In this document: positions 1 to 64,000 of the stretch, piece after piece
How positions within the stretch are numbered: the first letter of the stretch is position 1
Layout of the letters: each line of letters starts with the position of its first letter
Source of the DNA: Phycisphaerales bacterium
GTDB lineage: Bacteria; Planctomycetota; Phycisphaerae; Phycisphaerales; UBA1924
DNA length: 64,000 bases
NCBI GenBank assembly: GCA_029260475.1
Contig: JAJDDE010000125.1
Coordinates: 1-64,000, forward strand
Direction: 5' to 3'
Position numbers and translations under genes: made by a program
Notes under the pieces: model-generated
What the model saw: the letters and a program-made list of their open reading frames with translations, nothing else
Told to the model about the DNA's origin: nothing
Database searches by the model: none

Positions 1-125
1 TCTTCGTCATCGGCTTCGGCTTCCCCGTCGTCCCCGAGGGCGAGGCGAGGCTCCGCTGCCAGGTCTCCGCGGCCCACAGCCACGAAGACATCGATGCGCT
101 GGTGGACGCACTCAAGTCGCTGTGA
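1..125 (+). CDS. kbl: 2-amino-3-ketobutyrate CoA ligase / glycine C-acetyltransferase, C-terminal fragment (5' end outside window)
   Basis: Frame 3 reads FVIGFGFPVVPEGEARLRCQVSAAHSHEDIDALVDALKSL*, matching the conserved C-terminus of Kbl-type AOS enzymes (GFsFPVVPxGxARIRxQxSAAH). Confidence 0.75.
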   Translation, partial: FVIGFGFPVVPEGEARLRCQVSAAHSHEDIDALVDALKSL

Positions 126-128
126 CCC

Positions 129-312
129 CTCCGGGTGCCCGGGAACGGCCGCTTCGGCTGATCCCGGAGTGTGTCCGCGCAACCGCCCGTGCGCGCACAG
201 CGCCTGTTCCGGGATCTGCTGAACCAGCAGTTACCGGCCACCCACCACCCTTTTCTTCTCTGCGTCCTCTGCTTCGCCGAAGGCGCTCTGCTGCTCTGCG
301 TACTCCCCGGGT
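129..312. repeat. Intergenic double-hairpin repeat, copy 1 (with CTCTGCGT-type tail)
   Basis: cgggtgcccgggaacggccgcttcggctgatcccgg ... ccgggatctgctgaaccagcagttaccggccaccc, followed by cttctctgcgtcctctgc...ctctgcgtactccc; same order and orientation as the copy at 769-957. Confidence 0.8.
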
Positions 313-350
313 GCCGTTCTGAGCCACCCGCGTCGGGCCACACCACCCGA

Positions 351-734
351 TCATTCGGATTCGAGCGCCACCTGCAACACGAAGACCGCGTCGGTCAACG
401 CGCGGACGTCGTGGACCTGCTCAGAGGGCATCACGAGAATCTGCCCGGGCGTCACGACGTGCTCGTCGTCGCCCAAGCGCAGCGCGACCTCGCCCTCGAC
501 GGGGCGGATGCTCACCGTGCCGTTGACCTTGTGATCGGGGATGCTCCCGCCCGCCTCCATCACGAAGAGCGCGATGGTGCAGCCGTTGTGCTTGAAGAGC
601 GTCTTCTGACGGTGCCCCGCGTGGCTCGGGCGGTCCTCGGCGCGGAGGGCGTCGATCTCCTCCCGCAGGTCGAACGTCACGCTCGCCCCCTTGAACCGTT
701 CGTTCGGAGACTGACGCAGTCGTTGCTCGTTCAT
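351..734 (-). CDS. Small cupin-domain protein
   Basis: MNEQRLRQSPNERFKG...GCTIALFVMEAGGSIPDHKVNGTVSIRPVEGEVALRLGDDEHVVTPGQILVMPSEQVHDVRAL: cupin motif spacing; start chosen at internal ATG (734) of the longer ORF. Confidence 0.7.
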   Translation of the reverse strand: MNEQRLRQSPNERFKGASVTFDLREEIDALRAEDRPSHAGHRQKTLFKHNGCTIALFVMEAGGSIPDHKVNGTVSIRPVEGEVALRLGDDEHVVTPGQILVMPSEQVHDVRALTDAVFVLQVALESE

Positions 735-768
735 CGTGGAGCTCCTCAACCGTAGAATACCCCGAACG

Positions 769-957
769 CCGGGTGGCCGGGAACAGCCGCTTTGGCTGCT
801 CCGGGAGCGTGTCCGTACATCGGCCGCGCCAACGCTTGTGTGCGTGCGTCGCCTGTTCCGGGAACTGCTAAAGCAGCAGTTACCGGCCACCCACCACCCT
901 TATCTTCTCCGTGTCTTCTGCGCCGCCGAAGGCGTTCTGCTGCTCTGCGTACTCCCC
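769..957. repeat. Intergenic double-hairpin repeat, copy 2
   Basis: cgggtggccgggaacagccgctttggctgctccggg ... ccgggaactgctaaagcagcagttaccggccaccc + CTCTGCGT-type tail; closely similar to copy 1. Confidence 0.85.
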
Positions 958-1087
958 CCCACGCACTGGCGTACGGATGCCGAACCGTGTGGGTCTTCCC
1001 AGCAAAACCCGTCGAAGCGTCGGAATAGTCGCACCTCGGCATACGCTCGCACAACGCCCGACACCTGCGCACAGGAGCGTCCCACCG

Positions 1088-1528
1088 ATGAAAATCAACA
1101 TCATCTTCGCGATGGTCTGTCTCGGCGTCCTCGGCTTCTTCATGCTCTCGCGTGGCGGGGTCGCCCCCACACCGCCCGCGCTCCAGGAGGGCGCGACGGA
1201 CCTGCAGGCCGCGATCGTGCAGGCCAAGGCGGAAGGAAAAATCGTCTTCGCGGTCGCGAGCGCCGATTGGTGCGCGCCCTGCCAGTCCTACAAACGCGGC
1301 GCGCTCGTCGATAGCAACGTCGCGCAGTGGCTCGATGACAACGCGATCACCGTCTCGATCGACGTCACCGACACCAACGCCCCGAACCCCGATGCTCAGG
1401 CGCTGGGCGTCTCGTGCATCCCCGCGACCTTCGTGCTCAACCAGGAAGGCCAGTTGGTGTCGCGCACAACAGGCGCCATGAACGCCGGCGATCTTCTGGC
1501 GTTCTTGGATCGTGCGGCTCCGCGCTAA
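1088..1528 (+). CDS. Thioredoxin-fold protein, N-terminal TM/signal anchor, CAPC motif
   Basis: MKINIIFAMVCLGVLGFFML...FAVASADWCAPCQSYKRGAL...GVSCIPATFVLNQEGQ. Confidence 0.8.
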   Translation: MKINIIFAMVCLGVLGFFMLSRGGVAPTPPALQEGATDLQAAIVQAKAEGKIVFAVASADWCAPCQSYKRGALVDSNVAQWLDDNAITVSIDVTDTNAPNPDAQALGVSCIPATFVLNQEGQLVSRTTGAMNAGDLLAFLDRAAPR

Positions 1529-1567
1529 TACCATTCGATCTCTCTCACCTCCCGGAGGACACCACCC

Positions 1568-1996
1568 ATGAAGAAGACCACCGGCGTCTGCGCCGCGCTC
1601 CTCGCTATCAGCACACTCACCCTCGCGTCGGGCTGCCAATCCACCAAGACCGACTTCACGCAGGCGCAGGCCTTCCCGAGCGACGTTCAGGACATCGCCA
1701 ACCGCGCCGCTGAAATGGGCAAGCCGGCGATCGTCGTCGTCGATGCCGACTGGTGTACCTACTGCAAGCAGTACAAGGCCGGCACCCTCAGCAACCCGGA
1801 CACGCTCGCGTTCCTCAACGACAACACCGTCTACGAGCACGTGGACTTCGACGAGCACAAGAACCAACTCCGCGATGTCGGCGTCACCGCGCTGCCCACC
1901 ACGCTGCTCTTCGTGGACGGACGCCCCAAGGCCAGCTTCACGGGCCAGAAGACCTCGGGCGACCTCATCGCCTGGATCGAGAAGAACTCCGGCTAA
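1568..1996 (+). CDS. Thioredoxin-fold lipoprotein, CTYC motif
   Basis: Lipobox-like LTLASGC; DADWCTYCKQYKAGTL; GVTALPTTLLFVDGRP; preceded by ggagg RBS. Confidence 0.8.
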   Translation: MKKTTGVCAALLAISTLTLASGCQSTKTDFTQAQAFPSDVQDIANRAAEMGKPAIVVVDADWCTYCKQYKAGTLSNPDTLAFLNDNTVYEHVDFDEHKNQLRDVGVTALPTTLLFVDGRPKASFTGQKTSGDLIAWIEKNSG

Positions 1997-2030
1997 CCGC
2001 GATTGCAGATCACCACGCCCCCCCCGTAGC

Positions 2031-2071
2031 GCGTGAGCGCCCTCTTTCGAGAGCGGCGCTCCGCGTTTTTT
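2031..2071 (+). terminator. Rho-independent terminator-like hairpin
   Basis: gagcgccctctttcgagagcggcgctccgcgttttttc: GC-rich stem followed by T6. Confidence 0.7.
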
Positions 2072-2868
2072 CATGCGCGATCGGTCGGTCGAAGGAGATC
2101 GATCGAAGCGAGATCCGCTTCTAGGAGTTGCGTCATTCGGAACGACGCGACACGCATCGCTTCGTAGTCGAGTCCTTGGTGCCGATTGAATACTTCGTAC
2201 TCGTCCGCATCGGTGATGACTACAAGCGGTGCGCCCTCGCGAGCCGCGTAATCGAATCCCTGACGCAACGCGGAGTCGCGGGCGGGTTTCGATCGGAGTG
2301 ACGTCTTCACTTCGACGACCATGTGCGGCGATCCCGCGTTGTCGCGAACTAGGACGTCTATGCGCCCTACCTGGAAGACCACTGCGGTCGCTGCATGCCC
2401 GAGCAAGACGAGCAGTTCGCCAACCAGTGCCTCCATATTGCGCTCGGGCAGATTGCGTCCGGCTTCGATTCGCTCAAGATAGGCCGGGGCACTATCGATA
2501 GGCGGAAGTGCGTACTCGATGGCAGGAAGCTGCTGCGTGATTGGAGCGACTACATCCTCGGATACGGTCTCTCCAATTGCGTATGGTGCCGCAACGGATT
2601 CGCTACTGATTTTTGATAGCCACAGTTCTTGAGCACCTTCGATGAGATCTAACGAGTAGTCGCGATAGTGCGTAGGTTGCTCCACTTTCGGGACATAGAG
2701 CCGGTCCAACTCCGGAAAGCCAGCACCATTCGAGCGGAACACGGTGCGCACGCCGTTGAGTTCGACAACCCAAGCACCGCCCGTGCTGTACCCCTGCCGC
2801 TCATGACGCATTTCTCCGCCGAGGGACTCAACGAAGTCGCGAAGCTGGCCGTAGGGACGGTATTTCAT
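2071..2868 (-). CDS. Putative PD-(D/E)XK-type restriction-like endonuclease
   Basis: C-terminal GRIDVLVRDNAGSPHMVVEVKTSLRSKPARDSALRQGFDYA: D-x(n)-ExK signature typical of REase-like fold; composition visibly more AT-rich than neighbours. Confidence 0.55.
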   Translation of the reverse strand: MKYRPYGQLRDFVESLGGEMRHERQGYSTGGAWVVELNGVRTVFRSNGAGFPELDRLYVPKVEQPTHYRDYSLDLIEGAQELWLSKISSESVAAPYAIGETVSEDVVAPITQQLPAIEYALPPIDSAPAYLERIEAGRNLPERNMEALVGELLVLLGHAATAVVFQVGRIDVLVRDNAGSPHMVVEVKTSLRSKPARDSALRQGFDYAAREGAPLVVITDADEYEVFNRHQGLDYEAMRVASFRMTQLLEADLASIDLLRPTDRA

Positions 2869-2898
2869 TCATCGATACTACAACGGGAGATGTAATGC

Positions 2899-3747
2899 TC
2901 ACAATCTCCCCAGCCGGCGCACCACGTACACCGCGGCGTACAGCCCGCTCACCGCCTCGCGCTCCACCACCGTCGGGCGGTACTTCGGGTTCACCGGTTG
3001 CAGGCGGATCATCGCCCGCCCCTCGTGGTCCTCCTCGAAGAAGACCCGCTTGAACGTCGTCTCGTCGTCCCGCTCCAGGCGGGCGAAGCAGTCGGTTCCG
3101 TCGGAGGCATCGACGCTCGGGGAGAAGACCACGATGTCGCCCTCGCGATAGTCCGGCGCCATCGAATCACCCACCACGCGGGCCGCGAAGGCGTCCGCGT
3201 CGGACACACCCGGCACCGCGATGTACTCGTCGGCGATGCGCACCGGGTACCCGAGGTCTGTGAATTCGCGCGGGTACCCCGCCGCGACCGCATTGATGAG
3301 CGGGATCTGCACCGGCAGCGCGAGGGCAGGCATCGCGCCCAGAGCGCGCCCCGTGTCCTCGGGCCCGTCTGGCGGAGCCGAACCCTCCACCTCGCGGATG
3401 AGCTCCTCCAACGCGCCGCCCTGGTACGCGTTGTCGAGCCGGCCCGACCCCATCATCTTGCGGATCGCATCGCTCGCTCGCGTGCGCTGCGCTTCCATGC
3501 TGTGGACCCGCCGTTTCACCTGGCCGGGCGTGCTCTGCCACGCCGCGACGGTGCGCAGCGTGCCCGCTTCGAGTCGCAGCGCGTGCTCCAGGCGTGCGAG
3601 CAGTTCCTCGCTGGGCGGCGCGTGCCGCTTCTCGTTCTCGATCTCCGAGAGGTAGCCGGGCGTACACGATGACCCCTCCGCGAGTTCGCGCAGCGTCATC
3701 CCCAGTGACTGCCGCTGTGCGCGAATGAGTGGACCAACCGTGTGCAT
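2899..3747 (-). CDS. XRE-family transcriptional repressor with C-terminal S24 (LexA/CI-like) peptidase
   Basis: N-terminal HTH MHTVGPLIRAQRQSLGMTLRELAEGSSCTPGYLSEIENEKR; Ala-Gly cleavage candidate INAVAAGYP; catalytic VVGDSMAPDY (Ser) and TTFKRVFF (Lys). Confidence 0.85.
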   Translation of the reverse strand: MHTVGPLIRAQRQSLGMTLRELAEGSSCTPGYLSEIENEKRHAPPSEELLARLEHALRLEAGTLRTVAAWQSTPGQVKRRVHSMEAQRTRASDAIRKMMGSGRLDNAYQGGALEELIREVEGSAPPDGPEDTGRALGAMPALALPVQIPLINAVAAGYPREFTDLGYPVRIADEYIAVPGVSDADAFAARVVGDSMAPDYREGDIVVFSPSVDASDGTDCFARLERDDETTFKRVFFEEDHEGRAMIRLQPVNPKYRPTVVEREAVSGLYAAVYVVRRLGRL

Positions 3748-3828
3748 CGCATTCCCGTGTGCGCTATTGTGCGGACATACCAGACAAACACCTTGCATCG
3801 TAGCCGGAGCGGCGTACAAATACCACAG

Positions 3829-3862
3829 TTGTTCACTGAACATCGAACAATGCCGCTTGTTC
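3829..3862. promoter_or_regulatory. Candidate S24-repressor operator cluster (TTGTTC/GAACAA half-sites)
   Basis: ttgttcactgaacatcgaacaatgccgcttgttc: GTTCACTGAAC palindrome plus GAACAA-N6-TTGTTC, located in the divergent intergenic region. Confidence 0.5.
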
Positions 3863-3897
3863 ACTACAAAGACGCTCGAGCCCGAACGGAGTTTGCC

Positions 3898-4422
3898 ATG
3901 ATCGCCCTCGCCCCTCAGCGCCGTACGGACGTGTCCCTGACGCCTCCAAGCCCCTCCGAGCGGGGTCGTGCTCGGGTTGACCCGCAACCCGCCTCAAACG
4001 GGCCGTCACCATTCCCCGCATCGAACGAGGCGCTGGACCTCCGCCGCTCGCTGCACCGCGACTACGCCGAACTGATCATCTCGCGGGCGAGTGCGCTGCC
4101 GCCTCAGGAGCGGGCGCTGCTGGAATCGGTGTACGACGAGGGGCTCACCGTCGCCCGTCTCGCCGGGCTCCGCAACGAGTGCCCGCGGGCGCTCCGGCGG
4201 AAGATGCGCCGTCTCATCGCCCGTGTGCTCTGCCCCAAATACGCCTTCGTGGTGCGCCATCGCGACACCTGGCCCACCACCAGGAAGCGCGTCGCCAAGG
4301 CGGTCGTGGTGGAGGGGCGATCCATGCGGAGCGCCGCGAACGCGCTCGGGCTCAGTTTCCACACGGTCCGCAAGGAGATGCAGCTCATCGACGCCCTCTT
4401 CGAGACGCGGGTGCACGCATGA
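3898..4422 (+). CDS. HTH / sigma-region-4-like DNA-binding protein
   Basis: LPPQERALLESVYDEGLTVARLAGL... and GRSMRSAANALGLSFHTVRKEMQLIDALFE: two HTH-like segments; upstream in-frame ATG at 3850 lies inside the operator cluster. Confidence 0.5.
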   Translation: MIALAPQRRTDVSLTPPSPSERGRARVDPQPASNGPSPFPASNEALDLRRSLHRDYAELIISRASALPPQERALLESVYDEGLTVARLAGLRNECPRALRRKMRRLIARVLCPKYAFVVRHRDTWPTTRKRVAKAVVVEGRSMRSAANALGLSFHTVRKEMQLIDALFETRVHA

Positions 4423-5861
4423 TCACCCACGCACCACGCCCCGCCGACACCCTCCGGGTCGCTCGCACGACCCACAACGCCCCGCCTCGCACCAAGGGGG
4501 CGTGCGAAGCCGCCATCGCCTTCGGCCTGACGCTCGACGACGTGTCGGCGCACGCGCCGAAGCCGCAACGGTTCGGCCTGCACCTGCCGCTCGGTGCGCT
4601 CGCGCTCATCGCGGGCCCCAGCGGCTCGGGCAAGAGCACGCTGCTCGACGACATCCACCGGGCCGCGGAGCGCGATGGGTGGACGGTCGTGCGTCCGCCG
4701 CTGCACGCCCGGGGCCCGCGCGTGTGCGTCGATCGCTTCAAGCACAAGGACGTCACGGACCGGCTGCGGGCCCTCTCCGCCGCGGGCTTGGCCGAGGCGC
4801 GTGTCGCGATGCGCCCGCCCTCCACCCTCTCGACGGGCGAGCTCGAACGCCTGCGCCTGGGCCTCGCGATCGCCAAGGCCGAGCTTCTCGCGAAGCGGCG
4901 AGAGCGTGTGCTGCTGCTCATCGACGAGCTCGGCGCCGCCCTGGACCCCGCGACCGCGTCGAGCCTCGCCAGCGCGCTGGCCCGGTTCGTGGCGCGCAAC
5001 GGTCGCGTCCGCGTCGCCATCGCCACCAACCGCCCCGACCTCTCGGCCGAGCTGCGGCCGACCTCGACGCTCCTGCTGGACAACGCCGGTGCGCTGCGCA
5101 TCGAGCGCGAGCGCACGCCGATCAGGCCGGTAGACCGCTTCGAGATCGTCCCGGGAACGCGTCAGGACCTCGAGTCCCTCTCCAAGCACCACTACAGGCC
5201 GGGCCCGCCCGCGACGGTGAGCCGCGTGCTCAGCGCGGTCGAGAAGCGCACCGGCGCGCTCGCGGGCGTGCTCGCGACGAGCATGCCGACGCTCAACGCC
5301 TCCTGGCGCTCCGGCGCGTGGGACGGGCGTTTCGAGGACGACAGCAAGCGCATCGTCGCTCAGCGCGTCAACAGCACGCTCCGCACGATCTCCCGCGTGA
5401 TCGTCGCCCCGGAGTTCCGCGCCAGCGGCCTGGCGGTCCGACTCGTCCGTGCGTACCTAAGCAGGCCCGACACGCCCTGCACCGAGGCGATCGCCGCGAT
5501 GGGTCGGGTGTGCCCCTTCTTCGAACGCGCCGGCATGACGCCCCACGAGCCGCCCGTCCCCGCGCGGGATGCGCGTCTGCTGGACGCCCTCGAGCACGCG
5601 GGCGTCAAGGAGCGCTGGCGCCTGGCGACGCCGGACACCACGCTGCAGCGTGCGATCGACGGCGCTGGCATCAGCTTCGTAGAACGCGAGGTGCGCCGCT
5701 GGGCGCGGGACTCCCGCGCCACCGCCTCGCGCGTCTCCGAACCGCTGGAGAGCCTCTTCGAGCGTGCCTGCCGCACGCTGGGCTCGACGCCCGTCGTCTA
5801 CACACACGCCACCGACCGAAACACGCACCATCGCAAAGAACGGGCGGAGGCGACAGCGTGA
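4419..5861 (+). CDS. ABC-type ATPase fused to a predicted GNAT acetyltransferase-like domain
   Basis: Walker A AGPSGSGKST; signature LSTGELERLRLGLAIAK; Walker B VLLLIDELGAALD; C-terminal VSRVLSAVEKRTGALAGVLATSMP...TISRVIVAPEFRASGLAVRLVRAYL (GNAT-like motif A). ATGA overlap with upstream CDS. Confidence 0.75.
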   Translation: MITHAPRPADTLRVARTTHNAPPRTKGACEAAIAFGLTLDDVSAHAPKPQRFGLHLPLGALALIAGPSGSGKSTLLDDIHRAAERDGWTVVRPPLHARGPRVCVDRFKHKDVTDRLRALSAAGLAEARVAMRPPSTLSTGELERLRLGLAIAKAELLAKRRERVLLLIDELGAALDPATASSLASALARFVARNGRVRVAIATNRPDLSAELRPTSTLLLDNAGALRIERERTPIRPVDRFEIVPGTRQDLESLSKHHYRPGPPATVSRVLSAVEKRTGALAGVLATSMPTLNASWRSGAWDGRFEDDSKRIVAQRVNSTLRTISRVIVAPEFRASGLAVRLVRAYLSRPDTPCTEAIAAMGRVCPFFERAGMTPHEPPVPARDARLLDALEHAGVKERWRLATPDTTLQRAIDGAGISFVEREVRRWARDSRATASRVSEPLESLFERACRTLGSTPVVYTHATDRNTHHRKERAEATA

Positions 5862-6043
5862 ATCAGCAGAACAACGCGGGCAAGGCACCCGATCGCGGCG
5901 ACCTGCCCAGACCGACGACGTTCTTTCTGAGCGAAGCAGAGCACCGCGCGGTGCTCCGAGTGCTCCGCTCGCACGATGCGCATAACAGGTCCGAGGCGCT
6001 GCGCAAGGCGCTGGGCATCGATCACTCAGGGGCACGGGGGTAA
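5858..6043 (+). CDS. Small ribbon-helix-helix-like protein (61 aa)
   Basis: GTGA overlap with preceding CDS; TTFFLSEAEHRAVLRVLRSHDAHNRSEALRKALGI resembles an RHH strand-helix-helix. Confidence 0.45.
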   Translation: MNQQNNAGKAPDRGDLPRPTTFFLSEAEHRAVLRVLRSHDAHNRSEALRKALGIDHSGARG

Positions 6044-6049
6044 CAGGGC

Positions 6050-7501
6050 ATGACACCGGGGGAGACGGACGGGGCGCTCGCGCGCCCCACGGACGGCGCT
6101 GCGCTTGCGCGGTTCCTTCGTGAAGCGCTGGGCATCGATGTGCCGGGGGTGCCGATGGTCCGCGGGCACCACACGCCGCTGGCCTACCTGGAGCACGCGT
6201 TCCTCGGGACCGGGGAGCCGCGGGACTGCGTGGTGTGGGCCAACCGGGGCGGGGGCAAGACGTTCTACGGCGCGGTCGCGACGATGCTCGACCTCGTCTT
6301 CAAGCCGGGGGTGGAGGTCATGCTCATGGCCGGCTCGCTGGACCAGGCGGCACGGATGCACGCGCACCTGCGCACCCTCTTCGAGCACGAGCGCCTCGCG
6401 TCGCTCGTGGAGGGGCGCATCACCGACAAGCGCCTAGCACTCGCCAACGGCTCGCGTGCCTCCATCATCGCCGCCTCGCACACGTCGATACGAGGCAGCC
6501 GCCCCACGATCCTCCGCGTGGACGAGGCCGAGCTGGTGGACCGAGAGCTGTGGACCGCCGCCCAGCTCACGGTGCGTTCGCACACCACCGACGATGGCCA
6601 GATCGTCCCCGCGACGGTCGAGGCCCTCTCCACACACCACCGCGCGGGGGGCCTGATGCACGACCTGATCGTGTCCACGGCTCACGCCGAGCCTGTGCGC
6701 CGCCTGTTCCGCTGGGGCGTGCTGGACGTGCTCGAGCAGTGCGACGACCGGCCCTGCACCGGGTGCGTGCTGTGGCCCGAGTGCGCCGGGCGCGCGAAGG
6801 GGGCCCGCGTGGGGCACGTCAGCGTGGACGACGCGGTCCGCGCCAAGAAGCGCGTGGACGGGGCGACGTGGCAGAGCGAGATGCTCTCGGAGAGGCCCTC
6901 GCGCAGCGACGCCGTCTACCCCGAGTTCGACTACGACCAGCACGTCGCCCCGTTCCCCGTCGAGGTGACCGACGGTTCGCTCCGCTGGTGCGCCGGGATC
7001 GACTTCGGCTTCCGCGCGCCCACCGCGATCCTCTGGGGCGTGCTCGCGCCCGACGGCGTGCTCCGGATCATCGACGAGCGCATCGCGAGCGAGGTGACCA
7101 TCGAACAGCACGGCGAGGCGATCCGGCACGCGCCGTGGCCCGTCCCCTCCTGGCTCGGCGTGGACCCGGCGGGCGCGCAGCGCTCCGAACAGACCGCGCT
7201 GTCGGCGATCGGCGTGCTCCGGCGCATGGGCTACAGCGTCCGCGCCCGGCGCGTGCGTCTCGAGAACGGCTTGCGAGCGGTGCGCCGGCGCCTCGCTCCG
7301 GCGTCAGGCGGACCCAGGCTGCTCATCCACGAACGATGCACGCACCTCGTCGAGGCGCTGCGTACGTATCGCTACGCGGACCCGTCGTCCGACGTCGCGA
7401 CGCCCGCGAAGGACGGGCCCGACCACATCGCCGATGCGCTGCGCTACCTCATCGTGAACCTCGACAGCGGGGGCGATACACGCGGGCACGACTACTGGTG
7501 A
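6050..7501 (+). CDS. Terminase large subunit-like protein (ATPase + RNase H-like nuclease)
   Basis: Walker A WANRGGGKTFYGA; Walker B TILRVDEAEL; nuclease motifs CAGIDFGFRAPTAILWG, GVDPAG, DGPDHIADALRYLI. Confidence 0.8.
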   Translation: MTPGETDGALARPTDGAALARFLREALGIDVPGVPMVRGHHTPLAYLEHAFLGTGEPRDCVVWANRGGGKTFYGAVATMLDLVFKPGVEVMLMAGSLDQAARMHAHLRTLFEHERLASLVEGRITDKRLALANGSRASIIAASHTSIRGSRPTILRVDEAELVDRELWTAAQLTVRSHTTDDGQIVPATVEALSTHHRAGGLMHDLIVSTAHAEPVRRLFRWGVLDVLEQCDDRPCTGCVLWPECAGRAKGARVGHVSVDDAVRAKKRVDGATWQSEMLSERPSRSDAVYPEFDYDQHVAPFPVEVTDGSLRWCAGIDFGFRAPTAILWGVLAPDGVLRIIDERIASEVTIEQHGEAIRHAPWPVPSWLGVDPAGAQRSEQTALSAIGVLRRMGYSVRARRVRLENGLRAVRRRLAPASGGPRLLIHERCTHLVEALRTYRYADPSSDVATPAKDGPDHIADALRYLIVNLDSGGDTRGHDYW

Positions 7502-7686
7502 GCGTCGTCCGGCTCGGCGTCGTTCGTCTGCGGCTCGGCGGGCGCCGCCCGGGACATCTTCTGCTCGTGCTCCCACGCCTCCCGCTCAGCGCGGATGCGA
7601 CTCCACTTGTCCGTCTCGGTCTCCGCGTCGTCTGCGGGCGTGATGCCGTTGGAGAGCAGCAGGAAGTTGAAGAGGCGTTTGAGCAT
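7492..7686 (-). CDS. Small hypothetical protein (64 aa)
   Basis: MLKRLFNFLLLSNGITPADDAETETDKWSRIRAEREAWEHEQKM...; convergent with and overlapping the 3' end of the TerL-like CDS. Confidence 0.35.
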   Translation of the reverse strand: MLKRLFNFLLLSNGITPADDAETETDKWSRIRAEREAWEHEQKMSRAAPAEPQTNDAEPDDAHQ

Positions 7687-7761
7687 GGCTGAGTTCTATG
7701 GCGGGGTGGGGTGTCTCACAAGGCTATTCAGCCGCGGGCGTCCCGTCGATACACTCGCGCC

Positions 7762-9564
7762 ATGATCCACAATGCTCGCTGTACATCACTGATCATCGCG
7801 ACCGCCTGGCTCGGGTTGTTGGTCGGTGGGTGTACGCACCACATTACTCCTCGCGAGTTCCACAGCAGGGCGTACCTCCACGGCGCTGTCGCGTGCGATC
7901 ACGTGCTGGCGTCGAACGCCGGGGACGAGATGCTCCAGATGGGCGGCAACGCGGTGGACGCCGCCGTTGCCGCCAGTTTCGCGCTCTCGGTCGTGCGCCC
8001 GCACTCCTGCGGCCTCGGCGGGGGCGGCTTCATGCTCATCCACCTCGTGGACAACCCCGAAACACCCGAGACGAACGACCCCATCGAGATCGCGATCGAC
8101 TACCGCGAGCGCACACCGGCGGCGGTCGGTCCCGATCACTTCTTCGACCTGCCTGACGAGGCGAGCCTGTACAGCGGGCACGCGGTGGCGATCCCCGGGA
8201 CCGCCGCGGGGCTGCTGGAGGCGCACGCGCGCTTCGGCACCCTGCCGCTCGAGTTGGTGATGAGCCCGGCGGTCGCGTTCGCCGAGACCCCGCACGCGAT
8301 CGATGCGAGCGGTCAAGAGGCGATCGATGAGATGGCAGAGGCGATCGCTCAACGTACCGATCCGGGGGCCCAGTGGCTCCGCGACACCTATGTCATGGAT
8401 GAGCCGATGACTCTGTCGAGAGTTCAGAACATCCCGCAAGCACGCTTGCTCACGGACATCATGTACCACGGGCGTGACGGCTTCTACACGGGCGACAACG
8501 CGCGCCACATTGTCAACGCGGTGCGCGCGGCCGATGGCGTGATGACCCTCGAGGACCTCGCGGTCTACCGGCCGATCGTCACCGAGCCCATCGTCCGCAC
8601 GATCACCCTGGGCGGCGTTGAGCGCACCTTCGTGGTCATGCCCCCGCCCTCTTCCGGCGGGGTGGCGCTGATCGAGACGCTCGGCATCCTCGAGCGGTAC
8701 GACGTGATGATGACGATGCACGTCGGCACCGGCCCATTGGCGGCGACGCACCCTCACGACCCCGTCTACGCGCACGCGCTCGTCGAGTGCCTCAAACACG
8801 CCTTCGCGGACAGGGCCCGGTATATGGGAGACACCGAGTTCGTCGCGGTGCCCATCGACGCGATGCTCGACCGCGACAACTGGAATTCCGGTGCCGACCG
8901 CCTGCACCCGAACCGCACGTTCGAGACCGAGACCTACGGCCTCGTGATCGGGGAAGACGCCGCACAATTCCCCGAGGACCACGGCACGAGCCACCTTTCG
9001 GTCATCGACAAGTGGGGCAACGCCGTGGCGTGTACCGAGACGATCAACACGTCCTTCGGTTCGCGCATCGCGGTGCCCGAACTGGGCATCGTGCTCAACA
9101 ACGAGATGGACGACTTCCTCACCAGGGTCGGCAGCGAGAACGCCTACGCCCTGACGCAGTCCGAGCGCAACCTCCCCGCGCCGGGCAAGCGACCGCTCAG
9201 CAGCATGTCACCCACGATCGTGCTCAACGCACGCCGCGACGTCATCGCGGTCGCCGGGGCCAGCGGGGGGCCAAGGATCATCACGGGCACGTTGCAGGTC
9301 CTGATGAACGCGCTGCACTTCGGCATGCCAGCGTACGACGCCGTCGCGACCGCACGCCTGCACCACCAGTGGAAGCCTGATGCGATCTACTTCGAGACGT
9401 GGGGCGACGGCTACCCGCGCAGCACGATCACCGAGCTCGTCTCCAACGGGCACGAAGCACGCGATCGCAAGGACGTCGGCGTCGTGCAATTGCTCGTTCG
9501 GCGCCACGGCGTGATCGAGGCGGCCAGCGACCCTCGCAAGGGGGGCGTGCCAGCGGGTCACTGA
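7762..9564 (+). CDS. ggt: Gamma-glutamyltransferase (lipoprotein)
   Basis: LGLLVGGC lipobox; GGNAVDAAVAASFALSVVRPHSCGLGGGGFMLIH; DHGTSHLSVIDKWGNAVACTETINTSFGS. Confidence 0.92.
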   Translation: MIHNARCTSLIIATAWLGLLVGGCTHHITPREFHSRAYLHGAVACDHVLASNAGDEMLQMGGNAVDAAVAASFALSVVRPHSCGLGGGGFMLIHLVDNPETPETNDPIEIAIDYRERTPAAVGPDHFFDLPDEASLYSGHAVAIPGTAAGLLEAHARFGTLPLELVMSPAVAFAETPHAIDASGQEAIDEMAEAIAQRTDPGAQWLRDTYVMDEPMTLSRVQNIPQARLLTDIMYHGRDGFYTGDNARHIVNAVRAADGVMTLEDLAVYRPIVTEPIVRTITLGGVERTFVVMPPPSSGGVALIETLGILERYDVMMTMHVGTGPLAATHPHDPVYAHALVECLKHAFADRARYMGDTEFVAVPIDAMLDRDNWNSGADRLHPNRTFETETYGLVIGEDAAQFPEDHGTSHLSVIDKWGNAVACTETINTSFGSRIAVPELGIVLNNEMDDFLTRVGSENAYALTQSERNLPAPGKRPLSSMSPTIVLNARRDVIAVAGASGGPRIITGTLQVLMNALHFGMPAYDAVATARLHHQWKPDAIYFETWGDGYPRSTITELVSNGHEARDRKDVGVVQLLVRRHGVIEAASDPRKGGVPAGH

Positions 9565-9613
9565 GCGCTGCCTGCTTCGTCCAGACCCGACCGGTTCTCG
9601 GACCCACAAAACG

Positions 9614-9646
9614 AAGACACCCCCGAGCGTCGCACGGGGGTGTTCG
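9614..9646 (-). terminator. Terminator-like hairpin downstream of tRNA-Ile
   Basis: gacacccccgagcgtcgcacgggggtgttc stem-loop; minus-strand continuation is U-rich (..cttcgttttg). Confidence 0.5.
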
Positions 9647-9654
9647 TGGGGAAG

Positions 9655-9728
<74 letters not shown>

Positions 9729-9872
9729 TCCGACGGATTCCACTGGATCCCGTCTGGAAGGGTGTTAGCGTACCCCGGGACCATTGCGAGGGCGAGCGAG
9801 GGGCAGGCCGAATTTTTCGGGCTGTCCGCCGGGGTCCGAGTCGGGGGCCAGGGGCCCCCGAGAGAGGCGGTC

Positions 9873-11426
9873 TTGAGCACAAAATGCCACATCGCGGGGC
9901 CTGCTGTCGTTCTGTTCAGCGTTTGCGTCAGCGCCTCGCCACCGGTCTATCCAGACGCGGTCACGGACGCGGACGACCTCGCGCCCTTCTTCGAGGCCGC
10001 CGCCACTCGGCGTGTGGACGTTGTGGGCATCGGCGACTCCAACCAGCTCCGCGACGGGCACGGGTGGGACTCGGGTCTCATCACGGCGCTCGACGCACGA
10101 TTCGGCACCTGGGCCACGTCGCTCCTTAGCTTGGGCGAGAACAACGGCAACGGCGGCGTCTCGGGCGAGGGCTGGGGCATCTTCTCGACCACCACCGGCG
10201 GGCCTTACGCCTACTCCGGGGCACCCACGGCGCTCGACGCGATGCTCGCGACCCCGGAGAACTTCGGACCGCTCCGCTACCTGCACATCCCCGACCAGAG
10301 CACGGGCCTGCTGCAGAACCACGGACTACGCGTGAGCGCCGGCGGACCCATCGACGTCAACGAACGGCTGTTCGTGACGACCATCATCGGAGTCACGCAG
10401 AGCGTGCTGCCGATGTCCTTCCGCCCGTCAACCCGACGCGCGGATTCGCCCTACAACACCGTGGCGCAAGCGGGCACACCCGTGCTCTATACGGGTGCCA
10501 CGCCCACGAGCGCGAGCGTTGTCTACGAGATCCCACCCGCGACGCGTGACTTCTCGCTCCAGTGCATGCTCGGCGGCTTCAACACCTCGCTCGCAGGCCC
10601 CTTCGTTGCCTACTACATCCGCGCACGGGAAGCGGACGCCGAACGAGGCGTCTCCTTCAGCACGCTCTACGGCGTCGGCTCCCAATCCGCCCGCGACATG
10701 GCACAGGCGTTCGTCGATCTCCCCATCGAGACGCTCACCCTCTACTTCGACACGCTGCGCGAGCAACAACTCGACGCCCCAAAGATCCTCATCCGCATCA
10801 ACACCGGCCTCAACGATCGCAATGAACAGATGCCGCCGGTGAACGGCAGCGTCTTCGGCCCCGCCTCCGGGCTCGCGTTCCAATCGAACCTGAACACCTT
10901 GATCAATCGAATTCAAGAAGTGTGGACACTCAACGGCTGGCCTGAGGATGAACTGTATTTCGTGATCACCGTGTCGCACCCCGTCGGACCCGAAAACGGC
11001 GAAGCGGGCGGTTTCAACAACGATGATCCGACGCTGATCGACTACCGCGCACGGGCCGCGGCGATCGCTTCCTCGCGTCCGAGGGTCGCGTCGGTCGATC
11101 TGAACCGCATCACCACCGAAGCCGAAATGGCTGAGAATCTCTGGTACCGCTCGACCAAGTTTGATCGTTTCCATCTGCGCGAGATCGGATACGAAGTCCT
11201 CGCCCAGCGGGAACTCGCAGCGATGCAACAGGGCCGCTCGTGGTACGACACAGACGAGAACGGCACGGTGGAAGTCGAAGACCTGTACGCGTTGCGCGGT
11301 GGAGAGGTACTCCCTGTCGGAGCGCCGTCGGACGTGAGCGAGCGCGGCCTTACGAGCGCAGTCAGGTACGGGGAGATCCAGGACCTGCACGGACTCGATC
11401 GACCGCTGCCGACGTCCCGCCGCTGA
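9873..11426 (+). CDS. Secreted SGNH-hydrolase-like protein, paralog 1, with dockerin/EF-hand-like C-terminal motif
   Basis: VYPDAVTDADDLAPFFEAAATRRVDVVGIGDSNQLRDGHGWD; C-terminal WYDTDENGTVEVEDLYAL; probable TTG start. Confidence 0.6.
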   Translation: MSTKCHIAGPAVVLFSVCVSASPPVYPDAVTDADDLAPFFEAAATRRVDVVGIGDSNQLRDGHGWDSGLITALDARFGTWATSLLSLGENNGNGGVSGEGWGIFSTTTGGPYAYSGAPTALDAMLATPENFGPLRYLHIPDQSTGLLQNHGLRVSAGGPIDVNERLFVTTIIGVTQSVLPMSFRPSTRRADSPYNTVAQAGTPVLYTGATPTSASVVYEIPPATRDFSLQCMLGGFNTSLAGPFVAYYIRAREADAERGVSFSTLYGVGSQSARDMAQAFVDLPIETLTLYFDTLREQQLDAPKILIRINTGLNDRNEQMPPVNGSVFGPASGLAFQSNLNTLINRIQEVWTLNGWPEDELYFVITVSHPVGPENGEAGGFNNDDPTLIDYRARAAAIASSRPRVASVDLNRITTEAEMAENLWYRSTKFDRFHLREIGYEVLAQRELAAMQQGRSWYDTDENGTVEVEDLYALRGGEVLPVGAPSDVSERGLTSAVRYGEIQDLHGLDRPLPTSRR

Positions 11427-11684
11427 CCATCGACGTGTCTTGAAGTCGACATAGATAGTTGTTGTAACAAACGCTACACCGGCCTTCGTGGGGTTAATAC
11501 TACGGCGACTGGTGGTTGGTGGTATAAACAAAGACGAATTTATAGAAAACAACCATTCTACCTTGGCGCAATTTACCTACGCAGGTAGTTTTCAAGTCCA
11601 ATTTGCGGCGTGTGATCTGCCGTGTAGTGCTTGGAATTCGCCCGCCGATCGAGCAAAAGCTCTCTGATCAAAGGCGGTTCAAGT

Positions 11685-13190
11685 ATGAATCCGGTCTGTG
11701 CTATCACGTGCGCATTAATCCTGCTCCAGCCCTGTCTCGCAGCCCCGGTCGTGTATCCAGGCGCGGTGACGGACGCGGACGAGCTCGTGCCCTTCTTCGA
11801 GGCCGCCGCGACGCGCCGGGTGGACGTTGTGGGCATCGGTGATTCCAACCAGCTCTTCGGCGGGCACGGCTGGGATGACGGCTGGATCCTCGCCCTCGAT
11901 GATCGCTTTGACTCCTACGCCACTTCGCTGCTGAGCATCGGTGAGAACAACGGGTACGCCGCGAACGCCGGGTCGGGCTACCGCATGTTCTCCTCGGCAT
12001 CGAGCAACGCGTTCGACTACGACGGCGCGCCGCCCGAGCTCGAGGCCTTCCTCTTCCCCGCCAACGAGTTCTCGCCCCTCGACTACGTCTATATCCCCAG
12101 CGGCGATACGAGCACCATCACCAACCACGGGCTGGCGCTGCAGGGCGATACACCGATCAACCGCTCCGCCGCCCTGCGCTTCAGCACGATCTATGGCGTC
12201 TCCAACCAGGCGGGGACCAACACCTTCCTGCCCTATGTCAGAAGGTCCACCGCGCCGTACAACACGATCGCTCAAGCCCTCGCCCCCGTGCCGTTGACGG
12301 GCACCGGCTGGTCGGTCCAGCGCGCCGACCTCGACATCCCCGCCGATACCCGGTTCTTCGGCCTGCAGTGCATGATCCGGGCGTTCGGCCAGACCGTCAC
12401 GGGCCCATTCGTCGGCTACTACATGCGACTGATCGAGATCGATCGCGATCGGGGCTCGTCCTTCGGCACGCTCTACGGCAACGGCGGCAAGTCCGCGCGC
12501 GACATGGCCGCCACCTTCCTCGAACTCCCCGACCAGACACTCACGCTCTACTTCGGCACCCTCCGCGACGACCAGGGCGCCGACCCGCAGATCCTCGTCC
12601 GCATCAACACCGGCCTGAACGATCGGAACGAGGACCTCGATCCGATCGAGGTCGATACCGCCCCCGATGACCCCGAGGCCTTCGAGAGCCACCTGCGCCT
12701 GATCATCGATCGCGTCCGCGCGGTCTGGACCGCCAACGCGTGGCCCGAGGAGGAGCTCTACTTCTGTCTCACCACGTCGCACCCGATTGGCAATCTCAGT
12801 GTGCTCTTTGACGATGACGAAGAACTGCTCGCCTATCGAGCGCGGGCCGAGGCGATCGCGCTGAGCCTGCCCCGATGTGTCGCGGTGGATCTGCTTGATA
12901 TCACCGACGCGGATGAGATGACCGCCAACAGTTGGTACACGACCACCACCGACACGAACCACCTGCAACAAACCGCCTACCGGGTCCTCGCCCAGCGGGA
13001 ACTCGCGGCGATGCAGCAGGGCCGCTCGTGGTACGACGCGGACGCCAACGGCGCGATCGGGCCGGAGGACCTCTACGCCCTCGAGGCCTGGGCCTCCCCG
13101 CCGGCGAACGCTCCGTCGGACCTCAGCGCCGGCGGCCTCCGAAGCGCCATCCGTTTCGGAGAATCCGCGGGCGAGACCGCCTCGCGCTGA
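11685..13190 (+). CDS. Secreted SGNH-hydrolase-like protein, paralog 2
   Basis: MNPVCAITCALILLQPCLAAPVVYPGAVTDADELVPFFEAAATRRVDVVGIGDSNQLFGGHGWD...; closely parallels 9873-11426 along its length; C-terminal WYDADANGAIGPEDLYAL. Confidence 0.7.
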   Translation: MNPVCAITCALILLQPCLAAPVVYPGAVTDADELVPFFEAAATRRVDVVGIGDSNQLFGGHGWDDGWILALDDRFDSYATSLLSIGENNGYAANAGSGYRMFSSASSNAFDYDGAPPELEAFLFPANEFSPLDYVYIPSGDTSTITNHGLALQGDTPINRSAALRFSTIYGVSNQAGTNTFLPYVRRSTAPYNTIAQALAPVPLTGTGWSVQRADLDIPADTRFFGLQCMIRAFGQTVTGPFVGYYMRLIEIDRDRGSSFGTLYGNGGKSARDMAATFLELPDQTLTLYFGTLRDDQGADPQILVRINTGLNDRNEDLDPIEVDTAPDDPEAFESHLRLIIDRVRAVWTANAWPEEELYFCLTTSHPIGNLSVLFDDDEELLAYRARAEAIALSLPRCVAVDLLDITDADEMTANSWYTTTTDTNHLQQTAYRVLAQRELAAMQQGRSWYDADANGAIGPEDLYALEAWASPPANAPSDLSAGGLRSAIRFGESAGETASR

Positions 13191-13221
13191 CCGATACGGG
13201 GGGCTGGATACCATCCGCCCC

Positions 13222-14472
13222 GTGACGCAGACGCCAGACCAGCCCGAGACCGACCCGCAGCGCCCCGGCGCGCCGAGGTTCTGTGTGCGCGAGAGCCTCG
13301 GGCTCTTCGTGCGTGGCGTCGCGATGGGCGCCGCCGACGTGGTCCCGGGCGTCTCGGGAGGCACCATCGCCTTTATCACCGGCATCTACGAGCGCTTCGT
13401 GGACGCGCTCAAGTCCCTCTCGCCCAAGCCCCTGCTCGCCCTGGTGCGAAGAGGTCCCCGAGCGGCACTCGCGTCGCTGGGCGAGATCCACTGGGCGACG
13501 CTCATCCCGCTGGGCCTGGGCATCGTCCTCGCGATCGGCACCCTCTCCAAGCTCATCCTCGCCCTCATGGAGGACAGCCCGGGCCCCACCTACGCCCTGT
13601 TCTTCGGCCTCATCGGCGCCAGCGCCTGGCTGCCCATCGCGAGGATCAAGAGGCTCGGTGTGAATCACGGCGTTGCGATCGCGATCGCCGCGATCGGCGC
13701 GTTCCTCATCGTGGGGCTCACCTCCGACCCCCCCGAGATGGAGCGCACCGCGTCACCCGACGATGCGCCCTACGCCCTCGTCCTCGGCAAGGTCCGGGCC
13801 GCCTCCGATGCGCGGCTCATCGGCCTGACCACGCCGAGCGAGACGCTCGTCCTCTTTGACCCGAAGAACCTCATCGAAGCGGCGCCCGAGCGCACCAAAC
13901 TGCTCCGCACCGACGAGGAACTCGCCCGGTTCGTTGCCGACCACCAGGCCCTCGCCATCATCGAGCCGGGCAGCCCCGCGCTCCCCTACATCCTGTTCTG
14001 CGGCGTTATCGCCATCAGCGCCATGATCCTCCCCGGGCTCTCGGGCTCGTTCCTGCTCCTGCTGCTGGGCGTGTATCACAGCGTTTTCGGTTCGATCCAC
14101 AGGGTGATCGATCACCTCAAAGAACTCCTCGGGCGTGACACCGACGCGATCACAGCCCTCAGCGCCCGGAGCGTCGGCGACGACGCGACGCTCGTGATCG
14201 TCTTCCTCACCGGCGTGGTCCTCGGGCTGGGCCTCTTCTCCCGTGTCGTGTCGTGGCTCTTCGACCACGCGCACGACCTCACCATGGCGGCGCTCACCGG
14301 CCTCATGATCGGCGCCCTGCGCCTGCCCTTTGCGCAGATCACCAGCGACCCGGACCGCGCGAGCGGCTGGGGGTACTGGGCGATCGTGGTGGGTGTAGCG
14401 CTGCTCGGCGCGGTCGTCGTGCTCGGGCTGCACTTCACGGAGCAGCGTCTGAGCGCGAAGCGGGCGGCTTAG
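13222..14472 (+). CDS. DUF368 family membrane protein (polyprenyl-phosphate transporter family)
   Basis: RESLGLFVRGVAMGAADVVPGVSGGTIAFITGIYERFVDALKSLSP and second GLSGSFLLLLLGVY repeat. Confidence 0.9.
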   Translation: MTQTPDQPETDPQRPGAPRFCVRESLGLFVRGVAMGAADVVPGVSGGTIAFITGIYERFVDALKSLSPKPLLALVRRGPRAALASLGEIHWATLIPLGLGIVLAIGTLSKLILALMEDSPGPTYALFFGLIGASAWLPIARIKRLGVNHGVAIAIAAIGAFLIVGLTSDPPEMERTASPDDAPYALVLGKVRAASDARLIGLTTPSETLVLFDPKNLIEAAPERTKLLRTDEELARFVADHQALAIIEPGSPALPYILFCGVIAISAMILPGLSGSFLLLLLGVYHSVFGSIHRVIDHLKELLGRDTDAITALSARSVGDDATLVIVFLTGVVLGLGLFSRVVSWLFDHAHDLTMAALTGLMIGALRLPFAQITSDPDRASGWGYWAIVVGVALLGAVVVLGLHFTEQRLSAKRAA

Positions 14473-15281
14473 AGGCGCGCCCGGTCCGCCGCGGCGACCA
14501 TCGCCTTGGCGCGCTCGGGGTCGATGGGCTTGGTCCAGTCGCCCCGTTCTTTCAGGGCGGCGCCGACAACGATGGCGTCGGCGTACTCGAAGAGTTCCAC
14601 CACCGTCTCGGGCTTGGCGCCCGAGCCGATGACCACCGGCGTGTTCGCCGCCGCCGCCGCTTCTTTCACGTCGTTGAGATTCGCAGCCCGACCGGTCGCG
14701 ACGCCCGTGATGATCACGCCGTCGGCGCCGCAGAGCTCGGCGGTGCGCACGGACTCGCCCAGGGGCACATCCGCGGTGATCGCGTGCGCCGAGTGCTTCT
14801 TCTTCACGTCCACGAGGATGTAGACGTCCGTCGCGTCGATCGCCTTGCGGTAGCGGAGCAGGGGGCCGGCGTCGGCCTCTTCGAGCAGCCCCTCGTCGGC
14901 GACGGCGCTGTACACGAAGCCCTCGGCCCGGATGAACTGTGCGCCGACGCAGTGCGCCACCGCGACCGCCGCCCGGTTCGCGCCCGCGAGCACCTGCACG
15001 CCCAGGGGTGTATCGATCGCGTCGCGCACGGCGCGCCCGACGACGGTCATGCCCGCGACGATCTCTGGCCCGACGTCCCGCCGGAGGTAGGGCACGTCGT
15101 GCATGTTCTCGATCATCACGCCGTCGAAGCCGAGCGAGACGAGGAGTTGCGCTTCGGCGACGGCCTTCTCGGTGATCGCGCGGATATTGGAGGTCTGGCG
15201 GGGTGTGCCGGGCAGGGCACCCACGTGCACCATGCCGATGAGGGCCTTGCCCGTGCCGAAGATGTTGGTAGAAGTGGTCAT
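14469..15281 (-). CDS. BtpA/SgcQ family protein
   Basis: LIGMVHVGALPGTPR...GFDGVMIENMHDVPYLRRDVGPEIVAGMTVVGRAVR...GVQVLAGANRAAVAVA. Confidence 0.88.
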   Translation of the reverse strand: MTTSTNIFGTGKALIGMVHVGALPGTPRQTSNIRAITEKAVAEAQLLVSLGFDGVMIENMHDVPYLRRDVGPEIVAGMTVVGRAVRDAIDTPLGVQVLAGANRAAVAVAHCVGAQFIRAEGFVYSAVADEGLLEEADAGPLLRYRKAIDATDVYILVDVKKKHSAHAITADVPLGESVRTAELCGADGVIITGVATGRAANLNDVKEAAAAANTPVVIGSGAKPETVVELFEYADAIVVGAALKERGDWTKPIDPERAKAMVAAADRARL

Positions 15282-15345
15282 GGGCCCATCATGGGCGAGA
15301 ACCCACCCGCCGTCTCGTCCCAGCCGCAGACTTTGCCGAGTTCTT

Positions 15346-16245
15346 TCACACGCGGACGAGGCCCAGCATCGCCCCGATGGTGCGGAACCGCTCGGCGAGC
15401 GAGGGATCGCGAGGCCCGCCTCCGTTGCGTTGGAGCAGCATGATCGTCGCGTCGTCCTCCGACTCGTCGGCGGCGCCGAAGGCGTCTACGCCCGCCTCCA
15501 GGCGCTCCAGAAACGTGTCGGGATCGCGGTGTTTGATGTCCGAGACCATCTCCAGCAGCCCGCTTTCGCCCAGCATCCGGCCATCGCGGTCCGAGGCCTC
15601 CACGAGCGCGTCCGTGTACAGCAGCACCGCGTCGCCCTCGCCCAGCGACACCGCGTACTGGTGGTACTCCGTCGGCTCGATCACGCCCAGCGGCAGGTCC
15701 GTCAGCCCCTCGGGGTCGTCCTCGATGAGGTCCGTGTCGTGGTCCAGGGCCGTCCACATGTTGTGCTCGGCGCGGTACCACATGGGCCTGGGGTGCCCCG
15801 CGTTTGTGAGGATGAGCTGCCCGGTCGTCGCGAAGTACGTCGCGAGCAGCGCCGTCGCAAACCGGGCGCCGTCGGTGGTCCGCAGCATGTCACGCGACAG
15901 GTCCCGCATGAGCGCCGACTGGTCGGGCGTGCTCATGTTCCGGCGGAGGTGTCCGCGCAGAGCCGTAGAGAAGGCGGAGGCCTCCGCGCCGTGCCCCGCG
16001 ACGTCCGCGAGCGCAAACCGCGCGACATTCCCGCTCGCGCAGGTGGAGACGTAGTACACGTCCCCGCCCCGCTCGTCGTTGTGGAACGTGCTCGAGGAGA
16101 CCCACGCGTCGAGCCCCGGCGTCGAGACCGCCCCTCGCGTGGCGCCCGTCCCGCCCCAGATCTCGAGGCACTTCATCGCGTGCATCGCTCCGAGCGGCGC
16201 AGGAGATGAGGGGGTGAGGGCCGATTGCGATCTGTCCGTGTGCAT
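15346..16245 (-). CDS. PP2C-type serine phosphatase, SpoIIE/RsbU-like
   Basis: RGGDVYYVSTCASGNVARFALADVAGHGAEAS...LTNAGHPRPMWY...GDAVLLYTDALVEA. Confidence 0.88.
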   Translation of the reverse strand: MHTDRSQSALTPSSPAPLGAMHAMKCLEIWGGTGATRGAVSTPGLDAWVSSSTFHNDERGGDVYYVSTCASGNVARFALADVAGHGAEASAFSTALRGHLRRNMSTPDQSALMRDLSRDMLRTTDGARFATALLATYFATTGQLILTNAGHPRPMWYRAEHNMWTALDHDTDLIEDDPEGLTDLPLGVIEPTEYHQYAVSLGEGDAVLLYTDALVEASDRDGRMLGESGLLEMVSDIKHRDPDTFLERLEAGVDAFGAADESEDDATIMLLQRNGGGPRDPSLAERFRTIGAMLGLVRV

Positions 16246-16321
16246 GCGTGCGCACCTTCGGTGTGGGCGCGGGCCCTGCTACTGTGGGCACACGCGAGGA
16301 CCGTACCAAGGAGTTCCAGAC

Positions 16322-18055
16322 ATGCCGCCACAGACACCAATGCCCGATCCGGACCTGCTCAGCGTCGCGCGGGGCGAGTCGCCCGCCGACCTGGTGATCA
16401 CGGGCGGGCGGGTGGTCAACGTCTTCACCCGCGAGATCATTCCCGCGGATGTCGCGATCAAGAACGGGCGGATCGCCAGCGTCGGCCCGGAGCGGGAGGG
16501 CGCCGAGCGGATCGACGCCTCGGGCGCGTTCCTCTTCCCGGGCTTCATCGACGCCCACATGCACATCGAGTCCACGATGACGCGCCCGAGCGTCTTCGCG
16601 ACCCTCGCGAGCCCGCACGCGACCACCGGCGTCGTCGCCGACCCGCACGAGATCGCCAACGTGCTGGGGATCGCGGGCATCCGCTGGATGATGGACGACG
16701 CGATCGGTGCGCCCGTCCGCGTCTTCTGGACCGCCAGCTCGTGCGTGCCCTCGTGCCACCTCGAGCACAGCGGCGCCTCGCTCTCCGCGTCGGACCTCGC
16801 CCCGCTCTTCGAGAGCGACCGCCTCGTGGCGCTCGCAGAGATGATGAACTTCCCCGGCGCCGCGCTGGGTGACGCGTCGGTCCTCGAGAAGATCGCGCTG
16901 GGCTTGGACCGCGCCATCGTGGATGGGCACGCCCCGGGGCTCTCGGGGGACATGCTCCAGGCGTACGCGGCGACGGGCATCTCGAGCGACCACGAATGCA
17001 CGAGTGCGGCAGAAGCGCTCGAGAAGCTACGCCTAGGCATGCAGGTGTACATCCGCGAGGGCTCGGCGGCCCGCAACCTGGAGGCGCTGCTCCCCGCGGT
17101 CACCCCCGAGAACGCGCACCGCTTCTGCTTCTGTACCGATGATCGGCACCCGGGCGATCTGGACGAGCAGGGCCACATCGACCACGTCGTGCGCCAAGCG
17201 ATCGCGCGGGGGCTCGACCCGGCGACGGCCATCGCGATGGGTTCGCACCACACCGCCAAGCACTACCGGCTCCCCGCGATGGGCGCGATCGCGCCCGGGT
17301 ACCACGCGGACTTCGCGATGACCAGCGACCTCAGAGCGCTGCCCATCGACGCCGTTTATCTTGCGGGGCGGCGCGTCAGCGAGGGGGGGCGCTGCCTGCG
17401 CGAACCGAAGGCGATGACCCCGCCGCCGAGTTCGCCGGTGCGCCTGCCCGATGATCTGAACGCCGAGCGTCTCTGCGTGCCCGCGTGCGCGCGCATCCGC
17501 GTCATCGGCATGGACCCGACGCAGCTCGTAACGCAGCACGACACGGACACGCCCAAGGTCGAATCCGGCGCGTGCGTGAGCGACACGAAGCGCGACATCC
17601 TCAAGCTCTGCGTCATCGAGCGGCACACCGGCACGGGCAACGTGGGTCTCGCTTTCATACGAGGATTCAAGCTCCAGCGCGGCGCCATCGCCTCCACCGT
17701 AGGGCACGACGCCCACAACCTCGCGGTGCTGGGCGTCAACGACGACGACATGCTCCTGTGTGCGCGCCACCTCGCGAAGGTCGGCGGTGGGCAGTGTGCA
17801 GCCCTCGACGGCGAGATCCTCGCGACGCTCCCGCTCCCCATCGCGGGGCTCATGTCCGATCAACCTGCGGAGGCCGTCATCGAGTCGCAGCGAGCGCTGC
17901 TCGACGCGACGCGCGAGCGCCTGGGCTGCCCGCACCACGACCCCTTCATGCCGCTGAGCTTCATGCCGCTGCCGGTGATCCCGAGCCTGAAGCTGACGGA
18001 CCTCGGGCTGGTGGATGTGGACCGCTTCGAGGTGGTGCCGATCGACGCTTCGTGA
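16322..18055 (+). CDS. ade: Adenine deaminase
   Basis: LVITGGRVVNVFTREIIPADVAIKNGRIASVG...FPGFIDAHMHIESTMTRPSVFA...VADPHEIANVLGIAGIRWM...SDHECTSAAEALEKLRLGMQVYIREGSAARNL. Confidence 0.92.
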   Translation: MPPQTPMPDPDLLSVARGESPADLVITGGRVVNVFTREIIPADVAIKNGRIASVGPEREGAERIDASGAFLFPGFIDAHMHIESTMTRPSVFATLASPHATTGVVADPHEIANVLGIAGIRWMMDDAIGAPVRVFWTASSCVPSCHLEHSGASLSASDLAPLFESDRLVALAEMMNFPGAALGDASVLEKIALGLDRAIVDGHAPGLSGDMLQAYAATGISSDHECTSAAEALEKLRLGMQVYIREGSAARNLEALLPAVTPENAHRFCFCTDDRHPGDLDEQGHIDHVVRQAIARGLDPATAIAMGSHHTAKHYRLPAMGAIAPGYHADFAMTSDLRALPIDAVYLAGRRVSEGGRCLREPKAMTPPPSSPVRLPDDLNAERLCVPACARIRVIGMDPTQLVTQHDTDTPKVESGACVSDTKRDILKLCVIERHTGTGNVGLAFIRGFKLQRGAIASTVGHDAHNLAVLGVNDDDMLLCARHLAKVGGGQCAALDGEILATLPLPIAGLMSDQPAEAVIESQRALLDATRERLGCPHHDPFMPLSFMPLPVIPSLKLTDLGLVDVDRFEVVPIDAS

Positions 18056-20491
18056 TCACATGCCCGCTGTCGAAGCGTGCTCGATCGATCCATCCGACTT
18101 GATCTCGACACCGACGGCGCCCTGCGTCGCGGTCGTCCACCACGCCGATTGCTCGCGAACGTGCGCCCAGACGGGGTGATCCAAACGCGAGGGGCCGGTG
18201 GACTGGATGACGAGGGTGGGTTCGAGCGATGCGACGAAGGCCGCGGCGACCTCTCGCGCCGAGCCGTGGTGCGGCGCCTCCACCACATCGGCCCGCAGGT
18301 CGGGGTGGGCCCGGCGGAGGGCGGTGATGCCGTCGTCCTCGAGATCGCCCACGAGCAGCAGCGTGCGCACGCCCGTGTCTGTTTCCACGCTGATCCGCAG
18401 GACCAGCGCATGATCGTTGTCGTGCTCGAACATCGCAGCAAGCGACGGCGCGAGCACCTCGACTCGCGCATCGCCGAGCGTCCATGACGCGCCGGCACCT
18501 ATCACACGCGACGTCACGCCCAACGCATCGGTCTCCGCGAGCAGGGCCGCCGCCGGTCCGTTGCGATGCTCGCGCGCTTCGGCGAAGAAGCGGTCTCCGA
18601 TCAGCAGCGTGCGCACACCGAGCGCCTCGGCGGCGTCGGGCAGGCAGGCGTAGTGATCGATGTCCGGGTGCGAGACCACGGCGCGATCGACGGTCGGCAT
18701 GCCCAAGGCGCGGGCGGCCTCCGGGATCGAGCGCACGCCGGCGCCCGTCCACGAGGAGCCGCAATCGAAGAGCATCGCCTCGTCGCCCGAGCGGATGAGG
18801 TAGCAGGAGCCGTCACCCAGCGAGAGGGCGTCTACGCGCAGGGCGACGCCATGATCCAGGCCCGTCGCGCGCAGTTCCGTAAACGTCCACGCCCCGACAC
18901 CGAGCAGCGACGCGAGCATGAGCGCCCGTCCGAGCCGCCCCGAGCCGGAGCCACGCACGCACCACCAGACCGCGAGGGCGGTCGCGCCCGCCGCCCACCA
19001 TGCACTCAGCCGCGGCACGTCCGTGTGCGCGTAGGGCACCGCGTCGATCGCGCGCACGAGCACGAGCAGCGGCTCGCACGCCAGGAGCAGCGCTTGGCCC
19101 ACGCCCGAGGACGAGCCGGGGATCACCAGCTCCAGGATCACCGCGCCGTACCCGAGCCCGAGGACGAGCCCCGCGACGGGGACCGCGAGGATCGCGCTCA
19201 GCGGCGAGAGCCACGCGACCACGCCGAAGGCGTGGGCCACCAGGGCGAGGGAGACGATCCACGCGACGAACGATGCGGCCATCGCGCGGCGTAGCCAGAT
19301 CATCGCGCGCTGGCCTCCGGTGCGCGTGTCGGGGTCGGTGAGAGGCCCGAACCAGCGCCGCTCGACGATGGGCGCCAGCGACACGAGCGCCGCGACGACG
19401 CCGAAACTCAGCTGGAACCCGGGGCTGAAGAGCTCGCTGGGGCGCCACGCGAGCACGAACACGCCCGCCCACGCGAGCAGCACGATCGGGTGGTAGCGCC
19501 GCCCCGCGAGCCCGCCGCAGGTGAGGGCGATGGCGATGACCCCGGCGCGCACGATCGGCGCCCGCGCCGGCACGAGCAGCAGCACGAGCAGCACGAGGGC
19601 GATGACGACGAGCGCCTCGGTGCGCGGGCGGTCGCCCGTGATGCGCACGAGCAGCATGCCGAGCCCCGCGAGCACGCCCAGGTGCATCCCCGAGATCGCC
19701 AGCACGTGGGCCAGGCCGCTGCGCGTGAAGGGCTCGCTGAGCTCGCGGTAGGCGGGGCCACGCTCACCGAGCACGAGGGCGCGGAGGAGCGCGCTGGTGT
19801 TCGAGTCATCGTCCGGGAGCGCCCCGGCCCCCGCGTCGCGGAGACGCTCGATGAACGCGGCGGCGCGAGCGCGCAGGCCGCTCGGCCCGGACAGGCGTTC
19901 GACCAGCTCGGCGCGGGGCACGCTGATCGACCCCGCGCTCACCCGCTCGGCGCCATACCGCGAGAAATCGCGCTCCCCCGGGTTGCTCGGCGGGCGGTCG
20001 GGCGTGTACCAGCCGGTGACGCGGACACGATCGCCGGCACGAGCCCCGATGACGCTCGCCTGGATACGCAGGCGCACGACGCCGCTGAGCGGGCCCTCCA
20101 AACGCAGGCGTGTGCGCAGCGGGTCATCCTCGAAGCGGGCGAAGGAGCCCAGCGCGCCTCGTTCGGCGGGGAGGATGCGTGGGCGCTCCAGGAGCACGCC
20201 AGCCACCGTCACCAACCGGCGCTCGTGCGCGAGGATGTCGAGCCGCTGGGCGAGCGCGTTCACGGGTGGCTCGTACCAGCGCACGCTCGCCCAGGCCCAC
20301 GAGCCGCCGACGGCGCTCAGCGTGAGCAGCGTCCACGCGACGCGCTTGGGCACCACGAGCGCGACCAGCGCGCAGAGCGCCGCTCCGGCGAGCGGGACGA
20401 TCCAGGCGATCTCGGGGGCCCATCGCGCGAGCACAAGGCCCAGCGCGACGAGGGAGAAGAGCCACAGCGCCCGGGGCGGGCGCGGGGTCAC
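18056..20491 (-). CDS. comEC: ComEC/Rec2 family DNA internalization protein
   Basis: Competence TM core (FTRSGLAHVLAISGMHLGVLAGLGMLL) plus C-terminal metallo-beta-lactamase-like domain (AVVSHPDIDHYACLPDAAEAL). Confidence 0.88.
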   Translation of the reverse strand: MTPRPPRALWLFSLVALGLVLARWAPEIAWIVPLAGAALCALVALVVPKRVAWTLLTLSAVGGSWAWASVRWYEPPVNALAQRLDILAHERRLVTVAGVLLERPRILPAERGALGSFARFEDDPLRTRLRLEGPLSGVVRLRIQASVIGARAGDRVRVTGWYTPDRPPSNPGERDFSRYGAERVSAGSISVPRAELVERLSGPSGLRARAAAFIERLRDAGAGALPDDDSNTSALLRALVLGERGPAYRELSEPFTRSGLAHVLAISGMHLGVLAGLGMLLVRITGDRPRTEALVVIALVLLVLLLVPARAPIVRAGVIAIALTCGGLAGRRYHPIVLLAWAGVFVLAWRPSELFSPGFQLSFGVVAALVSLAPIVERRWFGPLTDPDTRTGGQRAMIWLRRAMAASFVAWIVSLALVAHAFGVVAWLSPLSAILAVPVAGLVLGLGYGAVILELVIPGSSSGVGQALLLACEPLLVLVRAIDAVPYAHTDVPRLSAWWAAGATALAVWWCVRGSGSGRLGRALMLASLLGVGAWTFTELRATGLDHGVALRVDALSLGDGSCYLIRSGDEAMLFDCGSSWTGAGVRSIPEAARALGMPTVDRAVVSHPDIDHYACLPDAAEALGVRTLLIGDRFFAEAREHRNGPAAALLAETDALGVTSRVIGAGASWTLGDARVEVLAPSLAAMFEHDNDHALVLRISVETDTGVRTLLLVGDLEDDGITALRRAHPDLRADVVEAPHHGSAREVAAAFVASLEPTLVIQSTGPSRLDHPVWAHVREQSAWWTTATQGAVGVEIKSDGSIEHASTAGM

Positions 20492-21504
20492 AGCGCCGCG
20501 TGCAACGCTGTCGTGAGCTCGTCGATGAGCGGTTCACCGGCGCTCGCGCGGCGCGCGTTCTCGCCCGCGTGCTCGATCAAACGGTCCCAGTACCCCTCGC
20601 CCGCGGCGCTGATGTGCGGCGTCATCAGCACGCCCGGCATCGTCCAGAAGGGCGAGGTGGCGGGGAGCGGTTCGGAGGCGAAGACGTCCAGCGCCGCCCC
20701 GGAGACACGCCCGCGCCGGAGCGCCTCGACGAGCGCGTGGTGGTCCACGATGCCGCCCTTGGAGACGTCGATGAGCAGCGCGGAGTTCTTCATCGCGTTG
20801 AGCGCCTTGCGCCCGATGAGGCCCATCGTGTGGTGGACACGCGGCAGGCCCACGACGACCACGTCCGACGAGGTCAGCACGTCGTGCAGCGCCTCCATCG
20901 GCTGGGCGTCGAGCTCGGGGCCGCCCGGAAGCGTATCGAGAGGCCCCAGCACGCAGGCGCGGACCCGTGCGCCGAAGGGCGTTGCCCGCTCGGTCATCGC
21001 GCGGACGAAGGGAGCGGCGCCGAGGACGCCGACCGTCGCGCCGGCCATCGTGCGGACGGATGAGGCCAGTTCTTCGGCGCTCCACGTGTGTTCGCGCTGA
21101 CGCATCATCGCGAGATCGAGCCTGCGGAGCAGCGCAAGGGCCATCGCCATCGCGTGCTCGGCGACCTGCGGCGCCCTGGGCGTGCCGGCGCTCGCGACGC
21201 GCACGCCGCCCTCCAGCGCCGTCTCGACGGCAGGGTTCGCGTCGCCCGACGAGCGCGCGAGCTGGATGAAACGCAGCCGCCCGAGATGCGAACGGATCTG
21301 CTCCTCGGTCAGCGGCATGCCCACCAAGCCCGCGGCGTCGCCCAACGCTTCGATGAGCTGCGCCCGGCTGCTGACGGCGCGAACGGTCCACGCCTCGCCC
21401 GCGAGCTCGGCCAGGCGCGCGTGGTGCTGCTCGGGCAGCGTCCAGCCCGAGGCCTCGTTGAAGATCGCGAGCGCCAGCGTGCCGCCCGTCGGGGATGTCG
21501 GCAC
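20488..21504 (-). CDS. D-isomer specific 2-hydroxyacid dehydrogenase family protein
   Basis: MAGATVGVLGAAPFVRAMTERATPFGARV...ALNAMKNSALLIDVSKGGIVDHHALVEALRRGRVSGAALDVFASEPLP; 4-nt overlap with comEC; GTG start proposed. Confidence 0.8.
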   Translation of the reverse strand: MPTSPTGGTLALAIFNEASGWTLPEQHHARLAELAGEAWTVRAVSSRAQLIEALGDAAGLVGMPLTEEQIRSHLGRLRFIQLARSSGDANPAVETALEGGVRVASAGTPRAPQVAEHAMAMALALLRRLDLAMMRQREHTWSAEELASSVRTMAGATVGVLGAAPFVRAMTERATPFGARVRACVLGPLDTLPGGPELDAQPMEALHDVLTSSDVVVVGLPRVHHTMGLIGRKALNAMKNSALLIDVSKGGIVDHHALVEALRRGRVSGAALDVFASEPLPATSPFWTMPGVLMTPHISAAGEGYWDRLIEHAGENARRASAGEPLIDELTTALHAAL

Positions 21505-21511
21505 GGGGCGG

Positions 21512-22558
21512 TTACCTCTCGACGCGTGTGATGGTCGTCGCGGATTCCTGGCTGGTGCGTAGGGTCTCGGCTCCGAAGGTCCACTGCATGGCAAGGGCCT
21601 CGGTGCTGTTGAGATACTGCAGCCCGCCTTCGACGCCCCAGAGCAGGCGTCCGACGCCGTTGTATGCGGCGACTTCGCAGGTCGGCGCGGCGTCGTTGGG
21701 TGTCGCGGGGGGCTGCACGCTGATGGAGAAACTGCCCCGCGATTCGATCGAGCCGTCCTCGGCGGCCTTGGGCGTCCAGCCGCGGGTGACGATGAGGCTG
21801 CCCGATGGGCCGAGCTGCACTTCTTCGATGGTGCTCCAGACACCCTTGGCATCCGTGGCCCGCCCGTCCGGACGCTCGACGCCTCCCTCGGCGTTGAACA
21901 GCTTGCTGATGAGCACCGCGAAACGGGTCTCCTCCAGCATGCCCAGGATGCCGGGCTGGATGAGTCCGAGCTCGGTCACGACGTCCGCGACAACCGGCAG
22001 GCCCTCGATCGAGACCACGTTGCCGTTCTCGTCCACGAGCAGGTTCACCTGCGCGTTCTTGAGCGCAGGGATCATCGCATCGAAGCCGGTCAGTTCGTCA
22101 GCGTTCTCGGGGAGCGGACGCGTGAGGTCGAACTCCACCGAGACGGGGCCGTCGCTCGTCTCGACGCGAGAACCGACGTGAAGGAAGGTGACAAAGACCG
22201 TCGCGGTGCCATCGGCGCGCATGGTGCGGCATGTGGCGCGGATCCTCATGGTGTGGTTCTCGCTCATCACCTCGCGCGTCGATTCGTCATCGCCCATCTG
22301 CTCGGTGTACTCGATGGCGCTCATAATCTCGTAGGTGGCCATCAGGCCGTCGGCGAGCCCGGTCGTGAAGACCGTTTCCATCTCGCCCGCCCGGACGTCC
22401 TTCTCCTGGGCGGTGTTGCGTCGGAACCCGTCGCGCATCGCTTCGCGTGGGTTGTTGACCCGCGGCGTGTTATCGCCCGCATCGATCTGCGCGACGACAG
22501 AAGACGCGAGGAGGCCCACGCTCAGACACACCCCAACCAAAAACACTTTGCCCACCAT
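21512..22558 (-). CDS. Secreted hypothetical protein
   Basis: Signal peptide MVGKVFLVGVCLSVGLLASSVVAQ; no family recognised with certainty. Confidence 0.6.
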   Translation of the reverse strand: MVGKVFLVGVCLSVGLLASSVVAQIDAGDNTPRVNNPREAMRDGFRRNTAQEKDVRAGEMETVFTTGLADGLMATYEIMSAIEYTEQMGDDESTREVMSENHTMRIRATCRTMRADGTATVFVTFLHVGSRVETSDGPVSVEFDLTRPLPENADELTGFDAMIPALKNAQVNLLVDENGNVVSIEGLPVVADVVTELGLIQPGILGMLEETRFAVLISKLFNAEGGVERPDGRATDAKGVWSTIEEVQLGPSGSLIVTRGWTPKAAEDGSIESRGSFSISVQPPATPNDAAPTCEVAAYNGVGRLLWGVEGGLQYLNSTEALAMQWTFGAETLRTSQESATTITRVER

Positions 22559-22625
22559 CGTCCTCGCTCCTTCCGGCGTCCTCGCCGGTCTTGCGGCTAC
22601 ATCTGAATCCTACCCGTTCGAACGT

Positions 22626-24050
22626 CTATCGATGCCCCTGCGGGGCTTTGTCCTTGTCCAGGGGCCACGCGGGCCGCTGGGACTCCTCTCCCGGGAGCGC
22701 GAACCGCTGTCCATCGGGCGTGGAGACGCGGAACGTCGCGCCGCCGGATTGCAGGCGGGCGAGCTGGCGTTCGCCGACCCGGACCCGGAGGGTCACACAC
22801 CCGTCGCTGTAGGTGCGGTCGAGCACGGTCGCCCGCTTCTCGAGCACGTCGATCGCCTTGCCCTGATCGAGCCCCAGCGTGACATCCAGCTCGCGGACCC
22901 TGCCCGCCGCCGCGGCGCGGACGCGCTCGACGAGACGCGCGTGCCCGGGGTGCTCGGGGTCGATGGCGGCGATCGCGAGCGAATCGCCCACCCGCCTGGA
23001 CCACACGAGCAGCTCGCGGTTGTCGCGCAGCGCATCGGCCTTGTTGAGCAGCAGCAGGCGCTCCGGGCGCTCGTCCTCGGGCACGCCCCGGTCGTCGAAG
23101 AGCCCGTCGAGGGTTTTGGTCACGGTCTCGTAGTGCATCTCGGCGGCGGGGTCCGACGCGTCGAGCACGATCAGCAGCAGGTCCGCGTTCGTCGCCTCCT
23201 CGAGCGTCGCCTTGAAGGACTGCACGAGGTTGTGCGGCAGGTCGCGGATAAACCCGACCGTGTCCGACAGCATCACACGCTCGCCCCCGCCCAGGTTCCA
23301 CTCGCGGGTGCGCGTCATCAGCGTCGCGAAGAGTTGGTCGTTGGCGAAGGCACCGCCCTCGGTGAGGGTGTTGAAGAGCGTGCTCTTGCCGGCGTTGGTG
23401 TAGCCCACGAGGCCCACGGTGAAGTGGTCGTTGTTGCGGGCATCGACCTCGCGCATCTTGCGCCGGTCGATCTCTTCGAGGTTTCTTTTGAGCACGGCCT
23501 TGCGCTTCTGGACGAGGCGACGGTCGATCTCGAGCTGCTGCTCGCCCGGCCCGCGTGTTCCCACGCCGCCGATACCCCCGACGCCCACGATGCGCTCGAG
23601 GTGGGTCCACATCGCGCGGAGGCGCGGGTAGGTGTACTCGAGCTGCGCGAGTTCGACGGACAGTCGCGCCTGCTTCGTCGTCGCGCGGCTGGCGAAGATG
23701 TCCAGGATGAGCTCGGAGCGGTCTAAGACCTTCTTCTCCGTCTCCTTCTCGATGTTGGCGATCTGCTTGGGTGACAGCTCGTGATCGAAGATGATCACCG
23801 CCGCCCCGAGCTCGTCGGCCATCGCCTTGAGCTCCAGGAGCTTGCCCGAGCCGATGTAGGTGCTCGCCTCGGGGCGCTGCTTGGCCTGGATGAGCTCGCC
23901 GACGACCTGCGTGCCCGCGGTCTCCGCGAGGGCGCGGAGCTCGCCCAGAGGGTCGCGCTCGTCGAAGCGGGAGTTGGGGAGGTGGACGGCAGCGAGGATG
24001 CACTTCTCACGCCGGATACTGACGGTGGTGCGGTCTGTGGGTGCTGGCAT
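22626..24050 (-). CDS. hflX: GTPase HflX
   Basis: FTVGLVGYTNAGKSTLFNTLTEGGAFANDQLFATLMTRTREWNL...MLSDTVGFIRDLPHNLVQSFKATLEE. Confidence 0.95.
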   Translation of the reverse strand: MPAPTDRTTVSIRREKCILAAVHLPNSRFDERDPLGELRALAETAGTQVVGELIQAKQRPEASTYIGSGKLLELKAMADELGAAVIIFDHELSPKQIANIEKETEKKVLDRSELILDIFASRATTKQARLSVELAQLEYTYPRLRAMWTHLERIVGVGGIGGVGTRGPGEQQLEIDRRLVQKRKAVLKRNLEEIDRRKMREVDARNNDHFTVGLVGYTNAGKSTLFNTLTEGGAFANDQLFATLMTRTREWNLGGGERVMLSDTVGFIRDLPHNLVQSFKATLEEATNADLLLIVLDASDPAAEMHYETVTKTLDGLFDDRGVPEDERPERLLLLNKADALRDNRELLVWSRRVGDSLAIAAIDPEHPGHARLVERVRAAAAGRVRELDVTLGLDQGKAIDVLEKRATVLDRTYSDGCVTLRVRVGERQLARLQSGGATFRVSTPDGQRFALPGEESQRPAWPLDKDKAPQGHR

Positions 24051-24448
24051 AGGGGAACGGTCCTCACCGTCGGGACGCGCCCGTGTCCGCGGGTGCGGCT
24101 CTGCGGGGCGTCAACGCGACGAACGGGTGCGAGTGAAGAGGCGAGAGGGGGTCTGGCGACGCGCACCAACGCTCGGAGGCGAGGCAGGCGTCGCGGGCGG
24201 TCTCGTTCTATCTGTTCACTCGTTGATCATCGTCATCGCTCCCGGCGGGGGTGTCGTGCCGCCGATGTGAGAGACTGTAGGCCCTCCGAATGCCCCTGAG
24301 GGCGTGTGAGCGGGGGGATCCTCCCCGATCTTGTTGCCTCCGGAACACAACGGGCCTCGAATCGGTACATCATGTGTTGGGCGTCGTTTGGAACGGCACC
24401 CGGTGCCCCCGCGCGGGCACGAATCCCAGCCCGTTGGAAGGATCCATC

Positions 24449-26215
24449 GTGTCCCACAGCAAGCGCCTGACCCTCACGCTCCTCGTCGCCCTGCCCACCA
24501 TCGCGCTGATGGCCCTGGCGCTGCCGCCCGCCTTCGGGCAGCGGCCGAGCGACGACCTCCGCCCACTCGCGGAGGTCTACGACCTCGTCCGCGAGCGCTT
24601 CCGTGAGGAGACCGACAGCGAGGAGATCACGCAGGCCGCCATCAGAGGCATGCTCGAGGCCCTGGACGATCCCTACACCGAGTACATCCCCCCGACCTCC
24701 ATCCGCGACTTCGATAAGGACGTGCGTGGCGAGTACATCGGCATCGGTGCCGAGGTGGACGCCTCGGAGGGCTTCCTCCGCATCGCCTCGCCGATGGACG
24801 GCTCGCCCTCGTGGAACGCCGGGCTCGAGCCGGACGACCTGGTCGTGGGTGTGGACGGCATCTCCACCTTCATGATGCCGCTGACCGACGTCATCGACCA
24901 CCTGCTGGGCGAGGCGGACACCGAGGTGGTGGTCACCATCGAGCGCACCGGCACCAAGGCGGACTGGCCCACGGACGCGACGCAGGCGAGCACGCTCGTC
25001 GTCGCTCAGACCGAGGAGGATGTGGAGCCGTACGAGTCCTCGCCCGCGATCAAGGCGGGGCGCACGCGCTTCGACCTCGCGCTCACCCGCAAGCCCATCC
25101 GCACCATCACGACCAAGGGCCTCTTCCGCGAGGGCGAGGACTGGCGCTACTACGCCGACCCCGAGGACAAGGTCGCGTACATCCGCCTCACGCAGTTCAC
25201 CGACAGCACCCCGACCACGCTCGATCGCGCCCTGCGCCCGCTCGTCCGCGACGGGATGAAGGGCCTGATCCTGGACCTCCGCTACAACTCGGGCGGCTCG
25301 CTGCTCGCCGCCATCCAGACATCGGACCTCTTCCTGCGCGAGGGCACCATTGTCAGCACGCGCGGGCGAGGCCGGCCCGGCGGCATCGCCAACGCCTCCA
25401 ACACGCGCTTCGAGCTCCCCGACTTCCCGATGATCGTCCTCGTCAACGGCGGCAGCGCCAGCGCGAGCGAGATCGTCGCGGGCGCCCTCAAGGACAACAA
25501 TCGCGCGATCGTGCTGGGCGAGCGCTCCTTCGGCAAGGGCTCGGTCCAGGGCGTCTACCCCCTCCCCTCGGGCAAGGGCGCACTCAAGATCACCGAGCAG
25601 TACTACTACCTCCCCAGCGGCAGGCTCCTGCACCGCACCGACGACTCCACCGAGTGGGGCGTCGATCCGACCGAGGGGTTCTACGTCCCCATGGAGCCGC
25701 AGGCCTCGATCGAGATGTGGCGCGAGCGCCGCGCCGCCGAGACGCTCCGCGCCGAGGCGCCCGAGGGCGATTGGTCGGACCCCGTCTGGATCATGGAGCA
25801 CCTGAAGGACCCGCAGCTCGCCGCCGCGGTGCGGGCGCTGCACGCGAAGATCATCGAGGGCGAGTGGGAGACGGTCGGCGGCGTCCAGCAGGCCGGCACC
25901 ATCGAGCTCGCCGCCCTGAAGATCGAGAGCGAGCGTCGTGAGCTCTTCCTCGACGAACTGGCCCGCATCGACAAGCGCATCGCCGCCCTGCAGGTCGCCG
26001 CGAGCGAGGAGGATGCCGACGCCGCGCTGGACCTCATCCCCGACGACGCGACGCTCACCGACGGGCGCATGGACATCTACGACAGCGAGGGCAACGTCAT
26101 CGCGACCCTCCGCATCACGGGCGAGGACCTCGAGCGCTTCCTGACCCGCGCGCCGCTCGCGCCGCAGGACAAGAGCGCCGCGGCCCCCGTCGACGACAAC
26201 GAGGCCGACGGCTGA
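24449..26215 (+). CDS. S41 family C-terminal processing peptidase (PDZ domain)
   Basis: ALDDPYTEYIPP...GIGAEVDASEGFLRIASPMDGSPSWNAGLEPDDLVVGVDG...GLILDLRYNSGGSLLAAIQTSDLFL...SASASEIVAGALKDNNRAIVLGERSFGKGSVQ. Confidence 0.93.
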   Translation: MSHSKRLTLTLLVALPTIALMALALPPAFGQRPSDDLRPLAEVYDLVRERFREETDSEEITQAAIRGMLEALDDPYTEYIPPTSIRDFDKDVRGEYIGIGAEVDASEGFLRIASPMDGSPSWNAGLEPDDLVVGVDGISTFMMPLTDVIDHLLGEADTEVVVTIERTGTKADWPTDATQASTLVVAQTEEDVEPYESSPAIKAGRTRFDLALTRKPIRTITTKGLFREGEDWRYYADPEDKVAYIRLTQFTDSTPTTLDRALRPLVRDGMKGLILDLRYNSGGSLLAAIQTSDLFLREGTIVSTRGRGRPGGIANASNTRFELPDFPMIVLVNGGSASASEIVAGALKDNNRAIVLGERSFGKGSVQGVYPLPSGKGALKITEQYYYLPSGRLLHRTDDSTEWGVDPTEGFYVPMEPQASIEMWRERRAAETLRAEAPEGDWSDPVWIMEHLKDPQLAAAVRALHAKIIEGEWETVGGVQQAGTIELAALKIESERRELFLDELARIDKRIAALQVAASEEDADAALDLIPDDATLTDGRMDIYDSEGNVIATLRITGEDLERFLTRAPLAPQDKSAAAPVDDNEADG

Positions 26216-27271
26216 GTGCGCGTTCTGGGCGTCGAATCGAGCTGCGACGAGACGGCCTTCGCGGTCGTCGATGACGCGCGCACCGTCGTCTCGAGCGCCG
26301 TCGCCTCCCAGCACGACCTCCACGCGGAGTTCGGCGGTGTGGTGCCCGAAATCGCCAGCCGTGCGCACGTCGAGCGGCTCATCCCCACGCTGCGCAGCGC
26401 GCTCGCCCAGGCGGGCTGCGGGCTCTCGGAGATCGACGCGATCGCGGTCGGGCACACGCCGGGCCTGATCGGCGCGCTGCTCGTGGGCGTGTCGGCGGCC
26501 AAGGCGCTGTCGTGGTCACTGGGCGTGCCTCTGGTGGGCGTGGACCACGTCAAGGCGCACCTCTACGCGGGCCTCTTGGAGACGGACCTCGACGAGACCG
26601 CCTGCTTCCCCGCGCTCGGTTTCGTCGGCTCGGGCGGGCACACAGCCCTGTACCGCATGGCTTCGCCCACACAGGTCGAGCGCCTGGGCGGCACCATCGA
26701 CGACGCGATCGGCGAGGCGTACGACAAAGTCGGCGCGATGCTCGGCCTCGGGCACCCGGGCGGGCCGGTCGTCGATCGCCTGGCGCAGACCGGCAACGAG
26801 CGGGCGCACGACTTCCCCGTCTCCACGCTGGGCAAGGAGTCCCTCGACTTCTCCTTCAGCGGCCTCAAAACCAGCGTGCTCTACGCTGTGCGCGGGCACC
26901 CCGCCAAGGGCCCCAACAACAAACCCGTCTTCCCGCGCGAAGCGAGCGACCTCGACGAGAGCGCCGTCGCGGATGTGTGCGCGAGCTTCCAGCGTGCCGC
27001 GGTGCGGGCGGTGGTGAAGAAGCTGGGGCGGGCGATCGGAGCGCACCCCGATGCGCGCACGCTCTTTGTCGGTGGCGGGGTGAGCGCCAACAGCGCGCTC
27101 CGTGCGGCGCTGCAACAATGGGGTGACGAGCGAGACGTCCGGGTCGCCCTCCCCGCGATGCACTTCTGCGTGGACAACGGCGCGATGATCGCGGGCCTGG
27201 GCACCCGCATGCTCGAAGCCGGCACGCGCGACGACCTCTCGCTCTGCGCGATCCCCTCGGGCGCATCGTGA
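26216..27271 (+). CDS. tsaD: tRNA N6-adenosine threonylcarbamoyltransferase TsaD
   Basis: MRVLGVESSCDETAFAVVDD...HTPGLIGALLVGVSAAKAL...VDHVKAHLYA...LFVGGGVSANSALR. Confidence 0.95.
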   Translation: MRVLGVESSCDETAFAVVDDARTVVSSAVASQHDLHAEFGGVVPEIASRAHVERLIPTLRSALAQAGCGLSEIDAIAVGHTPGLIGALLVGVSAAKALSWSLGVPLVGVDHVKAHLYAGLLETDLDETACFPALGFVGSGGHTALYRMASPTQVERLGGTIDDAIGEAYDKVGAMLGLGHPGGPVVDRLAQTGNERAHDFPVSTLGKESLDFSFSGLKTSVLYAVRGHPAKGPNNKPVFPREASDLDESAVADVCASFQRAAVRAVVKKLGRAIGAHPDARTLFVGGGVSANSALRAALQQWGDERDVRVALPAMHFCVDNGAMIAGLGTRMLEAGTRDDLSLCAIPSGAS

Positions 27272-27843
27272 GCAGGCGACTGCACGACACCTCGACGGAC
27301 GCCCCGCCACCCTACAACCACCCCGCGGCGTGGCCCGACGAGCGGCTCCTGAAGCACTGCGACCTTCATCGCGGGCGCACCAGCGGGCCGGGCGGGCAGC
27401 ACCGCAACCGTGTCGAGACGCACGTCACGCTCACGCACACCGACACGGGCATCCAGGGGCAGGCGGGCGAGCGGCGCGAGGCGAACGTGAACATGCGCGT
27501 CGCGATACGCCGACTGCGCCTCGCGCTGGCCACCGAGCACCGGCTGCCCGTCCGGGAGGGCGACATCGGCTCGGCGCTCTGGAAGGGGCGTCTGCTGCGC
27601 AAGAAGGACGATCAGGGCATCGTCCGTGCGCGCATCAGCGTGAACACCGAGCACCGCGATTACCCGTCGCTGCTCGCCGAGGCGATGGACGCCATCGAGG
27701 CGTGCGACTACGACATGAAACGCGCTGGCATGCGCCTGGAGACGTCCACCGCCCAGCTCATCAAGCTGGTCAGAGAGCACAAGCCGGCGCTCGCGCGTCT
27801 GAATGCCCAGCGCGCCGAGCGTGGGCTACCCACGGTGCGGTAG
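27268..27843 (+). CDS. Class I peptide-chain-release-factor-like protein (GGQ domain)
   Basis: CDLHRGRTSGPGGQHRNRVETHVTLTHTDTGIQGQAGERREANVNMRVAIRRLRLALA; GGQ motif; 4-nt overlap with tsaD. Confidence 0.82.
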   Translation: MSRRLHDTSTDAPPPYNHPAAWPDERLLKHCDLHRGRTSGPGGQHRNRVETHVTLTHTDTGIQGQAGERREANVNMRVAIRRLRLALATEHRLPVREGDIGSALWKGRLLRKKDDQGIVRARISVNTEHRDYPSLLAEAMDAIEACDYDMKRAGMRLETSTAQLIKLVREHKPALARLNAQRAERGLPTVR

Positions 27844-27876
27844 GGGCGGCGGTACCCCGTCGTGTAGGCTACCCGC

Positions 27877-28713
27877 ATGAAGATCAACGACGTGCTCGCG
27901 CTCGCGGATGAATTGGCTGGCTTCGGGCGCACCCCCGCGGACTCCTGCGTCGCGCACGACGCGTCGGAGCCCGTGAAGAAGGCGCTCGCGACCATCAACT
28001 GCGACACGGGCGACCTGCTGCTCGCCAAGCAGCTCGGCTGCGACACCGTCATCGTGCACCACCCGCTCGCGGGCAGCGCCAGGCGTGAGTTCCACCGCGT
28101 GCTCCAACGCATGGTGGAGCTGATGGTGGAGCACCACGTCTCGGGCGAGCGTGCGATCAACGCCACCGAGCGCCTGCGCGAGCGCTGCCGCTTCAACGAC
28201 CACGCCTCGGACTGGGATCACCTCGTCAGCGGCGCACGCCTGCTCGGGCTCAACCTGATGAACGCCCACCTCGCGCCCGACGAGATCGGCAGGCAGGTGA
28301 TGGTCAAGGCGCTCGAGGGGCTGGGCGAGCACGAGCCGGTGTCGGCGGTCGCGGAGCGTTTGCGACAGATCCCCGAGCTGGCGCACGAGTTCAACGATTT
28401 CATCGAAGTGCCCGACGACCCGATGCGCCAGTGCGGCCGCATCGCGGTGATGCACGCGGGCGGGACCAACGGCGGGGCCGACGTCGCCCAGGCCCTCTTC
28501 GAGGCGGGCATCGGGACCGTCATCTACATCCACCTCAGTGGCGACGACGCGATCCGCCTCCGCGAACGCGCCGAGGCGGGCGGGCTCGGGGGCGTGCTCG
28601 TCACCGGGCACTTCGCGACCGACGCCATCGGCATGAACGCCTACCTCGACGCCGTCGAGAAGAAGGGTGTGGAGGTAGTGCGCCACGGGGGCCTGGGCAC
28701 CTTCGCGCACTGA
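27877..28713 (+). CDS. NIF3/DUF34-like metal-binding protein
   Basis: CDTVIVHHPLAGSARREFHRVLQRM...GLNLMNAHLAPD...; C-terminal GVLVTGHFATDAIGMNAYL. Confidence 0.6.
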   Translation: MKINDVLALADELAGFGRTPADSCVAHDASEPVKKALATINCDTGDLLLAKQLGCDTVIVHHPLAGSARREFHRVLQRMVELMVEHHVSGERAINATERLRERCRFNDHASDWDHLVSGARLLGLNLMNAHLAPDEIGRQVMVKALEGLGEHEPVSAVAERLRQIPELAHEFNDFIEVPDDPMRQCGRIAVMHAGGTNGGADVAQALFEAGIGTVIYIHLSGDDAIRLRERAEAGGLGGVLVTGHFATDAIGMNAYLDAVEKKGVEVVRHGGLGTFAH

Positions 28714-28769
28714 GCAATCACGCCCGCAAGCGAGGGGGCGTACCGGGCGCGATCGCCTACACTCTCCCC

Positions 28770-29990
28770 ATGGCGGACAGCACACAAGCAGACCCGAGCG
28801 GTCGCCTTGGGGACCTCGTTCGTGAGGCCTCCGAGCGGGCAACGGTCATCAGACACGACATCCACGCGCACCCAGAGCTCATGTTCGAGGAGTTCCGTAC
28901 CAGCGGCGTCGTCGCGCAGGAATTGGACAGCCTGGGCATCGCGCACAGCGCCGGTCTTGCGCGCGGCACGGGCGTCCTGGGGTTCCTCCCCGCGACCACC
29001 AAGGCCCCCGAGGACGCGAAGACCATCGCCCTCCGCGCCGACATGGACGCACTGCCCATCACCGAAGAGACCGGCGCCTCCTACACCAGCACCACGCCGG
29101 GCGTCATGCACGCCTGCGGGCACGACGGGCACACCGCGGGCCTGCTCGGCGCCGCCCGCGTGCTCAGCAAGAGCGAGCGGCAGCACAACGTGCTGCTGAT
29201 CTTCCAGCCCGCCGAGGAGGGCGGGGGCGGGGCGAACATCCTGTGTGAAGAGGGCGCGCTCGACGGCTCGATCATCGGCAGGCCCGTCGATCAGGTCTAC
29301 GGCGCGCACGGCTTCCCGGACCTCGAGGTCGGACGCGTCTCCACGCGCGACGGCGTCATGTTCGCGAGCACCGACGAGTTCAGCCTCCGCATCAAGGGCA
29401 AGGGCGGGCACGCCGCCTACCCGCACCACGGCGTGGACCCCGTCGTCGTCGGTGCCCACCTCATCACCGCGCTGCAGACCATCATCTCCCGGCGGATCGC
29501 GCCGGTGGAGTCGGGCGTGATCACCATCGGAGCCGTCCACGCGGGCACCACGTTCAACGTGATCCCCGACACCTGCACCATGCAGGGCACGATCCGTGCG
29601 CTCAACACCGAAACACGGCGCTTCCTCGAAGAGGAGTTCCGCCTGATCGTGAACAACACCTGCGCCGCCTTCGGCGCGAGCGCGGAGATCGACTGGAACA
29701 ACGGCTACCCCGCGACGGTGAACGACGCTGAGCCCACAGAGCGCTTCCGCCAGGTCGCCCGCAGGGCGATCGGCGAGGAACTCGTCATGGAGAAGCCCAC
29801 GCCCACGATGGGCGGCGAGGACTTCAGTTATTACGCCCTGCGCGTCCCCGCGTGCTTCTTCCTCGTGGGGCTGCGCCCCAAGGACTGGCACACCAGCCCG
29901 GGCCTGCACACGCCACGCTTCGATTTCAACGACGAGGCCCTGCCCGTCGCGATCGAGGTGCTGTCGAGGCTGGCGCTCGAGGACCTGTAA
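28770..29990 (+). CDS. M20 family amidohydrolase (hippurate hydrolase / IAA-amino acid hydrolase-like)
   Basis: RHDIHAHPELMFEEFRTS...IALRADMDALPITEETGASY...VMHACGHDGHTAGLLGAARVL...FQPAEEGGGGANIL. Confidence 0.9.
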   Translation: MADSTQADPSGRLGDLVREASERATVIRHDIHAHPELMFEEFRTSGVVAQELDSLGIAHSAGLARGTGVLGFLPATTKAPEDAKTIALRADMDALPITEETGASYTSTTPGVMHACGHDGHTAGLLGAARVLSKSERQHNVLLIFQPAEEGGGGANILCEEGALDGSIIGRPVDQVYGAHGFPDLEVGRVSTRDGVMFASTDEFSLRIKGKGGHAAYPHHGVDPVVVGAHLITALQTIISRRIAPVESGVITIGAVHAGTTFNVIPDTCTMQGTIRALNTETRRFLEEEFRLIVNNTCAAFGASAEIDWNNGYPATVNDAEPTERFRQVARRAIGEELVMEKPTPTMGGEDFSYYALRVPACFFLVGLRPKDWHTSPGLHTPRFDFNDEALPVAIEVLSRLALEDL

Positions 29991-30040
29991 GCGACGGGCG
30001 CGTGGCTGGGCATCGCACTTTCGCTTGAGCGAGGCGCAGC

Positions 30041-30406
30041 ATGGAATTCTTCATCTTCCTTGCATTCCCGATATTCGCGGCTTTCTCTGAGAAACTGCAC
30101 GCCCCTGAGTGGCTTGTTCACGGCGCTCTTGGGTTGAGCATCGCGCTCGGTGTGTTCTGTGTGGCGAGCAACCTGTTGTTGGCAGTCGGGAGTTGGCTTC
30201 GCGGTTGGAATGGTTCTTTCCTACCGCTGTTGGGTCAGTGGTATTGCGGCTGGGCCGCTCTTGGCGCGGTACTCGTTGACTGGCCGGAGTGGATCGCGTG
30301 GGCCTTGGGCATCCTCGCGGTATTGGACGTTGGGGGCATTCCCATGCTCGTATGCGCGATGGTGTCTTCGCGGAATGACGAGCGTGAGTCCTCGGTCGAG
30401 CCGTGA
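30041..30406 (+). CDS. Small hypothetical membrane protein
   Basis: MEFFIFLAFPIFAAFSEKLHAPEWLVHGALGLSIALGVFCVASNLLLAVGSW...: several hydrophobic segments; AT-richer than neighbours. Confidence 0.5.
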   Translation: MEFFIFLAFPIFAAFSEKLHAPEWLVHGALGLSIALGVFCVASNLLLAVGSWLRGWNGSFLPLLGQWYCGWAALGAVLVDWPEWIAWALGILAVLDVGGIPMLVCAMVSSRNDERESSVEP

Positions 30407-30748
30407 GGCCTTGTGCTGTCACCCGGCGATGCCGTCCGTTGCGATTGCGGGTTGGTGTGCCGGGCTTCTCGCGCAGACGCTGTTCATCGTTCCGAGCGGG
30501 AGACACCACGCAGCGAAGCGCTGCATGGTGGCACCGGGCACCGCGCTGTAGGACCTGTAACCTTCGAATCGCTTATGCGGTCGTGAAGCTGGGCCGGCGT
30601 GCGCGATTGGCCTTGCGGATCGGCGCCTTCGTTCATCGGTTGAGACGACATCGCTTGCGATTCGGCGTGTGCGCGGCAGTGTGTACCTGAAGCACGAGGC
30701 GGGCTGAGTCAGGCCGCCGTTCCAACGCGAGTACAGAGAGAAGAAGAT

Positions 30749-31495
30749 ATGAACCTCACCCACACCGCCATCGCGGCGCTGGTTATCGGTGCGCCCGCCC
30801 TCGCCGGCTTTGCGAACATCGATTTCTCCGTCGAGGACGATTTCCTCACGCCCCTCGTCAACGGGCAGGAGATCAACAGCCCGGGTGAGTTCGGCAACCT
30901 CTTCACGATCACGTCCACTGGACGCCTGGCGATCTTCGACACCTCCGATCCCGGTGCGAACGACGCGGGCGGCGACCCCGACCTGCTCGTGAACCAGGGC
31001 AACGCGCTGATCATCCAGAACACGGGCATGCTCACGCAGTCCACCGCAGACATCTTCAACACCCCCAACGACAGCGCGGGTGGCGGCAGCATCTTCTTCA
31101 ACTTCCTGCAGCCCGCCGAGCTCGGTAGCGTGGACCTGATCGACGTGGACGACGCCAACGGCGTCACCGTCACGCTGACCGATGACATGGGTCGCCAGCG
31201 CGTTTATAACGTGCCCAACAGCTTCACCAACGAGGTCAACACCGACGGCCCCGCCGGCTTCGACACGCTGAGCCTGCTCGACACCATGCCCCAGCTGGGC
31301 GAGGGTGGCGGCACCGCGACGCTCGTCTCCGAGGACATGGGCTACGACGCGACCCGCGTGCTCACCCTTGAAGTGGACCTCGCCGGCTCGGGCGGCGTGG
31401 ACAACCTCTTCATCGAGTCGATCGTGCCCACCCCGGGTGCCGCGGCCCTCTTCGCCTGCTCGGGTCTCGCGATGATCCGTCGTCGTCGGGCCTGA
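30749..31495 (+). CDS. Secreted protein with PEP-CTERM-like sorting signal, paralog 1
   Basis: Signal peptide; C-terminus IVPTPGAAALFACSGLAMIRRRRA (P-x-P + TM helix + Arg cluster); agagagaag RBS. Confidence 0.8.
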   Translation: MNLTHTAIAALVIGAPALAGFANIDFSVEDDFLTPLVNGQEINSPGEFGNLFTITSTGRLAIFDTSDPGANDAGGDPDLLVNQGNALIIQNTGMLTQSTADIFNTPNDSAGGGSIFFNFLQPAELGSVDLIDVDDANGVTVTLTDDMGRQRVYNVPNSFTNEVNTDGPAGFDTLSLLDTMPQLGEGGGTATLVSEDMGYDATRVLTLEVDLAGSGGVDNLFIESIVPTPGAAALFACSGLAMIRRRRA

Positions 31496-31550
31496 TCGAG
31501 CACAAGGACCACATCTCAGCGGGACGAGCCAATAGGCCCCCGGATCAACA

Positions 31551-31588
31551 CAACGACCCCGCGTCGGACCACCGATGCGGGGTCGTTG
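31551..31588 (+). terminator. Terminator-like hairpin between PEP-CTERM paralogs
   Basis: caacgaccccgc...gcggggtcgttg, 12-bp perfect stem. Confidence 0.55.
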
Positions 31589-31805
31589 CGTGGTCGGATT
31601 TCGTGGGGACAACACACCCTGATGAGAAGATGGGCAACGTACAAAGGGTGGGTTGACGTCAACTTTTGCGATGATGCCAAGAAATCCGGACTCGTCGTTG
31701 CCACGTACTCGACTTGGCGTAGTGTTTATACCTCAGCACCCCCCATTCTGCGTGGGTTCGGTGTTGAATTGCTGAGTCTGCCCCTGTGATAGAGAGAGAA
31801 AACCT

Positions 31806-32555
31806 GTGAATCACTCGACCACCGCCGCCCTCCTGCTGGGCTTCGTCGCGGCCCCCGCCCTTGCCGGCTTCGCAACCATCGACTTTTCGACCGAGGACGA
31901 TTTCCTCACGCCCCTCGTCAACGGGCAGGAGATCAACAACCCGGGCGAGTTCGGCAACCTCCTGACCTTCACCGGTCTGAGCGGCAGCCGCTTGGCGATC
32001 TTCGACACCGACCCCGCGGGCCCGAATTCCGGTAGCGGCGACCCGGACCTTCTGGTCGGACAGGGCAACGCCCTGATCATCCAGAACACCAGCCTGCTTA
32101 CCCAGACCACCGCCGACATTTTCGACACCCCTGATGACAACATCGGTGGCGACTTCGTCATCGACCTCGTCACCGCCGGGCAGGTCTCGAGCATCGATCT
32201 CATCGACATCAACAGCGGCGGGCGCACCGTCATCACGCTGACCGACGAAAACGGCTTCCAGCGCGTCTACGACGTCCCCAGCAACTGGTCCAACCAGGCC
32301 CCGACCCCCATGGGCTTCGACACGCTCAGCCTGCTGACCCTGCTGCCCCAGGACGGCGAGGGCTCCGGCGGCGACGCGATCGTCACCCTCAACGACGCGG
32401 GCTACGACCAGTCTGCCGTCGCGAGCATCAACTTCCGCGTCTTCGGCTCCGCTGGCTTCGACAACATCGTCATCGATTCGCTCGTCCCCGCGCCCGGCGC
32501 CCTCGCGCTGTTGGGTCTGACGGGCCTCGCTGGCGTCCGTCGCCGCCGCGCCTGA
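31806..32555 (+). CDS. Secreted protein with PEP-CTERM-like sorting signal, paralog 2
   Basis: FATIDFSTEDDFLTPLVNGQEINNPGEFGNLLTF... parallels paralog 1; C-terminus VPAPGALALLGLTGLAGVRRRRA. Confidence 0.82.
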   Translation: MNHSTTAALLLGFVAAPALAGFATIDFSTEDDFLTPLVNGQEINNPGEFGNLLTFTGLSGSRLAIFDTDPAGPNSGSGDPDLLVGQGNALIIQNTSLLTQTTADIFDTPDDNIGGDFVIDLVTAGQVSSIDLIDINSGGRTVITLTDENGFQRVYDVPSNWSNQAPTPMGFDTLSLLTLLPQDGEGSGGDAIVTLNDAGYDQSAVASINFRVFGSAGFDNIVIDSLVPAPGALALLGLTGLAGVRRRRA

Positions 32556-32592
32556 GCCCCGCGGCTGGATCCAGCCCGCCTCGACGCACTCG

Positions 32593-32623
32593 ACCCCGCT
32601 CGTCTCTACCGTGCGGGGTTTTT
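32593..32623 (+). terminator. Rho-independent terminator
   Basis: accccgctcgtctctaccgtgcggggttttt: stem CCCCGC/GCGGGG followed by T5. Confidence 0.75.
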
Positions 32624-32721
32624 CATGCGCTGTCAGATGGCCGCACACGCGCAGGGTAGGGCCGTTCTCGCGGTGGCGCAGATCCGCGGCTGAGCGACAG
32701 GTCCACGCGTACGCTCAATCG

Positions 32722-34161
32722 ATGCCCGACGACCCCGACATCCCCATCCTCGACGAGGACGGCCTGCTGCCCGCCGACACGCCCCCGCCCTGGGGGACCG
32801 AGTCACGCGAGGTGCGCCTCGGGCGCCTGTCGCGCAAGGCGCGCGAGCTGCCCAAGGCGCCGGGTGTGTACCTGATGAAGGACCACAAGGGCGTGGTGCT
32901 CTACGTCGGCAAGGCGGGGAGCCTGCCGGACCGTGTCTCGAGCTACTTCGTGCCCAGCGCCGACCTGGGTCACAAGAAGATGCCGCTGCTGGAGGTGGTC
33001 CACGACTTCGACGTGCTGCTCTGCGCGGGCGAGTGGGAGGCGATGCTCACGGAGAACCGGCTGATCAAGGACATCAAGCCGCGGTACAACGTGAAGCTGG
33101 TGGACGACAAGACGTTCCCGTATCTCGTGGTGACGCAGCGCGAGGACTTCCCGCGCGTCTTTGTCACGCGGAACCCGACGGGCGAGCAGGGGGAGGGGGG
33201 CATCGCGCCGGAGATGAAGGGCGCCAAGGTCTTCGGCCCCTTCACCAACGCCGGGGCCCTGCGCGACGCGGTGACGGCGTTGCAGCGTGTCTTCAAGTTC
33301 CGCACCTGCAAGCTGGACATCCTCGAGAACGACCCGAAGAACCGCTTCTTCCGCCCCTGCCTGCTGCACGCGATCGGCCAGTGCACCGCGCCCTGCGCCG
33401 ACCTCATCAGCAAGGAGGATTACAAGCGCGACACCGACCGCTTCGTGCGCTTCGTCGGCTCCAAGCGCTCGGCGCTCATGCGTGAGCTCAAGGAGGAGAT
33501 GGAGCGCCACTCGAAGGACCTGAACTTCGAGCGCGCCGCCCAGGTGCGCGATCAGATCACCTCCATCGAGAAGCTCGACGAGCGCGGCGACCGGCGCGAC
33601 GGCTGGCAGCCCGAGAGCGAGATCGCCTACGTGGACCCGAAGAAGGGCACCAAATCCCTGCAGAAACTGCTCGACCTCGACAAGCCCATCCGCGTCATCG
33701 AGGGCATCGACATCGCCCACCTGCAGGGCGGCGAGACCGTCGGCAGCAAGGTGTGCTTCGTGGACGGCAAGCCCTTCAAGGACGAGTACCGGCGCTTCCG
33801 CATCCGCACCGCGGTGGGGGGGAATGACGATTACCAATCGATCCGCGAGGTGGTCAGCCGTAGGTACCGCGAGGCGGGCGCCGGGCAGGAGCTGTACCCC
33901 GACGTGATCCTCATCGACGGCGGTCTGGGCCAGCTCCACGCCGCGCTCCAGAGCTTCATGACGCTCGACACGCGCCCGCCGATGGTCATCAGCCTCGCGA
34001 AGAAGGAAGAGCTGATCTACGTGCAGGAGCGCAAGGAACCCATCCGCGTGGGGCGTGAGCACCTAGGGCTGAAGCTCTGCCAGGCGGTCCGCGACGAGGC
34101 CCACCGGTTCGCGCAGCACTATCACCACATTCTGCGGCGGAAGAAGACGCTGGGGGAGTGA
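32722..34161 (+). CDS. uvrC: Excinuclease ABC subunit C (short form)
   Basis: GIY-YIG: APGVYLMKDHKGVVLYVGKAGSLPDRVSSYF; UVR motif region; PDVILIDGGLGQLHAALQ; LCQAVRDEAHRFAQHYHHILRR then stop (no C-terminal HhH). Confidence 0.92.
   Translation: MPDDPDIPILDEDGLLPADTPPPWGTESREVRLGRLSRKARELPKAPGVYLMKDHKGVVLYVGKAGSLPDRVSSYFVPSADLGHKKMPLLEVVHDFDVLLCAGEWEAMLTENRLIKDIKPRYNVKLVDDKTFPYLVVTQREDFPRVFVTRNPTGEQGEGGIAPEMKGAKVFGPFTNAGALRDAVTALQRVFKFRTCKLDILENDPKNRFFRPCLLHAIGQCTAPCADLISKEDYKRDTDRFVRFVGSKRSALMRELKEEMERHSKDLNFERAAQVRDQITSIEKLDERGDRRDGWQPESEIAYVDPKKGTKSLQKLLDLDKPIRVIEGIDIAHLQGGETVGSKVCFVDGKPFKDEYRRFRIRTAVGGNDDYQSIREVVSRRYREAGAGQELYPDVILIDGGLGQLHAALQSFMTLDTRPPMVISLAKKEELIYVQERKEPIRVGREHLGLKLCQAVRDEAHRFAQHYHHILRRKKTLGE
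34047..34161 (+). repeat. Upstream copy of repeated uvrC 3' end
   Basis: ...VGREHLGLKLCQAVRDEAHRFAQHYHHILRRKKTLGE*; matching degenerate copy at 34692-34806. Confidence 0.8.
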
Positions 34162-34198
34162 GGGGCGATTCGCGTTGCGCGCATCCGACCATGGCGAA

Positions 34199-34651
34199 CT
34201 AGTTTTTGATATTAGCGAACGGGATGGAGCAGACTATTTCTCCATCGTGTATCTCCACGCTGACCGATCTATACATTGACTTGCCGTCCAGGCTGCCCTT
34301 GTAGAGCAAAGATCCTCTCAGCGGATTTACGGCATTGAGAACCAGGTACTGGTTGTGCGCCTCCGCCCTATCATCGGGCTCCGGATCCCAGGCATAGCCC
34401 GGAAGTGCTTGATGTAGCGACCTGTTTGCGTACTCCAACGCCACCGCTTCGGGCAACGATTTCGGCTCAGCCGCGTATGGGAATACATATTTTCCGTGCA
34501 CAGACCTGAGGCTTGATACCACCACAAGAACGAGCGTGCCAAGAGCGCACAGCGCGGAGACAGTGATGATTGTGTTTCGCCTGGTCACGTTTCGCGCACC
34601 TACATTCATTCGTGGGTATGTGCCGAGCGGGTTCATGTCGCAGCCCCGCAA
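34199..34651 (-). CDS. Hypothetical protein with N-terminal TM segment
   Basis: RRNTIITVSALCALGTLVLVVVSSLRS TM segment; lower GC than surroundings; lies between the two uvrC tails. Confidence 0.5.
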   Translation of the reverse strand: MRGCDMNPLGTYPRMNVGARNVTRRNTIITVSALCALGTLVLVVVSSLRSVHGKYVFPYAAEPKSLPEAVALEYANRSLHQALPGYAWDPEPDDRAEAHNQYLVLNAVNPLRGSLLYKGSLDGKSMYRSVSVEIHDGEIVCSIPFANIKN

Positions 34652-34691
34652 GGATCAGTCTAGTGTCGGTCGTCCAACGGGGGAATCGAAC

Positions 34692-34806
34692 GCCGTGCAT
34701 GGGCGCGAGCACCCGGGCCTGAGGCTCTGCCAAATTGTCCGTGAGGCCCACCGGTTCGCGCATCACTACCACCATATTTTGCGCTTGAGGAAGAGGCCGG
34801 GGGAAT
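34692..34806 (+). pseudogene. Detached, diverged copy of the uvrC 3' end
   Basis: In-frame VHGREHPGLRLCQIVREAHRFAHHYHHILRLRKRPGE* vs uvrC VGREHLGLKLCQAVRDEAHRFAQHYHHILRRKKTLGE*; nucleotide alignment with a single 3-nt deletion. Confidence 0.85.
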
Positions 34807-34822
34807 GACGTATCCTGCGCGC

Positions 34823-35245
34823 ATGCTCCGCGCGCTGTTGCTCTTCTCGCTGCTCCTCCTCCCCGGCTGCATCTCCGGCGCGACCCGCAGCGTGACGATG
34901 CGCGTCACCGCGCCCGATGGGTCGCCCGTGCCCAATGCGCAGGTGTACGCGGTGGTGCTGGGGCGGTCGCCCGTGCCGTTGCCGATCGATGCGGAGACGA
35001 TCTCGGAGGTGCTCACGAAAGAGAGCATCAGCGGCTGGACGGACAGCGACGGCGAGGTGCGACTGGAGCTGGATGAGGACGAGGGGCACGTGATCTTTTT
35101 GAGGCCGCCGCCGGTGGGGCCTTATGCGCTGGGGCCGGGCGAGGCGGGGGCGTACCGGTACCTGCTGGACGCGGGCGAGGGGCTGCGTGCGGACCCGGTG
35201 GGGGGCGGCGAGCCGCCATTGTTGAAACTCGAGACCGTCCGATAG
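34823..35245 (+). CDS. Small lipoprotein with carboxypeptidase-regulatory-like (Ig-like) domain
   Basis: MLRALLLFSLLLLPGCISGATRSVTMRVTAPDGSPVPNAQVYAVVLG. Confidence 0.6.
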   Translation: MLRALLLFSLLLLPGCISGATRSVTMRVTAPDGSPVPNAQVYAVVLGRSPVPLPIDAETISEVLTKESISGWTDSDGEVRLELDEDEGHVIFLRPPPVGPYALGPGEAGAYRYLLDAGEGLRADPVGGGEPPLLKLETVR

Positions 35246-35291
35246 CGCGATCTCGGCGGCCTGGGCCCGGTGATGCGCGTGATCGTGCGCG

Positions 35292-36569
35292 ATGGGCGCG
35301 CCGATGAACTGTCTGATGCTGCGCGTTCCCATCACCCAAGCCAAGCCCGGGATGACGCTGGCCCTGCCGGTGCTGCACCCGGACCGCCCCTCGCGGGTGC
35401 TGTTGCGGACGGGGTTCTGCGTGGATGCGCAGACGATCGAGCTGTTGCGTGAGCACGAGATCGCCTCGCTGTGGATCCGCTACCCGGGGCTGGACTTCGT
35501 GGGCCGTTTCATCACGCCCGAGCTCGTGCATGCGCGTGGCGCTCTCGCGCAGACCGTCGCGTGCGTGGTGGAGCGCATGGCGACGGATTCGCAGACGCCG
35601 GGCGATTACGCGACCTACCGGCGCGCCGTCCGCGGCTTCATCGAGACCGTGACCGACGAGCCCGATTGTGCGCTGCTCGTGCAGAACATGGCCGAGGCGT
35701 CGCACCCGCTGATCCGCCATTCCTCGGACGTGTGCTTCCTTGCGCTGCTGATGGGGATGCGCCTTGAGCAGTACCTGGTGCTGCAGCGCGAGCGCCTGCC
35801 GGAACACCGGGCGCGCTCGATCGTGGACCTCGGGATCGCGGCCCTGCTGCACGACGTGGGCCTGCTCGCGCTCGAACCGGGTCACTACGAGCGGTGGGCG
35901 AGCCAAGGGTGCGACGAGAGCGATGCGCACTGGCAGGAGCACGCGACGCTCGGGTACGAGCGGGTGCGCGAGCACATCCCGACCGCGGCGGCGGCGGCGG
36001 TGCTGCACCACCACCAGAAGTACAACGGCACCGGGTTCCCGGTGCGGGTCGGGATGGGCAGCAAGGGCGTTGCGCCCGCCGGCGACGACATCCACATCTA
36101 TGCGAGGATCCTCTTCGCCGCGAGCCTGTTTGATCGGCTGCGGTTCCCCGAGGACGGGTCCGAGGTGCAGCCCGCGGTGCGGGCGCTGCGCCGGATGCAG
36201 AGCCGCCCGGAGGTGGAGTGGGTGGACCCGGTGGTCTTCCGAGCCCTCCTGAGCGTCGCCCCCGCGTACGCGCCGGGCTCGCTGGTCACGCTGTCCACGG
36301 GCGAGCAGGGCGTGGTCATCGATTGGACACCCGCGGACCCCTGCCGCCCGGTGGTACAGGTGCTCGACGATCGCGTGCGCCTGGGCGTGGACGAGCCGGT
36401 GCGCCACGACCTGCGGCTGCGACGCGAGATCGAGATCACCCACATCGACGAGCACGACGTCCGAGCGGACAATTTCTACCCACGGCGCGACGGCGAGTTC
36501 GAGCTCTATGTCACCAACCAGAGCGCCATGACGCCCATCGACGAGGACGAGCGGGGCAAGGCGGCCTGA
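35292..36569 (+). CDS. HD-GYP domain protein
   Basis: RHSSDVCFLALLMG...LGIAALLHDVGLLALEP...HATLGYERVREHIPTAAAAAVLHHHQKYNGTGFPV. Confidence 0.85.
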   Translation: MGAPMNCLMLRVPITQAKPGMTLALPVLHPDRPSRVLLRTGFCVDAQTIELLREHEIASLWIRYPGLDFVGRFITPELVHARGALAQTVACVVERMATDSQTPGDYATYRRAVRGFIETVTDEPDCALLVQNMAEASHPLIRHSSDVCFLALLMGMRLEQYLVLQRERLPEHRARSIVDLGIAALLHDVGLLALEPGHYERWASQGCDESDAHWQEHATLGYERVREHIPTAAAAAVLHHHQKYNGTGFPVRVGMGSKGVAPAGDDIHIYARILFAASLFDRLRFPEDGSEVQPAVRALRRMQSRPEVEWVDPVVFRALLSVAPAYAPGSLVTLSTGEQGVVIDWTPADPCRPVVQVLDDRVRLGVDEPVRHDLRLRREIEITHIDEHDVRADNFYPRRDGEFELYVTNQSAMTPIDEDERGKAA

Positions 36570-36582
36570 ATTCAGGGCCTCC

Positions 36583-36610
36583 TTGACCCGCTACCGGGCG
36601 GCGGTATACT
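36583..36610 (+). promoter_or_regulatory. Sigma70-like promoter of arsR with embedded inverted repeat
   Basis: TTGACC-16 nt-TATACT; inverted repeat TACCG-N5-CGGTA within the spacer; ATG 6 nt after the -10. Confidence 0.6.
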
Positions 36611-36616
36611 TGCGTT

Positions 36617-37009
36617 ATGGTGCAAACACGCAAACAAACTCCGGTCTCCCCCAAGCAGGCCGATCGGCGGCGATCGCCCTTCGATCGGGCGTTCGATGTC
36701 GAGATGGCGCGTGCGTTGGGAGATCCGGCGCGGGTGCGGCTGCTCTCGTGCGTGCTGAAGTGTGCCAGGGCGTGCACGGTCAGCGAGATCGCGACGTGCT
36801 GCTCCCTGGACCTCTCCACCGTCTCGCGTCACCTCACCAAGCTCGCCTCCGCGGGCCTGCTCCTGAGCGAGAAGACGGGGCGCGAGGTGCGGTACGCCGC
36901 CGACCCGGACGCGCTCGCGGCGTCGTTCCGAGCGATCGCCGATGCGATCGAGGCCGGCGCACCGTCGCCCGGAGATCTAGCGTGCTGCGATGACGAAGGC
37001 TGCTGCTGA
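36617..37009 (+). CDS. arsR: ArsR family metalloregulator
   Basis: FDVEMARALGDPARVRLLSCVLKCARACTVSEIATCCSLDLSTVSRHLTKLASAGLLLSEKTGREVRYAA; C-terminal CCDDEGCC. Confidence 0.88.
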   Translation: MVQTRKQTPVSPKQADRRRSPFDRAFDVEMARALGDPARVRLLSCVLKCARACTVSEIATCCSLDLSTVSRHLTKLASAGLLLSEKTGREVRYAADPDALAASFRAIADAIEAGAPSPGDLACCDDEGCC

Positions 37010-37040
37010 AGACGACCCACTCAACCCCGAAGGGAACCCC

Positions 37041-37934
37041 ATGAACGATCAGAACACGACACGAGACACCGTCCGCGAGGGCTACGCCCAGATCGCGAAG
37101 ACCGGGCAGTGGTCCGGCGTGATGCCCGCAACCGATCCGAACGCCGCCGGTGCGTGCTGCTCGGGCGGCGGCTGCTGCGGCCCCACGACCCTCACGCCCG
37201 ACGACGTCGCGAGGGCGGTGGGGTACGAGGAGGGCGACCTCTCGCTGCTCCCCGAGGGCGCGAACATGGGCCTCTCGTGCGGCAACCCGACGGCGCTCGC
37301 GCAGCTCCAGGAGGGCGAGACCGTGCTCGACCTCGGTTCGGGGGGCGGCTTCGACTGCTTCGTCGCGGGGCCCCGGGTCGGCCCGACGGGGCGGGTGATC
37401 GGCGTGGACATGACGCCCGAGATGCTGGGCAAGGCGCGTTCGAACATCGCCGCGTACACCGAGCGCAGCGGGCTCGACAACGTCGGGTTCCGGCTGGGCG
37501 AGATCGAGCACCTGCCCGTCGCCGATGCGTCGGTGGACGCGGTGATCTCCAACTGTGTGATCAACCTCGCGACGGATAAGGCGCAGGTGTGGCGCGAGAT
37601 CGCGCGCGTGCTCAAGCCGGGCGGTCGTGTCGCGGTCTCGGACCTCGCGCTGCTCAAGCCCCTGCCCGAGGCGGTGAAGGGCGACGCCGAGGCGCTCGTC
37701 GGGTGCATCGCCGGAGCGCAGCTCGTCGAGGAGGTACGCCGGGACGCCAAAGCGAGCGGTCTGGACGGCGTCAAACTCGTGGCGCAGCGTCAGTACATCC
37801 AGAGCATGGTCAACGCCAACGACCCGCTGTATGTGCGCATCGCGGACCAGCTCCCGGAGGGCGAGACGATCGCTGACTACGTGGTGAGCCTCGAGGTCAC
37901 GGGCGTGAAGCCGGCGAAACGGTCCTGCTGCTGA
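37041..37934 (+). CDS. arsM: Arsenite methyltransferase
   Basis: AGACCSGGGCCGP...VLDLGSGGGFDCFVAGPRVGPTGRVIGVDMTPEMLGKARSN...SNCVINLATDKAQVWREIARVLKPGGRVAVSDLAL. Confidence 0.93.
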   Translation: MNDQNTTRDTVREGYAQIAKTGQWSGVMPATDPNAAGACCSGGGCCGPTTLTPDDVARAVGYEEGDLSLLPEGANMGLSCGNPTALAQLQEGETVLDLGSGGGFDCFVAGPRVGPTGRVIGVDMTPEMLGKARSNIAAYTERSGLDNVGFRLGEIEHLPVADASVDAVISNCVINLATDKAQVWREIARVLKPGGRVAVSDLALLKPLPEAVKGDAEALVGCIAGAQLVEEVRRDAKASGLDGVKLVAQRQYIQSMVNANDPLYVRIADQLPEGETIADYVVSLEVTGVKPAKRSCC

Positions 37935-37935
37935 C

Positions 37936-39504
37936 TCAGCGGGCGGCGGCGCGGTCGGAGGGCGAGGCCACGGGGGCCGCGTCCTCGGGCGCCATGATCT
38001 CGCCCGGCGTCGGGTCGCGGAGCAGCACGCGCCGCCCGGCGTCCAGGCCCGCGACGATCTCTACGTCCTGATCGGAACGCCGGCCGAGTTGTACGACGGT
38101 GCGCTCGTACTTGCCCGAGGGGTGCTGGGCGTACACGACCGCGGCTCGGTTCTCGAAGTGGATCGCCTGCACGGGCACGTGCAGCGCCTCCAGCACGCGC
38201 TCGATGAAGAGCGTCGCTTCGCACCTCATCGAGGGCTTGATGCCCATTGACTGCGGGTCCTTGATATCGATCAGGATGTTGACGGTGTACTCGCGGAGGT
38301 TGGGGTCGCGCCAGCCGCCCGACTCGGCGACGACCGCGACGGAGTCCACGACGCCGTCGAACATCTTGCCGCGGAGGGCGTCGATGCGGATGGAGGCCTT
38401 CTGGCCGGCCTCAACGCGCCCGACGAGGCTCTCGTGGACCTTGATGGCGGCGATCATCTCGCTGCTGTTGGGCAGCATCATGATCTCCTCGTTGGGGCGG
38501 ATATCGCGTCCGACGTCCAGGGGATCGTCGTTGCCGCGCCAGCCGCCGCCCTCGAGGCTGGAGGCGTAGACCACGAGGCCCGACGTGGGCGCGAGGATGC
38601 GGCAGTTCTTGAGCTGCTCCTCGAGCTTCGCGACGCGGGCTTCGCGCACCGCGAGCTGGCGCTCGGCGTTGGTGACCGTCGCCTGACGGCTGGCGAGCTC
38701 GCTCTCGTTCTTGCGTTTTACGCGGTCGAGCTCGGCGGTGGATTCCTCGATCTCGTTGTTGAGCTTTGTGAGCTCCATCTGGCGCTCGTATTCGCCGTAG
38801 ACCTGCTGGCGGAGCTGGGCCTTCTCGTACTCCGCCTCGGCGCGGGTGAAGGCGAGGCGGTCCTGCTTGAGCTGGTCGCCCGAGAGGAAGTTGTTGCGCT
38901 CGAGCTCCACGGAGCGTGCGAGCTTCTCGCGCAGGCGTTCGAGCTCGTCGCCGTTGGCCTTCACGTCCAGCTGGAGCTGGCGTGTCCTCTCGACGTCGTC
39001 GCCCTCGATCCACTTGCTCTTCTCGAGCGACGCGAGTTCGAGCCGCACCTGGGCCTGGCGGACGGCGGATTCGTTGTCGGACTTCTGGATCTCGTAGGAG
39101 TTCCTCGCGCCGATCAGGTCGGAGCGGGCGGACTCGAGCGAGAGCATCTCGTTCTCGAGTCGGTCTCTGAGCTGCTCGGAGGAGAGCTCGATGAGCAGGT
39201 CGCCCTGCTGCACGAACGAGCCCTCGTCCACGAGCTCGACGACGGTTTCGGTCGTCTCCAGCTTCGAGCGGACGACGGTGGAGTTCTTGGCCTGCAGCTC
39301 GCCCGTCGCGACGATGGAGACGTCGAAGTCGCCCGACGAGACGGTGTAGAGCGCGATGCTCTGGTTCTCATTGCCCTTGTCGTTGCCCAGGAACGCGATG
39401 CTGGCGGCGACGCCGCCAGCGACCAGCGCGAGCCCGACCACCGCTTTCACGATCACGCTGCCCTGTCGGCGGTTGGCGAGGCGGGGGGCGTTGGTCGTGG
39501 GCAT
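37936..39504 (-). CDS. HlyD-family efflux periplasmic adaptor
   Basis: VVGLALVAGGVAASIAF TM; VSIVATGELQAKNSTVVRSKLE lipoyl-like; long coiled coil; CRILAPTSGLVVYASSLEGG. Confidence 0.85.
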   Translation of the reverse strand: MPTTNAPRLANRRQGSVIVKAVVGLALVAGGVAASIAFLGNDKGNENQSIALYTVSSGDFDVSIVATGELQAKNSTVVRSKLETTETVVELVDEGSFVQQGDLLIELSSEQLRDRLENEMLSLESARSDLIGARNSYEIQKSDNESAVRQAQVRLELASLEKSKWIEGDDVERTRQLQLDVKANGDELERLREKLARSVELERNNFLSGDQLKQDRLAFTRAEAEYEKAQLRQQVYGEYERQMELTKLNNEIEESTAELDRVKRKNESELASRQATVTNAERQLAVREARVAKLEEQLKNCRILAPTSGLVVYASSLEGGGWRGNDDPLDVGRDIRPNEEIMMLPNSSEMIAAIKVHESLVGRVEAGQKASIRIDALRGKMFDGVVDSVAVVAESGGWRDPNLREYTVNILIDIKDPQSMGIKPSMRCEATLFIERVLEALHVPVQAIHFENRAAVVYAQHPSGKYERTVVQLGRRSDQDVEIVAGLDAGRRVLLRDPTPGEIMAPEDAAPVASPSDRAAAR

Positions 39505-39690
39505 GGGGACTCCGAGGCGGTCTGAGAGAGATCAGGCGGGATCAGCGCGAGGATCGCGCATCATCACCGGGTGCAATTGTAGGTACCGATGCAAGGGACT
39601 TCGGTGGCGGGCGCCGGGCCGATGCGACCTTCCCCACAGGGGCAGCACGGGGTGCGGGGTGACCCTCGTTCAACCTCCGTCCGGGTCCGG

Positions 39691-41490
39691 TTATTCGCTC
39701 TGGGTGCCGAAGAGCCCGCCCTCGTTCTCAGGGGGGACGAACTCCCCGAAGGGGCGGGCGAGCTCCGGGTCGTCGGCCCGGATGACCTCGAGATTCATGC
39801 CGGGCAGGGGGATCAGCGTGCCGTCGGCGTCCACGCGGAGCTGGCCCGTCGAGAGCAGGTACTGGAGGATGCTGATGCGGAGGGCCCGCTTCGCGTCTTC
39901 CAGGGAGTTCTCCAGCTGCAGCTGGTCCGCCTGAGCGTCCAGGAGGTCCTGCGTGTTGACCTGTCCAAAGCGGATGTTGATCGCGAATTCTTGCAGGCGC
40001 CGCCGGTTGATCTGGACCGCGAGGTCGCGGAGGCGCAGGTCGTTGCGGGCGCGCTCGATCTCGCGGACGGCGCCGCGGGCCTCGAGGATGATCAGGTCGC
40101 GTCGCTCGTCGAAGTCGCGTTCGCTGCGGTAGAGCCCGATCTGGCTGGAGCGGAGATTCAGGCGATCGATCTCGCGGTCCAGGGGGAGCCCGAAGGTCAC
40201 GCCCACCGCGTAGTCCGTGTCGTCCAAATCGTAGTTCGGGCGGCTGGATTCGTTCGGGTCCGAGTCTGTGCTGAGCGAGGCGGAGGCGAAGAGGTCCAGG
40301 TCCGGCAGGAGCTGGTTCTTGGAGTTCTTCACACCGCGCCGGGCGTCGGTGACGCGGTCGCGGGTGTTCTGGAAGTCCAGGCGGTAGATCGTCGCGAGGC
40401 GTGCCGCCTCGCCGGGCGAGATGCTCGGGTCCGGGAGCGAGAGCGCATCGGGCGTGATGACGAGGTGTGTCTCGATCGGCAGGCCCAGGCGCACCTTGAA
40501 GCGGTCCAGCGCCAGGCGGTAGTTCTCGCGGCTGGACTCGAGGCTCGCCTGCGCATCCAGCAGCCGCTGCTCGACGTTCTGCGCCTCGAATGCCGGCTCG
40601 CGTTCCGCGTCTACCTCCGCCTGCCGCTTCTTGAAGAGCTCCTCGAAGTTGTAAACCTGTGTCTTGAGGTTGCGGATCACACCGAGGCGCGCGACGAGAT
40701 CGAAGTAGTCATCCGCGATGGAGACCAGCAGGGAGCGCCGGAAGCGCTCGAAGTTGCGGGCCGCGTAGATCACGTCGCGGTTGGACTGGATCAGCTGCTC
40801 CTGCGCGATGAGCCCGGAGTCGCGCAGCAGCGGGATATTGGCGCTGAGGATGAGCTGTGAGGACTGCGTGTACTCCCCGCCCGCGATGTCGATGAGCTGC
40901 TGGGCGGCCTGGGTGACGTGGCGCGCTTCGAGCTCGCCACCGTAGGGCAGGCGCTGGGTCGCGCGGAACTCGTTGATGACCGAGAGGGCGGTGGTGTACC
41001 GCCCGTCGAGGGAGTCGAAGCCCGCCTGGAGCGTGGTGTCGTTGAAGAAGCGGGGGCCCCAGAGGTGGCGCTCGATGAGCAGTCGGATCACCGCGAGGAT
41101 GTACTCCTCCTCCGCGAAGATGTACTCGCGTGCGGAGGTCTGGGCGGTGCGGAGGGCCTCCACGATGCCGATCTCCACCGGCTCGCCCGTGACCTCGCCG
41201 AAAGATTGCAGGCGTTCGAGGACGTCGCGCGACGGGTCGGCGGCGTCGAACGTCAGCGATTCCGCTGGGGGGTTGGTGGTGCCCGGCTCCCGTTCGTACA
41301 GACGCTGACGCTCCATCCCGGGCACGCCAGAGGGGGCGACGCGGGGCGGGCGGGCGTCGATACCCCCCGATCGATCGTTCAGCACCCGCGATATACGGGC
41401 GTCGATGCGTTCCATCGAGGAGCAGCCCGCCAGAGCGAGGGTGGAGAGCAGCAGGGCGTGAAAGACGAGGCGGGCATTCCGTAGGCGCAT
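39691..41490 (-). CDS. TolC-family outer membrane efflux protein (lipoprotein)
   Basis: MRLRNARLVFHALLLSTLALAGCSS lipobox; repeated coiled-coil OEP architecture (NRRRLQEFAINIRFGQVNTQDLLDAQADQLQLENSLEDAKRALRISILQYL). Confidence 0.82.
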   Translation of the reverse strand: MRLRNARLVFHALLLSTLALAGCSSMERIDARISRVLNDRSGGIDARPPRVAPSGVPGMERQRLYEREPGTTNPPAESLTFDAADPSRDVLERLQSFGEVTGEPVEIGIVEALRTAQTSAREYIFAEEEYILAVIRLLIERHLWGPRFFNDTTLQAGFDSLDGRYTTALSVINEFRATQRLPYGGELEARHVTQAAQQLIDIAGGEYTQSSQLILSANIPLLRDSGLIAQEQLIQSNRDVIYAARNFERFRRSLLVSIADDYFDLVARLGVIRNLKTQVYNFEELFKKRQAEVDAEREPAFEAQNVEQRLLDAQASLESSRENYRLALDRFKVRLGLPIETHLVITPDALSLPDPSISPGEAARLATIYRLDFQNTRDRVTDARRGVKNSKNQLLPDLDLFASASLSTDSDPNESSRPNYDLDDTDYAVGVTFGLPLDREIDRLNLRSSQIGLYRSERDFDERRDLIILEARGAVREIERARNDLRLRDLAVQINRRRLQEFAINIRFGQVNTQDLLDAQADQLQLENSLEDAKRALRISILQYLLSTGQLRVDADGTLIPLPGMNLEVIRADDPELARPFGEFVPPENEGGLFGTQSE

Positions 41491-41698
41491 GGGGGGTGAG
41501 TGTACGGATACGTCCGCTGAGCGTTGCGTCATGTGATCCTCATAAGAGACGTTGCCCAAGCGCGAGGGGGGTCATAGGCTTTCGGTTCGTCAGAGCATCA
41601 CGCGGAGCCCTATCACCCACCGATCATTCGCCCCCTTCGGGCGTCCGGATCCGGTGCGGGGGGGATGGCGGCTTCTCTAGAAAGGTATCGATCGAGTT

Positions 41699-44527
41699 AT
41701 GGCAACCATCACGATGGACGGTCACAGTCTGGCGTTGGACGGCAGGCGCATGTGGATTGTTTCGGGCACGCTGCACATGGCGCGCACGCCTCGCGAGCTG
41801 TGGGCGCACCGCCTGCGCCTCGCCAAGCACGCGGGCCTGAACACCGTCGAGGTGCCGGTGGTCTGGTCCCACCACGAGCCCCTGAAGGGCAAGTTCGACT
41901 TCAAGGGCCAGCGCGACATCGGTGCCTTCATCGAGCTCGCCGCCGAGTTCGAGCTGCGCGTGATCCTGCGCGTCGGGCCCTTCATCGGCGAGGGCTACGA
42001 CCTGGGCGGCATCCCCGCGTGGCTCGTGCCGCTCACGGAGCGCCGCCTGCGCGTGGGCTCGCCCGAGTTCCTGCAGGCCTGCAGCAAGTTCCTCTCCAAG
42101 CTCTGCAACCAGGTGAGCGGGTACCAGGCGACGCGCAAGGGCCCCACGCCCGGCCCCGTCATCATGGTGCAGTACGAGCACGGCTGGGATTGCGGCGACG
42201 ACGTCGCGGCGGACGTCTACCTCAAGGAGATCGGGCGCTTCCTGCGCGAGGGCGGCATCTCCGTCCCCTTCGTGAATCGCAACCAGCTCTTCGCGGGGCT
42301 CGAGGCGGACATCGATTCCTGGGAGGGCTTCAGCGGCCTCAACGGCACGGTCCGCCAGCTCGGCGCTATCAAGCCCGACCGCCCGCGCATGGTCATGGGC
42401 CTCCGCGTCGGCGCCGCCGACATCTGGGGCTCCGAGCCGCGCAGCGAGAAGACGCCCAGCATGGTGCTCCGCGCCATCGCCGAGTGCCTCGCAGCGGGAG
42501 GGCAGTTCAACCTCTCGCCCTTCGCGGGCGGCACCTCGATGGGCTTCGGGGGCGGGCGGCTCGACGGCGACGCCAACGCCTACACCACCACCAACCGCGA
42601 CGAATCGGGCCCCGTCACGCAGTCCGGTGCGCAGGGACCGATCTTCGATTCCGTGCGCCGCGTGTGTACGTTCGCGAGCGCCTTCGAGCGCATCTTCGCG
42701 GGCCTGGAGCACGACAGCCCGACGGTGGTCGTCGCGCCCGACACCGTCGCGCCCGCGATCCTCGATGACGACACCGGTGCGCACGAGACCAAGCGCTCCA
42801 ACTCGGCCCCGAACGTGAGCGTGACCCACGCCTCGGGTGCGCAGGGCTCGATCGCCTTCGTCTTCACGGACGCCGAGCCGGGCGGGCGCACGAAGCGTGA
42901 GGCGGTGCTCACGCTCCCCGACGGTCGCACGCTGCCCGTCGAGATGGGCGACCAGCCGGTGAGCTGGTACCTCTTCGACGCGCACCTGCAGGGCGCTGCG
43001 ACGCTGAACTTCTCCAACCTCTCCCCGCTCACGCTCGTCGGCAAGACGTTCGTGCTCTTCGGGCCTCCGGGCGCGACGGGCATCGTGTCGATCAACGACG
43101 CGGAGCTGCACGTCTCGGTCCCCAAGGGGCGCACGCCCTTCGTGGTGGAGCACGAGGAGATCAACCTCGTCATCTGCAACACCGAGCAGATCGACGCGAC
43201 GGTGATCACCGAGGGCGAGGTCTACGTCGGCGCGGGCGGCATCGATTCAGAGGGCCTGCCCATCGGGCACACCGCCTTCAAGACCTGCACCGTCATCACC
43301 GCCGAGGGCGAGAAGCGCACCGAGCAGCTCCACAACCCCGCGGGCGGGCGCACCAAGCTCGCCCTGGAGAGCTGGAGCCGCGCCGACCAGGCCGACTACC
43401 TCGACGGCAGCAACCCGCGCTACGCCCGCATCGACGGGCCCGACACCATGGAGTCCCTCGGCACGCCCCAGGGCTACGCGTGGCTGCGGATGGAGCTCAA
43501 GAACGGCGCGACGCGCAAGCCCAAGGTCGCCTTCTTCAAGGCCGCCGACCGACTGCATCTCTACGAGGGCTCCGACCTCAAGGCCCTCGTCGGGCACGAG
43601 CCCGACGCCGATACGGACCTCGTCACGCTCTCGCTCAGGAAGGGCGCACAGACGCTCGTCGCGCTCGTGGACAACCGCGGGCGCCTCTGCGGCGGCAACT
43701 CCATCGGCGAGGCCAAGGGCCTCTACGGGCACGCCTACGAGACCGAGCCCCTCCAGGCCGGCACCACCAAGGCCGGCAAGGGCAGCATCGAAGAGCTCGA
43801 CTCCATCGACCCCTTCGCCCACCTCCCCTCGCCCCTCTACGGCGTCCAGAAGGGCGACCGCACCGACCCGATGCGCATCCGCTGGGAGTTCACCCACCGC
43901 AAGAAGTGCCCCGTGCTCGTCGCGATCGACCCGACAGAGACCATCGACGCGCCGGCCCTCGTGATGCTCAACGACGTGCCCGTCGCGATGCTCGGACCGG
44001 GAGGGCGCTCCCGCTTCGAGTTCGACAGCGAGACGCTCAACCGCGGCGCCAACACGCTGGACATCGCGATCATCAACCACGCCCAGCCCTACCACGAGGC
44101 GCTGGTTGACAGCGTGCGGATGTTCGAGGGCGCCGCGAGCCTGACGGAGAAGGCCGACCTCGCGTTTGCGCGATGGGAGGTGCCGCAGGCGGTGAACTTC
44201 GAGGACGTTTCGAAGTCCAAGCTCGCGGGCAAGGGTGCCTCGGACATCGCCGGCACCCCCTGCTGGTGGCGCACCACGTTCACGCTCAAACACACCGAGC
44301 GCCCCGTGATGCTGGACCTCTCGGGCATGAGCAAGGGCCAGGTCTTCCTGAACGGAGAGAACCTGTGCCGCTACTGCGTCGCCGACCGCAACGGCACGCC
44401 GGTGCCGCCACAGACGCTGTACTACCTCCCCGAGCCGATGATCAAGACGGACCAAGAAGAGAACGAACTCCTGCTATTCGACGAGCACGGGTTCGCGCCG
44501 GCGAAGGTCGGGATCGCGTACGAGTAA
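41699..44527 (+). CDS. Glycoside hydrolase family 35-like beta-galactosidase
   Basis: WIVSGTLHMARTPRELWAHRLRLAKHAGLNTVEVPVVWSHHEPLKGKFDFKGQRDIGAFIELAAEFELRVILRVGPFIGEGYDLGGIPAWLVP; C-terminal jelly-roll-like segments. Confidence 0.82.
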   Translation: MATITMDGHSLALDGRRMWIVSGTLHMARTPRELWAHRLRLAKHAGLNTVEVPVVWSHHEPLKGKFDFKGQRDIGAFIELAAEFELRVILRVGPFIGEGYDLGGIPAWLVPLTERRLRVGSPEFLQACSKFLSKLCNQVSGYQATRKGPTPGPVIMVQYEHGWDCGDDVAADVYLKEIGRFLREGGISVPFVNRNQLFAGLEADIDSWEGFSGLNGTVRQLGAIKPDRPRMVMGLRVGAADIWGSEPRSEKTPSMVLRAIAECLAAGGQFNLSPFAGGTSMGFGGGRLDGDANAYTTTNRDESGPVTQSGAQGPIFDSVRRVCTFASAFERIFAGLEHDSPTVVVAPDTVAPAILDDDTGAHETKRSNSAPNVSVTHASGAQGSIAFVFTDAEPGGRTKREAVLTLPDGRTLPVEMGDQPVSWYLFDAHLQGAATLNFSNLSPLTLVGKTFVLFGPPGATGIVSINDAELHVSVPKGRTPFVVEHEEINLVICNTEQIDATVITEGEVYVGAGGIDSEGLPIGHTAFKTCTVITAEGEKRTEQLHNPAGGRTKLALESWSRADQADYLDGSNPRYARIDGPDTMESLGTPQGYAWLRMELKNGATRKPKVAFFKAADRLHLYEGSDLKALVGHEPDADTDLVTLSLRKGAQTLVALVDNRGRLCGGNSIGEAKGLYGHAYETEPLQAGTTKAGKGSIEELDSIDPFAHLPSPLYGVQKGDRTDPMRIRWEFTHRKKCPVLVAIDPTETIDAPALVMLNDVPVAMLGPGGRSRFEFDSETLNRGANTLDIAIINHAQPYHEALVDSVRMFEGAASLTEKADLAFARWEVPQAVNFEDVSKSKLAGKGASDIAGTPCWWRTTFTLKHTERPVMLDLSGMSKGQVFLNGENLCRYCVADRNGTPVPPQTLYYLPEPMIKTDQEENELLLFDEHGFAPAKVGIAYE

Positions 44528-44528
44528 G
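44482..44528 (+). repeat. Upstream copy of 47-bp exact direct repeat (GH35 3' end incl. stop codon)
   Basis: cgagcacgggttcgcgccggcgaaggtcgggatcgcgtacgagtaag; identical at 46177-46223. Confidence 0.95.
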
Positions 44529-44577
44529 ACGCGGGTTCCCGCGTCGATCCCGAGAGAGTTGTTCGAGGAGGTCCCCG

Positions 44578-46080
44578 GTGGTGCAACGCGGAAATTCGAA
44601 TTCTCGCGACGTGTACGTGCGCCAGCTCAGCGCCCTGCTCCGGCAGCACCATGATGCAGAGGCCCTGCGCGTCGCCGAGGCGTTGCCGACGAAGTTCAAG
44701 AGCGACTCGCAACTGCTCTTCTTGCACGCGACGGCGCTCGAGCGCGCGAAGAAGTGGGACAAAGCGATCGATCGTGCGAAGCGGTCGCTCCGGGTCAAAG
44801 AGCATCCGAACGCACACCTGCTCATCGCGCACTGTCACAAGGTGCTCGGGGAGACCGAGGAAGCGCTGCAAAGCCTCGACCGTGCCGAGAGACTCAGCCC
44901 GGGCCTCGAGCAGACGGTGCAGCAACGGAGCGGGGTGCTGGAGGCGGCGGGGCGTTTCGATGAGGCGACGGCGATTCTTGCGGAGCTCGTTGAGCGCAAA
45001 GAAGCGTCGGGTACAGCGATACGCCCCGGGCTGCGCATCGAGTGGTCCAAGCTGCTCGTGCAGAACAAGCGGCTCGACGAGGCGATCGCCTTCATCGATG
45101 TCACCCTCGGGATGTCCGGGCTCCCCGCCCCGATGCGTGCCAGGCAGTTCTTTCTCAAGGCGAAAGCCCTCGATCGGAAGCGGGAGTACGCGGCAGCGGC
45201 GGAGGCGGCGGCCCGGGCGAACGAGATCGATGCGAAACCATTCGACCCGTCGAAGAGCACCAGCCAGGTTGATCGGCTGATGCGGGATTGGTCGCGCGAG
45301 AAGATGGCGACGTACCCGATTTCGACGTGCGATTCGGAGATCCCGGTCTTCGTGGCGGGCATGCCGCGCTCCGGTACTTCCCTCGTCGATCAGATCATCG
45401 ACGCGCACCCAAAGGCCGCGGGCGTGGGCGAGCTCGACACCATCGAGCGGTTCGCGACGAAGATATCCCGAGCGTTCGACCCCTCTAAACCCGACGGCAA
45501 GCAGTTCGGGTCCATCGATTCGTTCCGCTGGACGCGTGCGGCGGATGACTATGTGCGCAGCGTAAAAAAGCTCGCTCCGGAGGGCGCCGAGCGTGTGGCG
45601 AACAAGGCGCTGAGCAACTTCCTACTCCTCGGCGTGATGTCGCGGCTATTCCCCAAGATGCGAGTCATTCACATGATCCGCGACCCACGCGACGTCGCGG
45701 TCTCGTGCTTCATGGGGGACTTCAACAACTACATGCACCCATGGACGGTGCGTGTGGATTGGGCCGCCCAGTTGTGGTGCGAGTCGATGCGGTTGATGGA
45801 TCACTGGAAGTCGTCGTTCGACGTGCCCATCCTCGACGTGTACTACGAAAACCTCGTGGCCGACCCCGAGCACGAGTTCCCGCGCCTCGTTGAGTTTCTC
45901 GGCCTGGAATGGGACGATCGCTGCTTCGGGTTCCACGAGACGAAGCGCACCGTCCACACGCTGTCCTACGACCAAGTGAACCGCCCGCTGTACACCAGTT
46001 CTTGCGGGCGCCACAAGCATTACGCGTCGCTGCTCGAGGGCGTGGAGTTCCCCGCGTACGACCCGACGGCGGCGCGATGA
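44578..46080 (+). CDS. TPR-containing sulfotransferase family protein
   Basis: TPR-like N-terminus (DSQLLFLHATALERAKKWDKAIDRAKRSL); PVFVAGMPRSGTSLVDQIIDAHPKAAGVGELDTIE (PAPS 5'-phosphosulfate-loop type); MIRDPRDVAVSCF. Confidence 0.88.
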   Translation: MVQRGNSNSRDVYVRQLSALLRQHHDAEALRVAEALPTKFKSDSQLLFLHATALERAKKWDKAIDRAKRSLRVKEHPNAHLLIAHCHKVLGETEEALQSLDRAERLSPGLEQTVQQRSGVLEAAGRFDEATAILAELVERKEASGTAIRPGLRIEWSKLLVQNKRLDEAIAFIDVTLGMSGLPAPMRARQFFLKAKALDRKREYAAAAEAAARANEIDAKPFDPSKSTSQVDRLMRDWSREKMATYPISTCDSEIPVFVAGMPRSGTSLVDQIIDAHPKAAGVGELDTIERFATKISRAFDPSKPDGKQFGSIDSFRWTRAADDYVRSVKKLAPEGAERVANKALSNFLLLGVMSRLFPKMRVIHMIRDPRDVAVSCFMGDFNNYMHPWTVRVDWAAQLWCESMRLMDHWKSSFDVPILDVYYENLVADPEHEFPRLVEFLGLEWDDRCFGFHETKRTVHTLSYDQVNRPLYTSSCGRHKHYASLLEGVEFPAYDPTAAR

Positions 46081-46139
46081 ACCACGCGGCGGAGTGTCCG
46101 TGCGCGAAGCGTGCATGACCGTTGCGCCCGGCGATTTTC

Positions 46140-46223
46140 GAGACTGTCCAGGAAGAGACGAGTCCCTGCTCCTCGGCGAGCACGGGTTCGCGCCGGCGAA
46201 GGTCGGGATCGCGTACGAGTAAG
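46140..46223 (+). pseudogene. Detached copy of the 3' end of the GH35 gene
   Basis: ~84 bp homologous to 44444-44528, last 47 bp identical, ending EHGFAPAKVGIAYE*; upstream part has a 1-nt indel. Confidence 0.9.
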
Positions 46224-46247
46224 CCGCAGGACATCACGATCTCAACG

Positions 46248-46277
46248 AGCCCCGGGTGCGAACCCGGGGTTCTTCCT
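46248..46277 (+). terminator. Rho-independent-like terminator
   Basis: agccccgggtgcgaacccggggttcttcct: stem CCCCGGGT/ACCCGGGG then T-rich. Confidence 0.65.
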
Positions 46278-46317
46278 TGCCCGGGTGACGTGGTCTGAGG
46301 CTCTGCGAATGCCTCAT

Positions 46318-46345
46318 CGGTGGCGCCGGTCCCCGACCGGTGTGT
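46318..46345. repeat. CCGGTC hairpin repeat, copy a
   Basis: cggtggcgccggtccccgaccggtgtgt. Confidence 0.7.
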
Positions 46346-46501
46346 TCCGGCCACCCGGAGAACGCGCCGCCATCTGACGAAGCGCCTCCAGACAACGCCA
46401 CCCGACCCACATTCCCCATCTCCCACCCCCATCTCCCTCCCCCCCTGCGTCCTCTGCCCCCTCTGCCCCTCCGCGTACTCCGCCTTCCCTAGGATGTCCG
46501 C

Positions 46502-47965
46502 ATGACCACCGCCCCCGGAACGACCACGCCCGCCGCCACCGCCTGGGACTACGCCCCCGCCCCCGAGCGTGTGCCCGTCACCATCGCTGATTCGTACGGC
46601 CACTTCATCGACGGCGCCTTCACGCCCGCCGGGAAGACGATGCCGACGCTCAACCCCGCGACCGAAGAGACGCTCTCTGACGTGACCGTCGGCAGCGAGG
46701 CGGACGTGGACCGCGCGGTGCAGGCCGCCCGCAAGGCGCTGCCCGCCTGGAGCGCCCTCCCCGGTGCCGAGCGCGGTAAGTACCTCTATCGGATCGCGCG
46801 GCGCATCCAGGAGCGCGCCCGCGAGCTCGCCGTCCTCGAGACCATGGACGGCGGCAAGCCCATCAAAGAGTCGCGCGACGTCGATGTCCCCATCGTCGCG
46901 CACCACTTCTTCTACCACGCAGGCTGGGCCGACAAGCTCAAGTACGCCTTCGCGGGCGCGACGCCCTCGCCCGTCGGCGTGTGCGGCCAGATCATCCCGT
47001 GGAACTTCCCGCTGCTCATGGCCGCCTGGAAGATCGCCCCCGCGCTCGCGTGCGGCAACACCGTCGTCATCAAGCCCGCCGAGACCACGCCCCTTTCGCT
47101 GCTGCGCCTCGCGGAGATCTTCGAGGAGGTTGGCCTGCCCAAGGGCGTCGTGAACGTGATCACCGGCGACCGCGACACAGGCGGCGCGCTCGCGCAGCAC
47201 CCGGGCCTCGACAAGATCGCCTTCACGGGTTCCACCGCGGTCGGCAAGAAGCTCGCGAAGGTCGCCGCGGAGCGGAACATCCCGATCACGCTGGAGCTGG
47301 GCGGCAAGAGCCCGAACATCGTCTTCGAGGACGGCGCGATTGATCAGGCGATCGAGGGCGTCGTCCGCGGCATCTACTTCAACCAGGGCCACGTCTGCTG
47401 CGCCGGCTCGCGTCTGTTCGTGCAGGAATCGATCCACGACGAGGTGGTCCGCCGCCTCACGCACCGCATGAAGAGCCTGCGCGTGGGCGACCCCTTGGAT
47501 AAGAACACCGACGTCGGCGCCATCAACTCGCGCGAACAACTCGACCGCATCGAGGCCTACCTCGGCACCGCGGACAGCGAGGGTGCACAGCGCCACGCCT
47601 GCAGTTCCACCGGCACGCCGGGCGGCAAGGGCTACTGGTGCGAGCCGACGTTCTTTACGGGCGTCCAAGAGGCGCACACGCTCGCACGCGAGGAGGTCTT
47701 CGGCCCCGTCCTCGCGGTCATGACCTTCCGCACCCCCGAGGAGGCCCTGATGCGCGCCAACAACACGCCCTACGGCCTCAGCGCCGGCGTGTGGACGGAC
47801 AAGGGTGCGAAGATCTTCAGCGTCGCGACGAAGCTGAAGGCGGGCGTGGTGTGGTGCAACACCTTCAACAATTTTGATCCCGCCGCACCGTTCGGTGGCT
47901 ACCGCGAATCCGGCTTCGGCCGCGAGGGCGGCGTGCAGGGGCTGCGGGCCTACGTGAAGCTCTGA
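46502..47965 (+). CDS. Aldehyde dehydrogenase family protein
   Basis: VCGQIIPWNFPLLMAAWKIAPALACGNTVVIKPAETTPLSLLRLAEI...ITLELGGKSPNIVFEDGAIDQAIEGVVRGIYFNQGHVCCAGSRLFVQ (catalytic Glu and Cys present). Confidence 0.95.
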   Translation: MTTAPGTTTPAATAWDYAPAPERVPVTIADSYGHFIDGAFTPAGKTMPTLNPATEETLSDVTVGSEADVDRAVQAARKALPAWSALPGAERGKYLYRIARRIQERARELAVLETMDGGKPIKESRDVDVPIVAHHFFYHAGWADKLKYAFAGATPSPVGVCGQIIPWNFPLLMAAWKIAPALACGNTVVIKPAETTPLSLLRLAEIFEEVGLPKGVVNVITGDRDTGGALAQHPGLDKIAFTGSTAVGKKLAKVAAERNIPITLELGGKSPNIVFEDGAIDQAIEGVVRGIYFNQGHVCCAGSRLFVQESIHDEVVRRLTHRMKSLRVGDPLDKNTDVGAINSREQLDRIEAYLGTADSEGAQRHACSSTGTPGGKGYWCEPTFFTGVQEAHTLAREEVFGPVLAVMTFRTPEEALMRANNTPYGLSAGVWTDKGAKIFSVATKLKAGVVWCNTFNNFDPAAPFGGYRESGFGREGGVQGLRAYVKL

Positions 47966-47977
47966 GCACACGGTCCG

Positions 47978-48005
47978 TGGTGGCACCGGTCTCCGACCGG
48001 TGCGT
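47978..48005. repeat. CCGGTC hairpin repeat, copy b
   Basis: tggtggcaccggtctccgaccggtgcgt; core CACCGGTC-TCC-GACCGGTG. Confidence 0.7.
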
Positions 48006-48018
48006 CTGAGACAAAGCG

Positions 48019-48849
48019 ATGGGCAAATGCAGCACACATCGAGGGCGACGGTTCCCCGTTCGAGGCATCGCGTTGTGCGTGCTGCTCGGCGCGGTGATCA
48101 ACATTATGGTCGCGTGGGGGATTGTGTATCGCAGTGAGTTCAACCAAGAGATCGATTACGACGACGGTGATTACCACGAGCTCGCAAAGAACAGTGCGTT
48201 CCGCCGAGCCGCATACCCCGTTCCGCCCGGGATGCCCTTCCCGACGGATGAAGAATTCGACGACATGACGGACGCGGACTACGACGCGTGGATCCCGCCG
48301 CCGATCAGGCGTCACTACGGTCACGTCCGCGGTACCGGGTACAGCCGGCTCGAGTTTCTGGAGAGGATGGAGGTCGAGCCATACGTCTTCGAGATATATG
48401 AAGGTTCACGCGTGGGGTGGCCGCTCTTCTCGTTACGAGCGGATCGATATTCGTGGCATGAATTGGACCATGAGGGTGAGTACGTCGTAACCGGGGGCGT
48501 GTCCTATGATGCACAGGGTTTCGGCGCGGGCATCGAGGCGAGCGCACTGCCCGAGTGGGCACGGGCCCTCGCGATCGCGAAGACGCCGATGCCTCCGGGT
48601 AACACCGGCGGCTTTCGCGCGCCTTACCACGACACGTTCTATTGGCGAAGAATCCCGGTCCGTCCCATCCCCCTCGGATTCGTCGCGAACTCACTGGTCC
48701 ACTCCGTCCCCTTCTTCGCCCTCGCGATCCTGCTACCGGCGTCCCGTCGATCCGTACGCCGCAAGCGTGGCCTCTGCACCCGCTGCAAATACGACCGCGC
48801 CGGCCTCCCCGACGACGCCCCCTGCCCCGAGTGCGAAACGCCCGCCTAG
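48019..48849 (+). CDS. Hypothetical membrane protein with C-terminal zinc ribbon
   Basis: IALCVLLGAVINIMVAWGIVY TM; C-terminal RGLCTRCKYDRAGLPDDAPCPECETPA (CxxC...CxxC). Confidence 0.65.
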   Translation: MGKCSTHRGRRFPVRGIALCVLLGAVINIMVAWGIVYRSEFNQEIDYDDGDYHELAKNSAFRRAAYPVPPGMPFPTDEEFDDMTDADYDAWIPPPIRRHYGHVRGTGYSRLEFLERMEVEPYVFEIYEGSRVGWPLFSLRADRYSWHELDHEGEYVVTGGVSYDAQGFGAGIEASALPEWARALAIAKTPMPPGNTGGFRAPYHDTFYWRRIPVRPIPLGFVANSLVHSVPFFALAILLPASRRSVRRKRGLCTRCKYDRAGLPDDAPCPECETPA

Positions 48850-49026
48850 CGACAAACCCTTAGAACCCCGGGCGGAAGCCCGGCGGGTGGGAGTCAACAG
48901 GCAGCCGTACCCCCGGTCTCCCGCCCGGGGTTCCAGTGGAGATGCCTTCCCCCTCTCCAAAGCCGTGAACCCCCGATCGCCGATACGCGCTGCATGACCA
49001 ACCGCACCGATGCAGCGAGATCAGCC

Positions 49027-49824
49027 ATGCCAAAGAGCACCATCACCCCCGTCGCCCTCGCCCTCATCGCGGCGGGCACCCTCTTCATCGCCCTCAAACC
49101 CGAGACGCTCCCCGCGGCCAACGCGCAGGACAGCTTCTCGCGGACAGAGCTCAACGACGTCGTCATCGGGCACCCCGACGGCACGCTCGTCCGCGTCGCG
49201 GGTGAGGCGGATGTCACGGTCGTGCCGGACGTCGCGGTCACCGATGCGGGCTTCCTCTTCGAGGCCCCGACCGCCGACGCCGCCCAGCGGGACGTCAACG
49301 AGCGCGTGACGCGCTACCTCCGGGCGCTCAAGCGCCTGGGCATCCCCGAGGCGCGCATCCAGACCGTCGGCTACACCGTCCGCCCCCGCTACGACTACTC
49401 GGACAATCGCGGCAGAGACCCGCGCATCGTCGGCTACATCGCGCGCAACACCGTCCGCGTGCGCTCGGACATCCCCAAGCTCGATCAGGTCATCGACGAG
49501 GCCAACAACAACGGCGTCAACGAGATCGGCCGCATCGTCTTCGAAGTGGAGGACGAAGAGGGCGCCTTCCTCGACGCCCTCGCCCTCGCCACCGAGCGTG
49601 CCCGAGGGCGGGCCGACCGCATCGCCAAGGCGCTGGGCGGCACGGTGACAAGCATCGTCGAGGTCTCCGAACCCGAGCGCACCAGCTTCGGCCCCGTCCC
49701 CTACGCCCGTACCGGCGTCGCGGAACTCGCATCGGACGCTGGTAGCGAGGTGCCGCTGGCCCCGGGGGAGCAAGTGATTCGGGCGTCGGTGGCCTTCAGC
49801 GCGGTGATCAAGGTCGCCGGCTGA
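49027..49824 (+). CDS. SIMPL (DUF541) domain protein
   Basis: LVRVAGEADVTVVPDVAVTDAGFLFEAPTADAAQRDVNERVTRYLRALKRLGIPEARIQTVGYTVRPRYDY; signal peptide. Confidence 0.85.
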   Translation: MPKSTITPVALALIAAGTLFIALKPETLPAANAQDSFSRTELNDVVIGHPDGTLVRVAGEADVTVVPDVAVTDAGFLFEAPTADAAQRDVNERVTRYLRALKRLGIPEARIQTVGYTVRPRYDYSDNRGRDPRIVGYIARNTVRVRSDIPKLDQVIDEANNNGVNEIGRIVFEVEDEEGAFLDALALATERARGRADRIAKALGGTVTSIVEVSEPERTSFGPVPYARTGVAELASDAGSEVPLAPGEQVIRASVAFSAVIKVAG

Positions 49825-49844
49825 GGCGGGGAGTACATGAAACT

Positions 49845-49966
49845 CCGGGTGGCCGGGAACAGCCGCGTCGGCTGCTCCCGGAGTGTGTCAGCACGGCCGA
49901 AGTACTCCCAACCCGCATGTCACCCCTCCCGGGAGCCGCTGAAGCAGCGGTTCCCGGCCACCCGGA
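49845..49966. repeat. Intergenic double-hairpin repeat, copy 3
   Basis: ccgggtggccgggaacagccgcgtcggctgctcccgg ... cccgggagccgctgaagcagcggttcccggccacccgg. Confidence 0.8.
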
Positions 49967-50028
49967 GGTGCACCGCCCCCCGATCCGCCCCAGATCCGCC
50001 CCGTTTCGTCGCCGCATACACTGATGGC

Positions 50029-50910
50029 ATGTCCGAACGCATCTCCGTCACGAAGACCCACAAGCTCTACATCAACGGCGCCTTCCCCCGCTCCGAGAGC
50101 GGCAGGTCCATCGATGTGCAAGGCCCCAAGGGCGAGACCTTTGCGCACGCCTGTCTCGCGTCGCGCAAGGACCTGCGCGAGGCGGTGAAGGGCGCAGGGG
50201 CGGCCCAGCCGGGCTGGGCGGGGCGCACCGCGTACAACCGCGGTCAGATCCTCTACCGCATCGCGGAGATGCTCGAGGGCAAGCGCCTCGAGATGGTCGA
50301 AGCGATCACGCTGGGTGACGATAAGAAGAAGAAAAACGCCGAGCGTGAGGTGGAGGCGTCGGTCGATCGCCTCGTGCGCTTCGCGGGCTGGACGGACAAG
50401 TACACGCAGGTGCTCGGCAACTCCAACCCCGTCGCCGGGCCCTTCTACACGTTCACGATCCCCGAGCCTACGGGCGTCGTCGTGTGCGTCGCGCCGGACG
50501 ACCGGGCGCTGCCGCTGCTGCCCTTGGTCTCCCTCATCGCCCCGGCGCTGTGCGCGGGCAACGCGATCGTGGGCGTCGGTTCGGTCACCAACCCGCTGCC
50601 GACGAGCGTGCTGGGCGAGGTGATGCACACATCCGATGTGCCGGGCGGCGTGGTCAACCTGCTCACCGGTTCGCTCGACGAGCTGGTCCCCTGGATCAGC
50701 GAGCACCGCGCCATCGAGGCGGTCCACGCGGGCGGCCTCTCCGAGGAGCACGCGATGGCCCTGCGCTCCGGAGCGTCCGAGAACGTCAAGCGCGTCCGCA
50801 CGCGCGACATCGACCACGAGGGCTGGTTCGACGACGAAACCTGCGCAAGCCCCTGGTGGATCGAGCCCTTCGTCGAGATGAAGACCATCTGGCACCCCTC
50901 GGGCGTCTGA
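50029..50910 (+). CDS. Short aldehyde-dehydrogenase-like protein lacking the catalytic domain
   Basis: KLYINGAFPRSESGRSIDVQGPKGETFAHACLASRKDLREAVKGAGAAQPGWAGRTAYNRGQILYRIAEMLE resembles ALDH N-domain; ends after 293 aa with no FxxxGQxC motif. Confidence 0.7.
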   Translation: MSERISVTKTHKLYINGAFPRSESGRSIDVQGPKGETFAHACLASRKDLREAVKGAGAAQPGWAGRTAYNRGQILYRIAEMLEGKRLEMVEAITLGDDKKKKNAEREVEASVDRLVRFAGWTDKYTQVLGNSNPVAGPFYTFTIPEPTGVVVCVAPDDRALPLLPLVSLIAPALCAGNAIVGVGSVTNPLPTSVLGEVMHTSDVPGGVVNLLTGSLDELVPWISEHRAIEAVHAGGLSEEHAMALRSGASENVKRVRTRDIDHEGWFDDETCASPWWIEPFVEMKTIWHPSGV

Positions 50911-50918
50911 TCGCCCCG

Positions 50919-51947
50919 ATGCGGGGCCCCGATCGTGCCGATGGGGTGCAGATGCACCGACGCCCCGCGGCATCCAAAGCCCCGCCCCCCTCAGCGCAAC
51001 CGATCTCGGATGACGACGCCAGCTTCGTGGCGCGCTCGGTGCTGCTGTCGGTCCTGGTGGTGTGCATCGGCGCCGTCGGGCAGATCGTCGGCGCGTTGAT
51101 CGGCTTCGGGCCCGGGGTATCGCTGCTCGGCGGGTGCGTGCTCGGGATCGGCTCTGGCATTTTCCTCGCCCAGCGCCTCGTCGTGGCCCCCGCCCTCGCT
51201 TCTGACGCCAAGCGGCGCGCGATGATCGCCCGTATCGAGCGCGTGACGCGCGCGGATCGGGAGGAGCTCTTCGACGACCTGCTCATCTGCTCGAGCGACA
51301 AGGCCCTCGGCCCGCTGGCCCACGCGGTACACGATGCGCTGGTTCGTGCGCACAGGGACCGCCTCGAGGCCGCCGCCTTGCGCCGTGAGATGGTGCACAA
51401 GGTGGACCGTGAGACCACCAAGCGCACCGCGACGCTCACCACCGCCGCCGAGCGTGACGAGCTCACCGGCCTCCTCAACCGGCGCGGCTTCGACCGGCGC
51501 CTGGCCGACACCATCGACGATGCGCGCGAGACCGGCGTGGAGGTCACGCTGCTCGCGATGGACATGGACCGCTTCAAGCGGCTCAACGACAACCACGGGC
51601 ACGAGAAGGGCGACGAAGCCCTGCGCATCGCGGGCGACCTCATCAGTGCGCACACACGCGACGGCGACCTCGGCGCCCGCGTCGGTGGGGACGAGCTCTT
51701 CCTGGTGCTCCGCGACGCGGACGCCGCCGCCGCGACGGACGTCGGCGAGCGCCTGATCAGCCTCTTCACCAACCACCCCGCCGGCAGCGACCTCGACGGG
51801 CTCTGGCCCGGCCTCAGCATCGGCATCGCCCGCCTGCTGGGCGACGGAGCCGCGGACGCCGATCAGCTCAAGAAACTCGCCGACAACGCCCTATACCAGA
51901 GCAAAAACAACGGGCGCGGGCGTGTCACCCTCGCGCGCGCCGCATGA
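50919..51947 (+). CDS. Membrane-associated diguanylate cyclase (GGDEF)
   Basis: ERDELTGLLNRRGFDRRLADTIDD...LLAMDMDRFKRLNDNHGHEKGDEALRIAGDLI...ARVGGDELFLVL. Confidence 0.9.
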   Translation: MRGPDRADGVQMHRRPAASKAPPPSAQPISDDDASFVARSVLLSVLVVCIGAVGQIVGALIGFGPGVSLLGGCVLGIGSGIFLAQRLVVAPALASDAKRRAMIARIERVTRADREELFDDLLICSSDKALGPLAHAVHDALVRAHRDRLEAAALRREMVHKVDRETTKRTATLTTAAERDELTGLLNRRGFDRRLADTIDDARETGVEVTLLAMDMDRFKRLNDNHGHEKGDEALRIAGDLISAHTRDGDLGARVGGDELFLVLRDADAAAATDVGERLISLFTNHPAGSDLDGLWPGLSIGIARLLGDGAADADQLKKLADNALYQSKNNGRGRVTLARAA

Positions 51948-52035
51948 CCACCCGGGCCCGGGCGTTCCCGACCGAACGCACGCACGCACCCGAACGTACC
52001 ATCCTCCCCACGCCGATCCCAACGCCCGAGACCCG

Positions 52036-52698
52036 ATGACCCCAACGCAAGAGACGCCCAACTCGACCGCACTCACCGGCCCCCTCGCGCTCGCGGGCGG
52101 CGTCGTGATCGCCCTCGGCGGCCTCACCGGTGCGGCCGCTGGCGTGCTCAGCGCCACGGGCGGCGATTGGTCGCGCCCGGACGCCTTCGTGGTCTTCTTC
52201 GGCGTCACCTCGCTCGTCGCCGCGGTGCTCGGCTCGATGGTGGCCCTCGGCAAGCTCCGCGACACCGTGGGCATGACGCTCCTCATCGGCGCCGGTTCGC
52301 TGCTCGTGGGCGGCGCGCTCTCGGAGCCGCAACTCGTCGCGGGCGTGCTCGGGCAGGCCGGCGGGGACTACCGCGAATACCACGGCGTCCTCCTCAAGCA
52401 CCTCGTCCTCGCGCAGATCGGCTGCGCCGCGCTGGGCACGCTGCTGTGCGCGCTGCAGGTGTGGAGCCGCAAGCCGGAGGAATCTATCCCCCAGGCGGTG
52501 CGCTCCGCGATCGCCTTCGCGCTGCTCGGCGCCATCATCGCCTGCTTCGCGCTTTCACCGATCCGCGAAGCGATCCTGGACCTCCCGAAGATCCTCGTCG
52601 CGCTGGTCGTCGGCCTCGGCGGCGTGCTGGCGATCGTGTGCACCGCCGCGGGCGGTCACACGCTGATCCGGTCGTTCGAGGTAGCGCAGCGGGCCTAG
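52036..52698 (+). CDS. Hypothetical integral membrane protein
   Basis: Multiple hydrophobic helices (LALAGGVVIALGGLTGAAAGVLSA, SAIAFALLGAIIACFALSPI, ILVALVVGLGGVLAIVCTAAGG). Confidence 0.65.
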   Translation: MTPTQETPNSTALTGPLALAGGVVIALGGLTGAAAGVLSATGGDWSRPDAFVVFFGVTSLVAAVLGSMVALGKLRDTVGMTLLIGAGSLLVGGALSEPQLVAGVLGQAGGDYREYHGVLLKHLVLAQIGCAALGTLLCALQVWSRKPEESIPQAVRSAIAFALLGAIIACFALSPIREAILDLPKILVALVVGLGGVLAIVCTAAGGHTLIRSFEVAQRA

Positions 52699-52732
52699 CG
52701 AGAAGCGGTCGTCCTTCGATTTGACGCAAGCG

Positions 52733-53434
52733 CTAACCCCGCGACGAGTCGCTCCCCGGCAGCTCCATCTGGTATCGCGGCGAATCCTCGTTGAAGTGGC
52801 GCGCGATCCAGTCGAGGTCGCCGCGCTCGTGCATGCGGGCAAAGCGTTCGACCGCGTCGGGGCAGTACTTCTCGCCTCGGAGCGAGAGGAGTTCCTCGAT
52901 CGCGCGATCCTCGGCGTCCTCGCGGAGGTCGGTGCTGTAGGGGCGCCGGCTCGTCATCGCGTCGTAGCTATCGATCACGCCGAAGTAGAGCGCGGGGCGC
53001 GGGATGTTCTCGCCCGCGAGGTTGTCCGGGTAGCCGCTGGCGTCGAGGCGTTCGTGGTGGGAACGCACCATCTGGCGGATGAGCGGGTCGGTGATGCCCG
53101 CGTCGAGCACGCGTGCTTCGCCCAGCGTCGTGTGCGCACGGACCGTGTCGAACTCCTGGTCGGTCAGGCGCCCGGGCTTGCGGAGGATCCCGCCGTCGAT
53201 GTCCAGCTTGCCCACGTCGTGCAGCGCCGCGCCGATCGAGAGCAGTTCGACGATATCGCGGTCCAGCCCCGCGTCTTCGGCGAGCGCCCGGGTGTAGAGG
53301 ATGACGCGCCAGGTGTGCGTGGCGGTCACCGTGTCGTGCAGCTCGAGGTCGTCCACGAGGCGTATCGCGGTCTGAAACCAGGCGGAGGCTGTGAGCTGAT
53401 CGGGGACCTTGGAGTCCCGGATCGGGCGGGTCAT
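52733..53434 (-). CDS. HD-GYP domain phosphodiesterase-like protein
   Basis: [25 protein letters not shown]...[43 protein letters not shown]...[18 protein letters not shown]. Confidence 0.88.
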
Positions 53435-54444
53435 GACAGCCGTTTCTGCTTCGCGCCCTCGACGAGGGTGCTGAAGCGGTCGTAGCTCGAACGGTCCACA
53501 CCGGAGAGCTCGTCGGCCTGCGCATCGGCGTGGTAGCTGGAACGCACCATCGGGCCCGACTCGACGACCTTGAAGCCTCGCTTCAGACCCTCTTCCTTGT
53601 ACATCGCGAAGGTGTCGGGGTGGACCCAGCGGTCGATGGGCAGGTGGTTGCGCGTCGGCTGGAGGTACTGGCCGATCGTGAGGATGTCCGTCTCGGCCCG
53701 CGCGAGCAGGTCGTCCATGAGGTCGAGCACCTCCTGGTCCTTCTCGCCGATGCCGACCATGATCCCCGTCTTCGTGACCAGCCCCTCGTCCTTCGAGCGG
53801 CGCAGCACGCCGATCGAGCGGTCGTACTTCGCCTGCGGGCGCACCGCGGGGTACATCCGCGGCACCGTCTCCAGGTTGTGGTTCATGATCTCCGGGCGTG
53901 CATCGATGACCATCTGCAGTGCCGCCATATCACCCAGGAAGTCAGGGATGAGCACCTCGACGGAGAGGCCCGGGCAGGCGTCGTGCGTGAGCAGGATGGT
54001 CTGGGCCCAGATCCCGGCGCCGCCGTCGGGGAGCTCGTCGCGGTTGACCGAGGTGATGACGATGTGGCGCAGCTGGGCGCCCTCGACCATGAGGCGGACG
54101 GACGCCGCGACGCGGCGCGGTTCGTCCCTATCAAGGACGGGCGGTCGCCCGGTTTTGACGTTGCAGAAGCCGCAGGCGCGGGTGCAGGTGTCGCCCAGGA
54201 TCATGATGGTGGCGACGCCGCGGGCCCAACACTCCCCCATATTGGGGCATCCAGCCTCTTCGCAGACGGTGAAGAGGTTGTTCTCTTTCAGGATGTTGCG
54301 GAGCTTGGCGTAGGCGTCGCCGCCAGGGACTTTGGCGCGGAGCCAGTCGGGCTTTCGTTTGAGCGCGAGCTGGTGCTTCTCGTCGGACTGGTTGTTGATG
54401 ACCATCCCCGTGAGGCTGAAGGCGGGCTTGCCGACGCGCTTCAT
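53431..54444 (-). CDS. lipA: Lipoyl synthase
   Basis: [73 protein letters not shown]; radical SAM CxxxCxxC. Confidence 0.95.
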
Positions 54445-54640
54445 GGGGTCTCCGCCCAAAGGACGGGGGTGGCGCTGGAGGGCGCGGTCGGTCGTCTTCG
54501 CGTCTGGTCGGGTCGGGGCAGGCATCGCTCGAAGTGTAGCCACGCCCAGATCGGGCCTTACGCCGGTCTGTCCGGGTGGGGGAAGGTGCATGGATTCCGA
54601 GGGATCGGTCAACAGCCCCGATAGAACGGGCCGATAGCGA

Positions 54641-54714
54641 CCCTTCGGACGGTACGCAGCGTACCTCTTCTTCGCGAGGACCCCCGAAGGGGCGATCGCG
54701 CAGCGGTACGCTGC
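54641..54714. promoter_or_regulatory. Nested palindromes upstream of the exopolysaccharide/exosortase locus
   Basis: cccttcgg..ccgaaggg enclosing GGTACGC-A-GCGTACC; second palindrome GCAGCG-GTA-CGCTGC at 54700-54714. Confidence 0.5.
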
Positions 54715-54763
54715 CTGCCTTCTGCCTACCGACGCTCCGAGAGACGATCGCAGACGAGACGCC

Positions 54764-56464
54764 ATGCCCACCGCACACGCCCCAGAACGACGCTCCGCCC
54801 CTCGCACCGCTTCTATGGGCCCGCGTGCTCTGAGCTGCGCTGCGCTCCTCGCGGGCACCGCCCTGCTGGGCGGCTGCGAGATCGATGGCTGGCTGGGCGA
54901 CCCCTCCGTCATCGGCCGCTGGGAGCACACGCCCACCGTGGTGCCCATCCTGGAACGGATCGACGTGATCGAGGCCGACACGGGCGAGTTCGTGGATGTC
55001 ACGCAGGTGTCGCCCAACGATCTGGTGCCGCAGGTCTCGGAGTACGCGATCGGACCGGGCGACTTCGTCCGCGTCACGATCTTCGGGCTCCTGGAGCCGC
55101 AGGTGCCGTACATCTCGGAGACCTCGGTCAACGAGAACGGGTTCATCAACCTGCCGGATGTCGGACGGTTCCGCCTCGCGGGGCGGACCTCGTTCGAAGC
55201 GCGCCAGGCCCTCGCGCAATTGCTGCTCGACGAAGGCAAATTCACCACAGAGCCGATCGTGGATGTCCAGGCACTGAGCCGCCAGGAGGCGTCTTACTCC
55301 GTCTTCGGTGCCATCCAGTCCCCCGGTCGTTTCGCGATCCCGCGTCCCGACCATCGCCTGCTCGAGGCCCTCACCAACGCGGGCGGCGTTTCGCCGATCA
55401 TCCGCGAGATCTTCGTCATCCGGCAGGTGCCCCTCACGGACGCCGTCTCCGGCACCACACCGGTGCCGACCGGCCCCGAGAGCGATCCCATCGACACCCC
55501 TCTCAGCCCCTCGCGGCCCAACAACTCTGGCGGCTCGGGCAATACGGAGTCCATTCTGGACCTCCTCGACGATCTCTCGGGTGAGGACGAGCCCAAGGGC
55601 GCTCAGCCCGGCGTGATAGATGACTTCATCACCCCCGGCGTCCTCTCGCTGGACCCGTCACAGCGCCCCGCGCCGCGCCGGGTCGATCGCACCATCGCCC
55701 CCAGCGTCTATCAGGACGGTATGTCCGACGGCGAAGTGCCCTCGATCGACCTCGATGGCGACATCGCACCCCCCAGCATCAATCAGGGCCCCGCGGCCAC
55801 CATCGATCTCGCCGACCCCTCCATACAGACCCTTGAACAGGGCGAGTGGCGGTTCATCAACGGGCGTTGGGTCCGCGTGCTCCCGCCGAACCCCAACACC
55901 GTGAGCCAGCTCCCCGATGGCAGCGACCCGCTCGACGACGAGATCACCGCGAACGACCTGATGACCCAGCGCGTGATCGGGATCCCCACGGGGCCGCTGC
56001 TGCAGGGCGTCGCCCGCTACAACATCGTGATCCGCCCGGGCGACATCATCCATGTGCCCGCCCCCGAATCCGGGCTCGTGTACGCCGCCGGTCCCGGCAT
56101 CGCCCGCGCCGGCAGCTACAACCTGCCCAGCAACGGTCGCCTGACCATCATGCGTCTCGTCGCCTCCGCGGGTGGTCTCTCCGCGATCTCCGTCCCCGAA
56201 CGCGTGGACCTCACCCGGATGGTGGGGGACGATCGGCAGGCGACGATCCGCATCAACGCCCGCGCCATCTTCGAGGGCACCCACCCGGACGTCTTCCTGA
56301 AGCCCGATGACCTCGTGAACTTCGGCACGGATTTCTGGTCCACGCCCTTCGCGGTGATGCGCAACGGCTTCCGGTTCACCTACGGCTTCGGCTTCCTGCT
56401 CGACCGGAACTTCGGCAACGACGTCTTCGGTGCCCCGCCGTCGAACAACGGCTTCAACAACTAA
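54764..56464 (+). CDS. Polysaccharide export lipoprotein (Wza/SLBB type)
   Basis: LLGGCEID lipobox; [90 protein letters not shown]; second SLBB-like segment [34 protein letters not shown]. Confidence 0.88.
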
Positions 56465-56709
56465 TCGGGCCCGCCCTCTCCCTCATCAGGGGATGGCGGA
56501 ACAACCGAACCCGCCCGAGCGGGTCGGCGTACGAACGATCCCCGATCACCGGCTGTGGGTCATGCTGCGCCCGCGCCGGGCCGATTTGATCGGTCTGGCG
56601 AGCGTGCGATGATGCTCGTGAGCGGGGAGAAGCGATCCGAGGCGAGTGGGCCCGGGTCGCGTGAACCCGGTGGATTCAACAGGGCCCAGACGGGCCCCAT
56701 GCGAGCGAG

Positions 56710-57684
56710 ATGACGCAGACGACGACCGCCAATCCGGGCACGACGCAGGAGAGCCTGCTTACGCGCCTCGCGCGACGCGAGCCGCGCGCGCTGCTGATCG
56801 TCCTGTTGCCGGTCCTGGCCTTCTTCGCGATGTTCTACCGCTGGTTCCTCACGCAGAACTCGATGAGCCTGTTGGCGGTCGAGGACTGGGGGCACGCGTA
56901 CATCGTGCCCTTCGTCGGCGCGTTCTATATCTGGACGAAGCGGCGCGAGATCCTCGACACGAGCTCGCGCGTGTACTGGCCCGGCCTCGCGGTCACGCTG
57001 CTCGGCGTGGTGACGTACCTCTACTTCGTCCTCGCCTTCCCGAACCACATGTTCCAGGGCTTCGCGCTCGTGCTGAGCGTCGCGGGCCTCGTGCTGCTCG
57101 TGGGCGGCCCCAACACGCTGGGCGTGCTCTTCTTCCCCGTCGCCTACCTCGCGCTGGGCATCACGATCTCCGACCAGATCATGACCCTGCTCACCTGGCC
57201 CCTGAAGCAGTTCGCGGCGGTCGGTGGCGACATCCTCATGCAGATGATCGGCATGGAGACGCAGCGCGCACCGGGCTCCAACGTGATCTACGTGCTCTCG
57301 AGCCAGCCGGGCAAGCCGCCCGTGCCGCTGAACATCGAAGAGGCGTGCAGCGGCATGCGGATGGTCATCGCGTTCATCGCGCTGGGCGCCGCGGTCGCGT
57401 TCCTGTCGTGCCGTCTCTGGTGGCAGCGGATCGCGCTGCTGATGCTCACGGTGCCCGTGGCGCTGGGCATGAACATCGTCCGCATCGCGGTGCTCGGCAT
57501 GGTCGGCCTGATCGACAACGAACTCGCCGGCGGCAGTTCCCACTCCATCATCGGCATGATCCTCCTCTTCCCCTCCCTCGCGATCTTCATGGGCTGCGTC
57601 TGGCTGCTCAACCGCGCGGTGGTGGAGGACGACAACGCGAAGGCGTCCAAGAAGCCTGCTAAGACAAAGGGGGCAACGGCGTGA
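56710..57684 (+). CDS. Exosortase (cysteine protease-like membrane transpeptidase)
   Basis: 8-TM-like protein with NIEEACSGMRM (Cys), MNIVRIAVLG (Arg), SSHSIIGM (His) catalytic pattern. Confidence 0.88.
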   Translation: MTQTTTANPGTTQESLLTRLARREPRALLIVLLPVLAFFAMFYRWFLTQNSMSLLAVEDWGHAYIVPFVGAFYIWTKRREILDTSSRVYWPGLAVTLLGVVTYLYFVLAFPNHMFQGFALVLSVAGLVLLVGGPNTLGVLFFPVAYLALGITISDQIMTLLTWPLKQFAAVGGDILMQMIGMETQRAPGSNVIYVLSSQPGKPPVPLNIEEACSGMRMVIAFIALGAAVAFLSCRLWWQRIALLMLTVPVALGMNIVRIAVLGMVGLIDNELAGGSSHSIIGMILLFPSLAIFMGCVWLLNRAVVEDDNAKASKKPAKTKGATA

Positions 57685-58586
57685 AGCGAGGTTCGGCACA
57701 TCTCATCGCCGCGATCTCCGGCGCCGCGCTGCTGGCGGCAGGGGCGGTCTTCACCACCGTCTATATCGCGACGACCGGCATCCACCTCCGCAAGCTGCAG
57801 ATCATGCCCGAGGGCGGGATCGTGGTCGGCACCCTTCCGAAGAACCTCGAGCAGTGGAACGCCATCGGCACGGACTCGATCCCGTCGAAAGAAGCTATCG
57901 ACGCGCTGGGCACCGAGAACTTCCTGACGCGCACCTACGCGGTCCCCGCCGACAGCGACATCGCCCGCAAGGTCTTCGGCGACGAGGATCCGAGGCCCAT
58001 CCGGATCTCCCTCCACCTCGCCTATTACACGGGCCTGGTGGACACCGTGCCGCACGTCCCCGAGCGCTGCTTCGTGGGCGCGGGCATGCAGATCTCCGGG
58101 AGCCCGCAGGCGATCGATATCCCCCTGGACCGCTCGCGACTGATCGAAGACACGCGGGTGCCCGACGAGATCATCGAATCGATGTCGCCCTCGGGCGGCG
58201 CGTTCATGATGGCGCGGAGTTCTACAACGTTCTCGCGCGTGCGCCTGCCGCCGAACCTCGACGATCTCGCGATGCGCGTCACGCCCTTCCGCGATGACAC
58301 GCAGGGCGTCACGCTCCTGGCGGGGTACTTCTTCATCGCCAACGGCGAGATCGTGCCCAACGCCAACCAGGTCCGCCTGAAGGCGTTCGAGCTCGAGGAT
58401 GATTATGCCTATTACCTGAAGGTGCAGTTCACGTCTTCGGACCTGGACACACCCGAGCAGCTGGCGATGGTCGCCGGTTCGATGCTGGACGAGATGTTCG
58501 CTGACCTGATGCTCCGAACGCCCGACTGGGTGAAGGTGCGTCAGGGCACGTACCCGCCCGGACGCGGGGACGCGCCGGACGCGTAA
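57681..58586 (+). CDS. Exosortase-associated EpsI-like (DUF3485) protein
   Basis: ISLHLAYYTGLVDTVPHVPERCFVGAGMQISGSPQAIDIPL; ATGA overlap with exosortase. Confidence 0.82.
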   Translation: MKRGSAHLIAAISGAALLAAGAVFTTVYIATTGIHLRKLQIMPEGGIVVGTLPKNLEQWNAIGTDSIPSKEAIDALGTENFLTRTYAVPADSDIARKVFGDEDPRPIRISLHLAYYTGLVDTVPHVPERCFVGAGMQISGSPQAIDIPLDRSRLIEDTRVPDEIIESMSPSGGAFMMARSSTTFSRVRLPPNLDDLAMRVTPFRDDTQGVTLLAGYFFIANGEIVPNANQVRLKAFELEDDYAYYLKVQFTSSDLDTPEQLAMVAGSMLDEMFADLMLRTPDWVKVRQGTYPPGRGDAPDA

Positions 58587-58673
58587 CGACGATTTAGAGA
58601 TTCACCAACCGCCCCGCAGCACGCGGGGCGCACACAAGCAGCGGCGGCAACGCCGCGAGGAGCGGGCGAAGCG

Positions 58674-61600
58674 ATGGCGACGCAAGTCAACAAGAAGATC
58701 GTGGTCGGGATTGTCGCGGGTGTCGTGGCGCTGTGCCTCGGCGTGACGGCCCTCGCGGTCTACATGCAGCAGAAGTCCCCCGAGCGGAACGTCACCCGAG
58801 GTGACAAGGCCTTCGAGGCCGGGGACTGGAAGCTCGCCGAGGACCAGTACTCCCGCGCGGTGAACAAGGACTCGACGAACATCGAGTACATCGACAAGTG
58901 GGGCGACGCCCTCGTCCAGATCATCCCCGAGTCGGACGCGCGCTACGCCGAGCGGTACAACAACTACCTCTCGGGCGTCCTGGCCCTCAAGGCCCGCCAG
59001 CGCCCGATGGACGGCGAGATCCAGTACGCCTACGTGAACGAGTTCGTGCGCCGCCAGCGCCTGCTCGGGAGCCCGGGCGTCGATTCCGCAGAGGTCATCA
59101 TCAACCAGGTGAACGACCGCGCCGCGGGCCTCACCGAGGACGACCCCTTCCGCACGAGACTCCAGCGCTGGCGCGGGTTCGCGTTGGTGCAGAAGGCCGA
59201 GGGCGTCACCATCTCCGACGAGGAGTACGAGACCGCGATCAAAGACCTCGCAGACGCCTACGCCCTCGACGGCGAGGCCGACGCCAAGCTCGACCTCTAC
59301 CTCCTGCACCGGGCGGTGGAGAGCCGGGCGCTCGGGGACCGCAAGGTCGAGCTCGCGGGGCGCGCGGGCGCCGCCGCTAACGCAGCGATGCAAGACCTGC
59401 TCGCCGACCACGCGCTCGACCCGGGCGTCATCGCGACCCGTTTCACCGTCGAGCGCCGCGACGCGATCACCTCGAACGACCCCGAGACCGCCGAGCAGCT
59501 CGTCCGCCGGGCGGCGCAAGCAGCCGCCGACGCCTTCTCGAACGTTGACGTTTCGAAGCACAGCGTCGATCGGATGGTCGGGGCCGGCATCGCGATCGGG
59601 CAGTACATCCCTTGGGAGCAGATCCCGAAGATCGACGCCAAGCTCGTCGAGAAGGCCGAGGAGACTCCGGGCGCGTCCCGCCTCGTCATGCTCCGCGCGA
59701 ACCTCGCGATGCTCTCGAACAAGTTCGACGACGCGTTCGGGCTCTTCCAATCGGTCGTGGACATGCCCAATCAGCCCGTCAGCCTCGACGGCTACAACCT
59801 GCTCAACGACCGACGCCGGGCGCTGAACGCCCAGGCGACGTTGCGCATCCGCCAGGCAGAGTTCTCCTCGGGCGAGGAGAAGGCCGGTTTCCTCGACGAG
59901 GCCAAGGCGATCCGCGACCGGCTGAGCGAGACCATCCTCACCGAGCAGGAGGACATGGTCCGCAAGCTCGACATGCAGATCGCGCTGCAGCGCGGCGAGT
60001 TCAAAGACGCGCTGCGCCTGCTCCGGAACCTCGAAGAGTCCAACGCCGCGTACTCGCGCGATCCCGACGTGCTGCTCGGCTACGTACGCGCCCTGACCGA
60101 GCAGAGGCTCCCGGGCGACGCCAAGGTCAAGCTTGAGGAATACACCCGCCTCCGCGGCGGGCGCAACACGCCGCAGACCCTGCTCTACTGGGGCGCGATC
60201 GAGTTCATGCTCGGCAATCTCCAGGAGTCCCTTGGGTATTACCGCGAGCTCCAGGCGATCCTCCCGGAGAACGATTTCGTCCGCGATAGAGTGCGGTCCA
60301 TCTCCAGCGTGCTGGGCACCGGCGGCGACGACGCGGACCCGATCATCGTCACGATCAATCGCGCCCGCGACCTGCGGGCTCAGGGCGACACAGAGGGCGC
60401 CGTCTCGGTGCTCGAGTCCGCCCTGGTAGAAGCGCCCGACGACCAGCGCATCATCCGTCTCCTTGTCAGTCTCGATCTTTCCAACGACAACCGCGAGCGC
60501 GCCGGCGAACGCCTGCGCTCCGCGCTCGATCGCAGCCCAGACAGCCAGTTCCTCAAGAACCTGCTCACGCGCGTCGAGATCGAAGACCCCATCGAGGCCC
60601 AGCTCCAGATCATCGCCGAGTCCGACGAGTCGGACCTCGTGAAGGCGCTGCAGCGCGAGGTGGTGTACCGCGCCGGGCGTCGCGTGGATGAAGCCAACGA
60701 GCAGCTCGAGATCGCCATCGGGATCGACGAGGAAGACTTCCAGGTCATCGACCGCGCGTTCGTCCGCTACGCCTCGCGCGGCAAGGAAGGTCTCGCAGAG
60801 GCCGAGCGCGTCGTGCAGATCGCCTCGCGCGTCGATGCGGACGGTCACGGCGGTCAGGTGTACCGCGCCCGCCTCGAGATCCTCAAGGGGGACGCGAGCG
60901 AGGCCATCACGATCCTCACCGCGATCACGGAAGAGAACCCGTACGCCGCGGAGGTGTGGCGTTGGCTGGGCGGTGCGCAGCGTGCCGCCGGTCTGAACGA
61001 TGCGGCGGTGAATTCCTACGCGCGTGCCTACGAGTCGCGTCCCTCGGACGTCGGCTTCGCCGGTGCATACGCCAACGCGCTCGTCGCCGCCGGTCGCGGC
61101 ACCGAGGCCGCCAAGGTGCTCAGCCCCGACACGGGCGTGCTCCAGTACGGGCAGGGCGGTGACCAGCTCGTGGAGCAGTGGCTGAGGCTCGAAGGGCAGT
61201 TCGGCGATCGCGATCGCGTGCTGCAGATGCGTGAGACATCGTTCAACCGCGACCCGTCCACCCTCGACAACACGCTGGCGTTGATGCAGCTGCTCCTCCA
61301 GGACGAGAACTGGACCGGGGCCCAGAGCGTCATCGATGGCTACGCGTCGGGGCGCAGTCCCAACCCGCTGCGCATCGCGCAGATGACCTCCGCGATGCGC
61401 GCTTCGCAGGGCGACAGCGCCGGCGCGGTCTCGGTGATCGAAGAGTTCATCTCGAACACCCCGGAGAGCGATCTGACACCGGAGCCATTCCGTGTCCTGG
61501 CCCGTGCGTACGAGCAGCAGGGAGATCTCGCCGCCGCCGCCCAGACCTACGAGCGCGGCAGCAAGTACCAAGGCGAGCGGCGCATCCTCGACCGCTCCCT

Positions 61601-63347
61601 CGCGGACCTGCGATTCCGTGATGCGTCGCAAACGCGCGCCCGCGCCGCCTCGATGGCGGCCGACGACCCCGCTCGCGCCGATCTCGACCGCGTCTGGAAG
61701 GAGCGGTACGCCCAGGCGATGGAGCTCTACCAGCGGATCCTCACGGACAACGACTTCGATGAACTCATCGCCAAGCGCAAGGCCGAGTGTCAGCTCCGGT
61801 TGAACCGGTACACCGCGATGAACGCAACGCTCGACAGCATCGTCGAGACGACGGGGAACCAGAACGATCTCCAGGTGCTGCTGCTCCGCGCGGTGGCCGC
61901 CGAAGAGCAGGGCGACGACGCGGCGGTCGATGAGTACATGAACCGCGCGGTCGAGAACAACTCGCTCGACCCGATGGCGTTCTTCCGTCGCGCACAGGTC
62001 AACTCCAGGTACCCGGAGCGCATGCCGGATGTGATCGCGGATCTGCAACAGGCCGTGAAGCTACGCGCGGCCTTCGTGGACGCGTGGAGCCTCCTCGCGC
62101 AGACCTACGCACGCATCGGGCAGCCCCAGCAGGCGTTCCAGAAGCTGCGCGGCGCGATCGAGTCCAACCCCAACAACACGCGTCTGCCGATCGTGCTGGT
62201 GGACCTCTACACCGCGATGGGTCAGATCGACCAGGCCCTCGTCGAGGCAACGCAGCGAGCCAACGCCGACGACACCGACACCTATTGGGTCGAGCGTGCG
62301 GCGCAGCTCTCCCAGCGCACGAGCAACTACGACGCCGCCTACCGCTGGCTCACCATGCTCGACGAGCGGACCGAGTTCACCAACGACGCCTACGCGATGG
62401 ACCGCCTCAATTGCCTGCTCCGGCGCGAGGCCGGCGTAGTGATTCCCGAGGTCAACCGCCTGCTCAGGCGCGTCGAGGCGATCGTGGTGGATGGCGACGC
62501 CAACATCATCCTCAAGCTCCTCCGCGCTCGGGGCGAGGCGGCGCGAGGCAACCGCATCGAATCCGACAAGCTCATGGTCGAGGCGCACGACCAGGCCAGG
62601 GCCACAGGCCCCGTCGGCCTTCGCCTCTTTGCCGAGGCGCTCTACCTCAGAGGCCTCCAGTCGATGGGCGAGTTGGAAGCGCAGCAGGCGATGCTCTCGT
62701 TCATCAACGACACGCAGGCCCTCAGGCCGCTGCACCCGTACCTGAAGCTGGAGATCATCCAGCCCAGCGTCTTCGCAGCGGAGACCCGGGAGCAGCGCGA
62801 ACAGATCAACGCGGCGCTGAACGCGGTGGGCGAGGAGATCGATCCCCAGGACCAGATCTCGCAGTTCCGCTACTACCGCCTCGCCAGCAACCTCCGGTAC
62901 GCGTTGGCGGACTACGAGGGAAGCGTGCAGGCGTCGAGAGCGGCGCTGCAACTCGCTCCGAACAACACCGAGATGGCCAACAACCTCGCCTACTCCCTCT
63001 CCAGCCACCTGGATCGGCACGAGGAGGCGCTCCCCTTTGCGGCTCGCGCCGCCGAACTCAACCCCAACGCCTCCTACGTGCAGGACACCCTGGGCGTGAT
63101 CCAGCTCCGCCTCGGGAAGGTCGAAGACGCACTTGCCAGCCTCGATCGGGCGGTCTCGACCGCGGTCGGTCCCGATAACCTCGCGGCGGCCCTACTCCAC
63201 AAGGCGCAGGCTCTCTTCGCCGCGGACAGGACAACCGAGGCCAAGCAGACCGTGGTGCGTGCCCAGAGAGCGATGGCACAGGCCTCCGTTCAGACCCGAG
63301 AACTGTACGCCGAAGAGCTGCAAACGCTGGTTGACGGCATGCGTTGA
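58674..63347 (+). CDS. Large TPR-repeat protein of exosortase/EPS locus (1557 aa)
   Basis: N-terminal TM IVVGIVAGVVALCLGVTALAVYM then many TPR-like helical repeats (e.g. DAWSLLAQTYARIGQPQQAFQKLRGAIESNPNN; ASYVQDTLGVIQLRLGKVEDALASLDRAV). Confidence 0.85.
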   Translation: MATQVNKKIVVGIVAGVVALCLGVTALAVYMQQKSPERNVTRGDKAFEAGDWKLAEDQYSRAVNKDSTNIEYIDKWGDALVQIIPESDARYAERYNNYLSGVLALKARQRPMDGEIQYAYVNEFVRRQRLLGSPGVDSAEVIINQVNDRAAGLTEDDPFRTRLQRWRGFALVQKAEGVTISDEEYETAIKDLADAYALDGEADAKLDLYLLHRAVESRALGDRKVELAGRAGAAANAAMQDLLADHALDPGVIATRFTVERRDAITSNDPETAEQLVRRAAQAAADAFSNVDVSKHSVDRMVGAGIAIGQYIPWEQIPKIDAKLVEKAEETPGASRLVMLRANLAMLSNKFDDAFGLFQSVVDMPNQPVSLDGYNLLNDRRRALNAQATLRIRQAEFSSGEEKAGFLDEAKAIRDRLSETILTEQEDMVRKLDMQIALQRGEFKDALRLLRNLEESNAAYSRDPDVLLGYVRALTEQRLPGDAKVKLEEYTRLRGGRNTPQTLLYWGAIEFMLGNLQESLGYYRELQAILPENDFVRDRVRSISSVLGTGGDDADPIIVTINRARDLRAQGDTEGAVSVLESALVEAPDDQRIIRLLVSLDLSNDNRERAGERLRSALDRSPDSQFLKNLLTRVEIEDPIEAQLQIIAESDESDLVKALQREVVYRAGRRVDEANEQLEIAIGIDEEDFQVIDRAFVRYASRGKEGLAEAERVVQIASRVDADGHGGQVYRARLEILKGDASEAITILTAITEENPYAAEVWRWLGGAQRAAGLNDAAVNSYARAYESRPSDVGFAGAYANALVAAGRGTEAAKVLSPDTGVLQYGQGGDQLVEQWLRLEGQFGDRDRVLQMRETSFNRDPSTLDNTLALMQLLLQDENWTGAQSVIDGYASGRSPNPLRIAQMTSAMRASQGDSAGAVSVIEEFISNTPESDLTPEPFRVLARAYEQQGDLAAAAQTYERGSKYQGERRILDRSLADLRFRDASQTRARAASMAADDPARADLDRVWKERYAQAMELYQRILTDNDFDELIAKRKAECQLRLNRYTAMNATLDSIVETTGNQNDLQVLLLRAVAAEEQGDDAAVDEYMNRAVENNSLDPMAFFRRAQVNSRYPERMPDVIADLQQAVKLRAAFVDAWSLLAQTYARIGQPQQAFQKLRGAIESNPNNTRLPIVLVDLYTAMGQIDQALVEATQRANADDTDTYWVERAAQLSQRTSNYDAAYRWLTMLDERTEFTNDAYAMDRLNCLLRREAGVVIPEVNRLLRRVEAIVVDGDANIILKLLRARGEAARGNRIESDKLMVEAHDQARATGPVGLRLFAEALYLRGLQSMGELEAQQAMLSFINDTQALRPLHPYLKLEIIQPSVFAAETREQREQINAALNAVGEEIDPQDQISQFRYYRLASNLRYALADYEGSVQASRAALQLAPNNTEMANNLAYSLSSHLDRHEEALPFAARAAELNPNASYVQDTLGVIQLRLGKVEDALASLDRAVSTAVGPDNLAAALLHKAQALFAADRTTEAKQTVVRAQRAMAQASVQTRELYAEELQTLVDGMR

Positions 63348-63442
63348 GCCGACGAGTAGATCGGATCAAGGCGGTGTGAATCCTCACCCGCCACCGACCT
63401 CGGCCCCCCGCCGAGGCGTAGGAGTCAACACGCCCGCCCCGA

Positions 63443-63513
63443 GCACAGCAGGGGCGACGCGTTCGGAACGTAGCCCCAAGGACGGGGTCGCCCCTTTGGC
63501 GTCCCCGCTGTGC
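63443..63513. promoter_or_regulatory. Long-range inverted repeat in the TPR-wzz intergenic region
   Basis: gcacagcaggggcgac ... gtcgcccctttggcgtccccgctgtgc. Confidence 0.5.
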
Positions 63514-63568
63514 GCCCACCCCCCGACCCGCACCCCGCGCGGTCTCGCTGGACAAGAGGACAGACCCG

Positions 63569-64000
63569 ATGGCTTCCAACAACCTCCCGGTCCCCTCGAA
63601 CTCGCGCCCACCCGCGCGCCAGGCCCCCTCGGGGCCCCCCGCGTCCTCGGGCGGAGGAGGGCTCAAGGGCATCACCATCGACCCCGTGCGCATCGCCCGC
63701 ACCTACTGGCCCATCGTCCTGGTGGCCTTCATCCTCTCGGTTGTGGTTGGTGTCGGTGCCTATTTCGTGCTCGGCAAGGTCGCTCCGAAGTACACGTCCT
63801 CAACGATCTACCTAGCCCTTCAGCAGCCGACCGCTAGCGCCGTGGCACCCTTCCAGGGGCAGGCGGAGCTCGAGAAGTACATGGGTACTCAGGTCGAGGT
63901 CATGCAGTCCGACCAGATTCTCCGCGCCGCCATCGACACCAATGAGGTGCGCAACAACACGGAGTGGATCAAGCAGTTCAAAGACAACTCCGGCGGGTTC
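63569..64000 (+). CDS. Wzz-type polysaccharide chain-length determinant / tyrosine-kinase-associated protein (3' truncated by window)
   Basis: IARTYWPIVLVAFILSVVVGVGAYFVLGKVAPKYTSSTIYLALQQP...QAELEKYMGTQVEVMQSDQILRAAI. Confidence 0.82.
   Translation, partial: MASNNLPVPSNSRPPARQAPSGPPASSGGGGLKGITIDPVRIARTYWPIVLVAFILSVVVGVGAYFVLGKVAPKYTSSTIYLALQQPTASAVAPFQGQAELEKYMGTQVEVMQSDQILRAAIDTNEVRNNTEWIKQFKDNSGGF

Follow-up and report, generated by a model that had tools for sequence, protein, structure and literature searches.

A 47-bp repeat behind a GH35 gene is one of six tail-insert-tail loci in a Phycisphaerales genome

Described systems with displaced or duplicated gene ends

In Neisseria, minimal mobile elements are single genes that homologous recombination exchanges at sites lying between conserved flanking genes. 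They differ from the loci described here, which we call scars and in which an intact resident gene is followed by one inserted gene and then by a second copy of the resident gene's tail, in that a gene is replaced and not added, and no duplicated gene tail is known to be left behind. For the Rhs genes, displacement of the C-terminal tip by homologous recombination with a circular intermediate has been proposed (Jackson et al. 2009, PMC2935791). In Rhs genes and scars alike, new DNA lies behind a conserved sequence while the old gene end, together with a fragment of the core, is moved downstream; in the scars, the old gene end with its conserved fragment is found downstream of an intact gene. 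The scars, in contrast, affect housekeeping genes and a tRNA, leave the product of the target practically as it was, and carry as cargo a gene in its own right instead of a toxin tip.

Integrative elements, for example the thaumarchaeal iMGEs, of which 14 of 68 lie in the 3'-distal parts of protein genes (PMC6563490), share with the scars direct repeats at gene 3' ends, a regenerated gene end, tRNA and protein-gene targets, and empty sites in relatives; known att sites measure 29-69 bp in Crenarchaea (PMC6563490). The repeats of the scars restore the 3' ends of their genes, and relatives have empty sites for tRNA-Leu and uvrC. By comparison with the iMGEs, the scars have no integrase, a single cargo gene in an insert of only 0.5-1.6 kb, and, within roughly one third of the genome, six targets unrelated to each other; neither a recombinase inside the element nor a common core site was found. 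Insertion with long target duplication has been described for restriction-modification genes (Nobusato et al. 2000, cited in PMC3031569) and also leaves foreign genes between long direct target repeats (51-111 nt here) with no transposase. The scars depart from this in that their repeats end exactly at gene ends and enclose no restriction-modification cargo.

The GH35 and uvrC loci

The window analysed here is a stretch of 64,000 nt (positions 1-64,000) from contig JAJDDE010000125.1 of Phycisphaerales bacterium GCA_029260475.1, a metagenome-assembled draft genome of 210 contigs. An initial annotation had reported an exact direct repeat of 47 bp shared by the end of a GH35 β-galactosidase-like gene and the DNA behind a TPR-sulfotransferase gene, and both copies lie precisely where it had placed them (Table 1). 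The core occurs exactly twice in the window with up to three mismatches allowed, and the 47-bp pattern is absent from 100 of 100 dinucleotide shuffles of the window, which excludes a chance origin. The extension of the repeat, initially put at about 84 bp with mismatches and one indel, is longer when measured: the gapped alignment covers 100 bp at 85% identity (110 bits) and contains one 1-nt gap. Its mismatches are uneven, the 47-bp core being exact and the 46 nt to its left holding 12 mismatches and the gap.

Copy 1 closes the GH35 ORF, TAA included, and encodes an NELLLFDEHG motif common to relatives. Copy 2 is intergenic, begins 52 nt 3' of the sulfotransferase gene, which itself starts on GTG with AGGAGG upstream, and has a deletion of 1 nt; it reads LGEHG in place of FDEHG and so lacks the conserved FD. 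The good terminator proposed behind this detached copy takes the form of a strong hairpin with a T-rich stretch and, to judge from the sequence, is probably the original GH35 terminator. Between the two copies there is neither a transposase nor an integrase, in agreement with the initial annotation.

Table 1. Coordinates of the features of the GH35 and uvrC loci (positions in the window) and location of the other scars.
Feature	Position	Strand	Evidence or remark
uvrC, target gene of the second scar	32722-34161	+	uvrC orthologs of 40 relatives at 58-75% identity
uvrC tail copy 1, functional	34051-34161	+	retains conserved RDEAHRFAQ..RRKKTL
uvrC scar cargo, 150-aa ORF of foreign composition	34199-34651	-	no Pfam match
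uvrC tail copy 2, degraded	34701-34808	+	78% over 111 columns; relatives' RDEAHRFAQ to R-EAHRFAH, RRKKTL to RLRKRP
Lipoprotein gene, normal uvrC follower	34823-35245	+	ortholog directly behind uvrC in G021, G001 and G011
GH35 beta-galactosidase-like target gene	41699-44527	+	Pfam Glyco_hydro_35, E=5.7e-52
GH35 tail copy 1, functional 3' end	44436-44535 (core 44482-44528)	+	85% over 100 bp to copy 2
Perfect hairpin GACGCGGG-TT-CCCGCGTC directly 3' of GH35 copy 1	44528-44545	+	sequence, fold
Cargo TPR-sulfotransferase gene	44578-46080	+	Sulfotransfer_3, E=4.8e-39, plus TPRs (Pfam)
GH35 tail copy 2, detached and degraded 3' end	46132-46230 (core 46177-46223)	+	alignment to copy 1
Strong hairpin plus T-rich stretch 3' of GH35 copy 2	46248-46277	+	fold, sequence
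Further scar loci	mdh, L046; 3D-domain gene, L069; metG, L191; tRNA-Leu CAA, L067		
Right repeat border relative to gene end (nt)	uvrC 0; 3D 0; tRNA +1; mdh +2; GH35 +1 to +8		

GH35 orthologs are present in 56 of 61 searched genomes. Two arrangements had been named as speaking against an insertion, namely relatives that lack the sulfotransferase and nevertheless carry two GH35 tails, and a degraded GH35 paralog of which copy 2 would be the end. Among 30 relatives, no GH35 gene has a sulfotransferase behind it and none has a second tail (two short matches are at chance level), and the DNA adjoining copy 2 contains no further GH35 sequence, which leaves the degraded paralog without support. These 30 relatives are only about 39-46% identical, and the genes downstream differ among them; the source is the only genome of its genus compared, and no true empty site was seen among these 30 distant GH35 loci. 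The initial interpretation, in which the detached copy was the original GH35 end and the sulfotransferase was inserted in front of it and regenerated the gene tail, fits all findings, with support that is indirect at GH35; the empty sites sought in relatives exist for tRNA-Leu and uvrC, where synteny shows the same.

The same window holds a second scar, overlooked by the initial annotation, in which the uvrC tail is copied behind an ORF of GC 0.547 whose GC3 is lower than that of all 815 host genes. The gap between uvrC and the lipoprotein gene is 0 to about 130 nt in the three relatives listed in Table 1 (tblastn); in the source genome, the lipoprotein gene comes after the detached uvrC tail.

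Six scars in the scanned part of the genome

The initial annotation had also suggested looking for other gene-tail direct repeats. A scan of about 1.21 Mb (~35% of the source genome), built on a simple purpose-written gene caller and on direct repeats with one genic and one intergenic copy, yielded six tail-insert-tail loci in total, at GH35, uvrC, mdh, a 3D-domain gene, metG and tRNA-Leu(CAA); GH35 is thus not unique. Each scar consists of a 51-111-nt tail on an intact gene, a one-gene insert and a second, degraded tail; tail pairs are 78-93% identical, and 539-1596 bp separate them. By ORFs and Pfam, no recombinase is encoded in any of the six inserts. The right border of the repeat falls within 8 nt of the gene end in five of the six scars; under a uniform model of random target duplications of ~100 nt, at least five of six borders that near the gene end have a P of about 2e-5. 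At metG, the border falls short of the present stop by 21 nt and of the stop that follows the detached tail by 9 nt, and coincides with the end of the conserved part of the protein. The tRNA-Leu is split at its anticodon arm. The six repeats and loci have no common sequence beyond matches of 14-16 nt, and the six inserts, compared at the level of primary sequence with an integron attC-type site in mind, share no sequence either.

No gene-head counterpart of these tail scars occurs in the scanned ~1.21 Mb; a gene-head repeat in L094 was rejected, as it represents the signal peptides of paralogous PEP-CTERM genes. A 72% tail copy in L065 (2828-2898 and 2965-3035), only 137 bp behind its gene and without cargo, is possibly an old or emptied scar and was excluded from the count of six. 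In the window, another exact repeat of 47 bp (30832-30878 and 31892-31938) was rejected as a scar; it lies in the 5' parts of PEP-CTERM-like tandem genes (30749-31495 and 31806-32555), which are ordinary paralogs. GC-rich palindromic intergenic repeats (CCGGGTGGCCGGGAACAGC...) occur at 127-308, 765-957 and 49838-49972 of the window and at 1-116 and 699-815 of L060, where two copies lie on either side of a gene similar to those for REP-associated tyrosine transposases (RAYT); the repeats 175-308/824-957 and those in L060 look like a REP-type family and were likewise rejected as scars.

The six cargos are the sulfotransferase, the 150-aa ORF, a GNAT acetyltransferase, a small zinc-ribbon membrane protein, a zinc-ribbon membrane protein and a PEP-CTERM-like protein. 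Compared with 815 host genes, their GC3 lies between percentiles 0 and 8 in five cases and at the 17th percentile for the sulfotransferase (0.838, host mean 0.881); in composition the cargo looks foreign. Homologs of the sulfotransferase (49-56% identity) are patchy within the family, and no repeats flank them in relatives. GH35 and the sulfotransferase are neighbours in none of 60 relatives searched, nor are mdh and such an acetyltransferase in any of the 40 relatives searched for both genes. The start codon of the new gene overlaps the target's stop in an ATGA at mdh and at metG, as it would in a natural gene pair. The gene inserted behind metG and the native downstream gene are moreover homologous (32%, E=2e-19), which looks as if two alternative arrangements of metG and its next gene had been joined; these two genes are only 32% identical, whereas the metG tails are 89% identical. 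In the same locus, the inserted gene and the detached metG tail form an in-frame fusion, and the final 85 bp of the inserted and next genes (16442-16526 and 17383-17467 of L191) are 93% identical.

Which of the two tails is the original gene end can be read from gene order. In at least ten relatives of the same family, tRNA-Leu lies 67-307 bp upstream of a DUF3467 gene; in the source genome, DUF3467 is found 46 bp past the detached tRNA tail, and a 1.1-kb insert separates the tRNA from that tail. The order mdh, small gene, xerD of two relatives recurs here behind the detached mdh tail, in which the conserved VKDLV has become VKDLF. Since the native next gene follows the detached tail and the order is uninterrupted in relatives, the detached copy is taken as the original gene end, and on this synteny the position is shown at two sites, tRNA-Leu and uvrC. 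The loss of residues conserved in relatives likewise shows, at the level of sequence, detached tails in decay. Differences between tails number 15/12/26 by codon position, a pattern that does not decide whether the tails diverged before or after they were joined. A XerC/D-like recombinase gene (2590-3618 of L046) stands immediately past the mdh scar; as this gene is conserved beside mdh in two relatives, its adjacency is probably a coincidence.

Comparable scars were absent from 400 kb of three relatives and from 400 kb of E. coli K-12; at the rate of the source genome, about four would be expected in these 0.8 Mb (P of none, about 0.02). None was seen behind the uvrC, mdh and GH35 genes of relatives (0 of 88 genes; 90 tails tested including the source genome's own uvrC and mdh).

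A proposed single crossover and the competing explanations

A single crossover that added one foreign gene behind the 3' end of a resident gene may underlie each scar; all six are compatible with it, and we give this proposal, the likeliest of those considered, an even chance. The donor would be a small DNA molecule, in the simplest case circular and about 0.6-1.7 kb long, in which the final 51-111 nt of the resident gene precede a new downstream gene; a crossover inside the short common tail would splice it into the chromosome, leave the resident gene complete with the new gene directly behind it, and shift the old gene end past the insert, where it would be unused and decay. Since its end is either brought in by the donor or common to both, the resident gene would stay whole; and as the homology of donor and recipient covers the coding end and not the DNA beyond, the repeat would not run past the gene end. 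Only tails would be hit because insertion there spares promoter and coding sequence, while insertion at a head would part the gene from its promoter. Six repeats with no common sequence are expected if every donor matches its own target gene, and this absence agrees better with general homologous recombination than with a single site-specific enzyme. The ATGA overlaps at mdh and metG and the homologous neighbours at metG are further hints in this direction, and a crossover through a circular intermediate has likewise been put forward for Rhs tips (PMC2935791). We infer the circular form, the RecA-type crossover and a donor with both genes as neighbours. Against a single crossover, such a donor neighbourhood does not appear in the relatives searched, and the tails are uniformly 51-111 nt, where free homologous recombination should leave long ones too unless the circles are small. 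The cut of the tRNA end at the anticodon arm also counts against it, as integrases use this site as well.

This last observation bears on the main rival, in which the scars would be miniature integrative elements with att repeats at gene 3' ends, moved in trans by a tyrosine recombinase and reduced to one gene, having lost or never had an integrase. It is the main rival because the ends of tRNA and protein genes are usual sites and the source genome has genes for about ten tyrosine recombinases; moreover, the anticodon arm is a typical integrase site, the repeat lengths of the scars resemble those of known att sites (PMC6563490), and the repeats end at gene ends. With no recombinase in any insert, six targets lacking a common core sequence, for which several specificities would be needed, and a cargo that is a single ordinary gene, start-coupled to the target in two cases, we regard this explanation as possible but doubtful. 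Insertion with long target duplication, in which random hits would duplicate tens to hundreds of bases and only tail hits would survive selection, has its precedent in the restriction-modification genes as cited in PMC3031569, and would account for long direct repeats around single foreign genes. It predicts right borders scattered over as much as about 100 nt behind the stop, at odds with the clustering at the gene end and its low P value, and the six cargos include no restriction-modification gene; we consider it unlikely.

Less likely again is a local tandem duplication of a gene tail together with its downstream gene, followed by divergence or deletion. While the homology of the inserted and native genes at metG and the 93% identity of their final 85 bp speak for it, inserted and native genes are unrelated at the other scars, the repeats stop at the gene end without entering the next gene, the cargo is foreign in composition, and the inserted and native genes at metG are far less alike than the metG tails. 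An assembly artefact, with contigs of strain variants abutted at a common k-mer overlap, could be suspected from repeat lengths near common k-mer sizes in a draft of 210 contigs; such an overlap would however be identical, whereas the tails differ by 7-22% and have lost conserved residues, and the junctions are continuous and free of Ns, which makes an artefact very improbable.

The single crossover can be extended, more tentatively and with considerable doubt, to a lineage-wide mode of acquisition in which one-gene circles bearing a host gene tail would insert additively, any conserved gene could serve as a landing site, and no dedicated recombinase would be needed. If true, the lineage would have a general route for the gain of single genes. 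The entry of single genes into genomes by means other than integrases, transposons or integrons has long lacked an explanation, and the GH35 47-bp repeat is one of six scars that would record such an entry, each of them with an insert that encodes neither a transposase nor an integrase. The scars mark the exact entry point, both parents of each junction and, through the decay of the tail, a rough relative age; as they can be counted in any genome by a simple scan, the share of single-gene gains that took this route would become measurable.
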